A stretch of 64,000 nt of DNA from Senegalia massiliensis. GTDB taxonomy: Bacteria > Bacillota > Clostridia > Tissierellales > SIT17. Position 1 is the first letter of the stretch. Each line of letters starts with the position of its first letter. The position numbers and the translations under genes were made by a program. Under the pieces are notes generated by a model, which searched no databases, had not been told where the DNA came from, and saw nothing but the letters and a program-made list of their open reading frames with translations. The DNA is taken from the NCBI RefSeq assembly GCF_009911265.1, contig NZ_QXXA01000001.1:124001-188000 (forward strand), read 5' to 3'. Below are positions 1 to 64,000 of the stretch, in pieces.

Positions 1-1
1 A

Positions 2-1039
2 CTTTTAATTGCTGGGTTTAATCCATTAGATGCTTATAGAATAATAATAGAAGGTATATTTAGTAGAACAAAATATATTTCTTATGCCATTATATATTCC
101 ACACCTCTAATAATTACAGGGCTTTCTGTAACATTTGCATTTAGAACAGGATTGTTTAATATAGGAGCAGAAGGACAATTTATAATAGGTTCACTTGTAG
201 CAGCATTAATAGGACATTTTTTAGAATTACCTTTAGTTTTACATGTAATTGCGATTCTGATAGGAGCAGCATTAGCCGCTGGATTATGGGGTGGTATTGC
301 AGGATTTTTAAAGGCGAAATTTGGAGTACATGAGGTTATAGCAACAATAATGCTTAACTGGACTGCACTATATTTAAATAATTATATTATAATGAAACCT
401 TTCTTTAGAAGACCAGAAAGTGAGACATCAAAAGATATATTAGATAGTGCAAGTATTACATTTGTTGAAAAATGGAAATATAGTGATGCAGGAAGAGAAT
501 GGTTAAGTGGACATCCTTATTTAAAAGATTTCTTAGCGGCTCCTGCAAATGCTGGAATTATTTTCGCTATAATTTTAGCAATAATGATATGGTATATTTT
601 AAACAAGACTACATTAGGATATGAACTTCGTGCTGTAGGATATAATAAATTTGCAGCAGAATATGGCGGAATTAAAGTCAAAAAAAGTATTATTACATCA
701 ATGGTAATTGCTGGAGCTATTGCAGGACTAGCTGGAGCTATACAAGTAATGGGTGTAACTAAAAATGTAATAGTGTTACCACTTATGGAAGGTTATGGAT
801 TTGATGGAATAGCTGTGTCTCTTATAGCAGGAAATATGGCAATAGGAAATATTTTTTCAGGGTTATTATTTGGAGCACTTAAATATGGTGGACCTAAAAT
901 ACAACCACCATTAGGGGCGCCATCTGAAGTAATTGACATAATGATAGGAACTATAGTGTTCTTTATAGCTATACCAAGAATATTTAAGATGGTACTAGAA
1001 ATAAAGAACAAGAAACGAGGTGAAAAAAGTGCTAGGTGA
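2..1039 (+). CDS. Nucleoside ABC transporter permease (5' partial)
   Basis: Inner permease of a BmpA/Nup-type ABC importer for nucleosides, working in the cytoplasmic membrane with a lipoprotein binding protein and an ATPase that must lie upstream of the window. The frame is open from base 2, so the N-terminus is missing; the TTG at 152 is internal, because upstream codons (GFNPLDAYRIIIEGIF) continue the family sequence. The motif FNIGAEGQF and the later GYGFDGIAVSLIAGN are typical of the BPD_transp_2 (RbsC/LivH-like) fold, with about eight hydrophobic segments. The stop overlaps the next gene by 20 bp, so the two permeases are translationally coupled. The nucleoside specificity is inferred from the family. 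Confidence 0.85.
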   Translation, partial: LLIAGFNPLDAYRIIIEGIFSRTKYISYAIIYSTPLIITGLSVTFAFRTGLFNIGAEGQFIIGSLVAALIGHFLELPLVLHVIAILIGAALAAGLWGGIAGFLKAKFGVHEVIATIMLNWTALYLNNYIIMKPFFRRPESETSKDILDSASITFVEKWKYSDAGREWLSGHPYLKDFLAAPANAGIIFAIILAIMIWYILNKTTLGYELRAVGYNKFAAEYGGIKVKKSIITSMVIAGAIAGLAGAIQVMGVTKNVIVLPLMEGYGFDGIAVSLIAGNMAIGNIFSGLLFGALKYGGPKIQPPLGAPSEVIDIMIGTIVFFIAIPRIFKMVLEIKNKKRGEKSAR

Positions 1040-1964
1040 TTTAGGATTTATAATAGGAACTTCACTTATGTATGCAGCACCACTTTTATTTACAGCTTTA
1101 GGTGGAGTTATGTCAGAAAACTCTGGTGTAGTTAATATAGGTCTTGAAGGAATGATGTCAGTAGGTGCATTTACGGGAGCAGCAGTAGGATATTTCTCGG
1201 GAAATCCATGGCTTGCTTTTATTCTTGCAGGACTTGCTGCTGGAGTGTTTGGTTTACTTCATGCTATAGCTTCTGTTACATTTCATGCAGAGCAGGTAGT
1301 ATCAGGTATTGCAATTAACTTTTTAGGTCCTGGTATTGCATTATTTATGAGTAGATTGTTATTTAATAACTCTACAATGACTAAATCAATAGATTTTTCT
1401 GCTAAAATGCCAAGACCATTAAATGGAGTGTTTGAGTCAAATTCTTTTTTAGACTTAGTGTTTAATCAATATGCTACTGTTTATATGGCTTTTATATTAG
1501 TTTTTATAGTTTGGTTTACATTATATAAGACAAAGTTAGGATTAAGAATAAGAGCTGTTGGAGAACATCCAGCAGCAGCAGATACATTGGGAGTTAGTGT
1601 AACTAAGATAAGATACTTATCTGTGATATTATCAGGTGTATTTGCAGGGTTTGGAGGAGCTGCTATGAGTATTGCAGTTGTTTCTAACTTTAGACCTACA
1701 TTAATATCTGGTCAAGGATTTATAGCACTTGCTGCAGTAATATTTGGTAAGTGGAAGCCACAAGGTGCTATGTGGGCATGCTTATTGTTTGGAGCAGCTC
1801 AAGGACTGACTGTTTATTTAGGAGGTTCATCTATAATAAATATTTCATCACAATTATTAGCAATGCTTCCTTATTTATTAACATTAATAATTCTTACAGG
1901 ATTTGTAGGTAGGGCAACAGCTCCAACTGCAAATGGTGAACCTTATCAAAAAGGTGAAAGATAA
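1020..1964 (+). CDS. Nucleoside ABC transporter permease, second subunit
   Basis: Second permease of the same importer (314 aa, normal length), likely the NupQ/YufQ-type partner of the preceding gene. It begins at a GTG inside the end of that gene. Residues near 30-45 read GGVMSENSGVVNIGLEGMM, the hallmark of the family, and there are eight or more hydrophobic helices. The C-terminus is short and hydrophilic, and a strong intrinsic terminator follows directly, so this is the last gene of the transport operon. Heterodimeric permeases of this sort import purine and pyrimidine nucleosides; the purine nucleoside phosphorylase at the far end of the window would fit such a diet, but the two loci are not linked. 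Confidence 0.87.
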   Translation: MKKVLGDLGFIIGTSLMYAAPLLFTALGGVMSENSGVVNIGLEGMMSVGAFTGAAVGYFSGNPWLAFILAGLAAGVFGLLHAIASVTFHAEQVVSGIAINFLGPGIALFMSRLLFNNSTMTKSIDFSAKMPRPLNGVFESNSFLDLVFNQYATVYMAFILVFIVWFTLYKTKLGLRIRAVGEHPAAADTLGVSVTKIRYLSVILSGVFAGFGGAAMSIAVVSNFRPTLISGQGFIALAAVIFGKWKPQGAMWACLLFGAAQGLTVYLGGSSIINISSQLLAMLPYLLTLIILTGFVGRATAPTANGEPYQKGER

Positions 1965-1988
1965 AAGCGATCATATGATCGCTTTTTT
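1963..1988 (+). terminator. Intrinsic terminator after nucleoside transporter
   Basis: A perfect inverted repeat, AAAAGCGATCAT followed at once by ATGATCGCTTTT, ends in a T run. It starts at the stop codon of the second permease and closes the operon. Confidence 0.85.
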
Positions 1989-2019
1989 ATTAATCTTTAT
2001 TATGGTTAGTATGTTTAGC

Positions 2020-2048
2020 TTTAAGTAATCGTTTATTTTTGGTATAAT
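2020..2048 (+). promoter_or_regulatory. Putative promoter of rpoN
   Basis: A consensus -10 TATAAT at 2043-2048 is preceded by TGG, giving an extended -10. A weak -35 (TTTAAG, 2020-2025) sits 17 bp upstream. It lies 56 bp before the rpoN start and after the previous operon's terminator. Confidence 0.55.
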
Positions 2049-2103
2049 GTAAATAGATAAACATATATTTATACTATAGATAAAAAAGGTTGGGGTGAAA
2101 TAT

Positions 2104-3483
2104 ATGAGGATGGGATTTGATTTATCATTACAACAGACTCAAAAACTAGTTATGACTCCAGAGTTAAGACAGGCTATTAAGCTATTACAATTTAACAGCT
2201 ATGAACTCAATGAATATTTAGAAACTCAAATGGAATCTAATCCTTTAATAGAAAGAGAATTAAAAAAAGATAATAAAGAAGCTCAAGAAGACGTTTCTAT
2301 AGATCAAAAAGAGGAGATTGACTGGAAAGAATATTCAAATCAATATGATGATATTAGTTATAAAAAAGTCAATAGAAATAAAGAAGAATATAATTATGAA
2401 AATTTTATAACGAAAGAGGAGTCTTTAAAAGAACATTTATCTTTGCAATTAGATTTAACTCTTTCAGAAGGTATAGATAAATTAATTGCATCAATTTTAA
2501 TTGAAAATATAGATAGTAATGGTTATATTACTACTACTTTAGAAGATATTTCATCATATCTAAATATAAGTACAAAAAAGATAGAAGATATTTTATATCT
2601 CATTCAAACATTTGAACCAATAGGTGTAGGAGCAAGAGATTTAAAAGAATGTTTAAAAATTCAATTAAAAAATAAAAATTTAGATAGTACTGATATCATA
2701 TCTATAATAAATAATCATTTGGAAGATGTAGGAGCAAATAGATTAGGAAAAATATCAAAAACAATTGGTATAAGTATAAAAAGAGTTCAGTATCTTTGTG
2801 ATATAATTAAAACACTTGAGCCTAAACCTGGTAGAGGATTTCCAAGTGACGATGATGATATAAAATATGTTAAACCTGATGTAATATTAGAAGAAATTGA
2901 TGGAGAATATATAATAAGAGTAAATGATACTACGGCACCAAGATTGGTTATAAATGATTTTTATAAAAATATGTTAAATAATAAAGAAAATAATGATGCT
3001 TCTAAATTTATTAATCATAAATTAAATTCTGCTATGTGGCTTATTAAAAGTATAGAACAGAGAAGAATGACGATATTTAAAGTAGTTACTTCTATTGTGA
3101 AATATCAAAAGGATTTTTTCAAAAAAGGACAGAAATTTTTGAAGCCTTTAACTTTGAGAGAAATAGCAGATGATATAGAAATGCATGAGTCTACAGTAAG
3201 TAGAGCAACAAATGGGAAGTATATTCAAACCCCTAGAGGATTATTTGAACTAAAGTATTTTTTCTCTAGTGGTATAAAAGCAAGTGATGGAAATGTAGCT
3301 TCTACAGGTGTTAAATCAATAATAAAAGAATTAGTAGATAATGAAAATCCTAAAAAACCTTTAAGTGATCAAAAAATAGCTGATACACTTAAACAAAAAG
3401 AAATAAATATTTCTAGACGAACTGTAGCTAAATATAGAGATGAACTAAATATTCCATCATCATCAAAAAGAAGAAGATACTAG
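2104..3483 (+). CDS. rpoN: RNA polymerase sigma-54 factor
   Basis: Alternative sigma factor that directs RNA polymerase to -24/-12 promoters and needs AAA+ activators. The N-terminal activator-interacting region is Q/L-rich (LSLQQTQKLVMTPELRQAI), the middle holds the core-binding domain, and near the C-terminus lies the RpoN box (RRTVAKYRDELNIPSS) that contacts the -24 element. The length, about 459 aa, is normal. ATG 2104 is chosen over the in-frame GTG at 2095 because the GGTTGGGG ribosome site lies just upstream of it; ATG 2110 is also possible. The gene stands alone upstream of cggR, a common clostridial order. No -24/-12 promoter was recognised in the window, so its targets are unknown. 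Confidence 0.95.
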   Translation: MRMGFDLSLQQTQKLVMTPELRQAIKLLQFNSYELNEYLETQMESNPLIERELKKDNKEAQEDVSIDQKEEIDWKEYSNQYDDISYKKVNRNKEEYNYENFITKEESLKEHLSLQLDLTLSEGIDKLIASILIENIDSNGYITTTLEDISSYLNISTKKIEDILYLIQTFEPIGVGARDLKECLKIQLKNKNLDSTDIISIINNHLEDVGANRLGKISKTIGISIKRVQYLCDIIKTLEPKPGRGFPSDDDDIKYVKPDVILEEIDGEYIIRVNDTTAPRLVINDFYKNMLNNKENNDASKFINHKLNSAMWLIKSIEQRRMTIFKVVTSIVKYQKDFFKKGQKFLKPLTLREIADDIEMHESTVSRATNGKYIQTPRGLFELKYFFSSGIKASDGNVASTGVKSIIKELVDNENPKKPLSDQKIADTLKQKEINISRRTVAKYRDELNIPSSSKRRRY

Positions 3484-3518
3484 AAAATTTAAATTTTCTA
3501 GTATCTTCTTCTTTTTTT
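3465..3518 (+). terminator. Long palindromic terminator overlapping the rpoN 3' end
   Basis: A perfect 26-bp inverted repeat with arms at 3465-3490 and 3491-3516 is centred just past the rpoN stop codon. The left arm contains the last five codons (KRRRY) and the stop. A run of T residues follows (3512-3518). Confidence 0.85.
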
Positions 3519-3520
3519 GC

Positions 3521-3549
3521 TTGAAATTATTTGACTTTTAAATTATAAT
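3521..3549 (+). promoter_or_regulatory. Promoter of the cggR-glycolysis operon
   Basis: TTGAAA at 3521-3526, a 17-bp spacer and a perfect TATAAT at 3544-3549 form a strong sigma-A promoter. It is placed immediately after the rpoN terminator and 94 bp before cggR. Confidence 0.75.
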
Positions 3550-3580
3550 AAACTTGAAGGCAATATTTTTTTAAGCAAAG

Positions 3581-3616
3581 TGGGACTAATAATAACATAC
3601 GGGGCATTTTAAGTCC
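3581..3616 (+). promoter_or_regulatory. Putative CggR operator
   Basis: Between promoter and cggR the sequence reads TGGGAC-N6-TAAC-N4-GGGGCA-N6-GTCC. As I recall it, the Bacillus subtilis CggR operator is CGGGAC-N6-TGTC-N4-CGGGAC-N6-TGTC, so the spacing matches exactly and most bases of the first repeat are kept. The outer bases also form an inverted repeat (TGGGACT/AGTCCCA). Position downstream of the promoter would suit a roadblock repressor released by fructose-1,6-bisphosphate. Confidence 0.5.
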
Positions 3617-3643
3617 CATCTAATTAATTTAGGAGTGTAAAGT

Positions 3644-4669
3644 ATGAAAGATATAATTAATCTGCAAAAAAAAATTATGCCTGAAATGATAGAATTGCTC
3701 AATAAGAGGTATAATATATTAAGAACTGTTTATTATAACTCTCCTATTGGAAGAAGAACCTTAGCAAATTCATTAGGAATAGGAGAAAGGGCAATTAGAA
3801 CAGAAGTTGACATTCTAAAAAAGCAAGGGTTATTAGAAGTTAAATCTATGGGTATGAATGTTACAGAAGTAGGCATAAATATAATAGATGATTTAAAAGA
3901 ATTCATTTATGAATTGAGAGATTTATCAATTCTAGAAGAAAAATTAAAAAAAATATTGAATTTAAAAAATATTTATGTAGTACCAGGTGATTTTGATAAT
4001 GATCAATACATATTATCTGATATTGGAAAAGAGGCTTCAAAACACATATTAAATACCATAAATGATAATAATATACTAGGAATCACTGGTGGAACTACTA
4101 TGGCTGAGGTTGCAAATAATATGCCTAATGTTCATAATCTAAAAGATATATTAGTTTTGCCAGCAAGAGGTGGAATTGGTAAGGATTTAAAAACTCAATC
4201 TAATAATATTGCGGCGAAAATAGCAGAAAAGTTGAATGGTAGTTATAAATTGTTACATATACCAGACAATATTGGAAAAGAAGCATTGGATACTCTTATG
4301 AAATTTGATGAAATAAAATCTTTGATAGATTCTATAAAAAAAATAGATGTATTAGTATTTGGAATTGGTAGAGCAGATACTATGGCTGAAAGAAGAAATC
4401 TATCTGAAGATATCATAGATTCACTTAGAACAAATAAAGCTGTATCAGAAGCATTTGGATATTATTTTGATACTTTTGGAAATATAGTAAGAGAATCAAA
4501 CACTGTAGGGCTTAATTTAAAAGATTTTAAAAGAATCAAAAATGTAATAGGAATTGCGGCAGGAGCAAAAAAGTCAGAAGCAATACTTGCAATTACAGCC
4601 TTAAGAAATGATTTAACTCTAATAGTTGATGAAGGTGCAGCAAGATCAATACTTAAGAAAGTTAAATAA
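3644..4669 (+). CDS. cggR: Central glycolytic genes regulator CggR
   Basis: SorC/DeoR-family repressor of the glycolytic operon that follows. Residues about 20-85 form a winged helix-turn-helix (GRRTLANSLGIGERAIRTEV), and the rest is the sugar-phosphate-binding SorC domain with GITGGTTMAEVANN and the later VLVFGIGRADTM. In Bacillus the effector is fructose-1,6-bisphosphate, which relieves DNA binding. The 341-aa length is normal. It is the first gene of the operon, 40 bp before gap, behind its own promoter and a putative operator, so it is probably autoregulated. Start ATG 3644 follows the ribosome site AGGAGTG. Confidence 0.93.
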   Translation: MKDIINLQKKIMPEMIELLNKRYNILRTVYYNSPIGRRTLANSLGIGERAIRTEVDILKKQGLLEVKSMGMNVTEVGINIIDDLKEFIYELRDLSILEEKLKKILNLKNIYVVPGDFDNDQYILSDIGKEASKHILNTINDNNILGITGGTTMAEVANNMPNVHNLKDILVLPARGGIGKDLKTQSNNIAAKIAEKLNGSYKLLHIPDNIGKEALDTLMKFDEIKSLIDSIKKIDVLVFGIGRADTMAERRNLSEDIIDSLRTNKAVSEAFGYYFDTFGNIVRESNTVGLNLKDFKRIKNVIGIAAGAKKSEAILAITALRNDLTLIVDEGAARSILKKVK

Positions 4670-4709
4670 TTAAATTTAAAATATAAAAAAATAAGAGGAG
4701 GAATTATTA

Positions 4710-5723
4710 ATGACTATGAAAGTAGCAATTAATGGTTTTGGTAGAATAGGAAGAAATGTATTGAGAGCAGCATTAGAAGATAATGTTGAGGAGTTAGAAT
4801 TTGTTGCAGTTAATAACTCAGGTAAGGTTGAAGATCTAGCACATTTATTTAAATATGATTCACTTTTTGGAAAATTTGAAGGAGAAGTGAAGGCAGAAGA
4901 TGACTATATAGTAATTGATGGTAAAAAAATAAAGAAATTAAATGAAAGAGATCCTGAAAAATTACCATGGAAAGAACTTGGAGTAGATTTAGTAATTGAA
5001 TCAACAGGAGTATTCAGAGATAGAGAAGGTGCAGAAAAGCATATTAAAGCAGGAGCTAAAAAAGTATTAATTTCTGCTCCAGCAAAAGACGAAGATATTA
5101 CTATAGTAATGGGTGTAAATGAAAAAGATTATGACAAAGATAATCATAACATTATTTCAAATGCATCTTGTACTACAAACTGTTTAGCACCTTTCTCAAA
5201 AGTTATATTAGATAAATTTGGTATTAAAAGTGGACTTATGACAACAGTTCATGCATATACTAATGACCAAAGAATATTAGATGGAACGCATAAAGACTTA
5301 AGAAGAGCAAGAGCAGCAGCAGAAAGTATAATTCCAACAACAACAGGAGCAGCAAAAGCTGTAGGATTAGTTATTCCTGAACTTAAAGGTATAGTTAATG
5401 GTATGGCAATGAGAGTACCAACACCAACTGTTTCAGTAGTTGATATAGTATTCGAATTAGAAAATAGTGCAACAGCTGAAGAAGTAAACAAAGCATTAAA
5501 AGAAGCTGCAGAAGGAGAATTAAAAGGAATATTAGCTTACTCTGATGAACCATTAGTATCTATGGATTATAGAAAAGATCCTAACTCATCAATTATAGAT
5601 GGATTATCTACTATGACAGTAGGAGATAATTTAGTTAAAGTTGTATCTTGGTATGATAATGAGTGGGGTTATTCTTCAAGAGTAGTAGACTTAGCTAAAC
5701 TTATAGCAGAAAAAGGACTTTAA
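4710..5723 (+). CDS. gap: Glyceraldehyde-3-phosphate dehydrogenase, type I
   Basis: Oxidises glyceraldehyde-3-phosphate with NAD+ and phosphate to 1,3-bisphosphoglycerate in the cytosol. The N-terminal Rossmann motif [14 protein letters not shown] and the catalytic [11 protein letters not shown], with the nucleophile at about Cys154, are intact; 337 aa is the standard length. It is preceded by an excellent AGAGGAGG ribosome site and directly follows its regulator cggR. A strong hairpin separates it from pgk, which may protect or partly terminate the cggR-gap message, as is known for differentially processed gap transcripts in Bacillus. Acidic residue 33-34 replacement (NN) is compatible with NAD use, but cofactor preference was not tested. 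Confidence 0.97.
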
Positions 5724-5733
5724 TAAAAATAAC

Positions 5734-5764
5734 AACCGGTTATATAGATTCTATATAACCGGTT
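5734..5764 (+). terminator. Intercistronic hairpin between gap and pgk
   Basis: A perfect 14-bp stem with arms AACCGGTTATATAG and its complement closes on a 3-nt loop. Only TT follows before CACTAG, so it is a poor terminator. It is better read as an RNA-stabilising, processing or partial-termination element that sets the gap:pgk ratio. Confidence 0.6.
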
Positions 5765-5804
5765 TCACTAGTAAGCACTAATGAATATTAAAGGAGTGAA
5801 TTTG

Positions 5805-6998
5805 ATGCAAAATAAGAAGACTGTAGAAGATTTAGATATAAGAGGTAAAAGAGTATTAGTTAGATGTGACTTTAATGTTCCAATGGACGAAAATAGAAAT
5901 ATAACAGATGACAGAAGAATAAAAAGTGCACTTCCTACGATTAAATATATATTAGAAAATGATGGAAAAGTTGTACTTATGTCTCACTTAGGTAGACCAA
6001 AAGGTGAAGCTAAGAAGGAATTTAGTTTAGAACCAGTTGCAAAAAGACTTGCAGACTTATTAGGAAGAGAAGTTATATTTGCAGAAGATGATGAAGTTGT
6101 AGGGGAAAGTGCAAAAAAAGCAGTAAGTGAAATGGAAATTGGAGATGTAGTATTACTTCAGAATACTAGATTTAGAAAAGAAGAAAAGAAAAATGAAGAA
6201 GAATTTGCTAAAAGCTTAGCATCGTTAGGTGATATTTTTGTAAATGATGCTTTTGGAACAGCGCATAGAGCTCATGCATCAAATGTAGGAGTTTCAAATC
6301 ACTTACCTTCTGCAATTGGATACTTAGTAAAACGTGAATTAGATATTATGGCTGGTGCAATTTCAAATCCAGAAAGACCTTTCCTTGCAATACTTGGAGG
6401 AGCAAAAGTAACTGATAAAATAGGAGTAATAGAAAATTTATTAGATAAAGTAGATTCTTTAATAATAGGTGGAGGCATGTCTTATACATTTTTAAATGCA
6501 AAAGGACATGAAGTAGGTACATCCTTGTTAGAAAAAGATAAGGTGAATTTAGCAAAAGAATTAATGGAAAAAGCAGAACAAAAAAATGTGAAACTTTTAT
6601 TGCCTGTAGATATAGTTATAACAAAAGAATTTAAAAATGATTCAGAATATAAAACTGTAAATATTGATAGTATACCAAAAGATATGATGGGGCTTGATAT
6701 AGGAGAAAAAACTAGAGATTTATTTTCTGAAGAAATAAAAAATTCTAAAACTGTAATCTGGAATGGTCCAATGGGCGTATTTGAAATGGAAAATTTCGCG
6801 AAGGGAACTAATAGAATAGCAGAAGCTATGGCTGAATCTGATGCTACAACTATAATAGGTGGTGGAGATAGTGCAGCAGCTGTAGAAAAAACAGGATTAA
6901 ATGATAAAATGACTCATATCTCTACTGGTGGTGGAGCATCACTTGAACTTTTTGAAGGAAAGAAATTACCAGGAATTGAAGCTCTAGAAGATAAATAG
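5805..6998 (+). CDS. pgk: Phosphoglycerate kinase
   Basis: Transfers phosphate from 1,3-bisphosphoglycerate to ADP, the first ATP-forming step of glycolysis. The N-terminal [12 protein letters not shown] substrate loop, [10 protein letters not shown], and the C-terminal nucleotide motif [14 protein letters not shown] are all present. The in-frame ATG at 5781 is rejected as start because the ribosome site AAAGGAG lies after it; ATG 5805 gives 397 aa, the usual length. It is followed by tpiA after 13 bp and is part of the same operon. Confidence 0.97.
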
Positions 6999-7011
6999 GG
7001 GGTAATATAAA

Positions 7012-7758
7012 GTGAGAAAACCAATAATTGCTGGAAACTGGAAAATGAATAAAACAATATCTGAAGGTGTTGATTTTGTAAAACAAATCAAACATCTCGG
7101 AGATAACACTGATGTAGAAGTTGTGGTATGTGTACCATTTGTATCACTTGAAAGTATTAAAAAAGAGCTTAAAGGTAGTAATGTAAAATTAGGTTCTCAA
7201 AATATTCATTGGGAAGAAAATGGTGCTTATACAGGTGAAATATCACCTTTGATGTTAAAAGAAATTGGTATAGATTATGCTATCATAGGACATTCAGAAA
7301 GAAGACAATACTTTGCAGAGACAGATGAAACAGTAAATAAAAAAGTAAAAACAAGTTTAGATCATGGTATAAATCCTATTGTATGTGTTGGTGAAACATT
7401 AGAAGAAAGAGAAAATAATACTGCAAAAGAAAAAGTAAAAGTTCAAATAACTAAAGCATTAGAGGGAATAAGTGAAAAAGAAATGTCAGATATAGTTTTA
7501 GCTTATGAGCCTATTTGGGCAATAGGTACAGGAAAAACTGCTTCTAGTGAAGATGCAAATGAGATGATAGCTTTTATAAGAGATATAGTTAAGGAGAAAT
7601 ACGATGAAGAGATATCAGAAACTGTAAGGATTCAATACGGTGGTAGTGTTAAACCTCAAAATGTTACTGAAATTATGAATCAACCTGATATTGATGGAGC
7701 ATTAGTAGGAGGAGCAAGTCTTAAAAAAGATGACTTCACTGAACTTGTAAGGTTTTAA
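7012..7758 (+). CDS. tpiA: Triosephosphate isomerase
   Basis: Interconverts dihydroxyacetone phosphate and glyceraldehyde-3-phosphate. The start region IIAGNWKMNKT carries the catalytic Lys, IIGHSERR the electrophilic His, and AYEPIWAIGTGKTAS the catalytic Glu and loop 6; YGGSVKPQN binds phosphate. The length of 248 aa is normal. The start is a GTG at 7012 placed behind AGGGGGT. The stop lies 12 bp before gpmI, so translation is likely coupled within the glycolytic operon. Confidence 0.97.
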   Translation: MRKPIIAGNWKMNKTISEGVDFVKQIKHLGDNTDVEVVVCVPFVSLESIKKELKGSNVKLGSQNIHWEENGAYTGEISPLMLKEIGIDYAIIGHSERRQYFAETDETVNKKVKTSLDHGINPIVCVGETLEERENNTAKEKVKVQITKALEGISEKEMSDIVLAYEPIWAIGTGKTASSEDANEMIAFIRDIVKEKYDEEISETVRIQYGGSVKPQNVTEIMNQPDIDGALVGGASLKKDDFTELVRF

Positions 7759-7770
7759 AGGAGGACAACA

Positions 7771-9306
7771 ATGAAAGAAAAATTAGCAGCAATAGTTATA
7801 TTAGATGGTTGGGGACTTGGTAATAAATATGAAGGAAATGCAACTTTTCTAGCAAACACCCCTAATTTTGATAGATTGAAAAAATCTAATCCATATACTG
7901 AATTAATAGCTAGTGGTGAGTCAGTAGGTCTACCTGAAGGACAAATGGGCAATTCAGAAGTAGGTCATTTGAATATAGGAGCAGGAAGAATTATTTACCA
8001 AGAGTTTACAAGGATAAATAAATCCATTAACGATGGAGATTTTTTTGATAAAGAAGAATTTAATGAAGCTATAGATCATGCTAAAGGAAATAATAGAAAT
8101 CTTCATTTGTTTGGTTTATTTTCTCATGGTGGAGTTCATAGTCATAGTTCTCATTTATATGCTTTATTAGAGTTAGCGGCAAAGAAAAACTTTAAAGATG
8201 TTTATATTCATGCATTTCTAGATGGTAGAGATGTACCACCTAAAAGTGGATTGTCAGATATAAAGGAACTAGAAGAAAAGATTAAGGAAATTGGAGTAGG
8301 TAAAATTGCTACAATTTCAGGACGTTATTATGCAATGGATAGAGATAAAAGATGGGATAGAACAGAAAAAGCATATAATGCAATTGTTTTAGGTAAAGGA
8401 TTAGAAGCGGATAGTGCAGAATCTGCAATACAAAATTCATATGATGAAGATGTTACTGATGAATTTGTAGTTCCTACTGTTATAAAAGAAAATGATAAGC
8501 CAGTTGTTACAGTAGAAAGTGGAGATTCAATTATTTTCTTTAACTTTAGACCTGATAGAGCAAGACAATTAACTAGAGCATTTGTTGATGAAGAATTTGA
8601 AGGTTTCAATAGAGAAGAAAAAGTAGATACTGAATATATAACAATGACTCAATATGATAAAACAATAGAAAATGTAAAAGTTGCTTTTAAACCACAACAA
8701 TATAAAAATACATTAGGTGAATATATAAGTAGTTTAGGAAAAAAACAACTTAGAATAACAGAGACTGAGAAATATGCACATGTTACATTTTTCTTTAATG
8801 GAGGAGTAGAGCAGCCGAATATTGATGAAGATAGAGTTTTAATTCCTTCTCCAAAGGTATCAACATATGACCTTCAACCTGAAATGAGTGCAGAACAAGT
8901 AAAAGATAAAGCTATTGAAAATTTAAATAAAAATAATTATAGTCTTATGGTATTAAACTTTGCAAATCCTGACATGGTAGGTCATACTGGTGATATTGAT
9001 GCAGCGGTAAAAGCAGTTGAAACTGTTGATAAATATTTAGGAGAAGTAGTGGATGAATTAGAGAAGTTAGGAGCAAGTGTTCTTATAACTGCAGATCATG
9101 GGAATGCAGAGCAAATGAGAGATGAAGAGACTGGAGCAGTATTAACAGCACATACTACAAATAAAGTACCATGTATAGTACTTGGTGAAGGTGATGTAAA
9201 ATTAAGAGAAGGTGGAATATTAGCAGATATATCACCTACAATATTAGATATGTTAAGTGTAGATAAGCCTAATGAAATGACAGGTAAATCTTTGATCTTA
9301 AAATAA
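7771..9306 (+). CDS. gpmI: Phosphoglycerate mutase, cofactor-independent
   Basis: Converts 3-phosphoglycerate to 2-phosphoglycerate using two Mn2+ ions and a phosphoserine intermediate. It belongs to the alkaline phosphatase superfamily. The N-terminal LDGWG supplies a metal Asp, GNSEVGHLNIGAGR carries the phosphorylated Ser at about residue 62, and the C-terminal TADHGNAEQM supplies further metal ligands. The length, 511 aa, is typical. Mn-dependent iPGM enzymes in spore-forming Firmicutes are pH sensitive during sporulation, which may apply here. It sits between tpiA and eno with a strong AAAGGAGG ribosome site. Confidence 0.96.
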   Translation: MKEKLAAIVILDGWGLGNKYEGNATFLANTPNFDRLKKSNPYTELIASGESVGLPEGQMGNSEVGHLNIGAGRIIYQEFTRINKSINDGDFFDKEEFNEAIDHAKGNNRNLHLFGLFSHGGVHSHSSHLYALLELAAKKNFKDVYIHAFLDGRDVPPKSGLSDIKELEEKIKEIGVGKIATISGRYYAMDRDKRWDRTEKAYNAIVLGKGLEADSAESAIQNSYDEDVTDEFVVPTVIKENDKPVVTVESGDSIIFFNFRPDRARQLTRAFVDEEFEGFNREEKVDTEYITMTQYDKTIENVKVAFKPQQYKNTLGEYISSLGKKQLRITETEKYAHVTFFFNGGVEQPNIDEDRVLIPSPKVSTYDLQPEMSAEQVKDKAIENLNKNNYSLMVLNFANPDMVGHTGDIDAAVKAVETVDKYLGEVVDELEKLGASVLITADHGNAEQMRDEETGAVLTAHTTNKVPCIVLGEGDVKLREGGILADISPTILDMLSVDKPNEMTGKSLILK

Positions 9307-10623
<1,317 letters not shown>

Positions 10624-10652
10624 AAAATGATAAAAACAATATAAAAAAGTTT

Positions 10653-10690
10653 CATAAATGATAAGGATAAAATTATCCTTATCATTTATG
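10653..10690 (+). terminator. Hairpin terminator after eno
   Basis: An 18-bp perfect inverted repeat (arms 10653-10670 and 10673-10690) lies 29 bp after eno. The following TGTTTAT is only modestly T-rich. It is the natural end of the glycolytic operon. Confidence 0.7.
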
Positions 10691-10710
10691 TGTTTATAAT
10701 GATTATTTGA

Positions 10711-10739
10711 TTGCTTTTATGGCAAAGCTATGTTAAAAT
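10711..10739 (+). promoter_or_regulatory. Putative promoter of secG
   Basis: TTGCTT at 10711-10716, a 17-bp spacer and TAAAAT at 10734-10739 lie 34 bp before the secG start, downstream of the eno terminator. Confidence 0.5.
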
Positions 10740-10772
10740 AGGTTTGTTAATCGTATAATAGGAGGTGGGTTT

Positions 10773-11012
10773 ATGAGTACAGCAGCAATTATTTTTACTG
10801 TATTATTAATCATAGCAAGTTTAGTACTAATTGCGAGTATTTTACTGCAATCAGGTAAGAGTGCAGGCTTATCAGGAAGTATTGCCGGTGGCGCAGAAAG
10901 TATCTGGGGAAAAAAACAAGGAAGAAGTTATGAAGCTATTCTTAGCAAATTAACTACAGTTTCTGCTGTAATATTTATTTTAGCAGCACTTGCATTAACA
11001 GCAGTACAATAA
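10773..11012 (+). CDS. secG: Preprotein translocase subunit SecG
   Basis: Small accessory subunit of the SecYEG channel in the cytoplasmic membrane. At 79 aa it has the family plan: an N-terminal transmembrane helix, the conserved middle LLQSGKSAGLSGSIAGGAES with the Gln-Ser and Gly-rich linker, then a second helix. The ribosome site is TAGGAGGTGGG. Placement between eno and rnr is the classic Firmicutes order, here widened by insertion of hppA 39 bp downstream. Confidence 0.95.
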   Translation: MSTAAIIFTVLLIIASLVLIASILLQSGKSAGLSGSIAGGAESIWGKKQGRSYEAILSKLTTVSAVIFILAALALTAVQ

Positions 11013-11051
11013 ATAATAAGGAAAAGTTAAAGGACAAAGGAGGATATTAAA

Positions 11052-13061
11052 TTGAATCTTATTTTTTTAGCACCAATAGTTGGTGTACTAGCCCTTATAT
11101 TTGCTTTTTATAAATCAAATATAATAAACAAAGTAGATGTGGGCAATGACAGAATGAAGGAAATTTCTTCACATATTCATGAAGGAGCTATGGCTTTTTT
11201 ATCTCGTGAATATAAATATTTAGTAATTTTTGTTGTAATTCTTTTTGTTGTTTTAGGAATTGGTATCGACTGGCCTACAGCTATATCTTTCATAGTTGGA
11301 GCGGTTTTTTCAGCATTAGCAGGATTTTTTGGTATGAAAGTAGCTACAAAAGCTAATGTAAGAACAGCAAATGCAGCAAAAGAAAAAGGGATGAATAAAG
11401 CTTTATCAGTAGCATTTTCTGGTGGGGCAGTAATGGGTATGAGTGTGGTAGGTTTAGGTCTACTTGGTATTGGCTCATTATATTATGTCTTTTCTAAAGA
11501 TGCAGAAGGTTTAGCAGAAGCACAAAAAGCAGCTAGTTACATAACTGGCTTTGGTCTAGGAGCTTCATCTATAGCTTTATTTGGACGTGTAGGTGGAGGA
11601 ATATATACAAAAGCGGCAGATGTTGGAGCTGACCTTGTTGGTAAAGTAGAAGCTGGAATACCAGAAGATGACCCTAGAAACCCTGCAGTTATAGCTGACA
11701 ACGTAGGGGATAATGTAGGTGACGTTGCTGGTATGGGTGCTGACTTATTTGAATCATATGTTGGTTCAATTATATCAGCTATAACACTTGGACTTGTAGC
11801 ATATGCTGATAATTTTGATATGGCAATGAATGCAGCTATGTTCCCATTATTATTAGCTGCAACAGGAATAATTGCTTCTATAATAGGAACATTCTTTGTA
11901 AGAGCAGGAGAAAATTCAGATCCACAAAAATCACTTAATATGGGTACTTTAGTGAGTGGAGTTCTAACAGTAATTGTTGCATTTTTCTTAAGTAAATCAT
12001 TATTAGAAACATTAGATCCATTTTTTGCTATAGTAACAGGTTTATTAGTTGGTATTATAGTAGCTAAAATAACTGAATATTATACATCAACAGAGTACAA
12101 TCCAGTTAAAAGAATTGCAGATGAGTCAGAAACTGGATCATCAACAAATATTATAAGTGGATTATCTGTAGGTATGCAATCTACAGCATTACCAATACTT
12201 GTTATATCTGGTGGGATTTTAATTGCATATAATGTAGCAGGATTATATGGAATTGCTCTTGCAGCAGTTGGGATGCTTTCTACTGCAGGAATGACTGTAG
12301 CAGTAGATGCATATGGTCCAATAGCAGATAATGCTGGTGGTATTGCTGAAATGTGTGAATTACCAAGTGGTGTTCGTGATATTACAGATAAGTTAGACTC
12401 TGTAGGAAATACTACGGCTGCAATAGGTAAAGGATTTGCAATAGGTTCAGCAGCACTTACATCTCTTGCATTATTTGCATCTTATACAAAAGCAGTAAAC
12501 TTAGATTCAATTAATCTTACTGAACCAACAGTTATAGTAGGGCTTTTAATAGGAGGTATGCTTCCTTTCTTATTCTCAGCTATAACTATGAAAGCAGTAG
12601 GAAAAGCTGCATTTAGTATGATAGAAGAAGTTAGAAGACAATTTAAAACTATACCTGGACTTATGGAAGGTAAAGCGAAACCTGAGTATAAAAAGTGTGT
12701 TGATATAAGTACAACAGCAGCACTTAAAGAAATGATTATACCAGGACTTTTAGCAGTACTTGCACCTTTAGTAACAGGTCTTGTATTAGGAGTTGAAGCA
12801 TTAGGTGGTTTACTTGCAGGAGCATTAGCAACAGGAGTTCTTATGGCTATATTTATGGCTAATGCAGGTGGAGCATGGGATAATGCTAAGAAATATATTG
12901 AAGAAGGAAATCATGGTGGAAAAGGTAGTGAAGCTCATAAAGCAGCAGTTGTAGGAGATACAGTAGGAGATCCATTTAAAGATACATCAGGACCTTCAAT
13001 CAATATCCTTATAAAGTTAATGACTATTGTTGCATTAGTATTCGCACCATTATTCATATAA
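11052..13061 (+). CDS. hppA: Membrane-bound, K+-dependent pyrophosphatase (ion pump)
   Basis: Hydrolyses pyrophosphate at the cytosolic face and pumps H+ and/or Na+ outward, conserving energy and clearing pyrophosphate. The 669-aa protein has some 15-16 transmembrane helices. The substrate site is clear in [20 protein letters not shown] and [18 protein letters not shown]. The later motif [14 protein letters not shown] has Ala where K+-independent enzymes have Lys, which predicts K+ dependence. Many K+-dependent bacterial forms pump Na+, but the ion cannot be settled by eye. The start is TTG 11052 after AAAGGAGG; it is probably cotranscribed with secG and ends in a strong terminator. Confidence 0.93.
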
Positions 13062-13067
13062 AAGTTT

Positions 13068-13109
13068 AAATAAGAAAAGACAATCAATATTGATTGTCTT
13101 TTCTTATTT
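13068..13109 (+). terminator. Intrinsic terminator after hppA
   Basis: A perfect 21-bp palindrome without spacer, centred at 13088/13089, begins 7 bp after the hppA stop. It ends in TTTTCTTATTT. Confidence 0.8.
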
Positions 13110-13193
13110 AATAGCTTAATTTACATAATTATAAATAAAAATTAATGATAAGGGTAAATATATAAGTAAACAGAGTATAATGGAGGTAAAATT

Positions 13194-15320
13194 ATGAACA
13201 TAAAAAATAAAATATTGAGATTTATGAAAGAACAAGCATATAAGCCTGTAAAGAAGGAAGAACTAGCAAATATATTTGATATTGAAAAGGATCAACTAAA
13301 AGAATTTTATAGCATATTAGATGAAATGGAAAAAGAGTGTTCTATTGTTAAAACACGAGAAGAAACATATGGAGTTCCTGAAAAATTAGGACTTAGGTTT
13401 GGAAAAATACAAGGAAATTCTAGAGGGTTTGGCTTTTTAATACCAGATGATGTTGAAAGTAGAGATGTATTTTTATCTCCTAACAATTTAAATGGAGCAT
13501 TACATAATGATAGAGTTTTAGTAAGACTTTATAAAAAGGGAGATGAAGACAAAAGACCAGAAGGTGAAGTAATAAGAATAGTTGAAAGAGGAAACAAAAA
13601 TATAGTAGGTATCTTTCAAAAAAGCAAAAATTTTGGATTTGTAGTTCCAGATGATGAAAAAATAAGTGTTGATGTATTTATACCTAAATCAGAATTTCAA
13701 GGTGCAAAAGATGATGATAAAGTAGTAGTAGAAATAACTAAATGGCCAGAGAAAAGAAGAAATCCAGAAGGAAAAGTAATTGAAGTTCTAGGAAATGTTA
13801 ATGATGTAGGTACAGACATATTATCTATTGAAAGAAAATATAATCTATCAGAAACGTTCCCTGAAGAAGTTATGTTAGATGCTGAAAGTATTTCAGAAAC
13901 AATTCCAGAAAGAGAAATAAGTAGAAGATTAGATTTAAGAGATAAAAAGATATTTACAATAGATGGAATAGATGCAAAAGACTTAGATGATGGAATATCT
14001 GTTGAAAAATTAGAAAATGGAGATTATATTTTAGGGGTTCACATAGCTGATGTAACACATTATGTTCATGAAAGTTCAACAATAGATAAAGAAGCATATA
14101 AAAGAGGTACTAGTGTATATTTAGTGGATAGAGTCATACCTATGTTACCTAGAAAACTATCTAATGGTATGTGTAGTTTAAATCCAAAAGTTGATCGTTT
14201 AACATTAAGTGTATTTATGACCATAGATAAAAATGGTAAAGTAAAAGACCAGAATATAAAAGAAACAGTTATAAATAGTAAAGCAAGATTAAATTATAAA
14301 GATGTATCTGATATATTAGAAAATAATGACGAAGAATTAATGAAAAAGTATAATGAATTTATAGATGAATTTAAACTAATGGAAGAATTAAGTAAGATTC
14401 TAAGGAGAAAAAGAGAACAAAGAGGAAGTATAGATTTTGACTTTGATGAAGCTAAAATAATTCTAGATACAGAAGGAGATCCAGTAGAAATCAAGAAATA
14501 TGAAAGAAGGATTTCTAATAGAATAATAGAAGAATTTATGCTAGCAGCAAATGAAACTATAGCAGAATATATGTATTGGACTCAAACTCCTTTCTTATAT
14601 AGAATACATGAGGATCCTGATGAAGATAGAATAGAAGACTTTAAAAAGTTTATATATAATTTTGGCTATAAACTTAAAGGTAATGATGAAGATATTCATC
14701 CAAAACAATTACAAGATTTACTTGAAAAAATAGAAGGGAAAAAAGAAGAAACAGTTATTAATACTATTATGCTTAGATCTCTAAAAAAAGCTGAGTATTC
14801 TCATGAAAGAAAAACTCACTTTGGATTAGCTGCTAAGTATTATACCCACTTTACTTCACCTATAAGAAGATATCCAGACTTAACTATTCATAGAATAATT
14901 AAATGGTTTATAAATAATGAAATAGATGAAAAGAAAAAAACAAAATTAGAAAAGAAATTACCAAAGATAGCAGAACATTGTTCTTCTACAGAAAGAATAG
15001 CTGATGAAGCAGAGAGAGAAACAGATGAACTTAAGATGGTAGAGTACATGTCCAAGAGAATTGGTGAAGAATATGAAGGACTTATATCAGGTGTTACTTC
15101 ATTTGGTTTATTTGTAGAATTAGATAATACTATAGAAGGTTTAGTTCATGTAAGCACACTTACTGATGGATACTATCATTATGATGAAAAGAATTATTCC
15201 TTAGTTGAAGAAAGAACAAAGAAAACTTATAGAATAGGAGATATTGTAAAAATAAGAGTAGTAAATACTAATATTGCAAAGAGGGAAATAGATTTTTTAT
15301 TAGTTGAAGACAAAGAATAA
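13194..15320 (+). CDS. rnr: Ribonuclease R
   Basis: 3'-to-5' exoribonuclease that degrades structured RNA and takes part in tmRNA-linked decay of non-stop messages. At 708 aa the order is: N-terminal helix-turn-helix-like domain (about 1-65), two cold-shock domains (GKIQGNSRGFGFLIPD and later FGFVVPDD), the RNB catalytic domain with IDGIDAKDLDDGISVE supplying the metal-binding Asp residues, and a C-terminal S1 domain (GVTSFGLFVELDNTIEGLVH). Its placement just upstream of smpB and ssrA matches its function. Start ATG 13194 follows TGGAGGT. Confidence 0.96.
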   Translation: MNIKNKILRFMKEQAYKPVKKEELANIFDIEKDQLKEFYSILDEMEKECSIVKTREETYGVPEKLGLRFGKIQGNSRGFGFLIPDDVESRDVFLSPNNLNGALHNDRVLVRLYKKGDEDKRPEGEVIRIVERGNKNIVGIFQKSKNFGFVVPDDEKISVDVFIPKSEFQGAKDDDKVVVEITKWPEKRRNPEGKVIEVLGNVNDVGTDILSIERKYNLSETFPEEVMLDAESISETIPEREISRRLDLRDKKIFTIDGIDAKDLDDGISVEKLENGDYILGVHIADVTHYVHESSTIDKEAYKRGTSVYLVDRVIPMLPRKLSNGMCSLNPKVDRLTLSVFMTIDKNGKVKDQNIKETVINSKARLNYKDVSDILENNDEELMKKYNEFIDEFKLMEELSKILRRKREQRGSIDFDFDEAKIILDTEGDPVEIKKYERRISNRIIEEFMLAANETIAEYMYWTQTPFLYRIHEDPDEDRIEDFKKFIYNFGYKLKGNDEDIHPKQLQDLLEKIEGKKEETVINTIMLRSLKKAEYSHERKTHFGLAAKYYTHFTSPIRRYPDLTIHRIIKWFINNEIDEKKKTKLEKKLPKIAEHCSSTERIADEAERETDELKMVEYMSKRIGEEYEGLISGVTSFGLFVELDNTIEGLVHVSTLTDGYYHYDEKNYSLVEERTKKTYRIGDIVKIRVVNTNIAKREIDFLLVEDKE

Positions 15321-15392
15321 ACATACAAATAAAGGGGGAAATATATCATGTATCTGATATAATAGTATTATAAATTTTAAAGGGTGTATGAT

Positions 15393-16460
15393 ATGAGTAT
15401 AAATTTAAAAAAGCTTCCAGAACTACCTGGAGTCTATATTTTTAAAGATAAATATAAAAATATAATATATATAGGAAAATCAAAATGTCTTAAAAAAAGA
15501 ATAAAACAGTATTTTTATAAATCTAAAAATGATTCTAGGAAAATTGAGAATTTAAAATTCAATATACATGACTTAGATTATATTGTAACAGATACAGAGC
15601 TTGAAGCATTGATACTTGAAAGTAAAATGATAAAAAAACATAAGCCTAAATATAATAGTTTACTTAAAGATTTTAAATCTTATCCCTATATAAAAATAAC
15701 TAATGAAGAGTTTCCAATTATTAAAACATGCTATAAAATAAAAGATGATAATGCATTATATTTTGGACCATATAATAGAAAAAATTTAGTGTATGGAGTA
15801 GTAGAATATATAAATGAATTGTTTCCTATTAGGAAATGTGGAAACAATAAAAAAAAGAAGCCTTGCCTATATTATCATTTGGGCAAATGTCTATGTCCTT
15901 ACAGTAAACAAAGGGATGTAAAAGCTGAGTATGAACATATGATAAATAAAATAATAAATATTTTAAATGGAGATGGAAAATATTTATTAAAAAAATTAGA
16001 AGAAAAAATGAAATATTATTCTAAGAATCTTAATTTTGAAAAAGCAGCTAATTATAGAGACAAACTATCTAAATTTAGAACTTTAATATATAATCAAAAA
16101 ATAATTTCAAAAGCTTTATCTCAAAGAGAAATAATTATAATAGAAAGAGATATAAAAACTAACAAGAAAATATATTTTATAAGAGGTGGAAGAATACTCC
16201 ATACATTTAGTATATCAAGTATAAATGAAAATGTTTATGGAGATATAAGAAAGTTTTTATATCCTTTAATCAATAAACAAAAATCATATCAAGAAATATT
16301 ACTTCAAGAACAAATAGATGAAGCACAGATAATTGAAACTTGGGTAAATAATAATGATGTAAAGTATGTAGATGTTGAAGAAAGTATGGATATAAATACA
16401 TTAACAAATAAAATTTATACTGTACTTTCCATTCTAGATAAAGAGAAGAATGTTGTGTAG
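15393..16460 (+). CDS. Short UvrC-like GIY-YIG nuclease
   Basis: Resembles the N-terminal half of the excinuclease subunit UvrC. Residues 10-85 form a GIY-YIG nuclease domain (GVYIFKDK...IIYIGKSKCLKKRI, with the later TELEALILE Glu). Four Cys lie in RKCGNNKKKKPCLYYHLGKC and nearby, and a UVR motif (NLNFEKAANYRDKL) may bind UvrB. It stops after about 355 aa, so the RNase H-like second nuclease and the helix-hairpin-helix of UvrC (about 600 aa) are absent. It could make only the 3' incision, like Cho, or act in another pathway. ATG 15393 is preferred over GTG 15384, which overlaps the ribosome site AAAGGG. No full uvrC is in the window. Confidence 0.8.
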   Translation: MSINLKKLPELPGVYIFKDKYKNIIYIGKSKCLKKRIKQYFYKSKNDSRKIENLKFNIHDLDYIVTDTELEALILESKMIKKHKPKYNSLLKDFKSYPYIKITNEEFPIIKTCYKIKDDNALYFGPYNRKNLVYGVVEYINELFPIRKCGNNKKKKPCLYYHLGKCLCPYSKQRDVKAEYEHMINKIINILNGDGKYLLKKLEEKMKYYSKNLNFEKAANYRDKLSKFRTLIYNQKIISKALSQREIIIIERDIKTNKKIYFIRGGRILHTFSISSINENVYGDIRKFLYPLINKQKSYQEILLQEQIDEAQIIETWVNNNDVKYVDVEESMDINTLTNKIYTVLSILDKEKNVV

Positions 16461-16462
16461 AT

Positions 16463-16491
16463 TTGACAAAATAGCGTATTGATGGTATTAT
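16463..16491 (+). promoter_or_regulatory. Promoter of smpB
   Basis: A perfect -35 TTGACA (16463-16468), a 17-bp spacer and -10 TATTAT (16486-16491) lie just after the preceding stop codon, 34 bp before smpB. Confidence 0.75.
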
Positions 16492-16525
16492 ATTAAATGG
16501 ACAATAAAGTTCAGTGGGTGATTAT

Positions 16526-16990
16526 ATGGCAAAAGAAAGCATTAAAATTGTATCAAAAAATAGAAAAGCAAGACATGAATATTTTATTGAAGAAGTGTAT
16601 GAAGCAGGTATTGCTTTATCTGGTACAGAAGTAAAATCAATACGTAAAGGTAAAGTAAACATAAAAGAAAGCTATGCTTCTATTGATAATGGAGAAGCTT
16701 ATATTAATGGTATGCATATAAGCCCATATGAACAAGGAAATATTTATAATAAAGATCCATTAAGAAAAAGAAAACTTCTTTTGCATAAAGGAGAAATTCG
16801 CAAACTTATTGGATATACTTCTCAGCAAGGCTATTCACTTATACCTTTAAGTATTTATTTTAAGAATGGTTTAGTGAAACTTGAAATAGCAATAGCTAAA
16901 GGTAAAAAGTTATATGATAAAAGACATGATATAGCTAAAAAAGATGCTAAGAGAAGAATGGAAAAATATATGAGTCCAAAGAATTATTAA
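16526..16990 (+). CDS. smpB: SsrA-binding protein SmpB
   Basis: Binds the tRNA-like domain of tmRNA and delivers it to stalled ribosomes for trans-translation. The 154-aa length fits the family once ATG 16526 is used; the upstream GTG at 16514 overlaps the ribosome site. Landmarks are [39 protein letters not shown], the [11 protein letters not shown] strand and the basic C-terminal tail [19 protein letters not shown] that occupies the empty mRNA channel. The ssrA gene begins 5 bp after the stop, so both partners can be made from one transcript. Confidence 0.97.
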
Positions 16991-16995
16991 TATAT

Positions 16996-17621
16996 GGGGG
17001 CGACCTGGCTTCGACGGGGGTACGGAGTATGGAGTAGCCGGAGGTTGTCGCCAAACAACCTAAAAAGTGGCAACTTAAATTAAACGCAGACGAAAATTAC
17101 GCATTAGCTGCCTAATAAAGGTAGCTCACTTACTCTAATAGTCCCGCCTATTAGAGATTAAGTGTCATTATAAGCGGGGCCCTGCTTAAGGGATTCTTTG
17201 ACCTTAAGTTAGTATAATTAGAGATAGTTCATCATTTAGCCTGTTGCTTGGCGATTTGATGGATGAAATTAAAGAAGCAACTGTTTCGGGAGAAACTCCA
17301 TATGAAGTACCTTCGGACGTGGGTTCGATTCAGAAAGAGTCGCCTGCTAAAGTGATTTAGCAGTGAAAATCTGGCTTTATCGGTGAAGGCTAAGGAAAAT
17401 CTAAGCTAATACCGAGGAGTATGTAGAGAAATCTAACAGCCCTGTATCGACTTATAGGCTACTAAGTCAATTAGATATGTAGCACTAGGATAGAAGTAGT
17501 GATTAGAAACAATCAAATAATAGCTTCTATAATACGCCAGAGAGGTTTATAAAATTAAACTTCAAGATATAGTCAGTGCCTTTAGGAAACTATAGGATAA
17601 AACGTCCCACCGCCTCCACCA
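16996..17621 (+). ncRNA. ssrA: Transfer-messenger RNA, interrupted by an intron
   Basis: The 5' end GGGGGCGACCTGGCTTCGAC pairs with the 3' end CGCCTCC-ACCA to form a seven-pair acceptor stem whose third pair is G-U, the alanine identity signal; CCA is encoded. The tag frame at 17086-17115 reads ADENYALAA then two TAA stops. The T-arm starts at GGACGTGGGTTCGAT but its 3' half TCCCACCGCC appears only at 17605, after 275 extra bases that look like a group I intron. Removing these leaves a mature RNA of about 351 nt, the normal size, with a correct T-loop TTCGATT. Working tmRNA therefore requires splicing. Confidence 0.95.
17330..17604 (+). ncRNA. Group I intron in the tmRNA T-loop
   Basis: Inserted between T-loop positions 59 and 60 of ssrA. 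The 5' exon ends in T (17329) and the intron in G (17604), as the group I mechanism needs. The exon end CGAT pairs with an internal guide GTCG (17339-17342), giving a terminal U-G pair. Hairpin P2 is CTGCTAAA/TTTAGCAG; P4 can form from TCGGT (17380-17384) and ACCGA (17411-17415). The core element AAGATATAGTC (17564-17574) can pair with GACTTATA (17449-17456) with one bulge, as in P7. No open frame for a homing endonuclease is present. Pairings were found by eye and need folding. Confidence 0.88.
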
Positions 17622-17627
17622 TAACAT

Positions 17628-17661
17628 AAAGCCTTGATTTCGATTGAAATCAAGGCTTTTA
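17628..17661 (+). terminator. Bidirectional terminator after ssrA
   Basis: A 14-bp stem (AAAGCCTTGATTTC and its complement, loop GATT) is followed by TTTTAT on the plus strand and TTTAT on the minus strand. It closes ssrA and also the convergent minus-strand gene, whose stop codon overlaps it. Confidence 0.85.
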
Positions 17662-17955
17662 TAATGCCATGAATTCTTTATAAAATTGTTCTTTTCTTTT
17701 TCTCAATTCATCATTGTATTTTCCATTTCTAGGAGTAATCTTCTTGTATTTTTGTAATATTAATTTTGCTCTGGATTTTTTTCTATCTATAACTAAATAA
17801 GGTTCAATCTCTTTAAGTAAAATTAAAGAATCGTTGTAAATTACTCTGTAAGTAAATGAATCTTTATGTTTTTCTTTATTATAATTTTTCTTTGATATTA
17901 TTCTTCCCATTTTGGTTACTATGGAATCTAGTAAGGATAATACTTCCTTCTGCAT
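17659..17955 (-). CDS. Hypothetical protein downstream of HTH regulator
   Basis: A 98-aa, strongly basic, soluble protein with no recognised domain. It is the third gene of a small minus-strand operon: its ribosome site GAGGAA overlaps the last codons of the HTH regulator, and ATG 17955 is taken as the start rather than TTG 17958. The C-terminal half is rich in Lys and Arg (ILQKYKKITPRNGKYNDELR), which would allow nucleic acid contact, but this is only a property of the sequence. Its stop codon lies in the shared terminator with ssrA. Confidence 0.6.
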   Translation of the reverse strand: MQKEVLSLLDSIVTKMGRIISKKNYNKEKHKDSFTYRVIYNDSLILLKEIEPYLVIDRKKSRAKLILQKYKKITPRNGKYNDELRKRKEQFYKEFMAL

Positions 17956-17958
17956 CAA

Positions 17959-18153
17959 TTATTCCTCAAATATAAATAATTCTTCTACTGTAGTATTAAG
18001 TAATCTAGCAAGTTTTATTGCTAATTCTAATGATGGATCATATTTATTATTTTCAATAGCATTAATTGTTTGTCTTGTTACACCTACGGATTTTGCTACA
18101 TCTTCTTGTCTAAATTTAAGTTCTTTTCTTAGTTTTTTTATATTATTCTTCAT
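17959..18153 (-). CDS. Small XRE-family HTH regulator
   Basis: A 64-aa protein consisting almost entirely of an HTH_3/XRE DNA-binding domain: RQEDVAKSVGVTRQTINAIE contains both helices of the motif, followed by NNKYDPSLELAIKLARLL. Such minimal regulators, often next to a small membrane protein, occur widely in Firmicutes. The start ATG 18153 lies inside the end of the upstream membrane-protein gene (11-bp overlap), which points to coupled translation. It probably controls its own operon from the promoter at 18412-18440; no operator repeat was identified. Confidence 0.85.
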   Translation of the reverse strand: MKNNIKKLRKELKFRQEDVAKSVGVTRQTINAIENNKYDPSLELAIKLARLLNTTVEELFIFEE

Positions 18154-18358
18154 CTTTGCCAAGCTTCCATTTCAAATAAGTTTGAAGTCCTAAAAAAATA
18201 AGATTTTGGCTTATAAGTAGTATAAATGGGATACTAATTTCTCTAGTATTTATAAAGTTAACAATTGACCAAATAAATAAAAATATAATTGTATACAACC
18301 ACGCCCATTTTATAGATATTAGACTAATCTGCATTTCCATTTCATCCATTTTTCTCAT
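18143..18358 (-). CDS. Small membrane protein, first gene of HTH operon
   Basis: A 71-aa protein with a hydrophilic N-terminus (MRKMDEMEMQ) and two hydrophobic stretches (about residues 15-33 and 42-60), ending in a charged tail. It resembles the small membrane proteins usually encoded next to minimal XRE regulators, which may sense membrane stress or compounds; the function is unknown. ATG 18358 follows a perfect AAGGAGGT ribosome site and a recognisable promoter. Confidence 0.7.
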   Translation of the reverse strand: MRKMDEMEMQISLISIKWAWLYTIIFLFIWSIVNFINTREISIPFILLISQNLIFLGLQTYLKWKLGKDEE

Positions 18359-18411
18359 GATAAAAATACCTCCTTAATAGTTTTAAAAAGTAAAAGGTTT
18401 TTTACATATTT

Positions 18412-18440
18412 ATCTTAACATTATTATAGGTATATGTCAA
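18412..18440 (-). promoter_or_regulatory. Promoter of the HTH/membrane protein operon
   Basis: Reading the minus strand: TTGACA (18440-18435), a 17-bp spacer and TAAGAT (18417-18412), 54 bp before the first gene. Confidence 0.6.
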
Positions 18441-18670
18441 ATAAGTTTTACATTATTAAAATATAATAATAGAAATTAAAGATAAGAATGGTTATATTAT
18501 GTCTAAGGTAGCAAGTATGGAGAGGTTATCTAAGAACAAATTAACTGATTTAATTAGTGATTGTATTGAAGAAACTACTATTCTTTTTACTAATGTCTGG
18601 AATACATATAAATAGTTGTAATAGAAGATTCTCCATCAATTATTTATCCACATAGTGCAATAATCTAATA

Positions 18671-18737
18671 TTATTATAGTTAAATTTTTTAATATATGGT
18701 ATAATATAATTCAACAAAATATTCTAAATATTCAACC
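18671..18737 (+). repeat. 67-bp dispersed repeat, copy A
   Basis: Matches 21438-21504 at 61 of 67 positions by eye. It contains a TATAAT hexamer in AATATATGGTATAATATAA and ends with ACAAAATATTCTAAATATTC. It probably carries a promoter plus leader shared by two loci. Confidence 0.7.
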
Positions 18738-18926
18738 GATGTTTATACTAATCTAAAAGTGGATATCATAAACATTTATCATGTTGTGATAATTGATGAG
18801 GCTGTTGATAAAATTTCTAAGTGTATAGAGATGCAGAATAATGTTACTAAAAGAGTAATAGTTAGAGAAGAAGCTCTCGCTGATAACTTAATTGAGTTAG
18901 AATTTGAGGAATTTTGTACTGTTTAA
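18705..18926 (+). pseudogene. Unidentified gene relic after repeat copy A
   Basis: An open frame that enters from the repeat and has no ATG; GTG 18759 is the only plausible internal start and has no ribosome site. The encoded sequence is acidic and amphipathic (VDKISKCIEMQNNVTKRVIV, then ADNLIELEFEEFCTV). I do not recognise a family. The lack of a start and the repeat in front suggest a decayed small gene, though a chance frame cannot be excluded. Confidence 0.3.
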
Positions 18927-19161
18927 TATATATTATTTACCATTAATTTTAAACTAGAGAGAAATTTAGACAATTATATAGTTATTATAGGCTAAATTTT
19001 AAAAAAGTATTTTAATTATTATTAATATCATAATTTTATTTTTAATATAATGATGAATCATAAAGTTTTAATAATAGTAGATTTTAGTATTAGTTACTGA
19101 AAGCCCTACCATAAGTAAAAGTTCCAAGAAAATAAGAATTATATAAAAGGATGTTTTAAGA

Positions 19162-19932
19162 ATGAAAAAAATTTTATTAATAGCTATAACTGTTTTAATA
19201 TTAACTGGCTGTTCAAGAGAGAACTCTCAAGAAGGCATAATAGCAACTTTTGATGGATACACCATTACAGAAAAAGATATTGAAAAAGAGATAATATCAA
19301 GAAAAATCACAGACTTGATGACAAAAAAATTAAATGATTTAAATTCTATGCCAGAAAAAAATATTAGAGACTTTTATTTAAACTCTTTTAATGTTGAAGG
19401 AAAAGATTTAACAGAATATCAGGAACAGTTTATTAGATATCATGAAAGACAATTTAACTATGATATTACAAAAAATGAAGCTTTCAATATAGTATTAAGA
19501 GACAAAATATTATATAAGACAGCAATTAAAAAGGGATATAAAAAAACCTCAGAAAAAGAAGCATTAAAAATGATAAGAAAAGCCAACGAAACCAGTGAAA
19601 AGTTTATTGGAGAAGATAATGATAAACTTATAGAGGAATTTTCAGCCTATGAAGATGAAGTAGTAAAGGATTATGGATATGAGTCTTATGATGAATATGA
19701 AAAAAGTAGATTAGATAAATTATCTGAACTAATTACTATAAATAATATGGAGAAAGAATTTATAAATGAAATAAGGTCAAATCCGGAACTTACAGACGAA
19801 CAAAAATGGATATATCCTGTAACCAGTTGGGAGAACTATACTGAACACTTAATAAAGGATGAAAATATAAATATAGTAAATAAAAACTATAGTATAGAAT
19901 ATTATGGGGGTTTATGGACAGGAGATTTTTAA
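19162..19932 (+). CDS. Putative lipoprotein, SurA-N-like
   Basis: A 256-aa protein with a lipoprotein signal peptide (MKKILLIAITVLILTGCSRE; lipobox LTGC), so it is anchored on the outside of the cell membrane. After the lipid Cys comes IIATFDGYTITEKDIEKEII, which resembles the start of SurA/PrsA-type chaperones and foldases, followed by a charged helical region. No parvulin domain is evident, so catalytic foldase activity is not expected. The C-terminus ends in YYGGLWTGDF. The ribosome site is AAAGGATG. Role as an extracytoplasmic chaperone is a tentative inference. Confidence 0.6.
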   Translation: MKKILLIAITVLILTGCSRENSQEGIIATFDGYTITEKDIEKEIISRKITDLMTKKLNDLNSMPEKNIRDFYLNSFNVEGKDLTEYQEQFIRYHERQFNYDITKNEAFNIVLRDKILYKTAIKKGYKKTSEKEALKMIRKANETSEKFIGEDNDKLIEEFSAYEDEVVKDYGYESYDEYEKSRLDKLSELITINNMEKEFINEIRSNPELTDEQKWIYPVTSWENYTEHLIKDENINIVNKNYSIEYYGGLWTGDF

Positions 19933-19954
19933 TAATATAAGTTTATTAGGAGGA

Positions 19955-20089
19955 ATGAAAGACTAATTTGATTTAGAAATAAAAAGATTAATAGAAGAAT
20001 ACAAAAATTACGGTATGGATGAATATACTATAGACGATCTTATAGAAGATGAGCCTAAAAATTGCCCTCTGCAAAAAGCAGAGGGTTAA
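19955..20089 (+). pseudogene. Small gene stopped at codon 4
   Basis: ATG AAA GAC is followed by TAA, then an uninterrupted frame of 40 codons (FDLEIKRLIEEYKNYGMDEY, then acidic residues, ending QKAEG). The ribosome site TAGGAGG is very close to the ATG. A single C-to-T change from CAA would explain the stop. The family is not recognised. The 3' end overlaps a hairpin at 20065-20085. Confidence 0.4.
20065..20085 (+). terminator. Hairpin at the end of the relic
   Basis: An 8-bp GC-rich stem CCCTCTGC/GCAGAGGG with loop AAAAA, overlapping the relic's last codons. It is followed by TTAATTAATT rather than a T run, so termination is uncertain. Confidence 0.4.
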
Positions 20090-20143
20090 TTAATTATAAA
20101 TATAAAGTATAATATAAGTAGGAGTAAAAAGGAGGTTAAGGCT

Positions 20144-20332
20144 TTGAAATAGAATATAGGTATAGAGCCTCCAGACAATATTATGGTTATAGCTCCTAGA
20201 AATACCAAATCTGAAGACATATTAAGGATAGTGAAATCAAAAGCTAAGTTTAATATAGAAACTAATACAAAAGAACAAGAAAAATTTAAAATTGCTATGG
20301 GAAATTGGTATAGAATTATGGTATCAGAATGA
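20144..20332 (+). pseudogene. Small gene stopped at codon 3
   Basis: A near-perfect ribosome site AAAGGAGG lies 8 bp before TTG AAA TAG. The frame then stays open for 59 codons (NIGIEPPDNIMVIAPRNTKS, ending GNWYRIMVSE). It looks like a formerly working gene of about 62 codons with a nonsense change of the third codon. I do not recognise the family. Confidence 0.4.
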
Positions 20333-20411
20333 ATTTATAAACATTTGAAACTTTTGATTTAAATAAAAATAAATGGATAATATATATACGTTAAAGAAAG
20401 GATGAATATAT

Positions 20412-21395
20412 ATGAAAAACTTATTATATAAAGCAGCAAAGATAGCCATCGGTGTTATATTATCTATTTTTATAGCAAATATTATTGGTTTAAAATATGC
20501 TGCAACAGCAGGAGTAATATGTATGCTTAGTATTTTGGATACAAGAACTCAGACTTATATTGTAGGGATTAAAAGACTTATGACATCATTAATAGCAATA
20601 GTCTTAGCTACTATTCTATTTAGAGTAGGTGGACATAATCTACTTGTGTTAGGTGTGTTTTTAATGATATTTATACCTATACTAACTATTTTAAAAAGTA
20701 CAGAGGGAATGGCAGTTAGTACAGTTTTAGTAACTCATATTTACGATATTAATACATTGAGTTGGGATATCATGACCAATGAAATCGGAATATTACTAAT
20801 TGGAATTTTAGTAGCATGGGCTATGAATATTCATATGCCTAATAGGGAAAAGGAAATAAGAAATAAACAATTTGAAGTAGAAAGTCTAATAAGGACTGTG
20901 CTATATAATATGAAATTAGAATTATTAAATCAATGTTCAATAGAATTACAAGATGATAGTTTGAAAAGTCTAGATGAAACTTTAGCAGAAGGTATGGACT
21001 ATGCTATTAATTTTAATAATGACTTCTTATTAAAAGATAATAGTTATTTCATCAAATACTTTAATATGAGAAGACAACAGTATCAGATTCTGGTAAATAT
21101 GCAGAAAAATATTAAGGAAGAGTTTATAACTGTTGAAAAGGCAAAACCATTAAGTGATTTTACTGAAAGGCTATCTAAAGAGCTAGATGAATGTAATACA
21201 GGGGAGGATCTCTTAAAACGAGCAGATAAACTAAAGGATTATTATGAGAATAGTCAACTGCCTATAACGAGAAAAGAATTTGAAAATAGAGCTATTTTAT
21301 ATCAATATTTCAATGACTTAATATATTTTACTGAAGTTAAATTGAATTTCATGAGAAAGTATGGGGAAATAAAGTATTGTAATTCAAGAGAATAA
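20412..21395 (+). CDS. Aromatic acid exporter family protein
   Basis: A 327-aa membrane protein of the ArAE_1/FUSC type. The N-terminal 150 residues form five or six transmembrane helices (ILSIFIANIIGLKYAATAGV at the start; LKSTEGMAVSTVLVTHIY in the middle), and the C-terminal half is a long cytosolic helical domain with Glu/Lys-rich segments, as in YqjA-like proteins of Bacillus. Family members are linked to export of aromatic or other organic acids; the substrate here is unknown. It stands alone, with ribosome site AAAGGATG before ATG 20412. Confidence 0.8.
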   Translation: MKNLLYKAAKIAIGVILSIFIANIIGLKYAATAGVICMLSILDTRTQTYIVGIKRLMTSLIAIVLATILFRVGGHNLLVLGVFLMIFIPILTILKSTEGMAVSTVLVTHIYDINTLSWDIMTNEIGILLIGILVAWAMNIHMPNREKEIRNKQFEVESLIRTVLYNMKLELLNQCSIELQDDSLKSLDETLAEGMDYAINFNNDFLLKDNSYFIKYFNMRRQQYQILVNMQKNIKEEFITVEKAKPLSDFTERLSKELDECNTGEDLLKRADKLKDYYENSQLPITRKEFENRAILYQYFNDLIYFTEVKLNFMRKYGEIKYCNSRE

Positions 21396-21437
21396 TAGGT
21401 TAATGATAAGTATAGATGCAGAAAACCGTATAATATA

Positions 21438-21504
21438 TTATTATAGTTATATTTGCTAATATATGGTATAATATAACACAACAAAATATTCTAAATATTC
21501 CACC
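21438..21504 (+). repeat. 67-bp dispersed repeat, copy B
   Basis: Second copy of the element at 18671-18737, with six differences. It sits 46 bp before a small membrane-protein gene and holds the same TATAAT, so it may act as that gene's promoter and leader. Confidence 0.7.
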
Positions 21505-21550
21505 ATTATTATGTGATACGATTTTAAAAATATAAGGGCGAGGGAGTACT

Positions 21551-21928
21551 ATGAAAAAATATAGAAAAGTAATTATATTTGGGGTTGCTGAAATATTATA
21601 CTTTATAATAATAGGTAAGAATGATATACAATTTACATTTATTCTATGGGCTATTCTATCTATATTTATGCTTATGCCTTATCTAAAAGATGGAAAAAAA
21701 GTAAGTTTAGGAGATGGGGGATTAGTAGGTAGAACAACAGTTAATTCTAATTCTTACATAGATAGAATGTATGGAAAGAAAATGGGAGAATCAGTTGCTG
21801 AAAAAGAGGATAAGAAAGCAGATAATCAAAGCAGAGCAAATGAAAGCACATCTTTTGTGGAATATATTTGGTACGGATATATTTTATTTAATGGCATAGG
21901 GTTTGTTATAGTAAAATTTTTGTTATAA
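21551..21928 (+). CDS. Hypothetical membrane protein
   Basis: A 125-aa protein with two N-terminal hydrophobic segments (about residues 7-23 and 27-45), a hydrophilic Lys/Glu-rich loop (KKMGESVAEKEDKKADNQSR) and a C-terminal hydrophobic helix ending FVIVKFLL. It has no recognised domain. The gene lies behind repeat copy B, with ribosome site GAGGGAG and a strong terminator, so it appears to be a complete single-gene unit. Confidence 0.6.
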   Translation: MKKYRKVIIFGVAEILYFIIIGKNDIQFTFILWAILSIFMLMPYLKDGKKVSLGDGGLVGRTTVNSNSYIDRMYGKKMGESVAEKEDKKADNQSRANESTSFVEYIWYGYILFNGIGFVIVKFLL

Positions 21929-21976
21929 TATTTTATATAATATAGTCAGATATCATATAAAAATAAAACATTAATA

Positions 21977-22026
21977 AAAACCCAAAAGAAATACTATATT
22001 AATCTATAGTATTTCTTTTGGGTTTT
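21977..22026 (+). terminator. Terminator after the 125-aa membrane protein
   Basis: A 22-bp perfect stem (arms 21977-21998 and 22005-22026, loop TTAATC) ends in GGGTTTTGTTT. It is preceded by an A tract and so may work in both directions. Confidence 0.8.
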
Positions 22027-22299
22027 GTTTAGAATTAGATTTGAAATGAATTATAGATTTTTATAAATGTCATGTTATCTTAATCTTAATAAAAAATGAA
22101 TGAAAAGAGATAAATTTATATAAAAAAAGATAATTATTTAGTAATATGATAAAATGATTATAGTGACTTTACAGATTATTTCATATATTTATTGCTTCAT
22201 TTATTTTTTCAAACAGAATAATTTTTATATGTGAAGCATGCTTTAGAAATTAAAAAAATATATACTAAAATAAAGATATTAACTTTGGAGGTACATAAA
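22027..22299. other. AT-rich intergenic stretch
   Basis: No gene or conserved element is visible. A GATAAAAT hexamer near 22150 could belong to the promoter of the next membrane protein. Confidence 0.4.
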
Positions 22300-22692
22300 T
22301 TGAAAAAGAATATAAGTTTCGTATTTACGAGAATTCTTTATATACTATTTGGAATTTACACTTCCATAGTATTATTCATTGTTTATAAAGATATAGATAG
22401 TAGTTTTACTTTTAAATTTGTAGTAGGGTATGCTTTTTTTGCCTTTTTTATGATTATATATGTACCTTTCATTACTTTTTATAATTTAAGAAAATTTAAA
22501 TGGACTGAAATAAAAAAACGGTTAATTAGATTTATTTCTTTCTTTATTTTATTTGGTACTATTAATTATGGGTTTTCTTATTTATTCAGATCTTCAGACA
22601 TTAACTTTTATAATATATTTTTTACTGCTCTAGGTTTATCTTTTGGTATATCATTTATTGATATAACCTTTTTAAGAAATAAGAAAAGCTAA
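22300..22692 (+). CDS. Hypothetical four-helix membrane protein
   Basis: A 130-aa protein with four predicted transmembrane helices and few charged residues (starts MKKNISFVFTRILYILFGIY). TTG 22300 is taken as the start because a TTGGAGGT ribosome site lies 8 bp upstream; the longer frame from GTG 22231 has no ribosome site. It shows no family hallmark that I recognise. It belongs to a run of small membrane proteins in decaying accessory DNA. Confidence 0.55.
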   Translation: MKKNISFVFTRILYILFGIYTSIVLFIVYKDIDSSFTFKFVVGYAFFAFFMIIYVPFITFYNLRKFKWTEIKKRLIRFISFFILFGTINYGFSYLFRSSDINFYNIFFTALGLSFGISFIDITFLRNKKS

Positions 22693-22761
22693 ATAGCTTC
22701 TGATTTATTTATAAGTTACAATGTATAAATAAATTATAGATATTAGAAAGGATGATTTGGA

Positions 22762-23022
22762 ATAAAAACTAATAGAGTTAGTCCTATACTATACATAACT
22801 GCTGGAATAATAACTTTTATACCTGTTTTTATAGTTTTAGTTACAGATATTTATTTAAATTCAATTTTAACAAAAGTAATTATTTGCACAGCATTTATTT
22901 TACTTATAGCAGGAAAAATAGTAACTATAATTAAAAATAATAAGAAAGATAAAAGAACTTCAAAGGATATAGGTGTAGTTATAGGATATTTGATTGCATT
23001 ATTATTATGGATTCTAAAATAA
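22762..23022 (+). CDS. Small membrane protein lacking a standard start
   Basis: An 86-codon frame coding three hydrophobic segments (IKTNRVSPILYITAGIITFI at the start, ending GYLIALLLWILK). The ribosome site GAAAGGA is followed at the right distance by ATA, not ATG, GTG or TTG, and no other start codon exists in the first part. Either AUA is used or an ATG-to-ATA change silenced the gene. The coding quality of the remaining frame suggests loss was recent. Confidence 0.45.
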   Translation: MKTNRVSPILYITAGIITFIPVFIVLVTDIYLNSILTKVIICTAFILLIAGKIVTIIKNNKKDKRTSKDIGVVIGYLIALLLWILK

Positions 23023-23045
23023 AATATGAATTTATTATTCCAGTT

Positions 23046-23087
23046 ATAGCAAAGTATATTTTTAATGATATGCTTTGCTATATTTTT
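23046..23087 (+). terminator. Terminator before the hydrogenase operon
   Basis: A 14-bp stem (ATAGCAAAGTATAT with its complement, one G-U pair) is followed by ATTTTT. Confidence 0.75.
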
Positions 23088-23118
23088 ATATCGTATTGAT
23101 TTTTAAAACCACAAATGA

Positions 23119-23136
23119 TTGTTAAATAAATTACAA
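23119..23136 (+). promoter_or_regulatory. Candidate Rex operator
   Basis: TTGTTAAATAAATTACAA resembles the Rex consensus TTGTTAANNNNTTAACAA with two mismatches, and another half-site TTAACAA lies at 23141-23147. It is 29 bp upstream of the -35 of a hydrogenase operon, a common target of the NADH/NAD+-sensing repressor Rex in clostridia. The position, upstream of the -35, is not ideal for repression. Confidence 0.35.
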
Positions 23137-23165
23137 AACCTTAACAAGAACATTTATAATTCATA

Positions 23166-23194
23166 TTGACAAAAAAATCACAATAAACTATACT
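23166..23194 (+). promoter_or_regulatory. Promoter of the hydrogenase operon
   Basis: A perfect TTGACA (23166-23171), a 17-bp spacer and TATACT (23189-23194) lie 60 bp before the first gene. Confidence 0.75.
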
Positions 23195-23254
23195 TTAATC
23201 ATAGAATATAAAGAAGCATTATATAGCTTTAAAATATTTTAAGGGGTGGATTAT

Positions 23255-23500
23255 ATGAAAACTATAGAGGTTTGTATTGGAAGTGCATGTCATTTAAAGG
23301 GAGCTTACAATATAGTTAATGGATTACAAAAATTAGTTGACGAAAGAAATTTAAAAGACGAAATTATTGTAAAAGCAGCTTTTTGTTTAGGAGAATGTAC
23401 AAAAGCAGTTTCTACTAGGATAGATAATGGTCCAGTTATTTCAGTTGATGATAAAAATATAGAAGAATATTTTGAGAGAAATGTTTTAGGGAGGAAGTAA
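23255..23500 (+). CDS. Thioredoxin-like [2Fe-2S] ferredoxin
   Basis: An 81-aa NuoE-like electron carrier. The four cluster ligands are visible as a pair in EVCIGSACHLKG and a pair in FCLGECTKAV, with typical spacing. Small proteins like this pass electrons from NADH-linked modules to [FeFe]-hydrogenases. ATG 23255 follows AAGGGGTGG; the upstream GTG overlaps that site. It is the first of four tightly packed genes: only 2 bp separate it from the PAS hydrogenase. In Thermoanaerobacterium the similar hfs locus has, as I recall, the same composition. Confidence 0.88.
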   Translation: MKTIEVCIGSACHLKGAYNIVNGLQKLVDERNLKDEIIVKAAFCLGECTKAVSTRIDNGPVISVDDKNIEEYFERNVLGRK

Positions 23501-23502
23501 AA

Positions 23503-25239
23503 ATGAATTTTCTTAATTTCTCTAAAGCAAATTGTAAAAATTGTTATAAATGCTTGAGATATTGTCCAGTTAAAGCTATACAAATAAAAAATGAACAGGC
23601 TACAATTATAGAAGAAAGATGTATAGGTTGTGGTCAATGTATGAGAATATGTCCTCAAGATGCAAGGAAGGTAAAAAGTGATATTAAAAATGTTAAAAGA
23701 GTATTAAATGCTAATAGAAAAGTTGTAGTAAGTATTGCCCCATCTTTTAGTGCTGCTTTTGATGTTGATAATCCTTTAAAAATTATAAGAGGACTTGAAT
23801 TATTAGGTTTTAATAATATTGAAGAAACAGCAATAGGAGCTCAAATTGTAACTGAATTATATAGAGATTTTATAAAAGAAAATAATCTTAAAAATATAAT
23901 AACAACTAGTTGCCCATCATCATGTTATTTAATTGAAAAATACTTTCCAAGTCTTATTGATTATACTATTCCTGTAGTATCTCCCATGCTTGCTCATGGG
24001 AAGTTAATAAAGAAAAAATATGGTATGGATTCTTTTGTAGTTTTTATTGGTCCATGTACTGCAAAAAAAATAGAATCAGATAATTTTCAACATAAAGGTG
24101 TTATAGATGCCGTATTAAATTTTGAAGAAATATTAGAATGGTTTGAAGACGAAAAAATATATTTAAATAATTTAACTCCAAAAGAATTTGACAATAGTTC
24201 AGATATTAATAGTTTAAAATATCCATTAAAAGGTGGAGTAATAGGTAATTTATTACAAGGTGAATTTAAAGAAAAATATAGTCTTATAACAGTTGATGGA
24301 ATTGAAGAATGTATGCAAGTGTTTGAATCATTGCAAAATAATACTTTGGAAAATGTAGTAGTTGAAGCACATGTTTGTACAGGGAGTTGCATAGGTGGAG
24401 CTGCTATGCCAAAGGAAGAAAATGACTTTTATAAGAAGAAACTACGTGTATCAAAATATATTTCAGATAAAAATTCAGCAATAGAAGACAATGCAGAAAC
24501 AAATATAAAAAATGATTATGAAATAAAAGATTTTATTAAGAAAATGTATGATAGATCATACTTTAAAGAAGAAGTATCAGAAGAGAAAATAACAAAAGTA
24601 TTAAATGAAATGGGCAAATATGCAAAAATAGATGAGTTAAATTGTGGTGCTTGTGGATATGACAGTTGTAGGAAAAAAGCTATTGCAATAATAGAAGGTA
24701 TGGCAGAAAAAAATATGTGTCTTCCTTATATGAGAAGTAAAGCTGAGAGTTTAAAAAATATTATATTTGAAAATAGCCCTAATGCAATAATTTTAATGGA
24801 TAATGAATTAAATATTATTGAGTTCAATCCATCTGCTGAAAAATTTTTTGGTGTTGAAAGTAGTAAAATAAAATTCAAGCCAATATCAAAATTATTAGAT
24901 GATGAAATATTTTATAGAGTGAAAATGGATAAAAAAAATATATATAGACAAAAGGTATATTATGATAAATATAACAAAGTTGTGCTTCAAAATATACTTT
25001 ATTTAGAAAAACAAAATGTTGTCTTATCTATAATGGTAGATGCAACAATGGAAGAATCAAACAAAAAAGAATTAAATAGAGTAAAAGAGCAAACAATTGA
25101 TGCAGCTCAATCTGTAATAGAAAAACAAATGAGAGTAGCCCAAGAAATAGCAAGTTTATTAGGAGAAACTACAGCTGAAACTAAAGTTATTCTCACTAAA
25201 TTAAAAAATATATCTAATGGAGAAATGGGGGAGCTTTGA
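23503..25239 (+). CDS. PAS-containing sensory [FeFe]-hydrogenase-like protein
   Basis: A 578-aa multidomain iron-sulfur protein. Order: two [4Fe-4S] ferredoxin motifs (CKNCYKCLRYCPVKA; CIGCGQCMRICP); an H-cluster hydrogenase domain (about 65-310) with the Cys of TSCPSSC, GPCTAKKIE and VCTGSCIGGA; a four-Cys Fe-S domain (NCGACGYDSC); a PAS domain (about 420-525); and a C-terminal coiled region. This is the plan of group C, putatively H2-sensing hydrogenases. All four H-cluster Cys are kept, so it could bind the cofactor, although the loop sequences differ from catalytic group A enzymes. Its stop overlaps the start of a SpoIIE phosphatase, suggesting a sensor-effector pair. Confidence 0.88.
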   Translation: MNFLNFSKANCKNCYKCLRYCPVKAIQIKNEQATIIEERCIGCGQCMRICPQDARKVKSDIKNVKRVLNANRKVVVSIAPSFSAAFDVDNPLKIIRGLELLGFNNIEETAIGAQIVTELYRDFIKENNLKNIITTSCPSSCYLIEKYFPSLIDYTIPVVSPMLAHGKLIKKKYGMDSFVVFIGPCTAKKIESDNFQHKGVIDAVLNFEEILEWFEDEKIYLNNLTPKEFDNSSDINSLKYPLKGGVIGNLLQGEFKEKYSLITVDGIEECMQVFESLQNNTLENVVVEAHVCTGSCIGGAAMPKEENDFYKKKLRVSKYISDKNSAIEDNAETNIKNDYEIKDFIKKMYDRSYFKEEVSEEKITKVLNEMGKYAKIDELNCGACGYDSCRKKAIAIIEGMAEKNMCLPYMRSKAESLKNIIFENSPNAIILMDNELNIIEFNPSAEKFFGVESSKIKFKPISKLLDDEIFYRVKMDKKNIYRQKVYYDKYNKVVLQNILYLEKQNVVLSIMVDATMEESNKKELNRVKEQTIDAAQSVIEKQMRVAQEIASLLGETTAETKVILTKLKNISNGEMGEL

Positions 25240-26411
25240 TGAGTTACTTCATTGATGTAGCATACGATAATTTAAATAAAAAAGATGAAGAATTATGTGG
25301 TGATAAAGTAGAAATAGTAAAAGGTGAAAAAAATATAATAATAGTTTTATCAGATGGTTTAGGAAGTGGAGTAAAGGCAAATATACTATCAACATTAACA
25401 AGTAAAATAGCTGTGACTATGCTTAAAGAAGGATCAAGTCTTATAGAAACAATTAAAACAATAAGTAATACTTTGCCAGTATGTAATGTTAGAAAACTTG
25501 CATATTCTACTTTTACTATAGTTAAAATTACAGAGGATGGGTTTGTATATATTGCAGAGTATGATAATCCTCCATATTTTTTTGTTAAAAATAAAAAAAT
25601 TATCCATAATTCTAAAAGAGATATTATTATAGATAATAAAGTAATTAAAGAGAGTAAATTCAAATTAGAAAAAGATGATTTACTTACAATTGTATCAGAT
25701 GGAGTGATACACGCTGGTGTAGGTAAAACTTTAAATTTAGGGTGGCAATGGGAAAATGTAGCTGATTATATTCAAAGTATGTCTAAAATTAAAAAAACTG
25801 CTAAAAGCATAAGCAAAGAACTTATATGTGTATGTGATAATTTATATGCTAATCGTCCAGGAGATGATACTACTGCTATTGCTATAAAGGTTAAAGATCC
25901 AGAATATATTTCTTTATTTACAGGGCCTCCTGAGAATAAAGATAATGATTCAAATACTGTTATAAAATTCATGCAATCGAAAGGTAAAAAAATTATATGC
26001 GGAGGAACTGCATCTAAGATTGTTGCTAGAGAAATAAAGTCTGACTTAAATGTAAAACTTGATACTATGTCAATAGATGTACCTCCAATTGCAGAAATAA
26101 AAGGAATAGATTTAGCTACTGAAGGTGTTCTTACATTAAGTAAAACTGTAGAGAAAATAAAAAGCTTTATAGATCCAAACAATAATGTAAATCAAAATAG
26201 ACTATTTAATAATAAAGATGGAGCTTCAATGTTGGCAGATAATTTAATAAATAATTGTACGCATTTAAATTTATGGGTAGGAAAAGCAATAAATCCTGCT
26301 CATCAAAATCCTAATTTACCAATTGATCTAAGCATAAAATTAAAAGTTGTAGATGAATTAATAATGTTAATGAGAAAACTAGGCAAAAAAGTTAGTATAA
26401 ATCATATTTAA
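25239..26411 (+). CDS. SpoIIE-family protein phosphatase
   Basis: A 390-aa protein whose first 220 residues form a PP2C/SpoIIE serine/threonine phosphatase domain: the metal Asp residues lie in IIIVLSDGLGSGVKAN, DLLTIVSDGVIHAG and GDDTTAIAIKV. The C-terminal 160 residues (starts near VIKFMQSKGKKIICGGTAS) form a second domain I do not recognise by name, seen with these sensory hydrogenases. It overlaps the preceding gene by one base (TGATG), so the two are coupled. It likely acts on an anti-sigma or anti-anti-sigma partner encoded elsewhere, linking hydrogen or redox state to gene expression; this is inference. Confidence 0.85.
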   Translation: MSYFIDVAYDNLNKKDEELCGDKVEIVKGEKNIIIVLSDGLGSGVKANILSTLTSKIAVTMLKEGSSLIETIKTISNTLPVCNVRKLAYSTFTIVKITEDGFVYIAEYDNPPYFFVKNKKIIHNSKRDIIIDNKVIKESKFKLEKDDLLTIVSDGVIHAGVGKTLNLGWQWENVADYIQSMSKIKKTAKSISKELICVCDNLYANRPGDDTTAIAIKVKDPEYISLFTGPPENKDNDSNTVIKFMQSKGKKIICGGTASKIVAREIKSDLNVKLDTMSIDVPPIAEIKGIDLATEGVLTLSKTVEKIKSFIDPNNNVNQNRLFNNKDGASMLADNLINNCTHLNLWVGKAINPAHQNPNLPIDLSIKLKVVDELIMLMRKLGKKVSINHI

Positions 26412-26427
26412 ATAAGGGGTGAAAAAA

Positions 26428-27891
26428 ATGCGAAAGTTTGAAAACTATGTTCAAGAAATAAAATATGAAGTATTAAGAGAGGTATCAAAACTTACTCTTT
26501 CTGGAGAGTTAAATGATAAAATAAATGAAATTCCTAATGTTATTGATCCTGGTCCTGAACCGAGAACAAGATGCTGTATACACAAGGAAAGAGCAATAAC
26601 AGTTGAGAGAGTAAAGCTAGCACTAGGGGGAAACAAAAAAAATGATAATATAATAGAAGTATTAGATGAAGCTTGTGATGAATGTCCAATAGATAGATTT
26701 GTTGTTACTGAAGCATGTAGAGGTTGTCTGGCACATAGGTGTACTGATGTATGTCCAAAAGGTGCAATACATTTCATTAATCATAGAGCATATATAGACC
26801 AAAATAAATGTATAGAATGTGGGAAATGTAAATCTGCTTGCCCATATAATGCTATTTCTGATGTAATGAGGCCATGTAGAAGAGCTTGCAATGCAAATGC
26901 ATTGTCTATAAATGAAAATAAAAAAGCAGTTATAGATAATGAGAAATGTATACAATGTGGAGCATGTGTATATCAATGTCCTTTTGGTGCTATAATGGAT
27001 AAATCATATATTGTAGAAACATTAGAATTATTGAAACAATCAAGAACAGATGATAATTTACATGTATATGCAATAATAGCACCTGCTATATCTAGTCAAT
27101 TTACCTATGTAGATATATCACAAGTTATTACAGGAATCAAAAAAATTGGATTTCATGATGTTGTAGAAGTAGCTTTAGGTGCTGATATTGTATCATTACA
27201 TGAAACTGATGAATATTTAAAAACCATAGATAATAATGGATTAATGACAAGCTCTTGTTGCCCAGCTTTTGTATCTTATATAGATATGAATTATCCTGAA
27301 TTAAAAGATAAAGTATCTAGTACTGTATCTCCAATGATAGCTGTATCCAGACTAATAAAAAAAATAGATGATAAAGCAAAAATAGTATTTATTGGTCCAT
27401 GTACTGCTAAGAAGATGGAGATGAAAAGAGCAGATGTAGCAGGAAGCACAGATTATGTAATAACTTTTGAAGAACTTACTGCAATGCTTGATGCAGCAAA
27501 TATTAAATTGGAAGAATGTGAAAAGGGATTACTTAATAATGCATCTTTCTACGGAAGAATATTTGCTCGTACAGGTGGTTTAGCTGAATCTATAGAGCAT
27601 ATTATTCAAGAAGAAAATTTAGATGTTAGATTCAATCCTATTAGCTGTGATGGGATAGAAGAATGTGATAAAGCTTTAAAGCTAGCAAAATTCAAAAAAA
27701 CGGATAAGACATTTATTGAAGGTATGGCTTGTAAAGGTGGTTGTATAGGAGGAGCAGCATCTATAACACATGGTCCTAAAGATAGAAGAGAAGTTGATAA
27801 CTACGCTAAGTTAGCACTTGAAACAAAAGTTAAAGATTCAGTTAGAATTTTTAATAAAGAAAATATAGATTTACACAGAAAAAAAATATAG
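26428..27891 (+). CDS. [FeFe]-hydrogenase, monomeric group B type
   Basis: A 487-aa enzyme that reversibly reduces protons with electrons from ferredoxin. The N-terminal half has an Fe-S region rich in Cys (TRCCIHKE; CDECPIDRF; CRGCLAHRCTDVCPKGA), then two [4Fe-4S] motifs (CIECGKCKSACPYNA, CIQCGACVYQCPFGA). The H-cluster domain has all four ligands: TSSCCPAF, FIGPCTAKKMEM and EGMACKGGCIGGAA. The GPCTAKK loop marks group B rather than group A. ATG 26428 follows AAGGGGTG; GTG 26419 is part of that site. It is the last gene of the operon and ends in a terminator. Confidence 0.9.
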   Translation: MRKFENYVQEIKYEVLREVSKLTLSGELNDKINEIPNVIDPGPEPRTRCCIHKERAITVERVKLALGGNKKNDNIIEVLDEACDECPIDRFVVTEACRGCLAHRCTDVCPKGAIHFINHRAYIDQNKCIECGKCKSACPYNAISDVMRPCRRACNANALSINENKKAVIDNEKCIQCGACVYQCPFGAIMDKSYIVETLELLKQSRTDDNLHVYAIIAPAISSQFTYVDISQVITGIKKIGFHDVVEVALGADIVSLHETDEYLKTIDNNGLMTSSCCPAFVSYIDMNYPELKDKVSSTVSPMIAVSRLIKKIDDKAKIVFIGPCTAKKMEMKRADVAGSTDYVITFEELTAMLDAANIKLEECEKGLLNNASFYGRIFARTGGLAESIEHIIQEENLDVRFNPISCDGIEECDKALKLAKFKKTDKTFIEGMACKGGCIGGAASITHGPKDRREVDNYAKLALETKVKDSVRIFNKENIDLHRKKI

Positions 27892-27894
27892 ATT

Positions 27895-27926
27895 AAAATG
27901 CTGCACATGGACTTGTGCAGCATTTT
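27895..27926 (+). terminator. Bidirectional terminator, hydrogenase operon / SleB-like gene
   Basis: A 13-bp stem AAAATGCTGCACA with its complement and loop TGGACT lies between convergent genes. T and A tracts flank it on both sides. Confidence 0.8.
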
Positions 27927-27928
27927 AA

Positions 27929-28588
27929 TTATTTAAAGAACATATGATTATCAATTTCCAGTATGAATTCTCTATTGTTAATTATCCAATTTGAATTTGC
28001 AGTATCTGGATTTAGAAAGAACAATGAATTGCCCACTGGTTTTTTGCCTTCTAAAGCATCTATAGCTGCTTTAATACTATCTTCTGATGGATTATTAATG
28101 ATAGAACCAGTTGAAACTGGAGTGAATTGTGATGTGGTTTTATTTTTTTGAAATATTACTTCTTTAATATTTTCAGGAAATTTATTTGAATTTACTCTAT
28201 TTATAACAACACTCCCTACAGCTAATTTACCATCATAAGACTCGCCTTCAGATTCAGCATGTATTATTCTAGATAGCCAATAAAAGTCATCATAAGAATA
28301 AATTTTATATTCATTTAGATTATTTTCATTGTAATTATCAGTATTAACTCCTAAAACCTCTACAGGATATATTTTTCCATTAATAATTCTATATTTCATA
28401 TTAAAATTATTATTTTTATAAAGTATTGACTTATTTTGAAAATGTTTAGGAAATGTAATTAAATTCTTTTTAATATTTGGATATAAAGTGAATTTTTCAG
28501 CAAATATAAAATTTGTAGATAGAATAAATATTAGCATTAAGGTAATTAATGCTACATTTAACATAAATTTTCTTTTGATTATTCTCAC
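27929..28588 (-). CDS. SleB/CwlJ-type cell wall hydrolase
   Basis: A 219-aa exported protein with an N-terminal membrane anchor or signal (about residues 9-30, hydrophobic, ending IFAEKF). The C-terminal Hydrolase_2 domain is clear: YWLSRIIHAESEGESYDGKL contains the catalytic Glu, then VVINRVNSNKFP and NSLFFLNP. Such enzymes are lytic transglycosylase-like and cut cortex or vegetative peptidoglycan. No peptidoglycan-binding domain is present. The start is uncertain: the annotated GTG overlaps the ribosome site AAGAGGTG, and the next ATG (codon 9) lacks one. Confidence 0.85.
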   Translation of the reverse strand: MRIIKRKFMLNVALITLMLIFILSTNFIFAEKFTLYPNIKKNLITFPKHFQNKSILYKNNNFNMKYRIINGKIYPVEVLGVNTDNYNENNLNEYKIYSYDDFYWLSRIIHAESEGESYDGKLAVGSVVINRVNSNKFPENIKEVIFQKNKTTSQFTPVSTGSIINNPSEDSIKAAIDALEGKKPVGNSLFFLNPDTANSNWIINNREFILEIDNHMFFK

Positions 28589-28732
28589 CTCTTTTAGATA
28601 AAAATATTAATTTTTGACTACAATAAAGTATACCCAATCAAAATTATTTTAAAATTTTCTTGCATACAACTTCAAAATAACTTATAATATTTATAAGAAT
28701 TTTCAAAAAATATAAGAGAAGGAAGTGAAAAG

Positions 28733-29908
28733 ATGAAAAAAATTGGATTATTGCCTAAACTAATCATAGGAATCATTTTAGGTATTATTATTGGTCTTAT
28801 TTCAAAGCAATTAGGAAACTTTATTGTAGTTAGATTTCTTAGTACATTTGGAAACATATTTAGTAATTTTTTAAACTTTATTATTCCTTTAGTAATAATT
28901 GGATTTGTAGCTCCTGGTATTGCTGAACTTGGTAGAGGAGCAGGGAAATTACTTGGTATAACAGCTTTATTTGCATATGTGTCAGCAGTTATAGCAGGTG
29001 TAATGGCATTTTTTATAGGTTCTACAATACTTCCAAATGTAATAACAAGTGGTGATTTAGCATCAGCTAGTGAAGTAGATGTATCTCCATATTTTGAAAT
29101 AACAATAGATCCGATGATGGGGGTTATGACTGCACTTGTAACAGCTTTTGTATTAGGTCTTGGAATGGCTTATATTAAAAGACAAAGATTATTAGAAGTT
29201 ATGCAAGATTTTCAATCTATTATTCAAGGTGTAATAAACTATGTATTAATTCCTCTTATTCCACCATATATAGCAAGTATATTTTCTAAAATAACAGCTA
29301 CTGGTGAAATATTTAATACAATAAAAACCTTTTCATCAGTATTTATATTATTAATAACACTTCAAATTATATATATTATTGTTCAATATTCTATAGCTTT
29401 TTTCTATACTGGAAAAAGTCCTGTAAAGAGTATAAAGAATATGTTACCAGCATATTTTACAGCTTTAGGAACTCAATCATCAGCGGCTACTATACCTGTA
29501 ACTATACAATCTGCAAAGAAGAATGATTTAGATGAAGATATAATTGACTTTGTAATTCCTCTTGGTGCTACAATTCATCTTGCAGGAGATACTATTACTC
29601 TAGTGCTTGCTTCTATGGGTGTAATGTTAATGAATGGAAATACTCCTACCTTTGCTACAATGTTTCCATTTATTCTTATGCTTGGTATAACCATGGTTGC
29701 AGCTCCAGGAATACCAGGAGGAGGAGTAGTGGCTGCACTTGGATTATTAGAGACAATGCTTGGGTTTGGTGCTCAAAAACAAGCTCTTATGATAGCACTT
29801 CATTTTGCACAAGATAGTTTTGGTACTGCAACAAATGTAACAGGTGATGGTGCTATTGCAATAATCATAAACAAATTTGCAAAAATGACCAAAAAAGAAA
29901 AAGTATGA
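28733..29908 (+). CDS. Dicarboxylate/amino acid:cation symporter
   Basis: A 391-aa membrane transporter of the DAACS (GltP/DctA) family that imports glutamate, aspartate or C4-dicarboxylates with Na+ or H+. Key features are the serine-rich hairpin stretch ALGTQSSAATIPVTI, the helix motif FVIPLGATIHLAGDTI, and the second hairpin APGIPGGGVVAALGL. The last helix contains AQDSFGTATNVTGDGA, which holds the substrate-binding Asp and Thr. The exact substrate cannot be read from sequence. ATG 28733 follows GAAGGAAGTG, and a strong terminator comes straight after the stop. Confidence 0.88.
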   Translation: MKKIGLLPKLIIGIILGIIIGLISKQLGNFIVVRFLSTFGNIFSNFLNFIIPLVIIGFVAPGIAELGRGAGKLLGITALFAYVSAVIAGVMAFFIGSTILPNVITSGDLASASEVDVSPYFEITIDPMMGVMTALVTAFVLGLGMAYIKRQRLLEVMQDFQSIIQGVINYVLIPLIPPYIASIFSKITATGEIFNTIKTFSSVFILLITLQIIYIIVQYSIAFFYTGKSPVKSIKNMLPAYFTALGTQSSAATIPVTIQSAKKNDLDEDIIDFVIPLGATIHLAGDTITLVLASMGVMLMNGNTPTFATMFPFILMLGITMVAAPGIPGGGVVAALGLLETMLGFGAQKQALMIALHFAQDSFGTATNVTGDGAIAIIINKFAKMTKKEKV

Positions 29909-29911
29909 TAT

Positions 29912-29950
29912 AAAAAGATTTGTCATATCTTGATATGACAAATCTTTTTT
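29912..29950 (+). terminator. Terminator after the symporter
   Basis: An inverted repeat with 17-bp arms (AAAAAGATTTGTCATAT and its complement) around CTTG ends in TTTTTT. Confidence 0.85.
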
Positions 29951-30024
29951 AATTTAATAAAATATTTAGTATAATAGTTATTTATGGATATATATTAATA
30001 TAATAGTAAAAAAGGGGTGATAGT

Positions 30025-30783
30025 ATGTGGTCTAGAAGTGAATTAAAGTTAAATGCAAAAGCTGTACTTAAAAAATCTTATTGGAAAGCATTTATTGTAA
30101 GTATAGTAATTGCTTTAGCTGGAGGAAACGGTTGGTTTTCTGGAGGAGGATCTGGAGGAGCTACTAGTGGTAGCAATGAATTTAGCAATAATACAAATTC
30201 AATTCCTAGTGAAATTTTTCCAGAAATAATATTTATTATATTATTTGTAGCTTTATCAGTTATTGCTGTTGTTATGATTTTTAGAATATTTCTTGGATAT
30301 CCACTTGAAGTAGGAGGTAAAAGATACTTTGTAAGTTCTACTGAATACGAATTTAATATGAATTATTTAGGATACATATTTGAAAAAGGAATATATTTAG
30401 ATACAATTAAAACTATGCTTTTAAGAGGAGTATATAATTTCTTGTGGTATTTGTTATTAATAATACCTGGAATAATCAAAGGATATTCTTATAGCATGGT
30501 ACCATATATATTAAGTGACAATCCTAATATAGGAGCTAAAAGAGCAATAGAACTTAGTCAAGATATGACTAGAGGACATAAATTTGATATGTTTATTTTA
30601 GATCTTTCATTTATAGGTTGGTATTTATTAGGAGTACTATTATTTATAGTGGGTATATTTTTTGTATTTCCTTATGTGAATGCTACTTATGCAGAACTAT
30701 ATAAAGTATTAAGAGAATATGCAATAGCTAAAAATTATACTACAGAGATGGAATTAAATATAGATAACCTAATAGAGCAGTAA
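30025..30783 (+). CDS. DUF975 family membrane protein
   Basis: A 252-aa membrane protein of the DUF975 family. It begins with RSELKLNAKAVLKKSYWKAF, the amphipathic start of the family, then has a glycine/serine-rich insert (WFSGGGSGGATSGSNEF) and four to five transmembrane helices. The motif LSDNPNIGAKRAIELSQDMT is the conserved cytosolic loop, followed by GHKFDMFILDLSFIGW. The function is unknown; relatives are found near transport and stress genes. It is a single gene with ribosome site AAGGGGTGA. Confidence 0.85.
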   Translation: MWSRSELKLNAKAVLKKSYWKAFIVSIVIALAGGNGWFSGGGSGGATSGSNEFSNNTNSIPSEIFPEIIFIILFVALSVIAVVMIFRIFLGYPLEVGGKRYFVSSTEYEFNMNYLGYIFEKGIYLDTIKTMLLRGVYNFLWYLLLIIPGIIKGYSYSMVPYILSDNPNIGAKRAIELSQDMTRGHKFDMFILDLSFIGWYLLGVLLFIVGIFFVFPYVNATYAELYKVLREYAIAKNYTTEMELNIDNLIEQ

Positions 30784-30815
30784 AATATATTAAATGAAAA
30801 AAAGTATATAAACTA

Positions 30816-30844
30816 TTGCAAAATATATTATATAGTTTTATAAT
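30816..30844 (+). promoter_or_regulatory. Promoter of glnA
   Basis: TTGCAA (30816-30821), a 17-bp spacer and a perfect TATAAT (30839-30844). Transcription would start near 30851, giving a leader of about 100 nt. Confidence 0.7.
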
Positions 30845-30868
30845 ATATACTATAAAAAAATAATTTTA

Positions 30869-30925
30869 GGGCAATGGCGTCCAAAATAAAGGGGTATATA
30901 AACCTTTTTGTTTTGGACCTTTTTT
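30869..30925 (+). promoter_or_regulatory. ANTAR-type antitermination leader of glnA
   Basis: GGGC-AATGGC-GTCC (30869-30882) forms a stem with a six-base loop having A at position 1 and G at position 4, the hallmark of ANTAR target hairpins. A second small hairpin follows (GGT-ATATAA-ACC), whose loop has A1 but not G4. The GTCC of the first hairpin is also the base of a terminator (GTCCAAAATAAAGG with CCTTTTTGTTTTGGAC, then T6), so the structures exclude each other. An ANTAR protein is encoded just after glnA. This supports antitermination by nitrogen state. Confidence 0.7.
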
Positions 30926-30948
30926 ATTGTCAATAATAGGAGGAGAAT

Positions 30949-32280
30949 ATGAAAAAATATACTAAAGAACAATTAATAGAATTAGTGCAAAAAGAAAGTG
31001 TGGAGTTTATACATCTTCAATTTACAGATATTATGGGGGTTATGAAGAACATTTCTATAACATGTGAACAACTTGAAAAAGCTCTTGATAATGAAATAAT
31101 GTTTGATGGTTCATCAATAGATGGATTTGTTAGAATCGATGAATCTGATATGTATTTAAGACCTGATTTAGATACCTTTAGAATATTTCCATGGTCAGGA
31201 GAATATAAAGAAGCAAGGTTAATATGTGATGTATATAATTCAGATGGAACTCCATTTAAAGGTTGTCCTAGAAATGCCTTAAAAAGAACTGTTAATGAGG
31301 CGAAAGAAATGGGATACACTATGAATGTAGGACCTGAATGTGAATTCTTTTTATTCCATACTGACGAAAAAGGAGAACCTTCTTTAAATACACATGATAA
31401 TGCTGGCTATTTTGATTTAGCGCCTGCAGATTTAGGTGGGAATGCAAGGAAAGATATGATTATAACACTTAAAAAAATGGGATTTAATATAGAGGCTTCC
31501 CATCACGAAAATGCTCCTGGACAACATGAAATAGACTTTGAGTATGCAGATGCAGTAACTACAGCTGATAACATAATGACTTTCAAAATGGTAGTAAGGA
31601 TAGTAGCCCAAAGACATGGACTACATGCTACATTCATGCCTAAGCCTAAAAACAACATGGCTGGATCGGGGATGCATTTAAATATTTCACTTGCTCATTT
31701 AGATGGAAAGAATGCTTTTTATGATGAGAATGATAAAATGCAATTTACAGATGTAGCATATAGTTTCTTAGGTGGGTTATTAACACATGCAAAAGCTTTT
31801 ACAGCCATAACAAATCCTACTATAAATTCATATAAAAGATTAGTAGCTGGGTATGAAGCACCTGTTATGATAGCATGGGCTGAAGGGAATAGAAGTCCAC
31901 TTATAAGAATACCTTCTAAAAAAGGAGCTTCAACTAGAATAGAACTTAGAAGTCCAGATCCATCAGCTAACCCATATTTGGCTCTTGCTGTAACATTAAA
32001 ATCAGGTATTGATGGGATAAAAAATAATATTAGACCAACAAATGGTGTAAAGAACAACTTATATGATATGGAAGAACAAGATTTGAGAGATCAAGGTATT
32101 GATAGATTGCCTACAAATTTAAAAGAAGCACTTATAGAATTCTCTAAAGATGAGTTTATGAAAAAAGCACTTGGAAATCATTTATATGAAAGAACTATTG
32201 ATGCTGCTCTTTATGAGTGGAATAAATACTCTAAATTTGTAACAGAATGGGAAATAGATAGATATTTAATGAAGTTTTAG
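30949..32280 (+). CDS. glnA: Glutamine synthetase, type I
   Basis: Makes glutamine from glutamate, ammonia and ATP; a dodecamer in the cytosol. At 443 aa it is of the GSI-alpha type found in Firmicutes, without the adenylylation segment. Visible active-site motifs are MFDGSSIDGF near the N-terminus, GPECEFFLF and HHENAPGQHEIDF for metal binding, GSGMHLNIS, and AEGNRSPLIRIP for glutamate and ATP. Regulation is probably at the RNA level through the upstream hairpin-terminator leader and the ANTAR protein encoded 64 bp downstream. ATG 30949 follows AGGAGGAG. Confidence 0.96.
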   Translation: MKKYTKEQLIELVQKESVEFIHLQFTDIMGVMKNISITCEQLEKALDNEIMFDGSSIDGFVRIDESDMYLRPDLDTFRIFPWSGEYKEARLICDVYNSDGTPFKGCPRNALKRTVNEAKEMGYTMNVGPECEFFLFHTDEKGEPSLNTHDNAGYFDLAPADLGGNARKDMIITLKKMGFNIEASHHENAPGQHEIDFEYADAVTTADNIMTFKMVVRIVAQRHGLHATFMPKPKNNMAGSGMHLNISLAHLDGKNAFYDENDKMQFTDVAYSFLGGLLTHAKAFTAITNPTINSYKRLVAGYEAPVMIAWAEGNRSPLIRIPSKKGASTRIELRSPDPSANPYLALAVTLKSGIDGIKNNIRPTNGVKNNLYDMEEQDLRDQGIDRLPTNLKEALIEFSKDEFMKKALGNHLYERTIDAALYEWNKYSKFVTEWEIDRYLMKF

Positions 32281-32344
32281 TTGTATAATTTAATAGATAT
32301 AAATATAATAAATATATATATTTAAAATTCTGGAGTGGTTATAT

Positions 32345-32926
32345 ATGTCTAAAGGACAAATTTTAATCTGTGATAGTAGTGAGTATATTCGGAAAAACAT
32401 AAAAAATCTATTATATAAAAGAGGGTATAAAGTTTATCAAGCTACAAATGGATTAGAAACTTTAAGACTTGCTAGAACAATATATCCGGATATTGTTATT
32501 TTAGATGTGAATTTATGGGGTATGAATAGTTTTAAAGTAGGTAAAATAATAGAAGAAGATAATATCTCTACTGTACTTTATATGACTAACAATTTAAGCT
32601 CTGCATTTTTAAAGCAAATAGAAACTATGAAAGTATATAGTTATATTAAAAAACCTATAATAAATGAAAACTTATACCAAATGGTAGAATTTGCAATCTT
32701 TAATTCTAACAGAATTAAAGATTTAGAAAAAAAAGTTGAGGATTTAAACTTAAAATTAGAATCAAGGAAAATTATTAATAAAGCTAAAATAATATTAATA
32801 GAAAAATATAAAATTTCTGAGAATGAAGCTTATAATAGAATCAGAAAAAAAAGTATGGATAGAGGTATTAGTATGGAAAAATTATCTACTGAAATAATTT
32901 CAAATTTTAATAAAAAAACTAAATAA
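32345..32926 (+). CDS. ANTAR-domain response regulator (antiterminator)
   Basis: A 193-aa protein with an N-terminal receiver domain (QILICDSSEYIRKNIKNLL; phospho-Asp in YPDIVILDVNLWG; Lys in YIKKPI) and a coiled coil. The C-terminal ANTAR RNA-binding domain (about 140-190) reads INKAKIILIEKYKISENEAY followed by RIRKKSMDRGISM. Phosphorylated ANTAR proteins dimerise, bind paired hairpins in leader RNA and block terminators. It lies directly after glnA, whose leader carries a matching hairpin, like the NasR/GlnR-type regulators reported beside clostridial glnA. Its cognate histidine kinase is not in the window. Confidence 0.88.
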   Translation: MSKGQILICDSSEYIRKNIKNLLYKRGYKVYQATNGLETLRLARTIYPDIVILDVNLWGMNSFKVGKIIEEDNISTVLYMTNNLSSAFLKQIETMKVYSYIKKPIINENLYQMVEFAIFNSNRIKDLEKKVEDLNLKLESRKIINKAKIILIEKYKISENEAYNRIRKKSMDRGISMEKLSTEIISNFNKKTK

Positions 32927-33038
32927 TTTTTTATAAATATATATTTTTTATATTGATTTATTAAAACTAAATAGTTATAATTTATTTCATAATACATTTT
33001 ATTAAATATTTATGTAAATAAAGGATACGAAAAAGTGA

Positions 33039-33188
33039 ACGTTTAATTTTAACAAAAATTTGACAGAGGAAAAAGTTGAAAATATCTTAGTACTTTTAAA
33101 AGAAGAATATGCAGTATATTGTGATGCTGATTTAAAAGATATGACTGAAGATGAGGTTGACATTCTAATTGATTTGATTTTTAAATAA
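33039..33188 (+). pseudogene. Small acidic gene with a damaged start
   Basis: About 49 codons of coherent, acidic, helical sequence (FNFNKNLTEEKVENILVLLK, ending EDEVDILIDLIFK). The ribosome site AAGGA at 33021 leads either to GTG 33035, which shifts out of frame after two codons, or to ACG 33039 in frame. No ATG exists; TTG 33060 has no ribosome site. A single-base change or deletion near the start is the likely cause. The family is not recognised. Confidence 0.35.
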
Positions 33189-33209
33189 TATAAAAATAAG
33201 GGGATATTA

Positions 33210-33716
33210 ATGATTTATTTATTTATTTTTTTCGCAAAGATAATTGAAGTATCATTTATGACTTTAAGGGTTGTTTTTATAACTAAAGGAGAAAAGGTAT
33301 ACGGTTCAATTATAGGGTTTTTCGAAGTAGTAATTTGGCTTGGTCTCATTGGGAGTGTACTTGATGGGATTCAAGATGATCCATTGAGAATGATAGCTTA
33401 CTCATTAGGATTTGCATGTGGAAATTATGTGGGTTCATTTATAGAAGAGAAATTAGCTATAGGTCTTATGACTATAAATATAATTGCTACAGAAGATAAT
33501 GGTAGAAAACTTGCAAATATTTTAAGAAATAAAAAAATTGGGGTTACTGTAGTAGATGCAGAAGGTATTGAAAAATCAAGAAATTTACTTATAATTCATG
33601 CAAAGAGAAGAAGAAAAAGTGAAATATTAAAACTTATTGATGATACAAACATACCTGCTGTTATATCAGTTAATGATACTAAAGTAATATATGGGGGATA
33701 TGGAATAAGGAAATAA
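33210..33716 (+). CDS. UPF0316 membrane protein (DUF5698/DUF2179)
   Basis: A 168-aa protein with three N-terminal transmembrane helices (IIEVSFMTLRVVFITKGEK in the first part) and a cytosolic DUF2179 domain at the C-terminus (GVTVVDAEGIEKSRNLLIIH). It matches the YebE/UPF0316 family in length and layout. The function is unknown; related DUF2179 domains are thought to bind small ligands. It is a single gene, with ATG 33210 behind AAGGGGAT and a terminator overlapping its stop. Confidence 0.87.
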   Translation: MIYLFIFFAKIIEVSFMTLRVVFITKGEKVYGSIIGFFEVVIWLGLIGSVLDGIQDDPLRMIAYSLGFACGNYVGSFIEEKLAIGLMTINIIATEDNGRKLANILRNKKIGVTVVDAEGIEKSRNLLIIHAKRRRKSEILKLIDDTNIPAVISVNDTKVIYGGYGIRK

Positions 33717-33741
33717 CTACAAAAAATTGTAGTTATTTTTT
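33713..33741 (+). terminator. Terminator after UPF0316 gene
   Basis: ATAACTACAA pairs with TTGTAGTTAT around an AAAA loop, followed by a run of T. The left arm contains the stop codon. Confidence 0.85.
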
Positions 33742-33801
33742 TGATTAATTATTTAAAATAGGGTAAAATTAAACTATATTACATATAGGAAGGTGACTAA
33801 G

Positions 33802-35526
33802 ATGAAATGGTTAGAAAAATATAATCATTGGTTAGAAAATGAAAATATTGATGAAGAAACTAAAAAAGAATTAAGAAGTATAGAAAATAATAAAGAAGAA
33901 ATAGAAGAGAGATTTTATACAGACCTAGCTTTTGGAACAGCAGGATTAAGAGGTAAAATGGGTGCAGGAACTAATAGAATGAATAAATATGTGATATCAC
34001 TTACAACTCAAGCTCTTGCAGAAGTAATAAAAGAAGAGGGAGAAGAAGCATGTAATAAAGGAGTAGCCATAGCATATGATGTAAGACATAAATCTGATGA
34101 ATTTGCAAAAATAGCATCACTTGTTCTTGCAAATAACGGGATTAAAGTATATTTATTCGAGGATATAAGACCTACCCCTGAACTTTCTTATGCAGTAAGA
34201 AGATTTAAAACACAAGCTGGCATAGTTGTAACAGCAAGTCATAATCCTAAAGAATATAATGGGTATAAAGTATATTGGAAAGAGGGTAGTCAGATATTAT
34301 CTGATATAGCTGAAAGAGTTACAGAAAAAATATCTGAAATTAATGATATTGCTGGGATTAAAGCTATGGATGAAAAAGAAGCAAAAGAAAAAGGATTATT
34401 GGAGATAATAGGAACAGATATTGATGATGAGTATCTTTCAAAAGTTAAAGAGTCATCTATAAGAAATAATATTAATAAAGATATAAAAATAGTATATACT
34501 CCACTTAATGGTACAGGTTACATACCTGTGACTCGTGTATTAGATGAAAGCGGATTCAAAAATGTATATGTAGTGGAAGAACAAGCTGAACCAGACCCTA
34601 CATTTGCTACAGTTGGTTATCCAAATCCTGAAGATACTAAAGCTTTTAAATATGCGATTAATTTAGGAAAAGAAAAGAATGCAGATATACTTATAGCTAA
34701 TGACCCAGACTGTGATCGTATGGCTTGTATGGTAAAAGATAATAACAATGAATATGTATCTATAAATGGAAATCAAACAGGAGCAATTCTTATAAAATAT
34801 ATATTAGAAGGATTAAAAGATAAAAATGAATTGCCAGAGAATGGGGTTATAGTTAAATCTATAGTTACAGGTGATTTAGGTAAAAATATAGCTAAAGCTT
34901 TTGGTATAGAAACTATAAATACACTTACAGGTTTTAAAAATATTTGTGCAAAAGCAAATGAATTTGAAAAAACAGGAGAAAAAACTTTTATATTTGGATA
35001 TGAAGAAAGTATAGGTTATGTATATGATACTTTTGTAAGAGATAAAGATGGTGTAATAGCTTCAATGTTAATAGCCGAGGCAGCTGCATATTACAAACAA
35101 AATGGCAAAAATTTATTAGAAGTTTTAGAGGGTATTTATAGAGAATATGGATATTATAGTGAAGATTTATTTTCACTTGTTTTAGAAGGAATTGAAGGAC
35201 AAGAAAGAATAGCAAGAATGATGAAGACTTATGAAGATGAATATTTAACAGATATAGAAGGGGCAAAATTAATTAATATTACAGATTATGAAAACTCTAT
35301 AAGAAAAGATTTATTAAACAATAGAGAAGAAAAAATAGAGATAAATAAAACAAATGCTTTAAAATATGAACTGGATAATGAGTCTTGGTATGCAATAAGA
35401 CCATCAGGAACAGAACCTAAAATAAAGATATATATTTATGCTAAAGGCAAAGATAAAAAAGATGCTGAAATAAAAGTAAATAATATAAAAGAAAATGTAT
35501 TAAATAAATTAAATAGTATAGAGTAA
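33802..35526 (+). CDS. Phosphoglucomutase/phosphomannomutase family enzyme
   Basis: A 574-aa alpha-D-phosphohexomutase that interconverts sugar 1- and 6-phosphates. It has the phosphoserine loop TASHNPKEYNGYKVYW, the metal-binding NDPDCDRM, the sugar-binding GYEESIGY and the phosphate-binding RPSGTEPKIKIY. The length and the N-terminal AFGTAGLRGKMG fit the PgcA-like subfamily of Firmicutes, which supplies glucose-1-phosphate for glycolipid and cell wall synthesis. ATG 33802 is used; GTG 33793 overlaps the AGGAAGG ribosome site. It is a single gene between terminators. Confidence 0.92.
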   Translation: MKWLEKYNHWLENENIDEETKKELRSIENNKEEIEERFYTDLAFGTAGLRGKMGAGTNRMNKYVISLTTQALAEVIKEEGEEACNKGVAIAYDVRHKSDEFAKIASLVLANNGIKVYLFEDIRPTPELSYAVRRFKTQAGIVVTASHNPKEYNGYKVYWKEGSQILSDIAERVTEKISEINDIAGIKAMDEKEAKEKGLLEIIGTDIDDEYLSKVKESSIRNNINKDIKIVYTPLNGTGYIPVTRVLDESGFKNVYVVEEQAEPDPTFATVGYPNPEDTKAFKYAINLGKEKNADILIANDPDCDRMACMVKDNNNEYVSINGNQTGAILIKYILEGLKDKNELPENGVIVKSIVTGDLGKNIAKAFGIETINTLTGFKNICAKANEFEKTGEKTFIFGYEESIGYVYDTFVRDKDGVIASMLIAEAAAYYKQNGKNLLEVLEGIYREYGYYSEDLFSLVLEGIEGQERIARMMKTYEDEYLTDIEGAKLINITDYENSIRKDLLNNREEKIEINKTNALKYELDNESWYAIRPSGTEPKIKIYIYAKGKDKKDAEIKVNNIKENVLNKLNSIE

Positions 35527-35553
35527 ACCTTTTTAGGTTTACTCTGTTTTTTT
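35520..35553 (+). terminator. Terminator after the phosphosugar mutase
   Basis: AGAGTAAACCT pairs with AGGTTTACTCT around TTTT, followed by GTTTTTTT. The stop codon TAA lies in the left arm. Confidence 0.85.
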
Positions 35554-35659
35554 ATCTAAATAATTACATATAATAAATTAATGTAACGAAATATACTGTT
35601 AAATTTATAAGGATTGGGGTATTTTAAAAATAGAATATATAAAGGAGGTTTCAAAATCC

Positions 35660-36748
35660 ATGATAATAGATAAATTTAATCCTTTAGAGGATGAAATGAT
35701 TAGTATATTAAATAAAGAGGGTGAAATAGTAAGAGAAGATATTTTACCTGAAATATCAGATGATAAATTAATAGAAATGTATAAAACTATGTTACTTTCA
35801 AGAATTGCAGATTCAAAAGCACTTCAATATCAAAGACAAGGAAGAATGCTTACCTATGCACCAAACAAAGGTCAAGAAGCAGCTCAAATAGGTTCAGTTG
35901 CAGCTATAGAAAAAGAAGATTGGCTTGTACCAGCATTTAGAGAATTAGGTGCTTGGTTGTATAAAGGTATTTCACTTGAAAAATTTTATCTTTATTGGTA
36001 TGGAAATGAAAGAGGAAGTGAATTCAGTGAAAATGAAAAGGTTTTACCGATGGTTGTACCTATAGCTTCCCAATTACCTCATGCTGTAGGAATTGGTATG
36101 GCTTCAAATATAAAAGGTGAAAAAGATGTAACACTTGCTTATGTAGGAGATGGAGGAACAAGTGAAGGAGAATTTCATGAAGCATTAAACTTCTCTGGCG
36201 TATTTAAAACACCAAATGTATTTGTAATACAAAATAATGGTTGGGCTATATCATTACCTAGACAAAAGCAAACAGCTTCTAAAACTTTAGCACAAAAAGC
36301 TCTTAGTTATGGAATTCCTGGTATTCAAGTTGATGGAAATGATATTTTAGCAATGTATGCAGTAACTAAAAAAGCTGTGGAAAGAGCAAGAAATGGTGAA
36401 GGTCCGACACTTATTGAAGCTGTGACATATAGACTTGGTGCTCATACTACATCAGATGACCCAACTATATATAGAAAAGATGAGGAAGTGGAAGAATGGG
36501 CACTTAAAGATCCATTAACTCGTTTTCAAAAATATTTAATAGACAAAGGACTATGGTCAACAGAAAAAGACGAAAAATTAAGAGAAGAATATTCTGATAT
36601 GGTAACAAAAACATTTAAAAAAGTAGAAAAAATAGGTACAGATACTGAACTAAAGGATATATTCCAACACACTTATAGTAAAATGACACCAAACTTAGAA
36701 GAGCAATACGAAAGTCAAAAGAAATATTTTGAAGGGGGCGAAAAATAA
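35660..36748 (+). CDS. pdhA: Pyruvate dehydrogenase E1 component, alpha subunit
   Basis: Thiamine diphosphate-dependent decarboxylase subunit (362 aa) of the pyruvate dehydrogenase complex. The ThDP motif GDGGTSEGEFHEALNFSG ends in the usual Asn region, followed by FVIQNNGWAIS. The phosphorylation-loop region YRLGAHTTSDDPTIY is conserved. Similarity is to Bacillus PdhA (for example KTLAQKALSYGIPGIQVDG), which favours pyruvate over branched-chain or acetoin substrates, but this cannot be proved by eye. It heads a four-gene operon, with a strong AAAGGAGGT ribosome site, and overlaps pdhB by one base. Confidence 0.92.
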   Translation: MIIDKFNPLEDEMISILNKEGEIVREDILPEISDDKLIEMYKTMLLSRIADSKALQYQRQGRMLTYAPNKGQEAAQIGSVAAIEKEDWLVPAFRELGAWLYKGISLEKFYLYWYGNERGSEFSENEKVLPMVVPIASQLPHAVGIGMASNIKGEKDVTLAYVGDGGTSEGEFHEALNFSGVFKTPNVFVIQNNGWAISLPRQKQTASKTLAQKALSYGIPGIQVDGNDILAMYAVTKKAVERARNGEGPTLIEAVTYRLGAHTTSDDPTIYRKDEEVEEWALKDPLTRFQKYLIDKGLWSTEKDEKLREEYSDMVTKTFKKVEKIGTDTELKDIFQHTYSKMTPNLEEQYESQKKYFEGGEK

Positions 36749-37728
36749 TGCCATTATTAAATAATATAGGAGCACTGACTTATGCACTTGAACAAGAAAT
36801 GGAAAAAGATAAATCAGTAGTAGTATATGGAGAAGATGCAGGACTTGAAGGTGGTGTTTTTAGAGCCACTAAAGGGTTACAAGAAAAATTCGGTGAAAAA
36901 AGAGTGTTTGATACACCATTAGCTGAAGCTGGAATTGTAGGTTCAGCTGTAGGTATGGCAATAAATGGGCTTAAGCCTGTAGTAGAAATACAATTCTCAG
37001 GATTTATGTTACCTGCATATAATCAAATAGTAGCTCATGTTGCAAGAATGAGAAATAGATCTCGCTCTAGATATAAACTACCTATGGTTATTAGAATGCC
37101 TTATGGTGGAGGAGTAAGATCACCTGAACACCATTCAGAAAGTCCAGAGACATTATTTGCACATATCCCAGGGCTTAAAGTAGTTATACCTTCCACACCA
37201 TATGATACAAAAGGATTATTACTTTCAGCAATAAGAGAAGAAGATCCTGTAATATTTATGGAACCTAAGAGGATATATAGAGCATTTAAACAAGAAGTTC
37301 CTGAAGAAGATTATACTATACCTATTGGAAAAGCAAAGGTAGTAAAAAAAGGAGAAGATATTACAGTTGTAGCTTGGGGAGCATTAGTTAGAGAAGCAAG
37401 TAAGGCTATTAAAACATTAGAAGAAAAAGAAGGAATATCAGTAGAACTAATAGATTTACGTACAATATCACCTATAGATAAAGAAACAATAATAGAATCA
37501 GTTAAAAAGACAGGTAGATTTTTAGTAGTTCATGAAGCAGTTAAATCATTTGGTCCTGGTGCAGAATTAATATCTATAGTAAATGAAGGAGCGTTTCTTT
37601 ATTTAGAAGCACCACCATCTAGAGTTACAGGACTTGATGTTACAGTACCTCTACCTAAATCTGAACATTTCTTTATGGTAGATGAAAGAAGAATAATGGA
37701 TAAAATAAAAGAATTAGTAAAGTATTAG
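36748..37728 (+). CDS. pdhB: Pyruvate dehydrogenase E1 component, beta subunit
   Basis: Forms the E1 heterotetramer with PdhA (326 aa). Typical stretches are VVVYGEDAGLEGGVFRATKG, the glutamate that activates ThDP in FDTPLAEAGIVGSAVGMA, and FSGFMLPAYNQIVAHVARMR. The C-terminal half has the transketolase-C fold (VELIDLRTISPIDKETI). The first codon overlaps the pdhA stop (TAATG), so both subunits are made in equal amounts. A ribosome site GGGGGCG precedes it. Confidence 0.93.
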   Translation: MPLLNNIGALTYALEQEMEKDKSVVVYGEDAGLEGGVFRATKGLQEKFGEKRVFDTPLAEAGIVGSAVGMAINGLKPVVEIQFSGFMLPAYNQIVAHVARMRNRSRSRYKLPMVIRMPYGGGVRSPEHHSESPETLFAHIPGLKVVIPSTPYDTKGLLLSAIREEDPVIFMEPKRIYRAFKQEVPEEDYTIPIGKAKVVKKGEDITVVAWGALVREASKAIKTLEEKEGISVELIDLRTISPIDKETIIESVKKTGRFLVVHEAVKSFGPGAELISIVNEGAFLYLEAPPSRVTGLDVTVPLPKSEHFFMVDERRIMDKIKELVKY

Positions 37729-37742
37729 AGAGGTGATAAAAA

Positions 37743-39062
37743 ATGTATAAATTTAAATTTGCAGATATAGGAGAAGGAATACATGAAGGAAAGCTTCTAA
37801 AGTGGATGTTTGATGTAGGAGATGAAGTAAAAGATGGAGATACATTATTTTTAGTAGAAACTGATAAAGTAAATGCAGAAATCCCTTCACCAGTTGATGG
37901 AGTAATAAAAAAATTACTTGCTGAAGAAGGAGATACTATTCATGTAGGTGATGTGGTTGTAGAAATAGATGATGGTGAAGAAAGTGAAAGTTTAGAAGAG
38001 AAAAGCGAAAAAAAAGGAGAAACAAGAAAAGAAACAATAGATGAAGGAAAAGATATGGCTGGAGTTGTAGGAGAATTAGAAGTGGGAGAAGATGTATTAG
38101 AAAGTAGTGACGAAAATGAAGGAAAAGAAGAAATTACTTCTAAAAAGAAATCACTAGCAACACCAGTAGCTAGAAAACTTGCAAAAGATTTAGGAATAGA
38201 TATTAATAGTATAAGTGGCAGTGGTGCAAACGGCAGAGTAATGAAAGAGGATATATATAAAGCAAGTGAAATGAAAGAAAAATCTGACCAAAAAGATGAT
38301 TCTAAAGGTAATAACAAAAAATCCTATATTAAAGATATAGATATTCCTAAAATTAAAATAGATGGAGAAGTAGAAAGAGTTAAAGTTTCTAAAATGAGAA
38401 AAACTATTGCAGAAAATATGGTATTGTCAAAATCAGTAATACCACATGCTTCATCCATGGATGATTTTGATGTATCAGAATTAGTTGAGTTTAGAAAAGA
38501 GCAAAAAGAAATTGCTGATAAACAAGGTATAAAACTAACGTATATGCCATTTATAATTAAAGCAATAACTCTTGCATTAAAAGAATATCCAATATTAAAT
38601 TCAAGTTATGATATGGAAAATGAAGAAATAATATTGAAGAAGTATTACAATATTGGTATAGCAGTAGATACTCCAGAAGGGCTTATGGTACCAGTTGTTA
38701 AGAATGCCGATAGAAAAGGTATTTTAGAAATATCAAAAGAAATGAATGACTTAATAGAAAAATCACAAAATAGAACAATAGGGTTAGAAAATCTTCGTGG
38801 TGGAACATTCTCTATAACTAATTATGGAGCAGTAGGTTCTACTTATGGAGTACCAGTTATAAAATATCCAGAAGCAGCAATATTAGGCATAGGTAGAATA
38901 ACTAAAAAACCTGTAGTAAAAGATGGAGAAATAGTTATAAGAGATATTGTTCCTATTTCTTTAAGTATAGATCATAGAATAATAGATGGTGCAGATGCAG
39001 GTAGGTTCTTAAATAAAGTAAAAGAATATTTACAAGACCCTATGTTATTGTTATTAAGTTAG
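37743..39062 (+). CDS. pdhC: Dihydrolipoamide acetyltransferase (E2)
   Basis: Core of the complex (439 aa); moves the acetyl group from E1 to CoA. It has one N-terminal lipoyl domain with the modified Lys in VETDKVNAEIPSPVDG (about K42), a long Glu/Lys-rich linker, an E1/E3-binding domain (ATPVARKLAKDLGIDINSIS, then GANGRVMKEDIY), a second linker and the catalytic domain with the active-site His in SIDHRIIDGADAGRF. The lipoyl lysine must be charged, probably by the convergent lipoate ligase. It lies 14 bp after pdhB and 11 bp before lpdA. Confidence 0.94.
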   Translation: MYKFKFADIGEGIHEGKLLKWMFDVGDEVKDGDTLFLVETDKVNAEIPSPVDGVIKKLLAEEGDTIHVGDVVVEIDDGEESESLEEKSEKKGETRKETIDEGKDMAGVVGELEVGEDVLESSDENEGKEEITSKKKSLATPVARKLAKDLGIDINSISGSGANGRVMKEDIYKASEMKEKSDQKDDSKGNNKKSYIKDIDIPKIKIDGEVERVKVSKMRKTIAENMVLSKSVIPHASSMDDFDVSELVEFRKEQKEIADKQGIKLTYMPFIIKAITLALKEYPILNSSYDMENEEIILKKYYNIGIAVDTPEGLMVPVVKNADRKGILEISKEMNDLIEKSQNRTIGLENLRGGTFSITNYGAVGSTYGVPVIKYPEAAILGIGRITKKPVVKDGEIVIRDIVPISLSIDHRIIDGADAGRFLNKVKEYLQDPMLLLLS

Positions 39063-39073
39063 GAGGTATACAA

Positions 39074-40456
39074 ATGACTAATTATGATATTTCAGTTATA
39101 GGTGGAGGTCCTGGTGGTTATGTAGCTGCTATAAAAGCAGCTCAAATGGGTGCAAAAACTGCTATTATAGAAGATGGGAATATTGGTGGTGTGTGCTTGA
39201 ACTGGGGCTGTATACCTACTAAAACATTGCTTAAAAGTGCAAAAGTATATAAATATATGATGAACTCAGAAAAATATGGTATAGATTTAGAAAATAAATC
39301 AAATGTAAAAATAAATTGGGAAAATATGAAAGATAGAAAAAATAAAGTAGTTAGCCAATTAACAGGAGGAGTAGAGACATTATTAAAGAAAAATAGTGTT
39401 GATATATATAATGGATTTGCTAATATAATTGATAAAAACACTATAGAAGTAAATAATGAAAAAATTAATACTAAAAATATAATCATAGCTACAGGTTCTT
39501 CTCCTAGATTACCTGATATACCTGGTTTTAAAGAGTCAATGGAAAAAGGATATATTGTAACAAGTAAAGGTGTTATAGATTTAGATAATTTACCTAAAAA
39601 GTTACTAATATTAGGTGGTGGAGTAATATCAGTAGAGTTTGCTACACTATATAATGCCTTAGGAACTGAAGTTACAATCTTACATCGCTCTGAAAAGATT
39701 CTAAGAAGTCTGGATGATGATATAAGTAAAAAGATGAATAGAATATTGAAAAAAGATGGTGTAAAAATAGTATATAATTGTGATATACAAAAAATAGAAG
39801 ATAACAAAATTATGACTATAGTTAAAGGAAAAGAAAAAGTATTTGAAGGTGACAAAATACTTACTAGTATAGGTAGAGTACCAAATTTAAAAGGCCTTGA
39901 AAATATTGATATCAAAAAATATAAAAAAGGCATTATTACAGATGAGTATATGAGAACAAATATTGACAATATATACGCTATAGGTGATGTAAATGGAAAA
40001 TATATGTTAGCTCATGTAGCAAGTGCTGAAGGAATTTCAGCAGTTGAAAATATATTAGGTGAGAAATCTACTATAAACTATAATACAGTTCCATCTTGTA
40101 TATATAGTTTCCCTGAAATTGGAGTATCAGGTTTAACTGAAAAAGAAGCCAAAGAAAAGGGATATGATGTAATAACTAGCACATTCCCATTAGCTGCAAA
40201 TGGAAAAGCACTTGCAGAAGGTGAAACTGATGGATTTATAAAGATAGTTTCAGATGATAAATATAAAGAGATATTAGGAGTTCATATTTTAGCTCCAACA
40301 GCTACAGATATGATTGCAGAAGCTGTAACTACTATGGAACTTGAAGGAACAGCCTATGAGCTTGCTAAGGCTATACATCCACATCCTACATTATCAGAAA
40401 CAGTAATGGAAGCAGCTCATGGAATAATAGACAAACCAATTCACATATTCAGATAA
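39074..40456 (+). CDS. lpdA: Dihydrolipoyl dehydrogenase (E3)
   Basis: Flavoprotein that reoxidises the lipoyl group of E2 with NAD+ (460 aa). The N-terminal FAD site ISVIGGGPGGYVAAIKAAQ, the redox-active disulfide GGVCLNWGCIPTK, the NAD-binding LLILGGGVISVEFATL and the C-terminal active-site His-Glu region KAIHPHPTLSETVMEAAHG are intact. It is the last gene of the pdh operon and ends in a long terminator shared with lplA. NADH formed here would raise the NADH pool that redox regulators such as Rex sense. Confidence 0.95.
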   Translation: MTNYDISVIGGGPGGYVAAIKAAQMGAKTAIIEDGNIGGVCLNWGCIPTKTLLKSAKVYKYMMNSEKYGIDLENKSNVKINWENMKDRKNKVVSQLTGGVETLLKKNSVDIYNGFANIIDKNTIEVNNEKINTKNIIIATGSSPRLPDIPGFKESMEKGYIVTSKGVIDLDNLPKKLLILGGGVISVEFATLYNALGTEVTILHRSEKILRSLDDDISKKMNRILKKDGVKIVYNCDIQKIEDNKIMTIVKGKEKVFEGDKILTSIGRVPNLKGLENIDIKKYKKGIITDEYMRTNIDNIYAIGDVNGKYMLAHVASAEGISAVENILGEKSTINYNTVPSCIYSFPEIGVSGLTEKEAKEKGYDVITSTFPLAANGKALAEGETDGFIKIVSDDKYKEILGVHILAPTATDMIAEAVTTMELEGTAYELAKAIHPHPTLSETVMEAAHGIIDKPIHIFR

Positions 40457-40490
40457 AAATAGCAGCCAAGGCTGCTATTTTTATCTGAAT
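40447..40490 (+). terminator. Bidirectional terminator between lpdA and lplA
   Basis: A perfect 21-bp inverted repeat (arms 40447-40467 and 40470-40490) overlaps the lpdA stop codon and ends 2 bp before the lplA stop. Internal AAAAAT/ATTTTT tracts serve as T runs in both directions. Confidence 0.85.
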
Positions 40491-40492
40491 AA

Positions 40493-41485
40493 TTAACTAA
40501 AGAGACATTCTAAAATATCATCTTTATTTATATTATAAAAATATTTTTTAATGTCTATATCATCAAGTATATTTTTTATATCTTCTATTTTATATTTCTC
40601 ACCTATTAATTCATTTTCTAAAGAACTAACATCTTTATCCCCAAAGAAGTCTCCATAGATTTTTAAGTCTTTAATTTTACCATCTTTAACAGTAAATCTT
40701 ATATCTAAAGAGCCACCTTCAAAGCGCTTTTGTTTTTGAATTTCAAATTCAGGACTTTCACCAAAATTCCATTCCCATTTATCATATCTAGAGTTTTTAA
40801 GTTCCTCAATTTCCCTTAACTGTTTATCACTTAACTTATATTCTTTTTCTTCTATATCATCAGTATCCAATATAAATTTTAAAAGAATCTCTTTAAATTC
40901 ATCCATAGACACCTTTTTTTCTAAATGAGGTAATATATTAGTCACTCTACTTCTAATAGATTTTATACCTTTAGATTTGATTTTTTCATCACCTACATTT
41001 AAAACTTCTACAATATCTTCTAATGTAGAATCAAAAAGGATTGTCCCATGATGAAGCATTTTATTTTTATAGAAATATTGTGCATTACCGGAAACTTTCT
41101 TGCCATCTACTACAATATCATTTCTTCCATGAAAAACAGCATTAACACCTAATTTTTGTAATGCATCTATTACAGGTTGTGTAAATGTTTCAAAATTGTT
41201 TACATTTGATTTAAAGTTTTTAGTTATAAAAGTAAAGTTTAAATTTCCAAAGTCATGATAAACAGCTCCACCACCAGATAGTCTTCTAACTATATTAATA
41301 TCTTTTTTTTCAATATAATTTTTATTAATTTCTTCAATAGTATTTTGGTTTCTTCCAATTATTACTGAAGGTTCATTCTGCCATAATATAAGTATATCTT
41401 CATCTAAGTCTAATCCTTTTACTGCATATTCCTCTAATGCTAGATTATAATGAGGGTCAAAATTATTATTTTCTATATAAATCAT
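40493..41485 (-). CDS. lplA: Lipoate-protein ligase A
   Basis: Attaches scavenged lipoate to lipoyl domains (330 aa). The catalytic fold is shown by VVIGRNQNTIEEINKNYIEK, RRLSGGGAVYHDFGNLNFTF and the lipoyl-AMP Lys in DIVVDGKKVSGNAQYF. The C-terminal accessory domain (about 250-330) is present, so both activation and transfer are expected. It converges on the pdh operon, whose E2 is the only lipoyl protein seen here. No lipA/lipB genes are in the window, which fits dependence on external lipoate. ATG 41485 follows AAAGGAGTG. Confidence 0.93.
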   Translation of the reverse strand: MIYIENNNFDPHYNLALEEYAVKGLDLDEDILILWQNEPSVIIGRNQNTIEEINKNYIEKKDINIVRRLSGGGAVYHDFGNLNFTFITKNFKSNVNNFETFTQPVIDALQKLGVNAVFHGRNDIVVDGKKVSGNAQYFYKNKMLHHGTILFDSTLEDIVEVLNVGDEKIKSKGIKSIRSRVTNILPHLEKKVSMDEFKEILLKFILDTDDIEEKEYKLSDKQLREIEELKNSRYDKWEWNFGESPEFEIQKQKRFEGGSLDIRFTVKDGKIKDLKIYGDFFGDKDVSSLENELIGEKYKIEDIKNILDDIDIKKYFYNINKDDILECLFS

Positions 41486-41515
41486 ATTTCACACTCCTTT
41501 TAAATTAATATATAC

Positions 41516-41544
41516 TTTACTTATTTTTTTTTATATATTATAAT
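41516..41544 (+). promoter_or_regulatory. Promoter of the asnS T-box transcript
   Basis: TTTACT (41516-41521), a 17-bp spacer and a perfect TATAAT (41539-41544). It lies between divergent lplA and asnS. Confidence 0.6.
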
Positions 41545-41559
41545 AACTATAATACAATA

Positions 41560-41806
41560 AGGTTACAATATATTCAATAGACTATGATAGGAAGAGTAGA
41601 TATAGAAAAACATTTTAGCGAGTTGATTATGGTGAAAGTTCAACATGTATACTATATTGAAGAACATCCTTGAGTTTCTAACTGAAATCTTTTGAGAGTA
41701 GGATTAGACGGATACAAACCGTTATTTTGATTAGAGTTGGTCATAAGACAACTAGGGTGGTACCGCGGAATCTTTTCGTCCCTTTTTAGGGAGAGAAGAT
41801 TTTTTA
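41560..41806 (+). promoter_or_regulatory. T-box riboswitch, asparagine specifier
   Basis: The T-box core AGGGTGGTACCGCGG at 41754-41768 is unmistakable. Upstream stem I has the usual AGAGTAGATA and distal GGTGAAAGTT elements, and the specifier position reads GAAGAACATCC, giving codon AAC for asparagine (41663-41665). The core is followed by a terminator (TCTTTTCGTCCCT with AGGGAGAGAAGA, then TTTTTT). Uncharged tRNA-Asn should bind and allow read-through into asnS. Confidence 0.93.
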
Positions 41807-41834
41807 TTTTGCAAAAAAATAAGGAGGTAAAAAA

Positions 41835-43226
41835 ATGAAAAATATTTTAGTAAGAGAAATTTATAAAGACAAAGAAGAATTTAAAGACAAGGAAATAAAA
41901 GTTTCAGGTTGGATTAGAACATCTAGAAGTTCTAAAAAATTTGGGTTTATAGAATTAAATGATGGAACTTTCTTCAAGGGAATTCAAATAGTAATAGGTA
42001 ATGAATTAGATAATTTTAAGGAAGTTACAAAACTTTCAGTAAGTAGTGCTATAATAGTAAAAGGAAAACTAGTATTAACACCAGATGCAAAACAACCTTT
42101 TGAAATACAAGCTAGTGAAATAACTATAGAAGGAGAGTCACCTAGTGACTATCCACTTCAAAAAAAGAGACATACTTTTGAGTACTTAAGAACAATAGCA
42201 CATCTTCGCCCTCGTAGTAATACTTTTTCAGCAGTATTTAGAGTGAGATCTTTAGCAAGTTATGCTATTCATAAATTTTTCCAAGAAAGAGATTTTGTAT
42301 ATACTCATACACCTATAATTACTTCAAGTGATGCAGAAGGTGCAGGAGAAATGTTTAGAGTAACAACATTAGATCTTGAAAATATTGAAAAAAATGAAGA
42401 GGGAAAAATTGATTCTACATTAGATTTTTTTGGTAAAGAAACATCACTTACAGTAAGTGGACAATTAGCAGCTGAGACTTATGCTCAAGCCTTTAGAAAT
42501 GTATATACTTTTGGACCAACTTTTAGGGCAGAAAAGTCTAATACTGCAAGACATGCTGCAGAATTCTGGATGGTAGAACCAGAAATATCTTTTGCAGACT
42601 TAAATGATGATATGGATTTAGCTGAAGATATGATGAAGTATATAATAAAATACATCATGGAACATGCAAAAGAAGAATTAGATTTCTTTAATAAATTTAT
42701 AGATAAGGGTCTTTTAGAAAGACTTACAAATGTAGCAAACTCTGATTTTGAAAGGATCACTTACACAGAAGCAATAGATATACTTGAAAAATCAAATGAA
42801 AAATTTGAATATGAAGTTAAATGGGGTATAGATCTTCAAACAGAACATGAAAGATATCTTACAGAAAAAGTATTTGATAAACCAGTTTTTGTGACAGATT
42901 ATCCAAAAGATATAAAGGCATTTTATATGAGATTAAATGATGATGATAAAACTGTTGCAGCTATGGATCTATTAGTTCCAGGTGTAGGAGAAATAATTGG
43001 AGGAAGTCAAAGAGAAGAACGACTTGATAAATTAGAAGATAGAATAAAAGAATTTGGACTTGAAAAAGAAGATTATTGGTGGTATTTAGATTTAAGAAAA
43101 TATGGTACTACAAAACATGCAGGATTTGGTCTTGGGTTTGAAAGAATTATAATGTATCTTACAGGAATTAGTAATATTAGAGATGTAATATCTTTCCCTA
43201 GAACTACAAAATCTGCAGAGTTTTAG
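41835..43226 (+). CDS. asnS: Asparagine--tRNA ligase
   Basis: Class II aminoacyl-tRNA synthetase (463 aa). An N-terminal OB-fold anticodon domain (about 1-105, [20 protein letters not shown]) precedes the catalytic domain with motif 2 ([20 protein letters not shown]) and motif 3 ([20 protein letters not shown]). The ending [15 protein letters not shown] is typical of AsnRS rather than AspRS. The T-box leader with an AAC specifier independently confirms the amino acid. ATG 41835 follows AAGGAGGT. Confidence 0.96.
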
Positions 43227-43302
43227 AAGAGAAAAGTAATTTAATTATTATATGTAGAATATTATTTAGTATCATATGCTATTCAGGGGAGGTTAAGGTT
43301 TT

Positions 43303-44112
43303 ATGATACAAAATTGGAATCAAGTGCTTATACCTTATGATCAAGCAGTTGAAGAATTAAAAATAAAATTTAAAAGCATAAGAAATGAATATAGAAAAAT
43401 GGATGAATACTCTCCAATTGAATTTGTTACAGGTAGAGTCAAAAAAATATCAAGCATATTAGATAAATCTAAACGTCTTAATATTCCATTAGATGATATA
43501 ACTGAGAAAATGGAAGATATAGCTGGTATAAGAATAATGTGCCAAATGGTTGAGGATATTGACAAAGTAGTAAATTTGATAAAAGAAAGAGATGGAAAGG
43601 ATTTAAAAATTGAATATGAAAAAGATTATATAAAAAATCAAAAAGAAAGTGGATATAAATCGTATCATATAATAATTAGATATCCTGTTCATACTGCCTT
43701 TGGTCAAAGAGATATATTAGCAGAAATACAAATAAGAACACTTGCTATGAATTTTTGGGCAACTATTGAACATTCTCTTAATTATAAATTTGAAGGTAAT
43801 ATGCCAGAACATATAAAAATTAAATTAAAAAATGCAGCAGATTCAGCATCTAATCTAGATGAACAAATGTCTGAAATTAGAGAAGAAATAGTTGAAGCTC
43901 AAGAAATGTTTCAAGTGAAAAGTAGTTTAGTAGCAGAGATACTAAATAAAATACAAACCCTTTATTTCTCAGGAAAGGTAAAAGAAATAGATGATTATAG
44001 AGAAGAATTCTTTGATATTCAAGAACGAGGAAACTTCTATGAGTTAAGATATTTTAAAAAGAAATTAGATAAGTTAGCAGAAAAATATAATATACAAATA
44101 ATACAAAAATAG
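43303..44112 (+). CDS. Small alarmone synthetase, RelQ-like GTP pyrophosphokinase
   Basis: A 269-aa protein with a single RelA/SpoT synthetase domain that makes (p)ppGpp from ATP and GTP. Motifs include DIAGIRIMCQMVEDIDKVV, ESGYKSYHIIIRYPV, and EIQIRTLAMNFWATIEHSL with the catalytic Glu. It lacks the HD hydrolase and the TGS/ACT domains, so it cannot degrade the alarmone. The N- and C-terminal helices match RelQ (YjbM), which is a tetramer. ATG 43303 follows GGGGAGG. The gene ends in the left arm of a palindromic terminator that recurs 3.5 kb away. Confidence 0.9.
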   Translation: MIQNWNQVLIPYDQAVEELKIKFKSIRNEYRKMDEYSPIEFVTGRVKKISSILDKSKRLNIPLDDITEKMEDIAGIRIMCQMVEDIDKVVNLIKERDGKDLKIEYEKDYIKNQKESGYKSYHIIIRYPVHTAFGQRDILAEIQIRTLAMNFWATIEHSLNYKFEGNMPEHIKIKLKNAADSASNLDEQMSEIREEIVEAQEMFQVKSSLVAEILNKIQTLYFSGKVKEIDDYREEFFDIQERGNFYELRYFKKKLDKLAEKYNIQIIQK

Positions 44113-44141
44113 GTACTCCAAATGGAGTACCTATTTTTGTA
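44102..44141 (+). terminator. Palindromic terminator, repeat copy 1
   Basis: Perfect 19-bp arms around AA (left arm TACAAAAATAGGTACTCCA) include the relQ-like stop codon. Bases 44109-44141 recur with one change at 47653-47685, on the other side of the ABC transporter genes. Confidence 0.85.
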
Positions 44142-44332
44142 GTATTTTATTTTATTTCAACAATAAATGACAATTTTTTTGAAAAAAATAATATATACTA
44201 GAAATAGTAAGTACATAATTATCTAACTTAATAAATATAAAATGTTTAATAGGATAAAAATTTTTTTCTAATTGTTTTTATTTTGCTATATTGTTAATAT
44301 ATTTTGAAAATATTATAATAAAGGGGAAAGAT

Positions 44333-46807
44333 ATGGGTATTTTTATGAAGTACATTATAAAAAATATTTGGGAAAATAAATTAAGAGGTTTCTTGATTTT
44401 ATTTTCTCTTATGATTTCTACATTTATTGTATTTTTAAACCTTGTAGCTCGTGATGATATTATTCATCAGTATGAAAAGTTACATGAAGAATCATATCAT
44501 GGTTACGATATGATCGTTAATCATGAAAATACGGAGGATCCTTTTTTTAATGAGAATGAATTTAAAACTAATAATATTGATGTTAGTAATAAATTATCAG
44601 CTATAACTACGTTTGGAGTAGTTGATAATAATGATTTATTGACTCTTCAATTATATGGCTGTAATAGAAAAAGTTATTTAGATGAGAGTTTATTTATGAT
44701 TTCAGAAGAGGATAATTTTGGTATTAGTAAAGATGATCAGATTTTAATTAGTCCTCAATTAGTTAAAAATTATGGATACGAATTAGGCGATAGAATTTCA
44801 ATTCAAACTCAAATAGGAGTAAAGGAGTATGAGATAGGAGCTATTGCTAAAGATACAGGTTTATTTTTTGGTGTGGACAATGAAAATCTTGTAGTTATGA
44901 CCAACTCTGAAGTAGAAAAAATAACAGAACAAGAAAATAAAAGTAACGTATTAATGATTAGTCTTACTGATAAATCTAACATAAAAAATAGTATTAAAGC
45001 ACTTCAAGAAAATAATGATGATTTTATAATAGAATCTTTAGTTGATAAGGAGACAATGGACTCTAATATTGATATGATTAGTCAAGTATTGTTAATAATT
45101 TTGATATTAGCTTTATTGATGAATTATTATGTTATTTCTTCTAATGCTAAGGTTATTTTATTATCAAGAATTCCTGTAGTAGGGACTTTTAGAAGCTTAG
45201 GAGCAAGTAAAATTAAAGTTAATGTAATACTTGTTTTGGAGAATTTAGTATATGGTATGTTGGGAGGAACTTTAGGTGTTGTTTGTGGACTTTATTTTAG
45301 AGAAACAATATTAGGGACAATAGCTCAGAGTGTATCTAATGTTCCATTAGGAGAAACATCAGCACCAATTAATTATGCATACATAATATTTTCATTAATA
45401 TTTGCTATAATAATTCAATTGATAAGTGTTATACATGTTATTTATCAGATTGGAAATTATTCTATAAAGAATTTAATATTTGAAGAATTAAGTTCTATTC
45501 AAAAAGTTTCTATTGTTCTTACTGTATTAGGTTTTGTATTCCAAGGGTTTTCTTATATATTGTATAAGATGAACAATTTATACAATATTATTTTTACCAT
45601 ATTAGCTTTAGTATTAGCTATGGTTGGAGGAATATTAATATTACCTTTTATAACTAAACATTTATCTTTATTCATGACTAAGATAAATAAAATGATATTT
45701 GGAGAAGCTGCTTCTTTAGGAGCAAAAAATATTTCAACTAGTAAAATTATTAATTCTAATATTAAGCTTGTAGTCATTTCACTTTCAATGATTTTAATGA
45801 TATTTATAACATCTTTATCTCTTGAAAATCTATTTATAAAAGCAAGAGATGTTTTTGAATTAGATATTCAGTTATATGGAATGGAAAAAAAGGAAGATGA
45901 TTATTTAAAATTAAAGAAAGTCCAAGGAGTAAAAGACCTTCAGTTTCTTTATACTTATATGAATAATCCGACGATCAATGGAAAGGAAATGAATCTTATT
46001 TTATCTGGGCTTGAAGGTGAAAGACTTGGAATTAAAAACAAAGATGGAAAAATAGAAAATCTTAAAAATGGTGAGGTTATGATAGATGAGTTTTATGCTA
46101 TAAAGAATGGATTTGAAATAGGAGATAAATTAGAAATTAAATCAGATGATTTCAAAAGCAAAAAGATTAAAGTAAATATAGCGGGAACTATAGATTCATC
46201 TATATTTACTATATCTAGGAATACACTAGTATTTTCTGAGAATCAATTTAAAAAAGAAATATTAGATATACCTAGCAATATATATGTAGGTACTGATAAG
46301 AATCTAAAACAAATGAAAAAAACTTTATATAAAGAATTATCTGGAGAAAATATTACTGCAGAAACATTTAATGAATTTATTGAAAATCAAGAACAACAAG
46401 TAAGTGGTTTATTATCAACTGTATGGGTATTTTTAATACTCTCTATTTTACTCTCAGCCATTGGATTAGTAAATAATCAAGTTATAGGATTTATACAGAG
46501 GAAGCGAGAATATGCTATTTTATATTCCGTATCTATGAGTAAAGCTCAGTTAAATATAATGATATTTTTTGAAATAGTAACCTCTTTTTTAATTGGATGT
46601 ATATTTAGTTTAGCATTAAGTATTTGGATGAGTAAATTATTAGGGGTATTATTGAGTTCTATAGGTATTTATTTGGAATTTAATTTTCAATGGGGAGATA
46701 TTTTTATAGTTGTAGCATCGATTTTTGTAATTCTTATGTTAACAGCAATAATTCCAATATTTAAAATCTTAAAAATGAATGTAATTGAAGAAATAAAATA
46801 TGAATAG
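44333..46807 (+). CDS. ABC transporter permease, FtsX/MacB-like
   Basis: An 824-aa membrane protein with the layout of large BceB/LolC-type permeases: a first helix at the N-terminus, a large extracellular domain (about 50-255), a block of helices, a second extracellular domain (about 510-690) and three C-terminal helices. Two FtsX domains are visible (SRIPVVGTFRSLGASKIKVN; FIQRKREYAILYSVSMSKAQ). Such proteins export peptides or lipoproteins or act in antimicrobial peptide resistance; the substrate is unknown. ATG 44333 follows AAAGGGGAAAG. It is transcribed with the ATPase that follows. Confidence 0.85.
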   Translation: MGIFMKYIIKNIWENKLRGFLILFSLMISTFIVFLNLVARDDIIHQYEKLHEESYHGYDMIVNHENTEDPFFNENEFKTNNIDVSNKLSAITTFGVVDNNDLLTLQLYGCNRKSYLDESLFMISEEDNFGISKDDQILISPQLVKNYGYELGDRISIQTQIGVKEYEIGAIAKDTGLFFGVDNENLVVMTNSEVEKITEQENKSNVLMISLTDKSNIKNSIKALQENNDDFIIESLVDKETMDSNIDMISQVLLIILILALLMNYYVISSNAKVILLSRIPVVGTFRSLGASKIKVNVILVLENLVYGMLGGTLGVVCGLYFRETILGTIAQSVSNVPLGETSAPINYAYIIFSLIFAIIIQLISVIHVIYQIGNYSIKNLIFEELSSIQKVSIVLTVLGFVFQGFSYILYKMNNLYNIIFTILALVLAMVGGILILPFITKHLSLFMTKINKMIFGEAASLGAKNISTSKIINSNIKLVVISLSMILMIFITSLSLENLFIKARDVFELDIQLYGMEKKEDDYLKLKKVQGVKDLQFLYTYMNNPTINGKEMNLILSGLEGERLGIKNKDGKIENLKNGEVMIDEFYAIKNGFEIGDKLEIKSDDFKSKKIKVNIAGTIDSSIFTISRNTLVFSENQFKKEILDIPSNIYVGTDKNLKQMKKTLYKELSGENITAETFNEFIENQEQQVSGLLSTVWVFLILSILLSAIGLVNNQVIGFIQRKREYAILYSVSMSKAQLNIMIFFEIVTSFLIGCIFSLALSIWMSKLLGVLLSSIGIYLEFNFQWGDIFIVVASIFVILMLTAIIPIFKILKMNVIEEIKYE

Positions 46808-46878
46808 TTTATATATTAAATTATTAATCTAAATTTAAAATTAAAAGTAATAACAATTAGAAATATTGGGGGGCAAAA

Positions 46879-47571
46879 ATGAAAAAAGTTATTGAAGTAA
46901 AGAATATATGCAAAAATTTTGGGTCTGGAAATAATATTACAAAAGTTTTAAATGATATAACTTTTGACGTAGAGGACGGCCAATTTCTATCTATTATGGG
47001 ACCTTCTGGGTGTGGTAAAAGTACATTGTTGTATTTAATGGGAGGTTTAGATGCTCCAACATCAGGTAAAATTTTAATAAAGGATAGAGACATTCAAAAA
47101 TTAAAGGATAGAGAAATCAGCAGAATACAAAGATCTGATATTGGATTTGTTTTTCAATTTTATAACTTAGTACATAATTTGTCCGTGGAAGAAAATATAC
47201 TTTTACCTATATCAATGAGTGGTCAACGTGTAAAAAAATATCATAAAAAATTAGATGAGATTTTAGAGATAGTAGGTCTTAAGGATAAACGTAAATATAT
47301 TCCAAGTCATTTATCAGGGGGACAACAGCAGCGTGTTGCTATAGCACGGGCAGTTATTACTAATCCTAGTATTATACTTGCCGATGAACCAATAGGTAAT
47401 TTAGATAGTAAATCTGGTGAAAGAATTATGGAATTATTTAGACATATTAATAATGAATATGGTATTACAATTATTCAAGTCACTCATGATAAAAGCAAAA
47501 GTTTATATGGAAATAGATTAATAGAATTATATGATGGGATTATTGTAGAAGATAAAGTGGTGGCTAATTAA
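46879..47571 (+). CDS. ABC transporter ATP-binding protein, MacB/LolD-like
   Basis: A 230-aa cytosolic ATPase that powers the preceding permease. Walker A is GPSGCGKST, the Q-loop follows in [19 protein letters not shown], the signature is LSGGQQQR, Walker B is [13 protein letters not shown], and the switch His lies in VTHDKS. The wording [11 protein letters not shown] and the length are typical of the LolD/MacB/BceA group. ATG 46879 follows TTGGGGGG. It is the last gene of the two-gene transporter segment flanked by repeated terminators. Confidence 0.93.
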
Positions 47572-47652
47572 ATGATGTGAGGATTATGGTAATTCAAGTT
47601 CATTGTCGAACAAATTAGAAGTATTAAAGTTTATTAAAGAAAAATTAATTTT

Positions 47653-47685
47653 ATAGGTACTCCAAAAGGAGTACCTATTTTTGTA
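47653..47685 (+). repeat. Palindromic terminator, repeat copy 2
   Basis: Matches 44109-44141 at 32 of 33 positions. The core ATAGGTACTCC/GGAGTACCTAT with T tail ends the ABC operon on the plus strand; its right arm contains the stop codon of the minus-strand flavodoxin-fold gene, so it can also terminate that operon. Confidence 0.85.
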
Positions 47686-48727
47686 AAAAATCATTTATAT
47701 TTTCACTAAATTCAGATGCTTTTTTTTCAATGTCTTCAACTTCTAAAATAGCATCCTTATCATTAGCAGTTTCCATAATAGCAAAATTAGGAGGAAGTTT
47801 AAATGTTTTATTGATATTTAATGCACTTATAAGTTCCTTTGCTATAGCATCACTTCCAGAGTTACCAGATACTATAATAGAGAATATGGATTTATCATAG
47901 AATTTTGTTTTTCTAAAGAGTGCTGTAAGTCTATTTATAACAGCTTTTAAATTAGCTGCTATAGAATCATTATAATTAGGACAAATCCAAACAATAGAAT
48001 CAGCTTCTAAAATAGCAGGGTAAACTTCTTCTACCATTATACCTCCATAAAAACAACTTGTATTCTTTCCATAATGTTTACAAGTGGTATATGGACAACC
48101 TATACAATCTCTGACTGTACCATTTGCAATATGAATTTCTTTTATATCCATATTATTTAAATTTTCTTTAACCATAGACCAAAGTCTTAATGTATTTGAT
48201 GTTTCATAATTGCTAGAATGGAGTACTAATAGCTTTGGTTTTTCTAATTTTTTATGATTGAAATTTTCTAAATTATTACAAAGAGTATCACAAGAACAAA
48301 AAAGTGCCTCTTTTAAAGTCATACTTTTAGCATTGGCTAGTGTTTTCATATTTAGCAGACTTTCTGTAGCTTCTACCAAAGGTCTGCCTGGAAAAGTGCA
48401 ACCTAATATATTAGCATTAAATATAATATTTTGAGCCATTGTTTTAGTATATAAATCATTTTTACTGTTGTATATTAAAACTGATCCTATAGAGTTTTTA
48501 AGAGAATCTTTTCCTAAAATGAATAATTGATTAAAAATCTTTTGTATGAATATATTTCCACCAAAATCATCTAATTCTACTGCAAACAGTATTTTTTTGT
48601 TCTTTAAATTAGGTATATTTTTATAATCATGAATCAATATATAATCTTTATTATTTAAAATATGATTTACCATTTTTAATAAAAACTTTGAAGGATTTTT
48701 AGACATTATTAAATAAATTTTCTTCAT
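47675..48727 (-). CDS. Flavodoxin-fold NAD(P)H-dependent oxidoreductase with extra N-terminal domain
   Basis: A 350-aa protein. The C-terminal 190 residues resemble the NADPH-dependent FMN reductase family: PKLLVLHSSNYETSNT for the FMN phosphate, the Cys-rich CIGCPYTTCKHYGKNTSC found in iron-sulfur flavoproteins, and ADSIVWICPNYNDSIAANLK. The N-terminal 150 residues look like a second, degenerate Rossmann/flavodoxin-like unit without an obvious binding motif. It overlaps the upstream LDH-like gene by 4 bp (ATGA), so it is the last gene of a coupled three-gene operon. A redox role on the partner's product is inferred. Confidence 0.7.
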   Translation of the reverse strand: MKKIYLIMSKNPSKFLLKMVNHILNNKDYILIHDYKNIPNLKNKKILFAVELDDFGGNIFIQKIFNQLFILGKDSLKNSIGSVLIYNSKNDLYTKTMAQNIIFNANILGCTFPGRPLVEATESLLNMKTLANAKSMTLKEALFCSCDTLCNNLENFNHKKLEKPKLLVLHSSNYETSNTLRLWSMVKENLNNMDIKEIHIANGTVRDCIGCPYTTCKHYGKNTSCFYGGIMVEEVYPAILEADSIVWICPNYNDSIAANLKAVINRLTALFRKTKFYDKSIFSIIVSGNSGSDAIAKELISALNINKTFKLPPNFAIMETANDKDAILEVEDIEKKASEFSENINDFLQK

Positions 48728-49959
48728 ATAATTTCTCCTAAAGTCTCATATGTTTCTTTTATTCGACTAAATAGATTGTCATGTAAATTTAACTGTTCTA
48801 ATTCTATAGTATTATACTTAAGTTTATTTTTTGATCCCATAAATACTCCACCAATAAAAGTAGCACTATAATGCCAATTTCCATTTATAGTATCCATAAT
48901 AGAAAGTGCTCCTGATGATAAAGCTGGTGCTATAAAAGGTTTGAAACCAAGCTCTCTCATTTCTAAGTTCGCATTTTTAGCTTTATCAGTTAAATACAAG
49001 GATAAGTTATCATTATAATTTTTTATACTATCTGCTATTATTAGACCTTTACCGTGAGGGCCAAAAGCTCTACCTTCTTTTAGAAAATGATTTAATTTAG
49101 AATCTTTTTTTGAATAATATACTGCACGAGCATTCATTACTCCTAGTCCGTATCCTCTAATTTGTTCAGGAGCTAATCCTAAGAAATCCATATTATTATT
49201 TTCATCTTTATTACTTTCTAAAAAAACTACTTTAGAAAGTAAATCTACTGGGTCAGATACTACTGCAAATATTCCTTTAAAATTTTCTTTTCTAGCTTGG
49301 ATAGCATATTCTTTTATAATCTTAGAATTACTTTCAAATTGAGCCATTCTTACATCTTTTATATCACTACCTACTTTTGGAACTGATTTAGAAGCACAAA
49401 ATACAAACATATCACAATCAAATATTTCATCTTTATTTATTATTTTCACTTCAGGAGTATTATAATTAAATGCAGAATATACTTGGTTCATTTCCATTTC
49501 CCATCTTTGTTGCTTTTCTAATGTTCTATCGTATATACCTATTTTTGAGATTTTATTTCCACCTAAAAGTTTTAATCCAGTAAGTAAAGTTGTACCTACA
49601 TCTCCTAGAGCCAGAATATTTACATTCCAACTTTCTCTTAATTTTTGATGTAAAACGTCTTTCCAGTTTGGATAACTTATATTGAGAGCAATAACTTTCT
49701 TGGAATCTATTTTTTCCTTAAGCCATTCATCTACGACTATATTATCTTTATTATTATTTAAAATATTTATATTTTCTTTTTTTAATGATAATAGGGAAGG
49801 AGAAGAGACAATGTAACTTCTCCTGCTTTTTAATGGGTCATTTTCAAATAAATAATAAATTTTATCAGAATTGATTAAATCTTCTTTTTTAGCTTTTTCA
49901 AAATTATATTTTTGAAATGAAAATCCATAAATATTTTTATCTATTTGGTATAAGTTCAT
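48724..49959 (-). CDS. Lactate/malate dehydrogenase-like protein
   Basis: A 411-aa protein. After a unique 100-residue N-terminal segment comes a Rossmann domain like that of LDH/MDH: NVNILALGDVGTTLLTGLKL with a modified glycine loop, then the acidic residue in KIGIYDRTLEKQQRWEMEMN, and AVVSDPVDLLSKVV in place of the usual TNPVD motif. The C-terminal region has PHGKGLIIAD where LDHs have the substrate His, so the catalytic site may be kept in altered form. It is larger than classic LDH (about 310 aa). It lies 10 bp after the giant multidomain gene and overlaps the next gene by 4 bp. Confidence 0.7.
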   Translation of the reverse strand: MNLYQIDKNIYGFSFQKYNFEKAKKEDLINSDKIYYLFENDPLKSRRSYIVSSPSLLSLKKENINILNNNKDNIVVDEWLKEKIDSKKVIALNISYPNWKDVLHQKLRESWNVNILALGDVGTTLLTGLKLLGGNKISKIGIYDRTLEKQQRWEMEMNQVYSAFNYNTPEVKIINKDEIFDCDMFVFCASKSVPKVGSDIKDVRMAQFESNSKIIKEYAIQARKENFKGIFAVVSDPVDLLSKVVFLESNKDENNNMDFLGLAPEQIRGYGLGVMNARAVYYSKKDSKLNHFLKEGRAFGPHGKGLIIADSIKNYNDNLSLYLTDKAKNANLEMRELGFKPFIAPALSSGALSIMDTINGNWHYSATFIGGVFMGSKNKLKYNTIELEQLNLHDNLFSRIKETYETLGEII

Positions 49960-49969
49960 AATACACCTC

Positions 49970-52900
49970 TTATCTTTTTATTATATCTTCTAAGCGTTTA
50001 AGTTGTTCTAAATCATTTTTTAAATAATGAGAAGCTTTTAAATTTATATCATATTCAATATCGCTACCTTTATCAGGATATCTTGATGATAGAAATACTT
50101 CAGATAATTGTTTTATAGTTAAATTTCTTCCATGTTTTTTTTGATATTCATTTTCTAATGTAGAAAGTAAATCTATAGCATTATATAGTGATACTTTTGA
50201 TAATTCATAAAGAGTTTTATTTTCTGTTCCTTTTATAAAAATAGGAGAAGTATAAGGAAGTATAAAGTTTACAGAAGGTAATATATTTCTTAATGGATTA
50301 TTTCCTCTCCATACTGTATCTCCACCAATAAAGGGATAGAAAGCACTTTCATTAAACCATACTCTTAGATTTGGTATAAAGTATGCAGAATCAACTTTTC
50401 TATTCTGTATATCCATAAGCTCTTTTCCTCTTCCTGATAAAATACCAACTATTATTTTTTCTACATTTATATCCTCTTTTTTAAGTAAAGGATCAATTGC
50501 TTTTACTCTATACCCTTTATTAAGCAAATCATCTACTAAAATTACAGGTCTATTAAATGAATTAATCATCTTTATTTGATTATCTAAACTCATATAATAG
50601 GGGAATGGTTCAATATCAAAATCACTAATATCAGGAGAATACATTTTTTCTGTATGAAGTGACTTAGTAACAGTATTTGGAACAATATTGCCATTTAAAA
50701 TACTACCAAAAGGTACACACATTTTTTCTCCAACTTTTTTAGGCGTAGTTTGTTGTGTAGAAACATTATTCAAATCACAAATTTTTTCAATCATTTTTTC
50801 ATGTAGTATATTTCTATCAAATGAAAGAATAAGTTGACCAGGGTATAGAGATGTAAGTACTCTCTGGATTCTTTTTCTTGTCCTTACAATTGCTCTTCTG
50901 ATATTCTTGTTATTTGAAAACTCAGGTTTAAGGATTGATTCTAAGTCTAAATTTAAAGTACAAGGATTTGTCATTTTAACAGCATATATTGGATCTCTTT
51001 CATTACTAAAATTTATTTTAGTAAATCCTTGTAGTATTAATACTTCGTTTAATGTCTTTGTAGGATAATCTTTTATAATATTTCTAAATACTCCATAAGT
51101 ATAATCTTTAGATAAACAAAATGATAATGTTTCTGTAAGTAAAATTTGCTCTAAATTATTAAATCTGGAATTATTATTAATATATATTCCATCGATAGAT
51201 ATTATTCGTCCTACAGAATTTTCTCTAATATATTCAGATATGCGATTATTATTAAACTGTTCAAATAGATTACTAGATCTAATCCAATGAAATATGGAAA
51301 AACCTATAATAGTATCTTTTTTGATGTCTCTCAATAATATAATTCTAGGATTTAGTTTATTTTGTATTAATTTCAACATATCATAAGATCTATCATATTT
51401 TTTAAGTATGGTAGAAGATAAGTTTTGTATTAATTCATCAGTTATATCATCTATTATCTCTATACTAATTGATTGAGTTTGAAGTAAAATTTTATATTGA
51501 GGCTCTCTTTTATATACACCTGTTTTATAAATAAAATTTTGAGCTAATGGATCTATTAATTGAGATATATCTCTATTTGCATCTATATAGTCTCTTATTC
51601 TTGTTGAACTGATTTTTTGGTACTTTGAAGGTAATTTAAGTTGTATAATATCACTTGTTATATTTTTTAACACTTTTTCAATATCATTAAGGTTATTTTC
51701 ATTATAATCTCCACCTTTTCTATCAAATATTATGTGGGAGAAATTATGAATTGAATTTTCAGTTTTATTTTTTTTATAAGAAGAAGCATTTAATAATACA
51801 TCGCTGCCAACTACAATATATATATCTTTATCTTTGAAATTTTCCTTAAGTTTTTTTAAATCGCTGTCATTTGCGATATTAACGGGTAAATCTTCTGGAT
51901 ATAAGTAAATATCTAATTGATCAGCTATGCTCATATTAATTATTTCTCTTCTTATTTCATGGGGTTGTGTTCTTTTAGACCATGAAAATTCATCCACTTG
52001 TAAGTACACTTCAAAGCCTAAATCTCGTATTTCCTGGGTAATCATTTTATGACTCGATGAAAATGGGTCAAAGGTACCTGGAAAAAAGGCTACTTTTTTT
52101 GTATATTTTATATCTATATTTCCATTTATAAATATATAATCAGAAATAAATCTATATATGTTATTTAAAGAAGCAGAATTATTTAAAAACCATAATTCAC
52201 TTTCTTCTTTAGTAGGGAGCAAATTCAATATTTTTTTTGCTATATTTTTAAATATAATATTTTTTTCTTCTAAATCTAGTATATTACTTCCAAAAATTTC
52301 AGAACCTATTATTCTAAAACTTTCTTGGCTAACTTGAATATCATAATTAACTAGACCATTTAGTAATATACCTAATAGTTTTATAAATCTTTTATTAGAA
52401 AATGATTTACTTTCTGAAAAAATATCATTATAATTTGAATAATTTTGTATGGCTACACCAACCGTTTTTAGTATTAAAAATTGAATTTGTCTGTTATTAG
52501 ATTTGATTTTATCAATAAAGTCATCAATTAATTCATCCAATTCTGTTGGCTGAAGATATAATATTAATTGTCCTAAATAATTAGGAATATATTTTGTGAA
52601 ATGATACCCTTGAATTTCAAGTGCTCTTAATAGTTCAACAGTTACATCATTTCTTTTATCTAATGAGAGAAATGGAAATATTTTAAGTAATGCATCACCG
52701 GCATGATTCCTTACATTTTCATTTGCACTTACTTTTATTAGATTAGTAAAATGCATAGCAGTATGAATTATATTTTTATCATGATTATCGATAATATAAT
52801 CTAAGAGTAATTCAATATTATTCTTCTTAATAGCCCAGTGGGTAGCAGTTTTTAAATTCATTAAGAATATATCAGGTGTTTTAGAAAAATCTTTTTTATA

Positions 52901-54844
52901 ATATGAATAAAATATATCAATAATATTTTTATTCATTTTTATTCTTTTTGAAATTTTAAGCTTAAGATAATTTTCTGAAGGTATATTTGAATAATCTAGA
53001 CTATTTGTTAGATAATTCTTAACATTTTTGACAAAAACACTATCTTTATCAATTCTAAAAATTATATTATATACTTTTTGTAATGATGTAAGCTTAATTA
53101 TGTCATTTTCACTTGATAATGTATCAATTATAAAAGATAGCATATCACCAATAATTTTTTCTTCATCAGAATTAAAAGGAATATGACTACTTGTTTGTAA
53201 CAAGAAGAATTTTGTATCTATATTTTTTAATCCAACTTTAGAATAATAACTTAATATTACATTTCTAAATTCTTTTCTTTGATACTTATTACAATTAGAT
53301 AAAACTGAGGACATTATTGATTTAAGACTTAATCCCATCCATATTTTATGTGTATCCAGTATCTTGTGATCTGGAGAAATAACTAGATTAATATATTTGT
53401 CTAGTAAATCATAACTAGTATTTTTTTCATTTTCTACTTCAATATTTTCTGGAACTTCTTTTCTATATTCTTCATCATAATGCGCAATTAAAATACCAAT
53501 TAATTCAGCACTTTGTTTTCTTATATCTTCTTCTTTATGCATTAAGAGGTCATATAGAAAATCAAGAGTAATTTCTTTTTGTCTTTGAGTAAAATATGTT
53601 GAGTATTCTTCAAATATATTTAAATATCCTCTTAATTTCTTCCAATCATTTTCACTACGAGCAATTTCTAATATTGAGCTTAAAGAAGATTCACTTTCTA
53701 ATCTATTCATAAGAAATATATTGTGTTCTATAGCTCTATATTTTAAATGATCTACAATTTCTTCATTTTCCATCAGTAAAAAACGTTTACTAGAAGGAGA
53801 TTCTGAGTTAATAACTTCAGGTTCTAGATTAACCCCTAAATTTAACATATAATCTTCAAAATCTTTTAATTTTGCATAAACTTTTTTATACCTATTTTCT
53901 TTATGTACGTCAACATTATCTAACTTTTGAAGAATAATATCGAAAGAGTCTCTAAGGGAATATATATGCATTTTGTTTTTTCCATTTATATTTTTATTTT
54001 TCACCCTGAAGTCAGAATATATAAGAATTAGAGATTCTATTGGTAAATTTTCTAACTCTAGATCCCAAGTAGAATGGTTAGTAGCAATATGACCTATATA
54101 ATCAATATTATTATTTTTGAACCATAATTCTGTATAATAATAATGTAAATATGGAACACGTTTAAGTTCTTTACCTTTACATCCAAATTTACCTATATCA
54201 TGTCCTGCAGCAGCTCCTGAAATTATTCCTAAGTCAACTGGTAAGTTTAAATTATATAATTGATAAGAAACATTCATAGCTACATAATGAACACCTGTAA
54301 CATGATTTAGAGTAGTGTGTCCAGTTACCTCTTGATGTAATTTCATTAATTCATATACATAATTATTTTCAAATGATTTTTTAAACTGTTTATATTCATT
54401 TAATATATTAAATTTTTTAATGTTTGAATTAGAAATTAACTTAAGAGGATATCTTCCTTCAGGTAAATTTTCATTATTTCTTTCGTAATCAGTAAATACT
54501 TTAAAGATAATTGTAAAGATTAGAGCAGGAGTATTATATTCTTTTTTTAATTCAATAGTTATTGCATGAGGAAAAGATTTATATAAGATATAATTATATA
54601 AGTAATTCAACCAAAAACTTTTATTTTTATTGTCGTATTTTTTAAATATTTCAGACAATAATTCGAAAATATTATTAGCACTAAAATCTTTATTTTTCAT
54701 AATGTTATCTAATTTTTTTAAGAATATATCACTTTTAAAATATTCTCTTATTTCTTTATAATAATCATCTTTTTTTATATCTTCATTATTTAATATTTTA
54801 TTAGATATTTTTTTGTATATATTTGACATATAGTATCTCTCCAT
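49970..54844 (-). CDS. Giant multidomain protein: HD, helical repeats, nucleotidyltransferase, PRTase-like
   Basis: A 1,624-aa soluble protein. Residues about 170-300 form an HD metal-dependent phosphohydrolase-like domain (H176, GHDIGKFG with H215-D216, HIATNHSTW). Residues about 390-880 are helical and HEAT-like. Residues about 915-1115 are a NadD-type nucleotidyltransferase (KKVAFFPGTFDPFSSSHKM; ISSTRIRDY). Residues about 1120-1295 may be a GNAT-like fold (weak). Residues about 1310-1540 contain PVILVDDLLNKGYR, like the PRPP-binding loop of phosphoribosyltransferases. Together these suggest nucleotide or NAD-type cofactor chemistry coupled to the two oxidoreductase-like neighbours. ATG 54844 follows AGGAGGT. 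The exact reaction is unknown. Confidence 0.75.
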   Translation of the reverse strand: MERYYMSNIYKKISNKILNNEDIKKDDYYKEIREYFKSDIFLKKLDNIMKNKDFSANNIFELLSEIFKKYDNKNKSFWLNYLYNYILYKSFPHAITIELKKEYNTPALIFTIIFKVFTDYERNNENLPEGRYPLKLISNSNIKKFNILNEYKQFKKSFENNYVYELMKLHQEVTGHTTLNHVTGVHYVAMNVSYQLYNLNLPVDLGIISGAAAGHDIGKFGCKGKELKRVPYLHYYYTELWFKNNNIDYIGHIATNHSTWDLELENLPIESLILIYSDFRVKNKNINGKNKMHIYSLRDSFDIILQKLDNVDVHKENRYKKVYAKLKDFEDYMLNLGVNLEPEVINSESPSSKRFLLMENEEIVDHLKYRAIEHNIFLMNRLESESSLSSILEIARSENDWKKLRGYLNIFEEYSTYFTQRQKEITLDFLYDLLMHKEEDIRKQSAELIGILIAHYDEEYRKEVPENIEVENEKNTSYDLLDKYINLVISPDHKILDTHKIWMGLSLKSIMSSVLSNCNKYQRKEFRNVILSYYSKVGLKNIDTKFFLLQTSSHIPFNSDEEKIIGDMLSFIIDTLSSENDIIKLTSLQKVYNIIFRIDKDSVFVKNVKNYLTNSLDYSNIPSENYLKLKISKRIKMNKNIIDIFYSYYKKDFSKTPDIFLMNLKTATHWAIKKNNIELLLDYIIDNHDKNIIHTAMHFTNLIKVSANENVRNHAGDALLKIFPFLSLDKRNDVTVELLRALEIQGYHFTKYIPNYLGQLILYLQPTELDELIDDFIDKIKSNNRQIQFLILKTVGVAIQNYSNYNDIFSESKSFSNKRFIKLLGILLNGLVNYDIQVSQESFRIIGSEIFGSNILDLEEKNIIFKNIAKKILNLLPTKEESELWFLNNSASLNNIYRFISDYIFINGNIDIKYTKKVAFFPGTFDPFSSSHKMITQEIRDLGFEVYLQVDEFSWSKRTQPHEIRREIINMSIADQLDIYLYPEDLPVNIANDSDLKKLKENFKDKDIYIVVGSDVLLNASSYKKNKTENSIHNFSHIIFDRKGGDYNENNLNDIEKVLKNITSDIIQLKLPSKYQKISSTRIRDYIDANRDISQLIDPLAQNFIYKTGVYKREPQYKILLQTQSISIEIIDDITDELIQNLSSTILKKYDRSYDMLKLIQNKLNPRIILLRDIKKDTIIGFSIFHWIRSSNLFEQFNNNRISEYIRENSVGRIISIDGIYINNNSRFNNLEQILLTETLSFCLSKDYTYGVFRNIIKDYPTKTLNEVLILQGFTKINFSNERDPIYAVKMTNPCTLNLDLESILKPEFSNNKNIRRAIVRTRKRIQRVLTSLYPGQLILSFDRNILHEKMIEKICDLNNVSTQQTTPKKVGEKMCVPFGSILNGNIVPNTVTKSLHTEKMYSPDISDFDIEPFPYYMSLDNQIKMINSFNRPVILVDDLLNKGYRVKAIDPLLKKEDINVEKIIVGILSGRGKELMDIQNRKVDSAYFIPNLRVWFNESAFYPFIGGDTVWRGNNPLRNILPSVNFILPYTSPIFIKGTENKTLYELSKVSLYNAIDLLSTLENEYQKKHGRNLTIKQLSEVFLSSRYPDKGSDIEYDINLKASHYLKNDLEQLKRLEDIIKR

Positions 54845-54908
54845 TTTTTACCTCCTATAAAGTCAATTCAATAGCATAACTTAAATTTATTATATAATAA
54901 TTAGATTA

Positions 54909-54939
54909 AAAAAAGAAGTAGCATGAAACCTACTTCTAA
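54909..54939 (-). terminator. Minus-strand terminator after a gene relic
   Basis: On the minus strand AGAAGTAG and CTACTTCT form a stem (loop of 8) followed by seven T. It closes the relic at 54974-55117 and insulates the giant gene's operon. Confidence 0.7.
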
Positions 54940-54973
54940 TTTGTTAGAGTAGCTTCTATAATACCATTAGGGA

Positions 54974-55117
54974 CTACATGATGAATTTTTGAACTGGAAA
55001 TATGATTTTAATCCATTCTTTTGATTTATATATTGCAATGGGAATTGCTTTATCTTCTGAGTAACTTTCATCTAAATCCTTCATTGCTTCAGGATAATCG
55101 TTTTTATTTCATGTCAT
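54974..55117 (-). pseudogene. Relic of a small conserved protein, stopped at codon 3
   Basis: Reads ATG ACA TGA, then NKNDYPEAMKDLDESYSEDK and AIPIAIYKSKEWIK. The pattern NKNDYP...KAIPIA...EW matches, from memory, a widespread small protein family that begins MPWNKNDYP, with the third codon Trp; TGG to TGA explains the stop. The middle (normally about 15 more residues between the two motifs) is also missing. A ribosome site GGGAGAA lies upstream. Non-functional. Confidence 0.55.
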
Positions 55118-55235
55118 AATTATAGTTCTCCCAATTAAATAATTTTATTACTGAGTTTTATGTAATTATTTTAAAGAGAATTATAAGGGTATAATAAAAT
55201 TATATAAATATTAAGTTTAATGAAAGGTGATGTAA

Positions 55236-56090
55236 ATGAAAAAATTTCATAACAAATCAAATATATATGTAACTCAAATAGAATTAAAGGTAGAGGATTT
55301 GAAGAGATCCTTAGACTTCTATAAAAATATAATGGGATTTAAAGTATTAGAAGAAAAAGAAAATAGTCTAATATTAACTATTGATGGTTTAACACCTGTA
55401 ATAACTTTAAAACAACCTAAAGATGTTATAAAAAAGATACCAAAGAGAACAGGATTATATCATTTTGCCATATTATTACCTAATAGATTACAATTAGGAT
55501 CATTTTTGAAAAATATCAAAGAAAAAAAATATCCTATTCTTGGAGGAGCAAATCATGAAGTTAGTGAGGCAATATATTTACAAGATCCAGATGATAATGG
55601 AATTGAAATATATTCAGATATTGATAGTAGTAAATGGATATGGGAAGATAAAAAAGTACAGATGTCTAATAGCCTTTTAGATTATGAAGATTTATTATCA
55701 CAATCAGAAAATAGTAGATGGAATGGGATGCCTGAAGATGCTATAATAGGTCATATTCATCTTCATGTAGATAATTTAGAAAAAGCTAAGGATTTCTATG
55801 TTAATGGTTTAGGTTTTGATGTGGTTATGGAGATGGGAAAATCAGCATTATTTTTATCTTCTGGTGGTTACCATCATCATATAGGTTTAAATATTTGGAA
55901 TGGAATTGATGTAGGTCCTTTACCACAAAATTCAGTTGGTATGGAGTATTATACAATTAAACTTCCTAATGAAGATATGATGAAAGAAACTATTAATAGA
56001 TTGAAAAAACTTAATTATAAAGTTATTGAAAAAGATAAAAAAGTATATACAAAAGATACTTCAGGAAATTTAATAAAATTAGAAGTATAA
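55236..56090 (+). CDS. VOC family (glyoxalase/dioxygenase-like) protein
   Basis: A 284-aa protein with two vicinal-oxygen-chelate modules: the first starts VTQIELKVEDLKRSLDFYKN, the second IGHIHLHVDNLEKAKDFYVN. Metal-ligand candidates are H173-H175 region and Glu in GIEIYSD, as in CatE-like catechol dioxygenases and related proteins of Bacillus. The two-module length agrees with that group. The substrate is unknown; detoxification or resistance is common in the family. ATG 55236 follows GAAAGGTGATG, and a terminator follows the stop. Confidence 0.85.
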   Translation: MKKFHNKSNIYVTQIELKVEDLKRSLDFYKNIMGFKVLEEKENSLILTIDGLTPVITLKQPKDVIKKIPKRTGLYHFAILLPNRLQLGSFLKNIKEKKYPILGGANHEVSEAIYLQDPDDNGIEIYSDIDSSKWIWEDKKVQMSNSLLDYEDLLSQSENSRWNGMPEDAIIGHIHLHVDNLEKAKDFYVNGLGFDVVMEMGKSALFLSSGGYHHHIGLNIWNGIDVGPLPQNSVGMEYYTIKLPNEDMMKETINRLKKLNYKVIEKDKKVYTKDTSGNLIKLEV

Positions 56091-56129
56091 AATCAGAAAT
56101 ATTCCATTTGGAATATTTCTGATTTTTTT
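56091..56129 (+). terminator. Terminator after the VOC gene
   Basis: AATCAGAAATATTCC pairs with GGAATATTTCTGATT around ATTT, followed by a run of T. Confidence 0.85.
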
Positions 56130-56201
56130 GTAAGAAAAAAGGAGTTTGGTAACATATGTAGAATAAAAGAAAGAAGAAGAATCATTTGAAAGGAGATTAC
56201 A

Positions 56202-56930
56202 GTGAACCTAAAAATTATAGAATTAACACCAAATAAATTTGAAAAAATTTTAAAAGAATGTCCTATTGCATATATTCCTATTAGCCCAATTGAGTGGCAT
56301 GGGAACCATTTGCCATTTGGAACTGATGCAATAAGGGCTGAGTGGGTGATAAAATCAGCTTGGAAAGTTATAGGTGGTGTATTGTTTCCAACAGAATATT
56401 GTGGAACTGATGGATATAAAACAAAAGTTGATGATAAATATTGGTATTTAGAAACTATAATAGGTGAGAAATTAAAAGGAAACTTTTTAGTTGAAGAACA
56501 ACTTTTCTTACAAAAAGTTATTTGCTTGGTAAATAACATAAAAAGAAATGGATTTAAAATATTAGTTATATGTACTGGTCATTTATCACCTCAACAACTT
56601 TCTATCCTTGAAAAAATTGAACATGAGGAATCAAGTAGTGAATTTAATATAATACTTTGGCATTCAGAAAAAGCTAAATTTCCAAAAGAGATTCAAACAG
56701 ATGATTATTTGCATGCAGGAGTTGAAGAAACAAGTGAAATGTTATATATTTCACCAGATCTTGTAGATGTTAATGAATTAGGAAAATCAAATTGCGAAAT
56801 CAAACTTGGGTTAGTTGATTCACTACAAGAACAAGTAAGTGTTAACTTAGGAGAAAAGCGTCTTAAGTTAGAGAAAGAGCAACTGATTAGTTTAATTAAA
56901 TCAAAATTAAGTAATATAAAGGATGTCTAA
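56202..56930 (+). CDS. Creatininase family protein
   Basis: A 242-aa metal-dependent amidohydrolase of the creatininase superfamily. Metal-binding motifs are PISPIEWHGNHLPFGTDA (Glu, His, Asp), ICTGHLSPQQ and LHAGVEETSEMLYI. Family members hydrolyse creatinine, 3-amino-carboxylates or act in cofactor synthesis (MftE), so the substrate here is open. The start is GTG 56202 behind AAAGGAG. No partner genes of a known pathway lie next to it. Confidence 0.83.
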   Translation: MNLKIIELTPNKFEKILKECPIAYIPISPIEWHGNHLPFGTDAIRAEWVIKSAWKVIGGVLFPTEYCGTDGYKTKVDDKYWYLETIIGEKLKGNFLVEEQLFLQKVICLVNNIKRNGFKILVICTGHLSPQQLSILEKIEHEESSSEFNIILWHSEKAKFPKEIQTDDYLHAGVEETSEMLYISPDLVDVNELGKSNCEIKLGLVDSLQEQVSVNLGEKRLKLEKEQLISLIKSKLSNIKDV

Positions 56931-57019
56931 CATAGATGAATTTTAGAATGTAATATAATATCACTATGATTAACTAGATTTAATTAGAAAGTGTAAAAGA
57001 GAAAGGAGAAACAGAATAC

Positions 57020-57826
57020 ATGGAGAATTTAAAAGAAAAATTACAAATGATAGCACAGAATGAATATGCTATACCTGATGAAATAAATTTAGAAAAGTTA
57101 ATTGAATCAATGCTAGAGAACATAGGAAGTTTAGATTCTGAACTAAGGGATAATCTAATTTATTCTACATTAGCGAGATGGATAGGAAATCAAAAGATTG
57201 AAAAAGAAATGTTGAAGAAAATTATAAATGTAGTTCTTGATGACAAGCATTTGTTTTATAAAATTGATTCAAAGGATGAGACAGCAGTATTTACAAGGTC
57301 TTTTTCCATATTGATAGTAGCATTAATTATCTATTCTCATCGTAAAGAAAAATTATTTAATAAACAAGAAGTTAGAGATATATATAGAAAAGTTACACAG
57401 TACTTTAAAGATGAAAATGATTTGCGTGGATACGTAGCAGAGTATGGATGGGGACACTCCGTAGCTCATACAGCTGATGCACTTGATGAATTAGCAATGT
57501 GTGAAGAAATTGGAATTGATGAACTTAAGAATATGCTTGAAAATATTAAATATAAAGTGAGCACAGGAACTTATGTATATGTTCATGAAGAAGATGAGAG
57601 GTTAGTAACAGCTATAATAAGTATTATTTCAAGAAAGGTTATTATAGAAAATGAATTAATAACATGGATAGAATCATTCTTAGAATTGGAAGACCTTGAT
57701 GATTCCATGAGGAACTATCTTAAAAATTTAAATATAAAGAATTTTATGCGTAGTTTATACTTTAGATTATTAAATACAGGTGAAAACAAAAAGCTAATAG
57801 ATGTAATAATTCGAGTACTAAAATGA
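57020..57826 (+). CDS. DUF2785 domain protein
   Basis: A 268-aa, all-helical cytosolic protein. The family signature is DLRGYVAEYGWGHSVAHTAD followed by ALDELA; the N-terminus is MENLKEKLQMIAQNEYAIPD. Its function is unknown. Length and motif match well. ATG 57020 lies after AGAAAGGAGAAACAG. Directly downstream lies a decayed PHP-family gene. Confidence 0.85.
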   Translation: MENLKEKLQMIAQNEYAIPDEINLEKLIESMLENIGSLDSELRDNLIYSTLARWIGNQKIEKEMLKKIINVVLDDKHLFYKIDSKDETAVFTRSFSILIVALIIYSHRKEKLFNKQEVRDIYRKVTQYFKDENDLRGYVAEYGWGHSVAHTADALDELAMCEEIGIDELKNMLENIKYKVSTGTYVYVHEEDERLVTAIISIISRKVIIENELITWIESFLELEDLDDSMRNYLKNLNIKNFMRSLYFRLLNTGENKKLIDVIIRVLK

Positions 57827-57827
57827 G

Positions 57828-58339
57828 TTATTAGAATTTAATCAATTTCAGCGAAAAAAACATAATTATAAAATAGTTCAATATATAAAAACCATAAATA
57901 AAATAGAAAATATTGAAGATTATTATTCATATGAATATGATAATAAAAGGGGTGGATGGGATTCTTTAAATTATTTACTTGATAAGAGAATAATAAAAAA
58001 TTTAGATGAATATTTTAAATTGGTGGAATTAAGTAAAGAAAAATTACTTTTTAAAAGTCCTAAGGAAGTAATAAAAACAATTAAAAATGCAGGAGGATAT
58101 TCATTTTTAGCTCATCCAAGTGCATATGAAAATGGAGAGATTACGGAATTGATGGAATTGAGTGCTTTTCTCCATATTTAAGAAATTTAGAAGATTCAGG
58201 TTATTATTTAGATTTTTGTAAGTATAATAACATGTTAGTTTCAGCAGGCTCAGATTGTCATGGGGAATTCAATAACAGGACATTAGGCATACCATCAGTT
58301 AATTTTAATGAAGTGAGGTTGGACTTTATTACTATATAA
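57828..58339 (+). pseudogene. Broken PHP-domain phosphoesterase
   Basis: A 5'-truncated gene. From 57828 the frame reads through to YSFLAHPSAYENGEITEL, then a one-base deletion near 58150 throws it into another frame, where IECFSPYLRNLEDSGYYLDF and MLVSAGSDCHGEFNNRTLGI continue the family. Both parts carry metal-binding motifs of PHP phosphoesterases (LAHP; GSDCHG). The N-terminal metal site (HxH) is missing. The gene is not functional. Confidence 0.75.
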
Positions 58340-58388
58340 TCATATAAGATGATTTATCTTATAAAACATTAATTAAAGGAGGGTTAGT

Positions 58389-58895
58389 ATGAGAACTATT
58401 ATATCTATGTCTTTTCTTACCATACTATACTTAGGATTAAGTTATTTATTAGGGGTAACTAAGGTAATGTTTATTTTAGCAGCTACTTTTTTTATTATGG
58501 CAACTTTGTTTTCTTATAATAAACAATATTATGATAAGTATTTCATGCTTATTAATCCTAAACAACATAAAATTATTTATGAAAAGCATGAAAGATTCAG
58601 AAAGAAACATAGATTAACAAGTATCATAAGTTTTTATATTTTATCGATTATAATGTTTATAAATGGAATAATTGGAATAGAGAGTAATTTACCTAACGAA
58701 TATTTATTAACAATAAGAGATTTTATCATTGTAGCTGGAATCATGTTAATTATTGGGATTATAGTATATCTTACAGATAATTATATTCTTAAAAAAAGTA
58801 AATATAATAGAGAATATATAATTTGGTCTATTTTACTTAGTTTAGTTATAGTAGGAATAGTGTTTGTCGCTATAGAATGGGTTATTTTTATCTAG
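58389..58895 (+). CDS. Hypothetical membrane protein
   Basis: A 168-aa protein with five hydrophobic segments: two close together at the N-terminus, a charged cytosolic loop rich in His/Lys (QHKIIYEKHERFRKKHRL), then three more. It resembles small DUF3784-like membrane proteins of Firmicutes in layout, but I cannot assign it. ATG 58389 follows AAAGGAGGG. Confidence 0.6.
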   Translation: MRTIISMSFLTILYLGLSYLLGVTKVMFILAATFFIMATLFSYNKQYYDKYFMLINPKQHKIIYEKHERFRKKHRLTSIISFYILSIIMFINGIIGIESNLPNEYLLTIRDFIIVAGIMLIIGIIVYLTDNYILKKSKYNREYIIWSILLSLVIVGIVFVAIEWVIFI

Positions 58896-58975
58896 TAAAT
58901 ATAAAATTAATACATTAAGGATGTTGGGAATCTTTAGACAGTTACAAGAAAAGTTTATATTATGAGGGGGAGATC

Positions 58976-59579
58976 ATGTTGAAAAAAATTTTTTACAATA
59001 TTTGTAATTGCTATTACAATAGTGTTTTTTTCTGGTTGTTCAAACAACACAGGTATATCTAAATTACTCAGGAAGGAAGGTATTAAACCTTATGAATTGT
59101 CAGAAAGTGATATTTATCTTCTTCAGACATTAGAAATTCAAGATGATATAAATATAATATCTTTTAAAGCTCCTAAAAATGCAAAAAGTCTTAAATTAAA
59201 TGTTTATGTCTTAAATAGTAACAATAATTGGGATGTTATAGGAGGGGGGCAGGTATATGCTGAGCCAGATTCTAGATTAGAAGGGACATTTGCAATGATG
59301 CTTAAAGATAACCATGCAATAAATTTTAATATTAATACAATAGGAAGAGTTTCATATCAAACTGATGCATTAAAAATGGAGAATGAAATTTCAGCATCTT
59401 CGAAAAGTTTTTTGAGGGATTTTCAAAGGATTGAAATTAATAAAGAACTACCTCTTGCTATTATGATTTATGACAGTGGTACTATGATGAGAGCGTATTC
59501 TCTAGAAAATTTCTTTTCACCTTCAAGGTTTAAAGAAATGGACTTAGTTCAAGCAGTCACATTGACTTTTACTGATTAA
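58976..59579 (+). pseudogene. Lipoprotein gene with a frameshift in its signal peptide
   Basis: The ribosome site GAGGGGGAG precedes ATG TTG AAA AAA ATT TTT, a normal signal start. At a tract of seven A and six T the frame shifts by one base; in the shifted frame the text continues TIFVIAITIVFFSGCSNN, a complete lipobox. The rest runs open to 59579 (TGISKLLRKEGIKPYELSES, later QAVTLTFTD). One base fewer in the tract would restore a protein of about 200 aa. It may be a true lesion, a slippage-prone switch, or a sequencing error. The mature domain is not recognised. Confidence 0.65.
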
Positions 59580-59630
59580 AACAATCAGCATATATTCATC
59601 ATAAATGTAAGTCAAAGAAAGGAAAAATAT

Positions 59631-60506
59631 ATGAATATTATTGAAGATATATACAAAGAACTATTTAAACTTGGCTTATCTGAAACCAATCATATTGATT
59701 TACAAAAAATACGAGATAAAGATGGAATTTATCTATTTAGAGTTAATTATAAAAATAAATATTTTATAATCAAGTATTTTTTCAAAGAAGAATATAAAAG
59801 AGAAATAAAAAATTACTCTATTTTTAAAGAACTAAACATATCAACGATTAAAGTGTTTACCCATACAGATAGAAGTATTTTACTAGAAGACTTAGAAAGA
59901 AGTGAAAATTATAGATTAGGAGTAAGGTCTGATTTATCAGATATTGAAGTAGCAAAGTTATTAGCAGAATGGTATGTAGACTTACATAATAAAGGCGAAA
60001 AATATATAGATGAGAATTGTGATAATTTCTATAGAGAAATTGATATTATTACAAAAGAAAATGTTGAACTTGTAAAAGACAGATCCAATACTAGGGGTTA
60101 CAAAGTATGGAACATAATACTTGATAACTATGATTTAATTTTTAATAAAATTGAAGAACTTGAAAAAACTCTAACATATAATGACTTTTATTGGACTAAT
60201 CTTGCGGTGAGTAATCATAGAAAAAAGGCAATAATGTTTGACTATAATTTATTAGGAATAGGTTATAGATATAGTGACATTAGGAATGTATGCTCATCAT
60301 TATCGGAAGAAGCTGGAAAAGTATTTATAAAAGAATATGGTAATATTAATGAAACTGAAAAAGTAATGGATGATGGTCTTTCAATTCTTATTACTTTAAT
60401 ACTTGCATATAAAAGATCTAAATTTCCTGAATGGGCTAAGGAATCTTTAAAGGCAGTTTTTAACGGAGAATTAGAAAAAACTTTTAAAAAGATAACAAAA
60501 TATTAG
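59631..60506 (+). CDS. APH-like kinase-fold phosphotransferase
   Basis: A 291-aa protein resembling aminoglycoside/choline phosphotransferases. The N-lobe Lys may be in KYFIIKYFFKEEY; the catalytic region is TYNDFYWTNLAV, where YND replaces the usual HGD but Asp and Asn are kept, and the metal-binding Asp is in MFDYNLLGIGYRYSDI. The altered catalytic loop suggests a non-classic substrate or reduced activity. It could be a small-molecule kinase or a resistance protein; there is no way to decide by eye. ATG 59631 follows AAGAAAGGA. Confidence 0.72.
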   Translation: MNIIEDIYKELFKLGLSETNHIDLQKIRDKDGIYLFRVNYKNKYFIIKYFFKEEYKREIKNYSIFKELNISTIKVFTHTDRSILLEDLERSENYRLGVRSDLSDIEVAKLLAEWYVDLHNKGEKYIDENCDNFYREIDIITKENVELVKDRSNTRGYKVWNIILDNYDLIFNKIEELEKTLTYNDFYWTNLAVSNHRKKAIMFDYNLLGIGYRYSDIRNVCSSLSEEAGKVFIKEYGNINETEKVMDDGLSILITLILAYKRSKFPEWAKESLKAVFNGELEKTFKKITKY

Positions 60507-60547
60507 AATACGTATATTTTATTTTTCAATTTTATTATACGAATGGT

Positions 60548-60874
60548 ATGAAAATTATGCAAAATTATTTTGAAACGAATAAAAAGAAGTGGAACGAACG
60601 AGTTGATAGTCATGTTAAGTCACAACATTATAATGTTGACAGGTTCATAAATGGTAATTTTACACTTAAAGAAATTGATCTCAATTATATTGGTAATTTT
60701 AATAATGAACTGATCCTTGAAAGTTTTAACGAATATCCTTATTCAACAGATAAAAAATATCCATCTATGGTTGAAAGGAAGATAAGCATTGGAAACTTAC
60801 TGAATATAATATTCCTCTATGTTGTATTTAGTGAAATACATGAAAAAATAAAAATGGTTAAAAATAATATTTAA
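60548..60874 (+). pseudogene. Methyltransferase gene with its core deleted
   Basis: The first 45 residues (NYFETNKKKWNERVDSHVKS, then FTLKEIDLNYIGN) match the start of class I SAM-dependent methyltransferases, and residues about 55-75 (LILESFNEYPYSTDKKYPSM) match the C-terminal part of the same family. The Rossmann core with the SAM site, normally between them, is absent. The tail then becomes hydrophobic and unrelated, likely out of frame. An in-frame internal deletion is the simplest explanation. Confidence 0.6.
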
Positions 60875-60902
60875 TTTTTAAGAGTCAGAAAGGAGTATAT
60901 TA

Positions 60903-61961
60903 TTGAATATAAATATTAGAAATAAGACTGTATTTAAGATGCTTGAATTATGTAAAAGACATAAAAAAGGAAAATTATATAGAGAAGAATTGGAAGATTT
61001 ATTAGAACACGATGATTATAAAGTTGAATTTGAAAGGTACAATACTAAAGGACTTCCAATTACAAATATTACAAAAGAAGAGTTTGTCGATTATTTTATT
61101 AATTTACAACAACTTGACACTAAAGATATTCAAAATGAAAGACTTAGAATTCATCATATTCAGTATAAATATTTTTTTAATAATTTAGATTTTTATGAAA
61201 AAGAAATAAAAAAATTATTATTAATTGATGAATCTATCGTTAAGGAAGGACTTAAATATACTATCAATGGATTACCTTCATATATAAACTTTGACAGCTT
61301 AGATGTTATATTTACGATAAGTATAGGCAATAGCTTTGGTTGGCCATATAAAAACTGTATTCATTTTGATGTTTTATCGTTTTTTAAATTATGCAATATA
61401 AACGATTTAAAACTATTTAAATCGTTTATTGGACATGAAGTACATCATATAGGTTATAATAAATTTTCACAAGAAGTAAATATAAGTAAATTCAATCCTG
61501 AAGAGTATCTTTATTATTTTTTAGCATTTGAAGGACTTGCTGTTAAGTACTGTAATAATGGACAAGGAATTTTAACAAAGAAGATATATAATGATCTAGA
61601 ACAAAATGTTGGGATGGACACTTTTACATGGAATTATCTGAGAGATGAGTTTTATGATATTTTTAATGAATTTAAGTCTCAGATACAGTTAATTCGAATA
61701 GGTAAAATAAAAGATTTAGATGATATTAAAGAAATAATATCAGAATATTGGTTAAATTCATGTACAAAACTACAAGAAAAAGAAGAGGTCCCTAAATTAA
61801 AACATTCTAAAAATTATTATTTTGGAAATGAAATTTGGGGTTTAATACATGACATATATGGAAAAGAAAAAGTATTTGAAGTCCTTAAAAAACCTAAAGA
61901 ATTTCCAAAGGAGTTTAATAAAGCTTTAAACCAAATAGGTAGAACAGATTTAATTATATAG
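60903..61961 (+). CDS. DUF5700-like putative zinc metallopeptidase
   Basis: A 352-aa protein with a gluzincin-type zinc site: HEVHHIG (HExxH) at about residues 181-187 and a downstream glutamate in AFEGLAVKYC. Other conserved text includes GWPYKNCIHFDVLSF just before the zinc helix. There is no signal peptide, so it would act in the cytosol. The substrate is unknown. TTG 60903 follows GAAAGGAGT; no ATG is available nearby. The gene lies amid decayed neighbours but is intact. Confidence 0.7.
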   Translation: MNINIRNKTVFKMLELCKRHKKGKLYREELEDLLEHDDYKVEFERYNTKGLPITNITKEEFVDYFINLQQLDTKDIQNERLRIHHIQYKYFFNNLDFYEKEIKKLLLIDESIVKEGLKYTINGLPSYINFDSLDVIFTISIGNSFGWPYKNCIHFDVLSFFKLCNINDLKLFKSFIGHEVHHIGYNKFSQEVNISKFNPEEYLYYFLAFEGLAVKYCNNGQGILTKKIYNDLEQNVGMDTFTWNYLRDEFYDIFNEFKSQIQLIRIGKIKDLDDIKEIISEYWLNSCTKLQEKEEVPKLKHSKNYYFGNEIWGLIHDIYGKEKVFEVLKKPKEFPKEFNKALNQIGRTDLII

Positions 61962-62063
61962 GTTATATTTTTATAAGTATAAGATTTTAAAAATAGTTGA
62001 TAATAAATTACTTTTTCTTTTATTGAAAGTATAAGAGAATAGATTAGTTACAAAGAATAATAA

Positions 62064-62183
62064 ACAACTAAGTTTTTAATTAAATATATAGTAGGTAGAT
62101 ATAATTTTAATCCTGAAGATGAAGAAATTAATGACATCAAATTTATTAAGAAAGAAAAATTTGTAGAATATAATAAACTATAG
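62064..62183 (+). pseudogene. C-terminal scrap of an unidentified gene
   Basis: A 39-codon frame without a start whose second half reads VGRYNFNPEDEEINDIKFIK then KEKFVEYNKL. This looks like the end of a Nudix-type hydrolase, but the match is weak. Confidence 0.3.
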
Positions 62184-62226
62184 TGATGTTATACTAAATT
62201 TTAAGAATAAAAAGGAGAAAGCAAAT

Positions 62227-63300
62227 ATGTTTAAAGAAGAACTTGTTAGATTACTTAATGAAAAAAGTAATAATAATGAATTTAGTGGAGTTGTTTTAAT
62301 AAAAAAATCAGATAAAGAAATATTTTCTGGATCATATGGATATGCAAATAGAAGCTGGGGTATTAAAAATTCAATAGAAACAAGGTTTAGAGTAGGTTCT
62401 ATATCAAAGATGTTTACAGCAGTAGCAATTATACAACTAATAGAAAATGAAAAACTTAATTTTGATACAAGTGTTGTTAAATATTTGGAATTAGATGATA
62501 CAAAAATACCTGAAGGAGTAACTATACATAATTTATTAACACATACATCGGGTATAGCTGACTACTTCGATGAAAATGGAAGTGATTATGAATGGGAGAA
62601 ACTTTGGTCTGAAAAACCTATTTATAGTTTTAAAAAGTTATCTGATTATATTCAATTATTTGCTTATGATGAACCTATATATAACGTTGGAGAAAAGTTT
62701 CAATATAATGGAGCAGGATATATTTTGTTAGGGCTTATTATAGAAAAAGCATCAGGAGTATCATATTTTGATTATGTAAGAAAGAATATATTTTCTAAAT
62801 TAAATATGAATGATACAGATTTTATAAGCTTAGATGAAGTATATGATAATGTGGCAGAAGGTTATGAGCCTATAGAAATTGAAGAAGATAACATGGTTCT
62901 TTGGAAGAAAAATATTTACACAGCTACTCCTGTGCCAGCTTCTGATGGTGGTGCAACATCAACTGCATATGACCTTATAAATTTTGTACAATCTCTAAGA
63001 ACTACAAAAATACTAGGAGAAGATATGACTAATAAGATTCTTATGCCACATGTATTAGATGAAGGTTCAAATGGATTTAGAGATTATGTATGGAAATATG
63101 GATATGGAAATTGGTTTATTTTGGATAAAGACAACAATGTAATTCGTGGTGGACATACTGGAGAAGAGTATGGAGTTAGTTGTAGATTATATTATTATCC
63201 ATTCTTTAATATTGATGTTGTCATACTAGGAAATCAAGGGTGGTGTGCAGGGTCTCTTGGATGGGATATTCATGACATGATTATAAAAAGTAAACTATAG
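62227..63300 (+). CDS. Serine hydrolase, beta-lactamase class C-like
   Basis: A 357-aa enzyme of the DD-peptidase/class C beta-lactamase family. The catalytic SxxK is VGSISKMFTAVAII (Ser, Lys), the second motif is YNGAG (YxN-like), and the third is GGHTGEEYG (HTG in place of KTG). No signal peptide is visible, so it is probably cytosolic, and may act on esters or D-amino-acid peptides. True beta-lactamase activity is not implied. ATG 62227 follows AAAAGGAGAAAG. Confidence 0.85.
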   Translation: MFKEELVRLLNEKSNNNEFSGVVLIKKSDKEIFSGSYGYANRSWGIKNSIETRFRVGSISKMFTAVAIIQLIENEKLNFDTSVVKYLELDDTKIPEGVTIHNLLTHTSGIADYFDENGSDYEWEKLWSEKPIYSFKKLSDYIQLFAYDEPIYNVGEKFQYNGAGYILLGLIIEKASGVSYFDYVRKNIFSKLNMNDTDFISLDEVYDNVAEGYEPIEIEEDNMVLWKKNIYTATPVPASDGGATSTAYDLINFVQSLRTTKILGEDMTNKILMPHVLDEGSNGFRDYVWKYGYGNWFILDKDNNVIRGGHTGEEYGVSCRLYYYPFFNIDVVILGNQGWCAGSLGWDIHDMIIKSKL

Positions 63301-63440
63301 ATCAATTATCATTTCATGTCAATAACATTATCGTTGTATTGCAAAGATACATGCTGTATGTTAAAATTTAAATAATCATTGTGAAAATGAGTGAAATTAT
63401 TACATAAATAGTAAACTTTCAATTATTAAATAGATAAATC

Positions 63441-63469
63441 TTGAAAATATAAACAAAGTTAGATACAAT
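63441..63469 (+). promoter_or_regulatory. Putative promoter of deoD
   Basis: TTGAAA (63441-63446), a 17-bp spacer and TACAAT (63464-63469). The leader of about 95 nt holds an AACCCTA/TAGGGTT inverted repeat (63512-63541) with a large loop. Confidence 0.6.
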
Positions 63470-63571
63470 TCTAGTTATAAGAAGAATTTAAGTACTATTA
63501 CTAAATCTTCTAACCCTAGAGCTAATTTTAATGGTAGGGTTTGTATATTAAATTGTAAAGGAGAAAATATT

Positions 63572-64000
63572 ATGATACCAACACCACATATTGAAGCAAA
63601 AAATAAGAATGAAATTGCAAAAACTGTTTTGATGCCAGGGGATCCCTTGAGAGCAAAGTTTATAGCAGATACATTTTTAGAAGATGTAAAGCAGTTTAAT
63701 GGAGTACGAAATGTTTTGGGATATACTGGTACTTACAAAGGAAGAAGAATTTCCGTTATGGCAAGTGGCATGGGGATGCCTAGTATAGGGATTTACTCCT
63801 ATGAGCTTTATAAATTTTATGATGTAGAAAATATTATTCGAATTGGATCTTGTGGAGGTTATACTCCAGATGTAAAATTATATGATGTAATATTAGCAAA
63901 GGATGCTTGGAGTGAATCTAGTTATGCTAAAGTACAAGGTGGTTATGAAAGTGACACTATTGAAGGTACTCCAGAATTAAACCAGCGTCTTGTAAAGTAT
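63572..64000 (+). CDS. deoD: Purine nucleoside phosphorylase DeoD-type (3' partial)
   Basis: Cleaves purine nucleosides with phosphate to base and (deoxy)ribose-1-phosphate. The first 143 codons are present and run off the window. Visible motifs are IPTPHIEAKNKNEIAKTVLM, the phosphate-binding PGDPLRAKFIA and GMGMPSIGIYSYEL, and IIRIGSCGGYTP. This is the hexameric DeoD type. ATG 63572 follows AAAGGAG. It fits salvage of nucleosides imported by the transporter at the window's start, although the loci are 62 kb apart. Confidence 0.93.
   Translation, partial: MIPTPHIEAKNKNEIAKTVLMPGDPLRAKFIADTFLEDVKQFNGVRNVLGYTGTYKGRRISVMASGMGMPSIGIYSYELYKFYDVENIIRIGSCGGYTPDVKLYDVILAKDAWSESSYAKVQGGYESDTIEGTPELNQRLVKY

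Follow-up and report, generated by a model that had tools for sequence, protein, structure and literature searches.

A group I intron in a bacterial tmRNA gene and a LAGLIDADG endonuclease gene outside it: possible collaborative homing on cellular chromosomes

Introduction

The tmRNA gene (ssrA) of Senegalia massiliensis is split within its T-loop by an insert of 275 nt, and the locus raises the question of what this insert is and how an intron lacking an open reading frame of its own could move from one genome to another. Group I introns in the tmRNA T-loop are already in print (Williams 2002, cited through PMC11915505). The accessible part of PMC11915505 counts 883 unique intron-form tmRNAs across 21 phyla, at four T-loop sites among which position 7 predominates, and reports endonuclease genes inside 36 of the 883 introns (4.1%), compared with 54% for archaeal rRNA introns. 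The original prediction for this locus described T-loop introns in bacterial tmRNA genes as known but rare; the same source bears out the first and, by its numbers, makes the class less rare than supposed. The S. massiliensis intron, which apparently sits at position 7 of that numbering, is on its own ordinary, since the class has been published on this scale. In phages, group I introns can be mobilized in trans by free-standing endonucleases, a process termed collaborative homing and described, in the portions of PMC3984707 and PMC10448857 available to us, for cyanophage psbA, T7-like phages and the ICP1 terminase. Here we describe the intron, its gene and its surroundings in a 64,000-nt stretch of the chromosome (the window) and compare them with related genomes. 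The intron is of a known kind; the unexpected part is an endonuclease that lies outside it.

Results

Apart from the insert the ssrA gene is complete (Table 1). It matches the Rfam tmRNA model RF00023 with 133.8 bits (E 3.8e-52); read by eye, its acceptor is GGGGGCG/CGCCUCC with the G3-U pair present, and CCA is encoded. The tag, G3-U pair and CCA were thus predicted correctly, with exact coordinates. The T-loop bases TTCGAT occupy 17324-17329 and TCCCACC resumes at 17605, the last of the 275 intervening bases being a G, and the insertion point reads TTCGAT^T. The joined exons give TTCGATTCCCACC. Of the three other genomes available for the genus, G002 and G003 have this sequence unbroken. Because the gene is uninterrupted in these two sister species, the intron boundaries are exact. 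The third genome (G001) carries the intron in a gene that is 99% identical. With an otherwise complete ssrA and empty sites in relatives, the insert qualifies as a tmRNA T-loop intron.

Table 1. Features at the ssrA locus of the window (window coordinates)
Feature	Position	Strand	Remarks
smpB (tmRNA partner protein)	16514..16990	+	immediately 5' of ssrA; Pfam SmpB E 1.9e-63
ssrA precursor	16996..17621	+	626 nt, 351 nt without intron; RF00023 and by-eye reading
Tag reading frame ADENYALAA plus stop	17086..17115	+	read from sequence
Group I intron	17330..17604	+	275 nt; between T-loop nucleotides 6 and 7
Internal guide GUCG	17339..17342	+	pairs with 5' exon CGAU (P1); U.G at splice site
P2 hairpin	17344..17363	+	8 bp; both-side changes in 6/8 pairs
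P3, 5' strand	17370..17375	+	partner 17536-17541; both-side changes in 3/6 pairs; 100% paired
P7, 5' strand GACU	17449..17452	+	partner AGUC 17571-17574, pseudoknot; paired and invariant in 20/20
P9 hairpin	17579..17596	+	5' of terminal G17604; both-side changes in 3/6 pairs
Terminator-like hairpin	17629..17658		between ssrA and endonuclease remnant; either strand could use it; by eye
LAGLIDADG endonuclease remnant	17659..17977	-	free-standing, convergent with ssrA, outside the intron

A second, uninterrupted ssrA would have spoken against the original prediction, and none was found: genome-wide (53 contigs, 99%-complete assembly), RF00023 detected no second tmRNA above its cut-off, and nine further matches, several with tRNA 3' ends, reach at most 31.3 bits against a cut-off of 47. 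ARAGORN reported no tmRNA on the window. In practical terms, this ssrA is overlooked by ARAGORN and its intron by an Rfam search at gathering level. It had also been proposed that ribosome rescue here depends on splicing; this stands for trans-translation but not for rescue overall, as an RqcH-like NFACT gene is open in the genome (E 8.9e-162) and may provide another route. Elsewhere in the window, a T-box leader lies at 41575-41786 (125 bits).

The insert matches RF00028, the Rfam group I model, over 17315-17596 with 31.8-31.9 bits (E 2.8e-6 on 651 nt), and in the whole 3.1-Mb genome this is the top of three matches (E 3.2e-6; next E 0.009). The covariance-model check suggested with the original prediction therefore gave a match, but one below the gathering cut-off (31.9 of 50 bits), a score that is a curation limit and no biological definition. 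P1 appears in the minimum-energy fold of the precursor, together with P2, P3, P4, P5, P6, P6a, P7.1, P7.2 and P8; P9 is absent from that fold and is seen when the intron is folded alone. To assess covariation we used a hand-written P2-P9 structure with the P7 pseudoknot and an alignment of 20 homologous introns, among which the columns of the guide GUCG are invariant. Pairing was found in 93.8% of 1456 alignment cells, falling to 31-44% after a slide of one to three columns. Changes on both sides occurred in 35 of 78 pairs, against a shuffle mean of 17.3 and with 0 of 500 shuffles as high; the count of further pair types was not above the shuffles (218 of 500). P7 is invariant and P4 and P6 are without both-side changes, so that none of these three helices contributes covariation; helix 10, which extends P7.2 outward in the window intron, is not conserved (41% paired). 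We take the P7.1/P7.2 extensions of the window intron to point to subgroup IA. One P5 pair (alignment columns 61/88), G.U in 17 introns, is A.C in the other three (L014, L045 and L057), possibly an isosteric wobble swap. In the introns of L016, L017, L057 and L229 the P7.2 loop contains short inserted palindromes such as GGGGACATTCCCC or GGGGTGTGTCCCC.

A covariation-supported P3-P9 core with the P3/P7 pseudoknot, a U at position -1 paired with a guide G, and a terminal G place the insert among group I introns. The model match, the covariation and the empty sites thus confirm the predicted identity, and the internal guide, P2, P4, core string, -1 U and terminal G that had been picked out from the letters all hold.

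The prediction that the intron has no endonuclease frame is correct inside the intron, but it missed a remnant of one just outside the gene. The C-terminal half of this remnant is an open frame (17662-17958); a motif fragment, GIIDAEG, lies in a different frame, within a profile match at 17909-17977. The two profile matches have E values of 3.4e-34 and 2.8e-6, and a Pfam scan of the remnant gave no match. Offsets in its alignment with the copy in G001, which is frameshifted too, indicate two deletions of about 71 and about 92 bp. With its N-terminal part deleted and out of frame, the remnant lacks the complete frame and motif of a LAGLIDADG enzyme, and the window's own copy is dead. Its stop codon falls 37 nt past CCA, as compared with 38-45 nt in L043, L164, L166, L167 and L169, and other genomes have intact genes in this position, for example at L164. 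The endonuclease is not intron-encoded, because the 3' exon and, in the window, the terminator-like hairpin intervene. As a candidate nuclease for the intron we also considered, but rejected, a GIY-YIG gene that lies at 15384-16460, between rnr and smpB: it is Cho/UvrC-like with a UvrC-type UVR motif, and a relative is found at the same place in the intronless G003.

Among solved structures, the best sequence relatives of the endonuclease are forms of I-MsoI: a fused single-chain form, in which two stretches add up, with E 1.8e-11, and the natural chain (1m5x) with E 5.5e-5. An AlphaFold2 model built from a 7-row alignment (pLDDT 87.5 for the best of five models, 46-59 for the rest) matches I-MsoI with TM 0.70 (fold E 2.3e-7) and I-CreI with TM 0.73. 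Two of four full-length copies pass Pfam LAGLIDADG_1, one of them also LAGLIDADG_3, and two fall below the cut-off; by motif and fold the intact relatives belong to the LAGLIDADG family. Intact copies are under purifying selection (median dN/dS 0.17 for 10 copies over 38 of 45 pairs, the other 7 being saturated and many pairs having dS above 1), and a Shine-Dalgarno-like sequence precedes, by eye, all six starts inspected.

Relatives also occur in viral sequences. A scan of viral contigs with the T-loop/guide pattern returned 103 stretches, three of which were read by eye as tmRNA introns (L070, L147 and L158); the others appeared by eye to be uninterrupted tRNA ends or fortuitous matches and were set aside, L093 and L110 alone being read in more detail. 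On these three phage-like contigs the tmRNA is split by a 653-654-nt intron with an antisense LAGLIDADG frame inside, a copy 35% identical to the outside endonuclease, and its C-terminal motif TPRNGKY recurs on the window's minus strand just 3' of ssrA. Pistol ribozymes were seen on L070 and L158. The top three of 12 viral relatives are two of these phage tmRNA-intron copies and a gene of Sphingobium phage Lacusarx that adjoins a permuted ssrA. They lead only narrowly, with 83-78 bits compared with 74 for the runner-up, and CcrRogue and WilliamBoone are close behind; in the stretches examined, no tmRNA annotation lies beside the relatives in these last two, and the WilliamBoone gene is among tRNA genes. 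Endonucleases in or beside phage tmRNA genes may point to a lineage specialized on the tmRNA T-arm. A search for relatives of the intron in GenBank phages returned none, and the whole ssrA matched plasmid records only over 46 bases of an Acetoanaerobium record.

We searched for the endonuclease by profile in two overlapping sets, with 249 genomes from the order and 391 from the class (19 in common, 621 in all). Matches were obtained in 17 and 19 of these, respectively (G000 and G024 in both sets), or 34 of 621. In 30 of the 34 the gene lies 3' of ssrA and convergent with it, and this position recurs in 12 family codes. The distance is at most about 350 bp in 24 genomes (15 of the order and 9 new in the class), and about 3-55 kb on the same contig in six (G287, G421, G430, G514, G535 and G603). 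By eye, the displaced endonucleases of L228 (G603) and L236 (G430) are accompanied by ssrA-like tails and that of L229 (G514) by an intron's 3' half, as if islands had landed in between. In L228, L229, L236 and L242 genomic islands or prophages seem to have inserted at ssrA, separating it from the endonuclease. The displaced piece in L229 begins within the intron, close to the guide sequence, and the attachment site may therefore extend over both exon and intron. The other four genomes are G194, with a weak match away from ssrA; G376, where an ssrA-like tail accompanies the endonuclease on a contig other than that of ssrA; G605; and G024, in whose assembly no tmRNA was found. At the G024 locus (L168) an intact endonuclease gene abuts an apparent group II intron 3' end at the contig end. 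G603 holds a second, broken copy elsewhere, away from ssrA (L244).

The intron pattern was found in 15 of the 249 order genomes and 18 of the 391 class genomes. These counts exclude uninterrupted T-arms, chance matches of tRNA type (G074 and G078 in the order; G261, G272, G293, G425, G453 and G597 in the class), and count once two genomes with two matches each (G218 and G238); the pattern missed at least one genome (G535). One contig of G238 (L218, G238:C2) holds two intron-bearing ssrA genes 5 kb apart, the second scoring 87.8 against 130 bits. Endonuclease and intron tend to occur together. The endonuclease is present in 11 of 15 intron genomes and 6 of 234 others in the order (both 11, intron only 4, endonuclease only 6, neither 228; Fisher 3.4e-12), and in 11 of 18 and 8 of 373 in the class (both 11, intron only 7, endonuclease only 8, neither 365; Fisher 3.0e-12), in tests that use pattern-only counts on sets that share 19 genomes and treat as independent genomes that are not. 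In the remaining 4 (order) and 7 (class) intron genomes no endonuclease was found, lenient settings on the flank included.

Nine endonuclease copies are intact with the intron and none without it, whereas 13 are broken with and nine without (Fisher p 0.025). All intact copies with a known ssrA accompany an intron-bearing one (G038, G221, G238, G240, G241, G303, G341, G514 and G603), and those beside or downstream of an intronless ssrA, a state that was read directly, are all broken (9 of 9), as would be expected if the active enzyme cuts the uninterrupted gene. Intact here means a full-length profile match without stops; G240 was called intact despite missing its last residues, and a contig end truncates the G246 gene as well. 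G376 was entered as broken with intron, on different contigs and with a weak endonuclease match (21.7 bits), G024 (intact) was left out, its assembly having yielded no ssrA, and G535 stands on the intron side here and on the no-intron side in the Fisher tests above. We placed both characters on an 89-row tmRNA tree of chosen genomes; 83 were scored for both, and six whose tmRNA gene lies close to a contig end were left without a score for the endonuclease. At least 19 changes of intron state are required on this tree. Phylogenetically controlled pairs vary the same way in 5.7 cases and the other way in 0.9 (median p 0.125), or 5.6 against 0.4 with the comparison reversed (median p 0.0625); a smaller 59-row run was weaker (median p 0.625). 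Under phylogenetic control the association is suggestive only.

Distances between introns correlate with those between exons (Mantel r 0.63, p 0.001, 31 genomes), and much of the inheritance may therefore be vertical. Two introns group apart from their exons: that of G057 with G244 of another family (97/90), its exons with a different clade (100/100), and that of G378 with G010 (91/87), its exons with its own family (100/100).

Discussion

Our results raise the possibility that an intron without a reading frame is moved by an enzyme encoded next door. We envision a scenario in which guanosine attacks at U17329 and exon ligation restores TTCGATT-CCCAC in a 351-nt tmRNA, as the anatomy of the intron would predict, while its mobility at the DNA level is, or was, supplied in trans by the separate convergent LAGLIDADG gene about 40 nt past CCA. 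The endonuclease, a homodimer by analogy, would cut a recipient's uninterrupted ssrA, and repair templated by the donor would copy intron and endonuclease gene together, the intron shielding the donor's own site from cutting. Once the intron is fixed the endonuclease would decay, the state seen in the window, and loss of the intron would then become possible. Homodimeric LAGLIDADG enzymes prefer even-centred pseudo-palindromes, and the T-arm palindrome has an odd centre, which counts against the proposed cleavage.

A free-standing endonuclease gene, broken in the window, does adjoin an intron without a reading frame, and we consider it probable that the pair represents collaborative homing, an intron served by a trans-acting outside endonuclease. 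The broader proposal, that an endonuclease anchored 3' of ssrA throughout the class mobilizes such tmRNA introns on cellular chromosomes, we hold to be somewhat better than an even bet. Our literature search, from whose coverage most subscription papers were absent, found no report of collaborative homing for tmRNA.

The most serious alternative, although in our judgement an unlikely one, is that the intron is an ordinary one, inherited vertically or spread by reverse splicing, and that the endonuclease independently homes to the 3' flank of ssrA as integrases do, their association being coincidental. The correlated intron and exon distances, the non-significant controlled pairs, the nine genomes with an endonuclease wreck near an intronless ssrA and the genomic islands that seem to use the same 3' site are all consistent with coincidence; against it stand the raw association of about 3e-12 in two overlapping genome sets, the restriction of intact copies to intron-bearing genes, and the presence of a homologue of the endonuclease within tmRNA introns on phage-like contigs. 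Those intron-borne copies, 35% identical and antisense, together with the endonuclease genes that PMC11915505, in its accessible part, places within 36 of 883 known tmRNA introns, lend themselves to a further scenario: the outside gene was once encoded in an intron and moved out, or was itself the donor of the intron-encoded ones, and has no present role in mobility. We regard this as improbable, given that intact outside copies are under purifying selection and that the gene is present 3' of ssrA in 12 family codes. A defunct group I intron or some other insertion in a non-functional ssrA, at which the Rfam score below gathering might hint, is scarcely credible for the sole ssrA found in a genome with an intact smpB, with helices, guide, terminal G and covariation all maintained and with a tmRNA intron of C. 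botulinum stated, in the part of PMC2729099 available, to have been shown to self-splice.

If homing in trans by the outside endonuclease is correct, it would provide a mechanism for the spread of tmRNA introns across the 21 phyla counted in the accessible part of PMC11915505, and would help to explain why few of them contain an endonuclease of their own despite a scattered distribution. It would also extend collaborative homing, as described for phages in the portions of the two papers cited above, to bacterial chromosomes and to an RNA gene.

How does this arrangement compare with known systems? The enzyme resembles I-MsoI and I-CreI in its length of about 135 aa, its single motif and its predicted alpha-beta-beta-alpha-beta-beta-alpha fold. 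Those two enzymes are encoded inside rRNA introns, whereas the gene described here lies outside the intron and antisense to it. The intron shares with known tmRNA T-loop introns the gene, the loop, the -1 U, the terminal G, the length range and the usual absence of a reading frame; it differs in that an endonuclease gene lies outside ssrA, while the accessible part of PMC11915505 describes endonucleases inside introns and mentions none outside. As in the phage cases, to the extent that PMC3984707 and PMC10448857 are available, a group I intron is adjoined by an outside endonuclease gene; unlike in those cases, the endonuclease is of the LAGLIDADG type, its cleavage is putative, and the setting is an RNA gene on cellular chromosomes.
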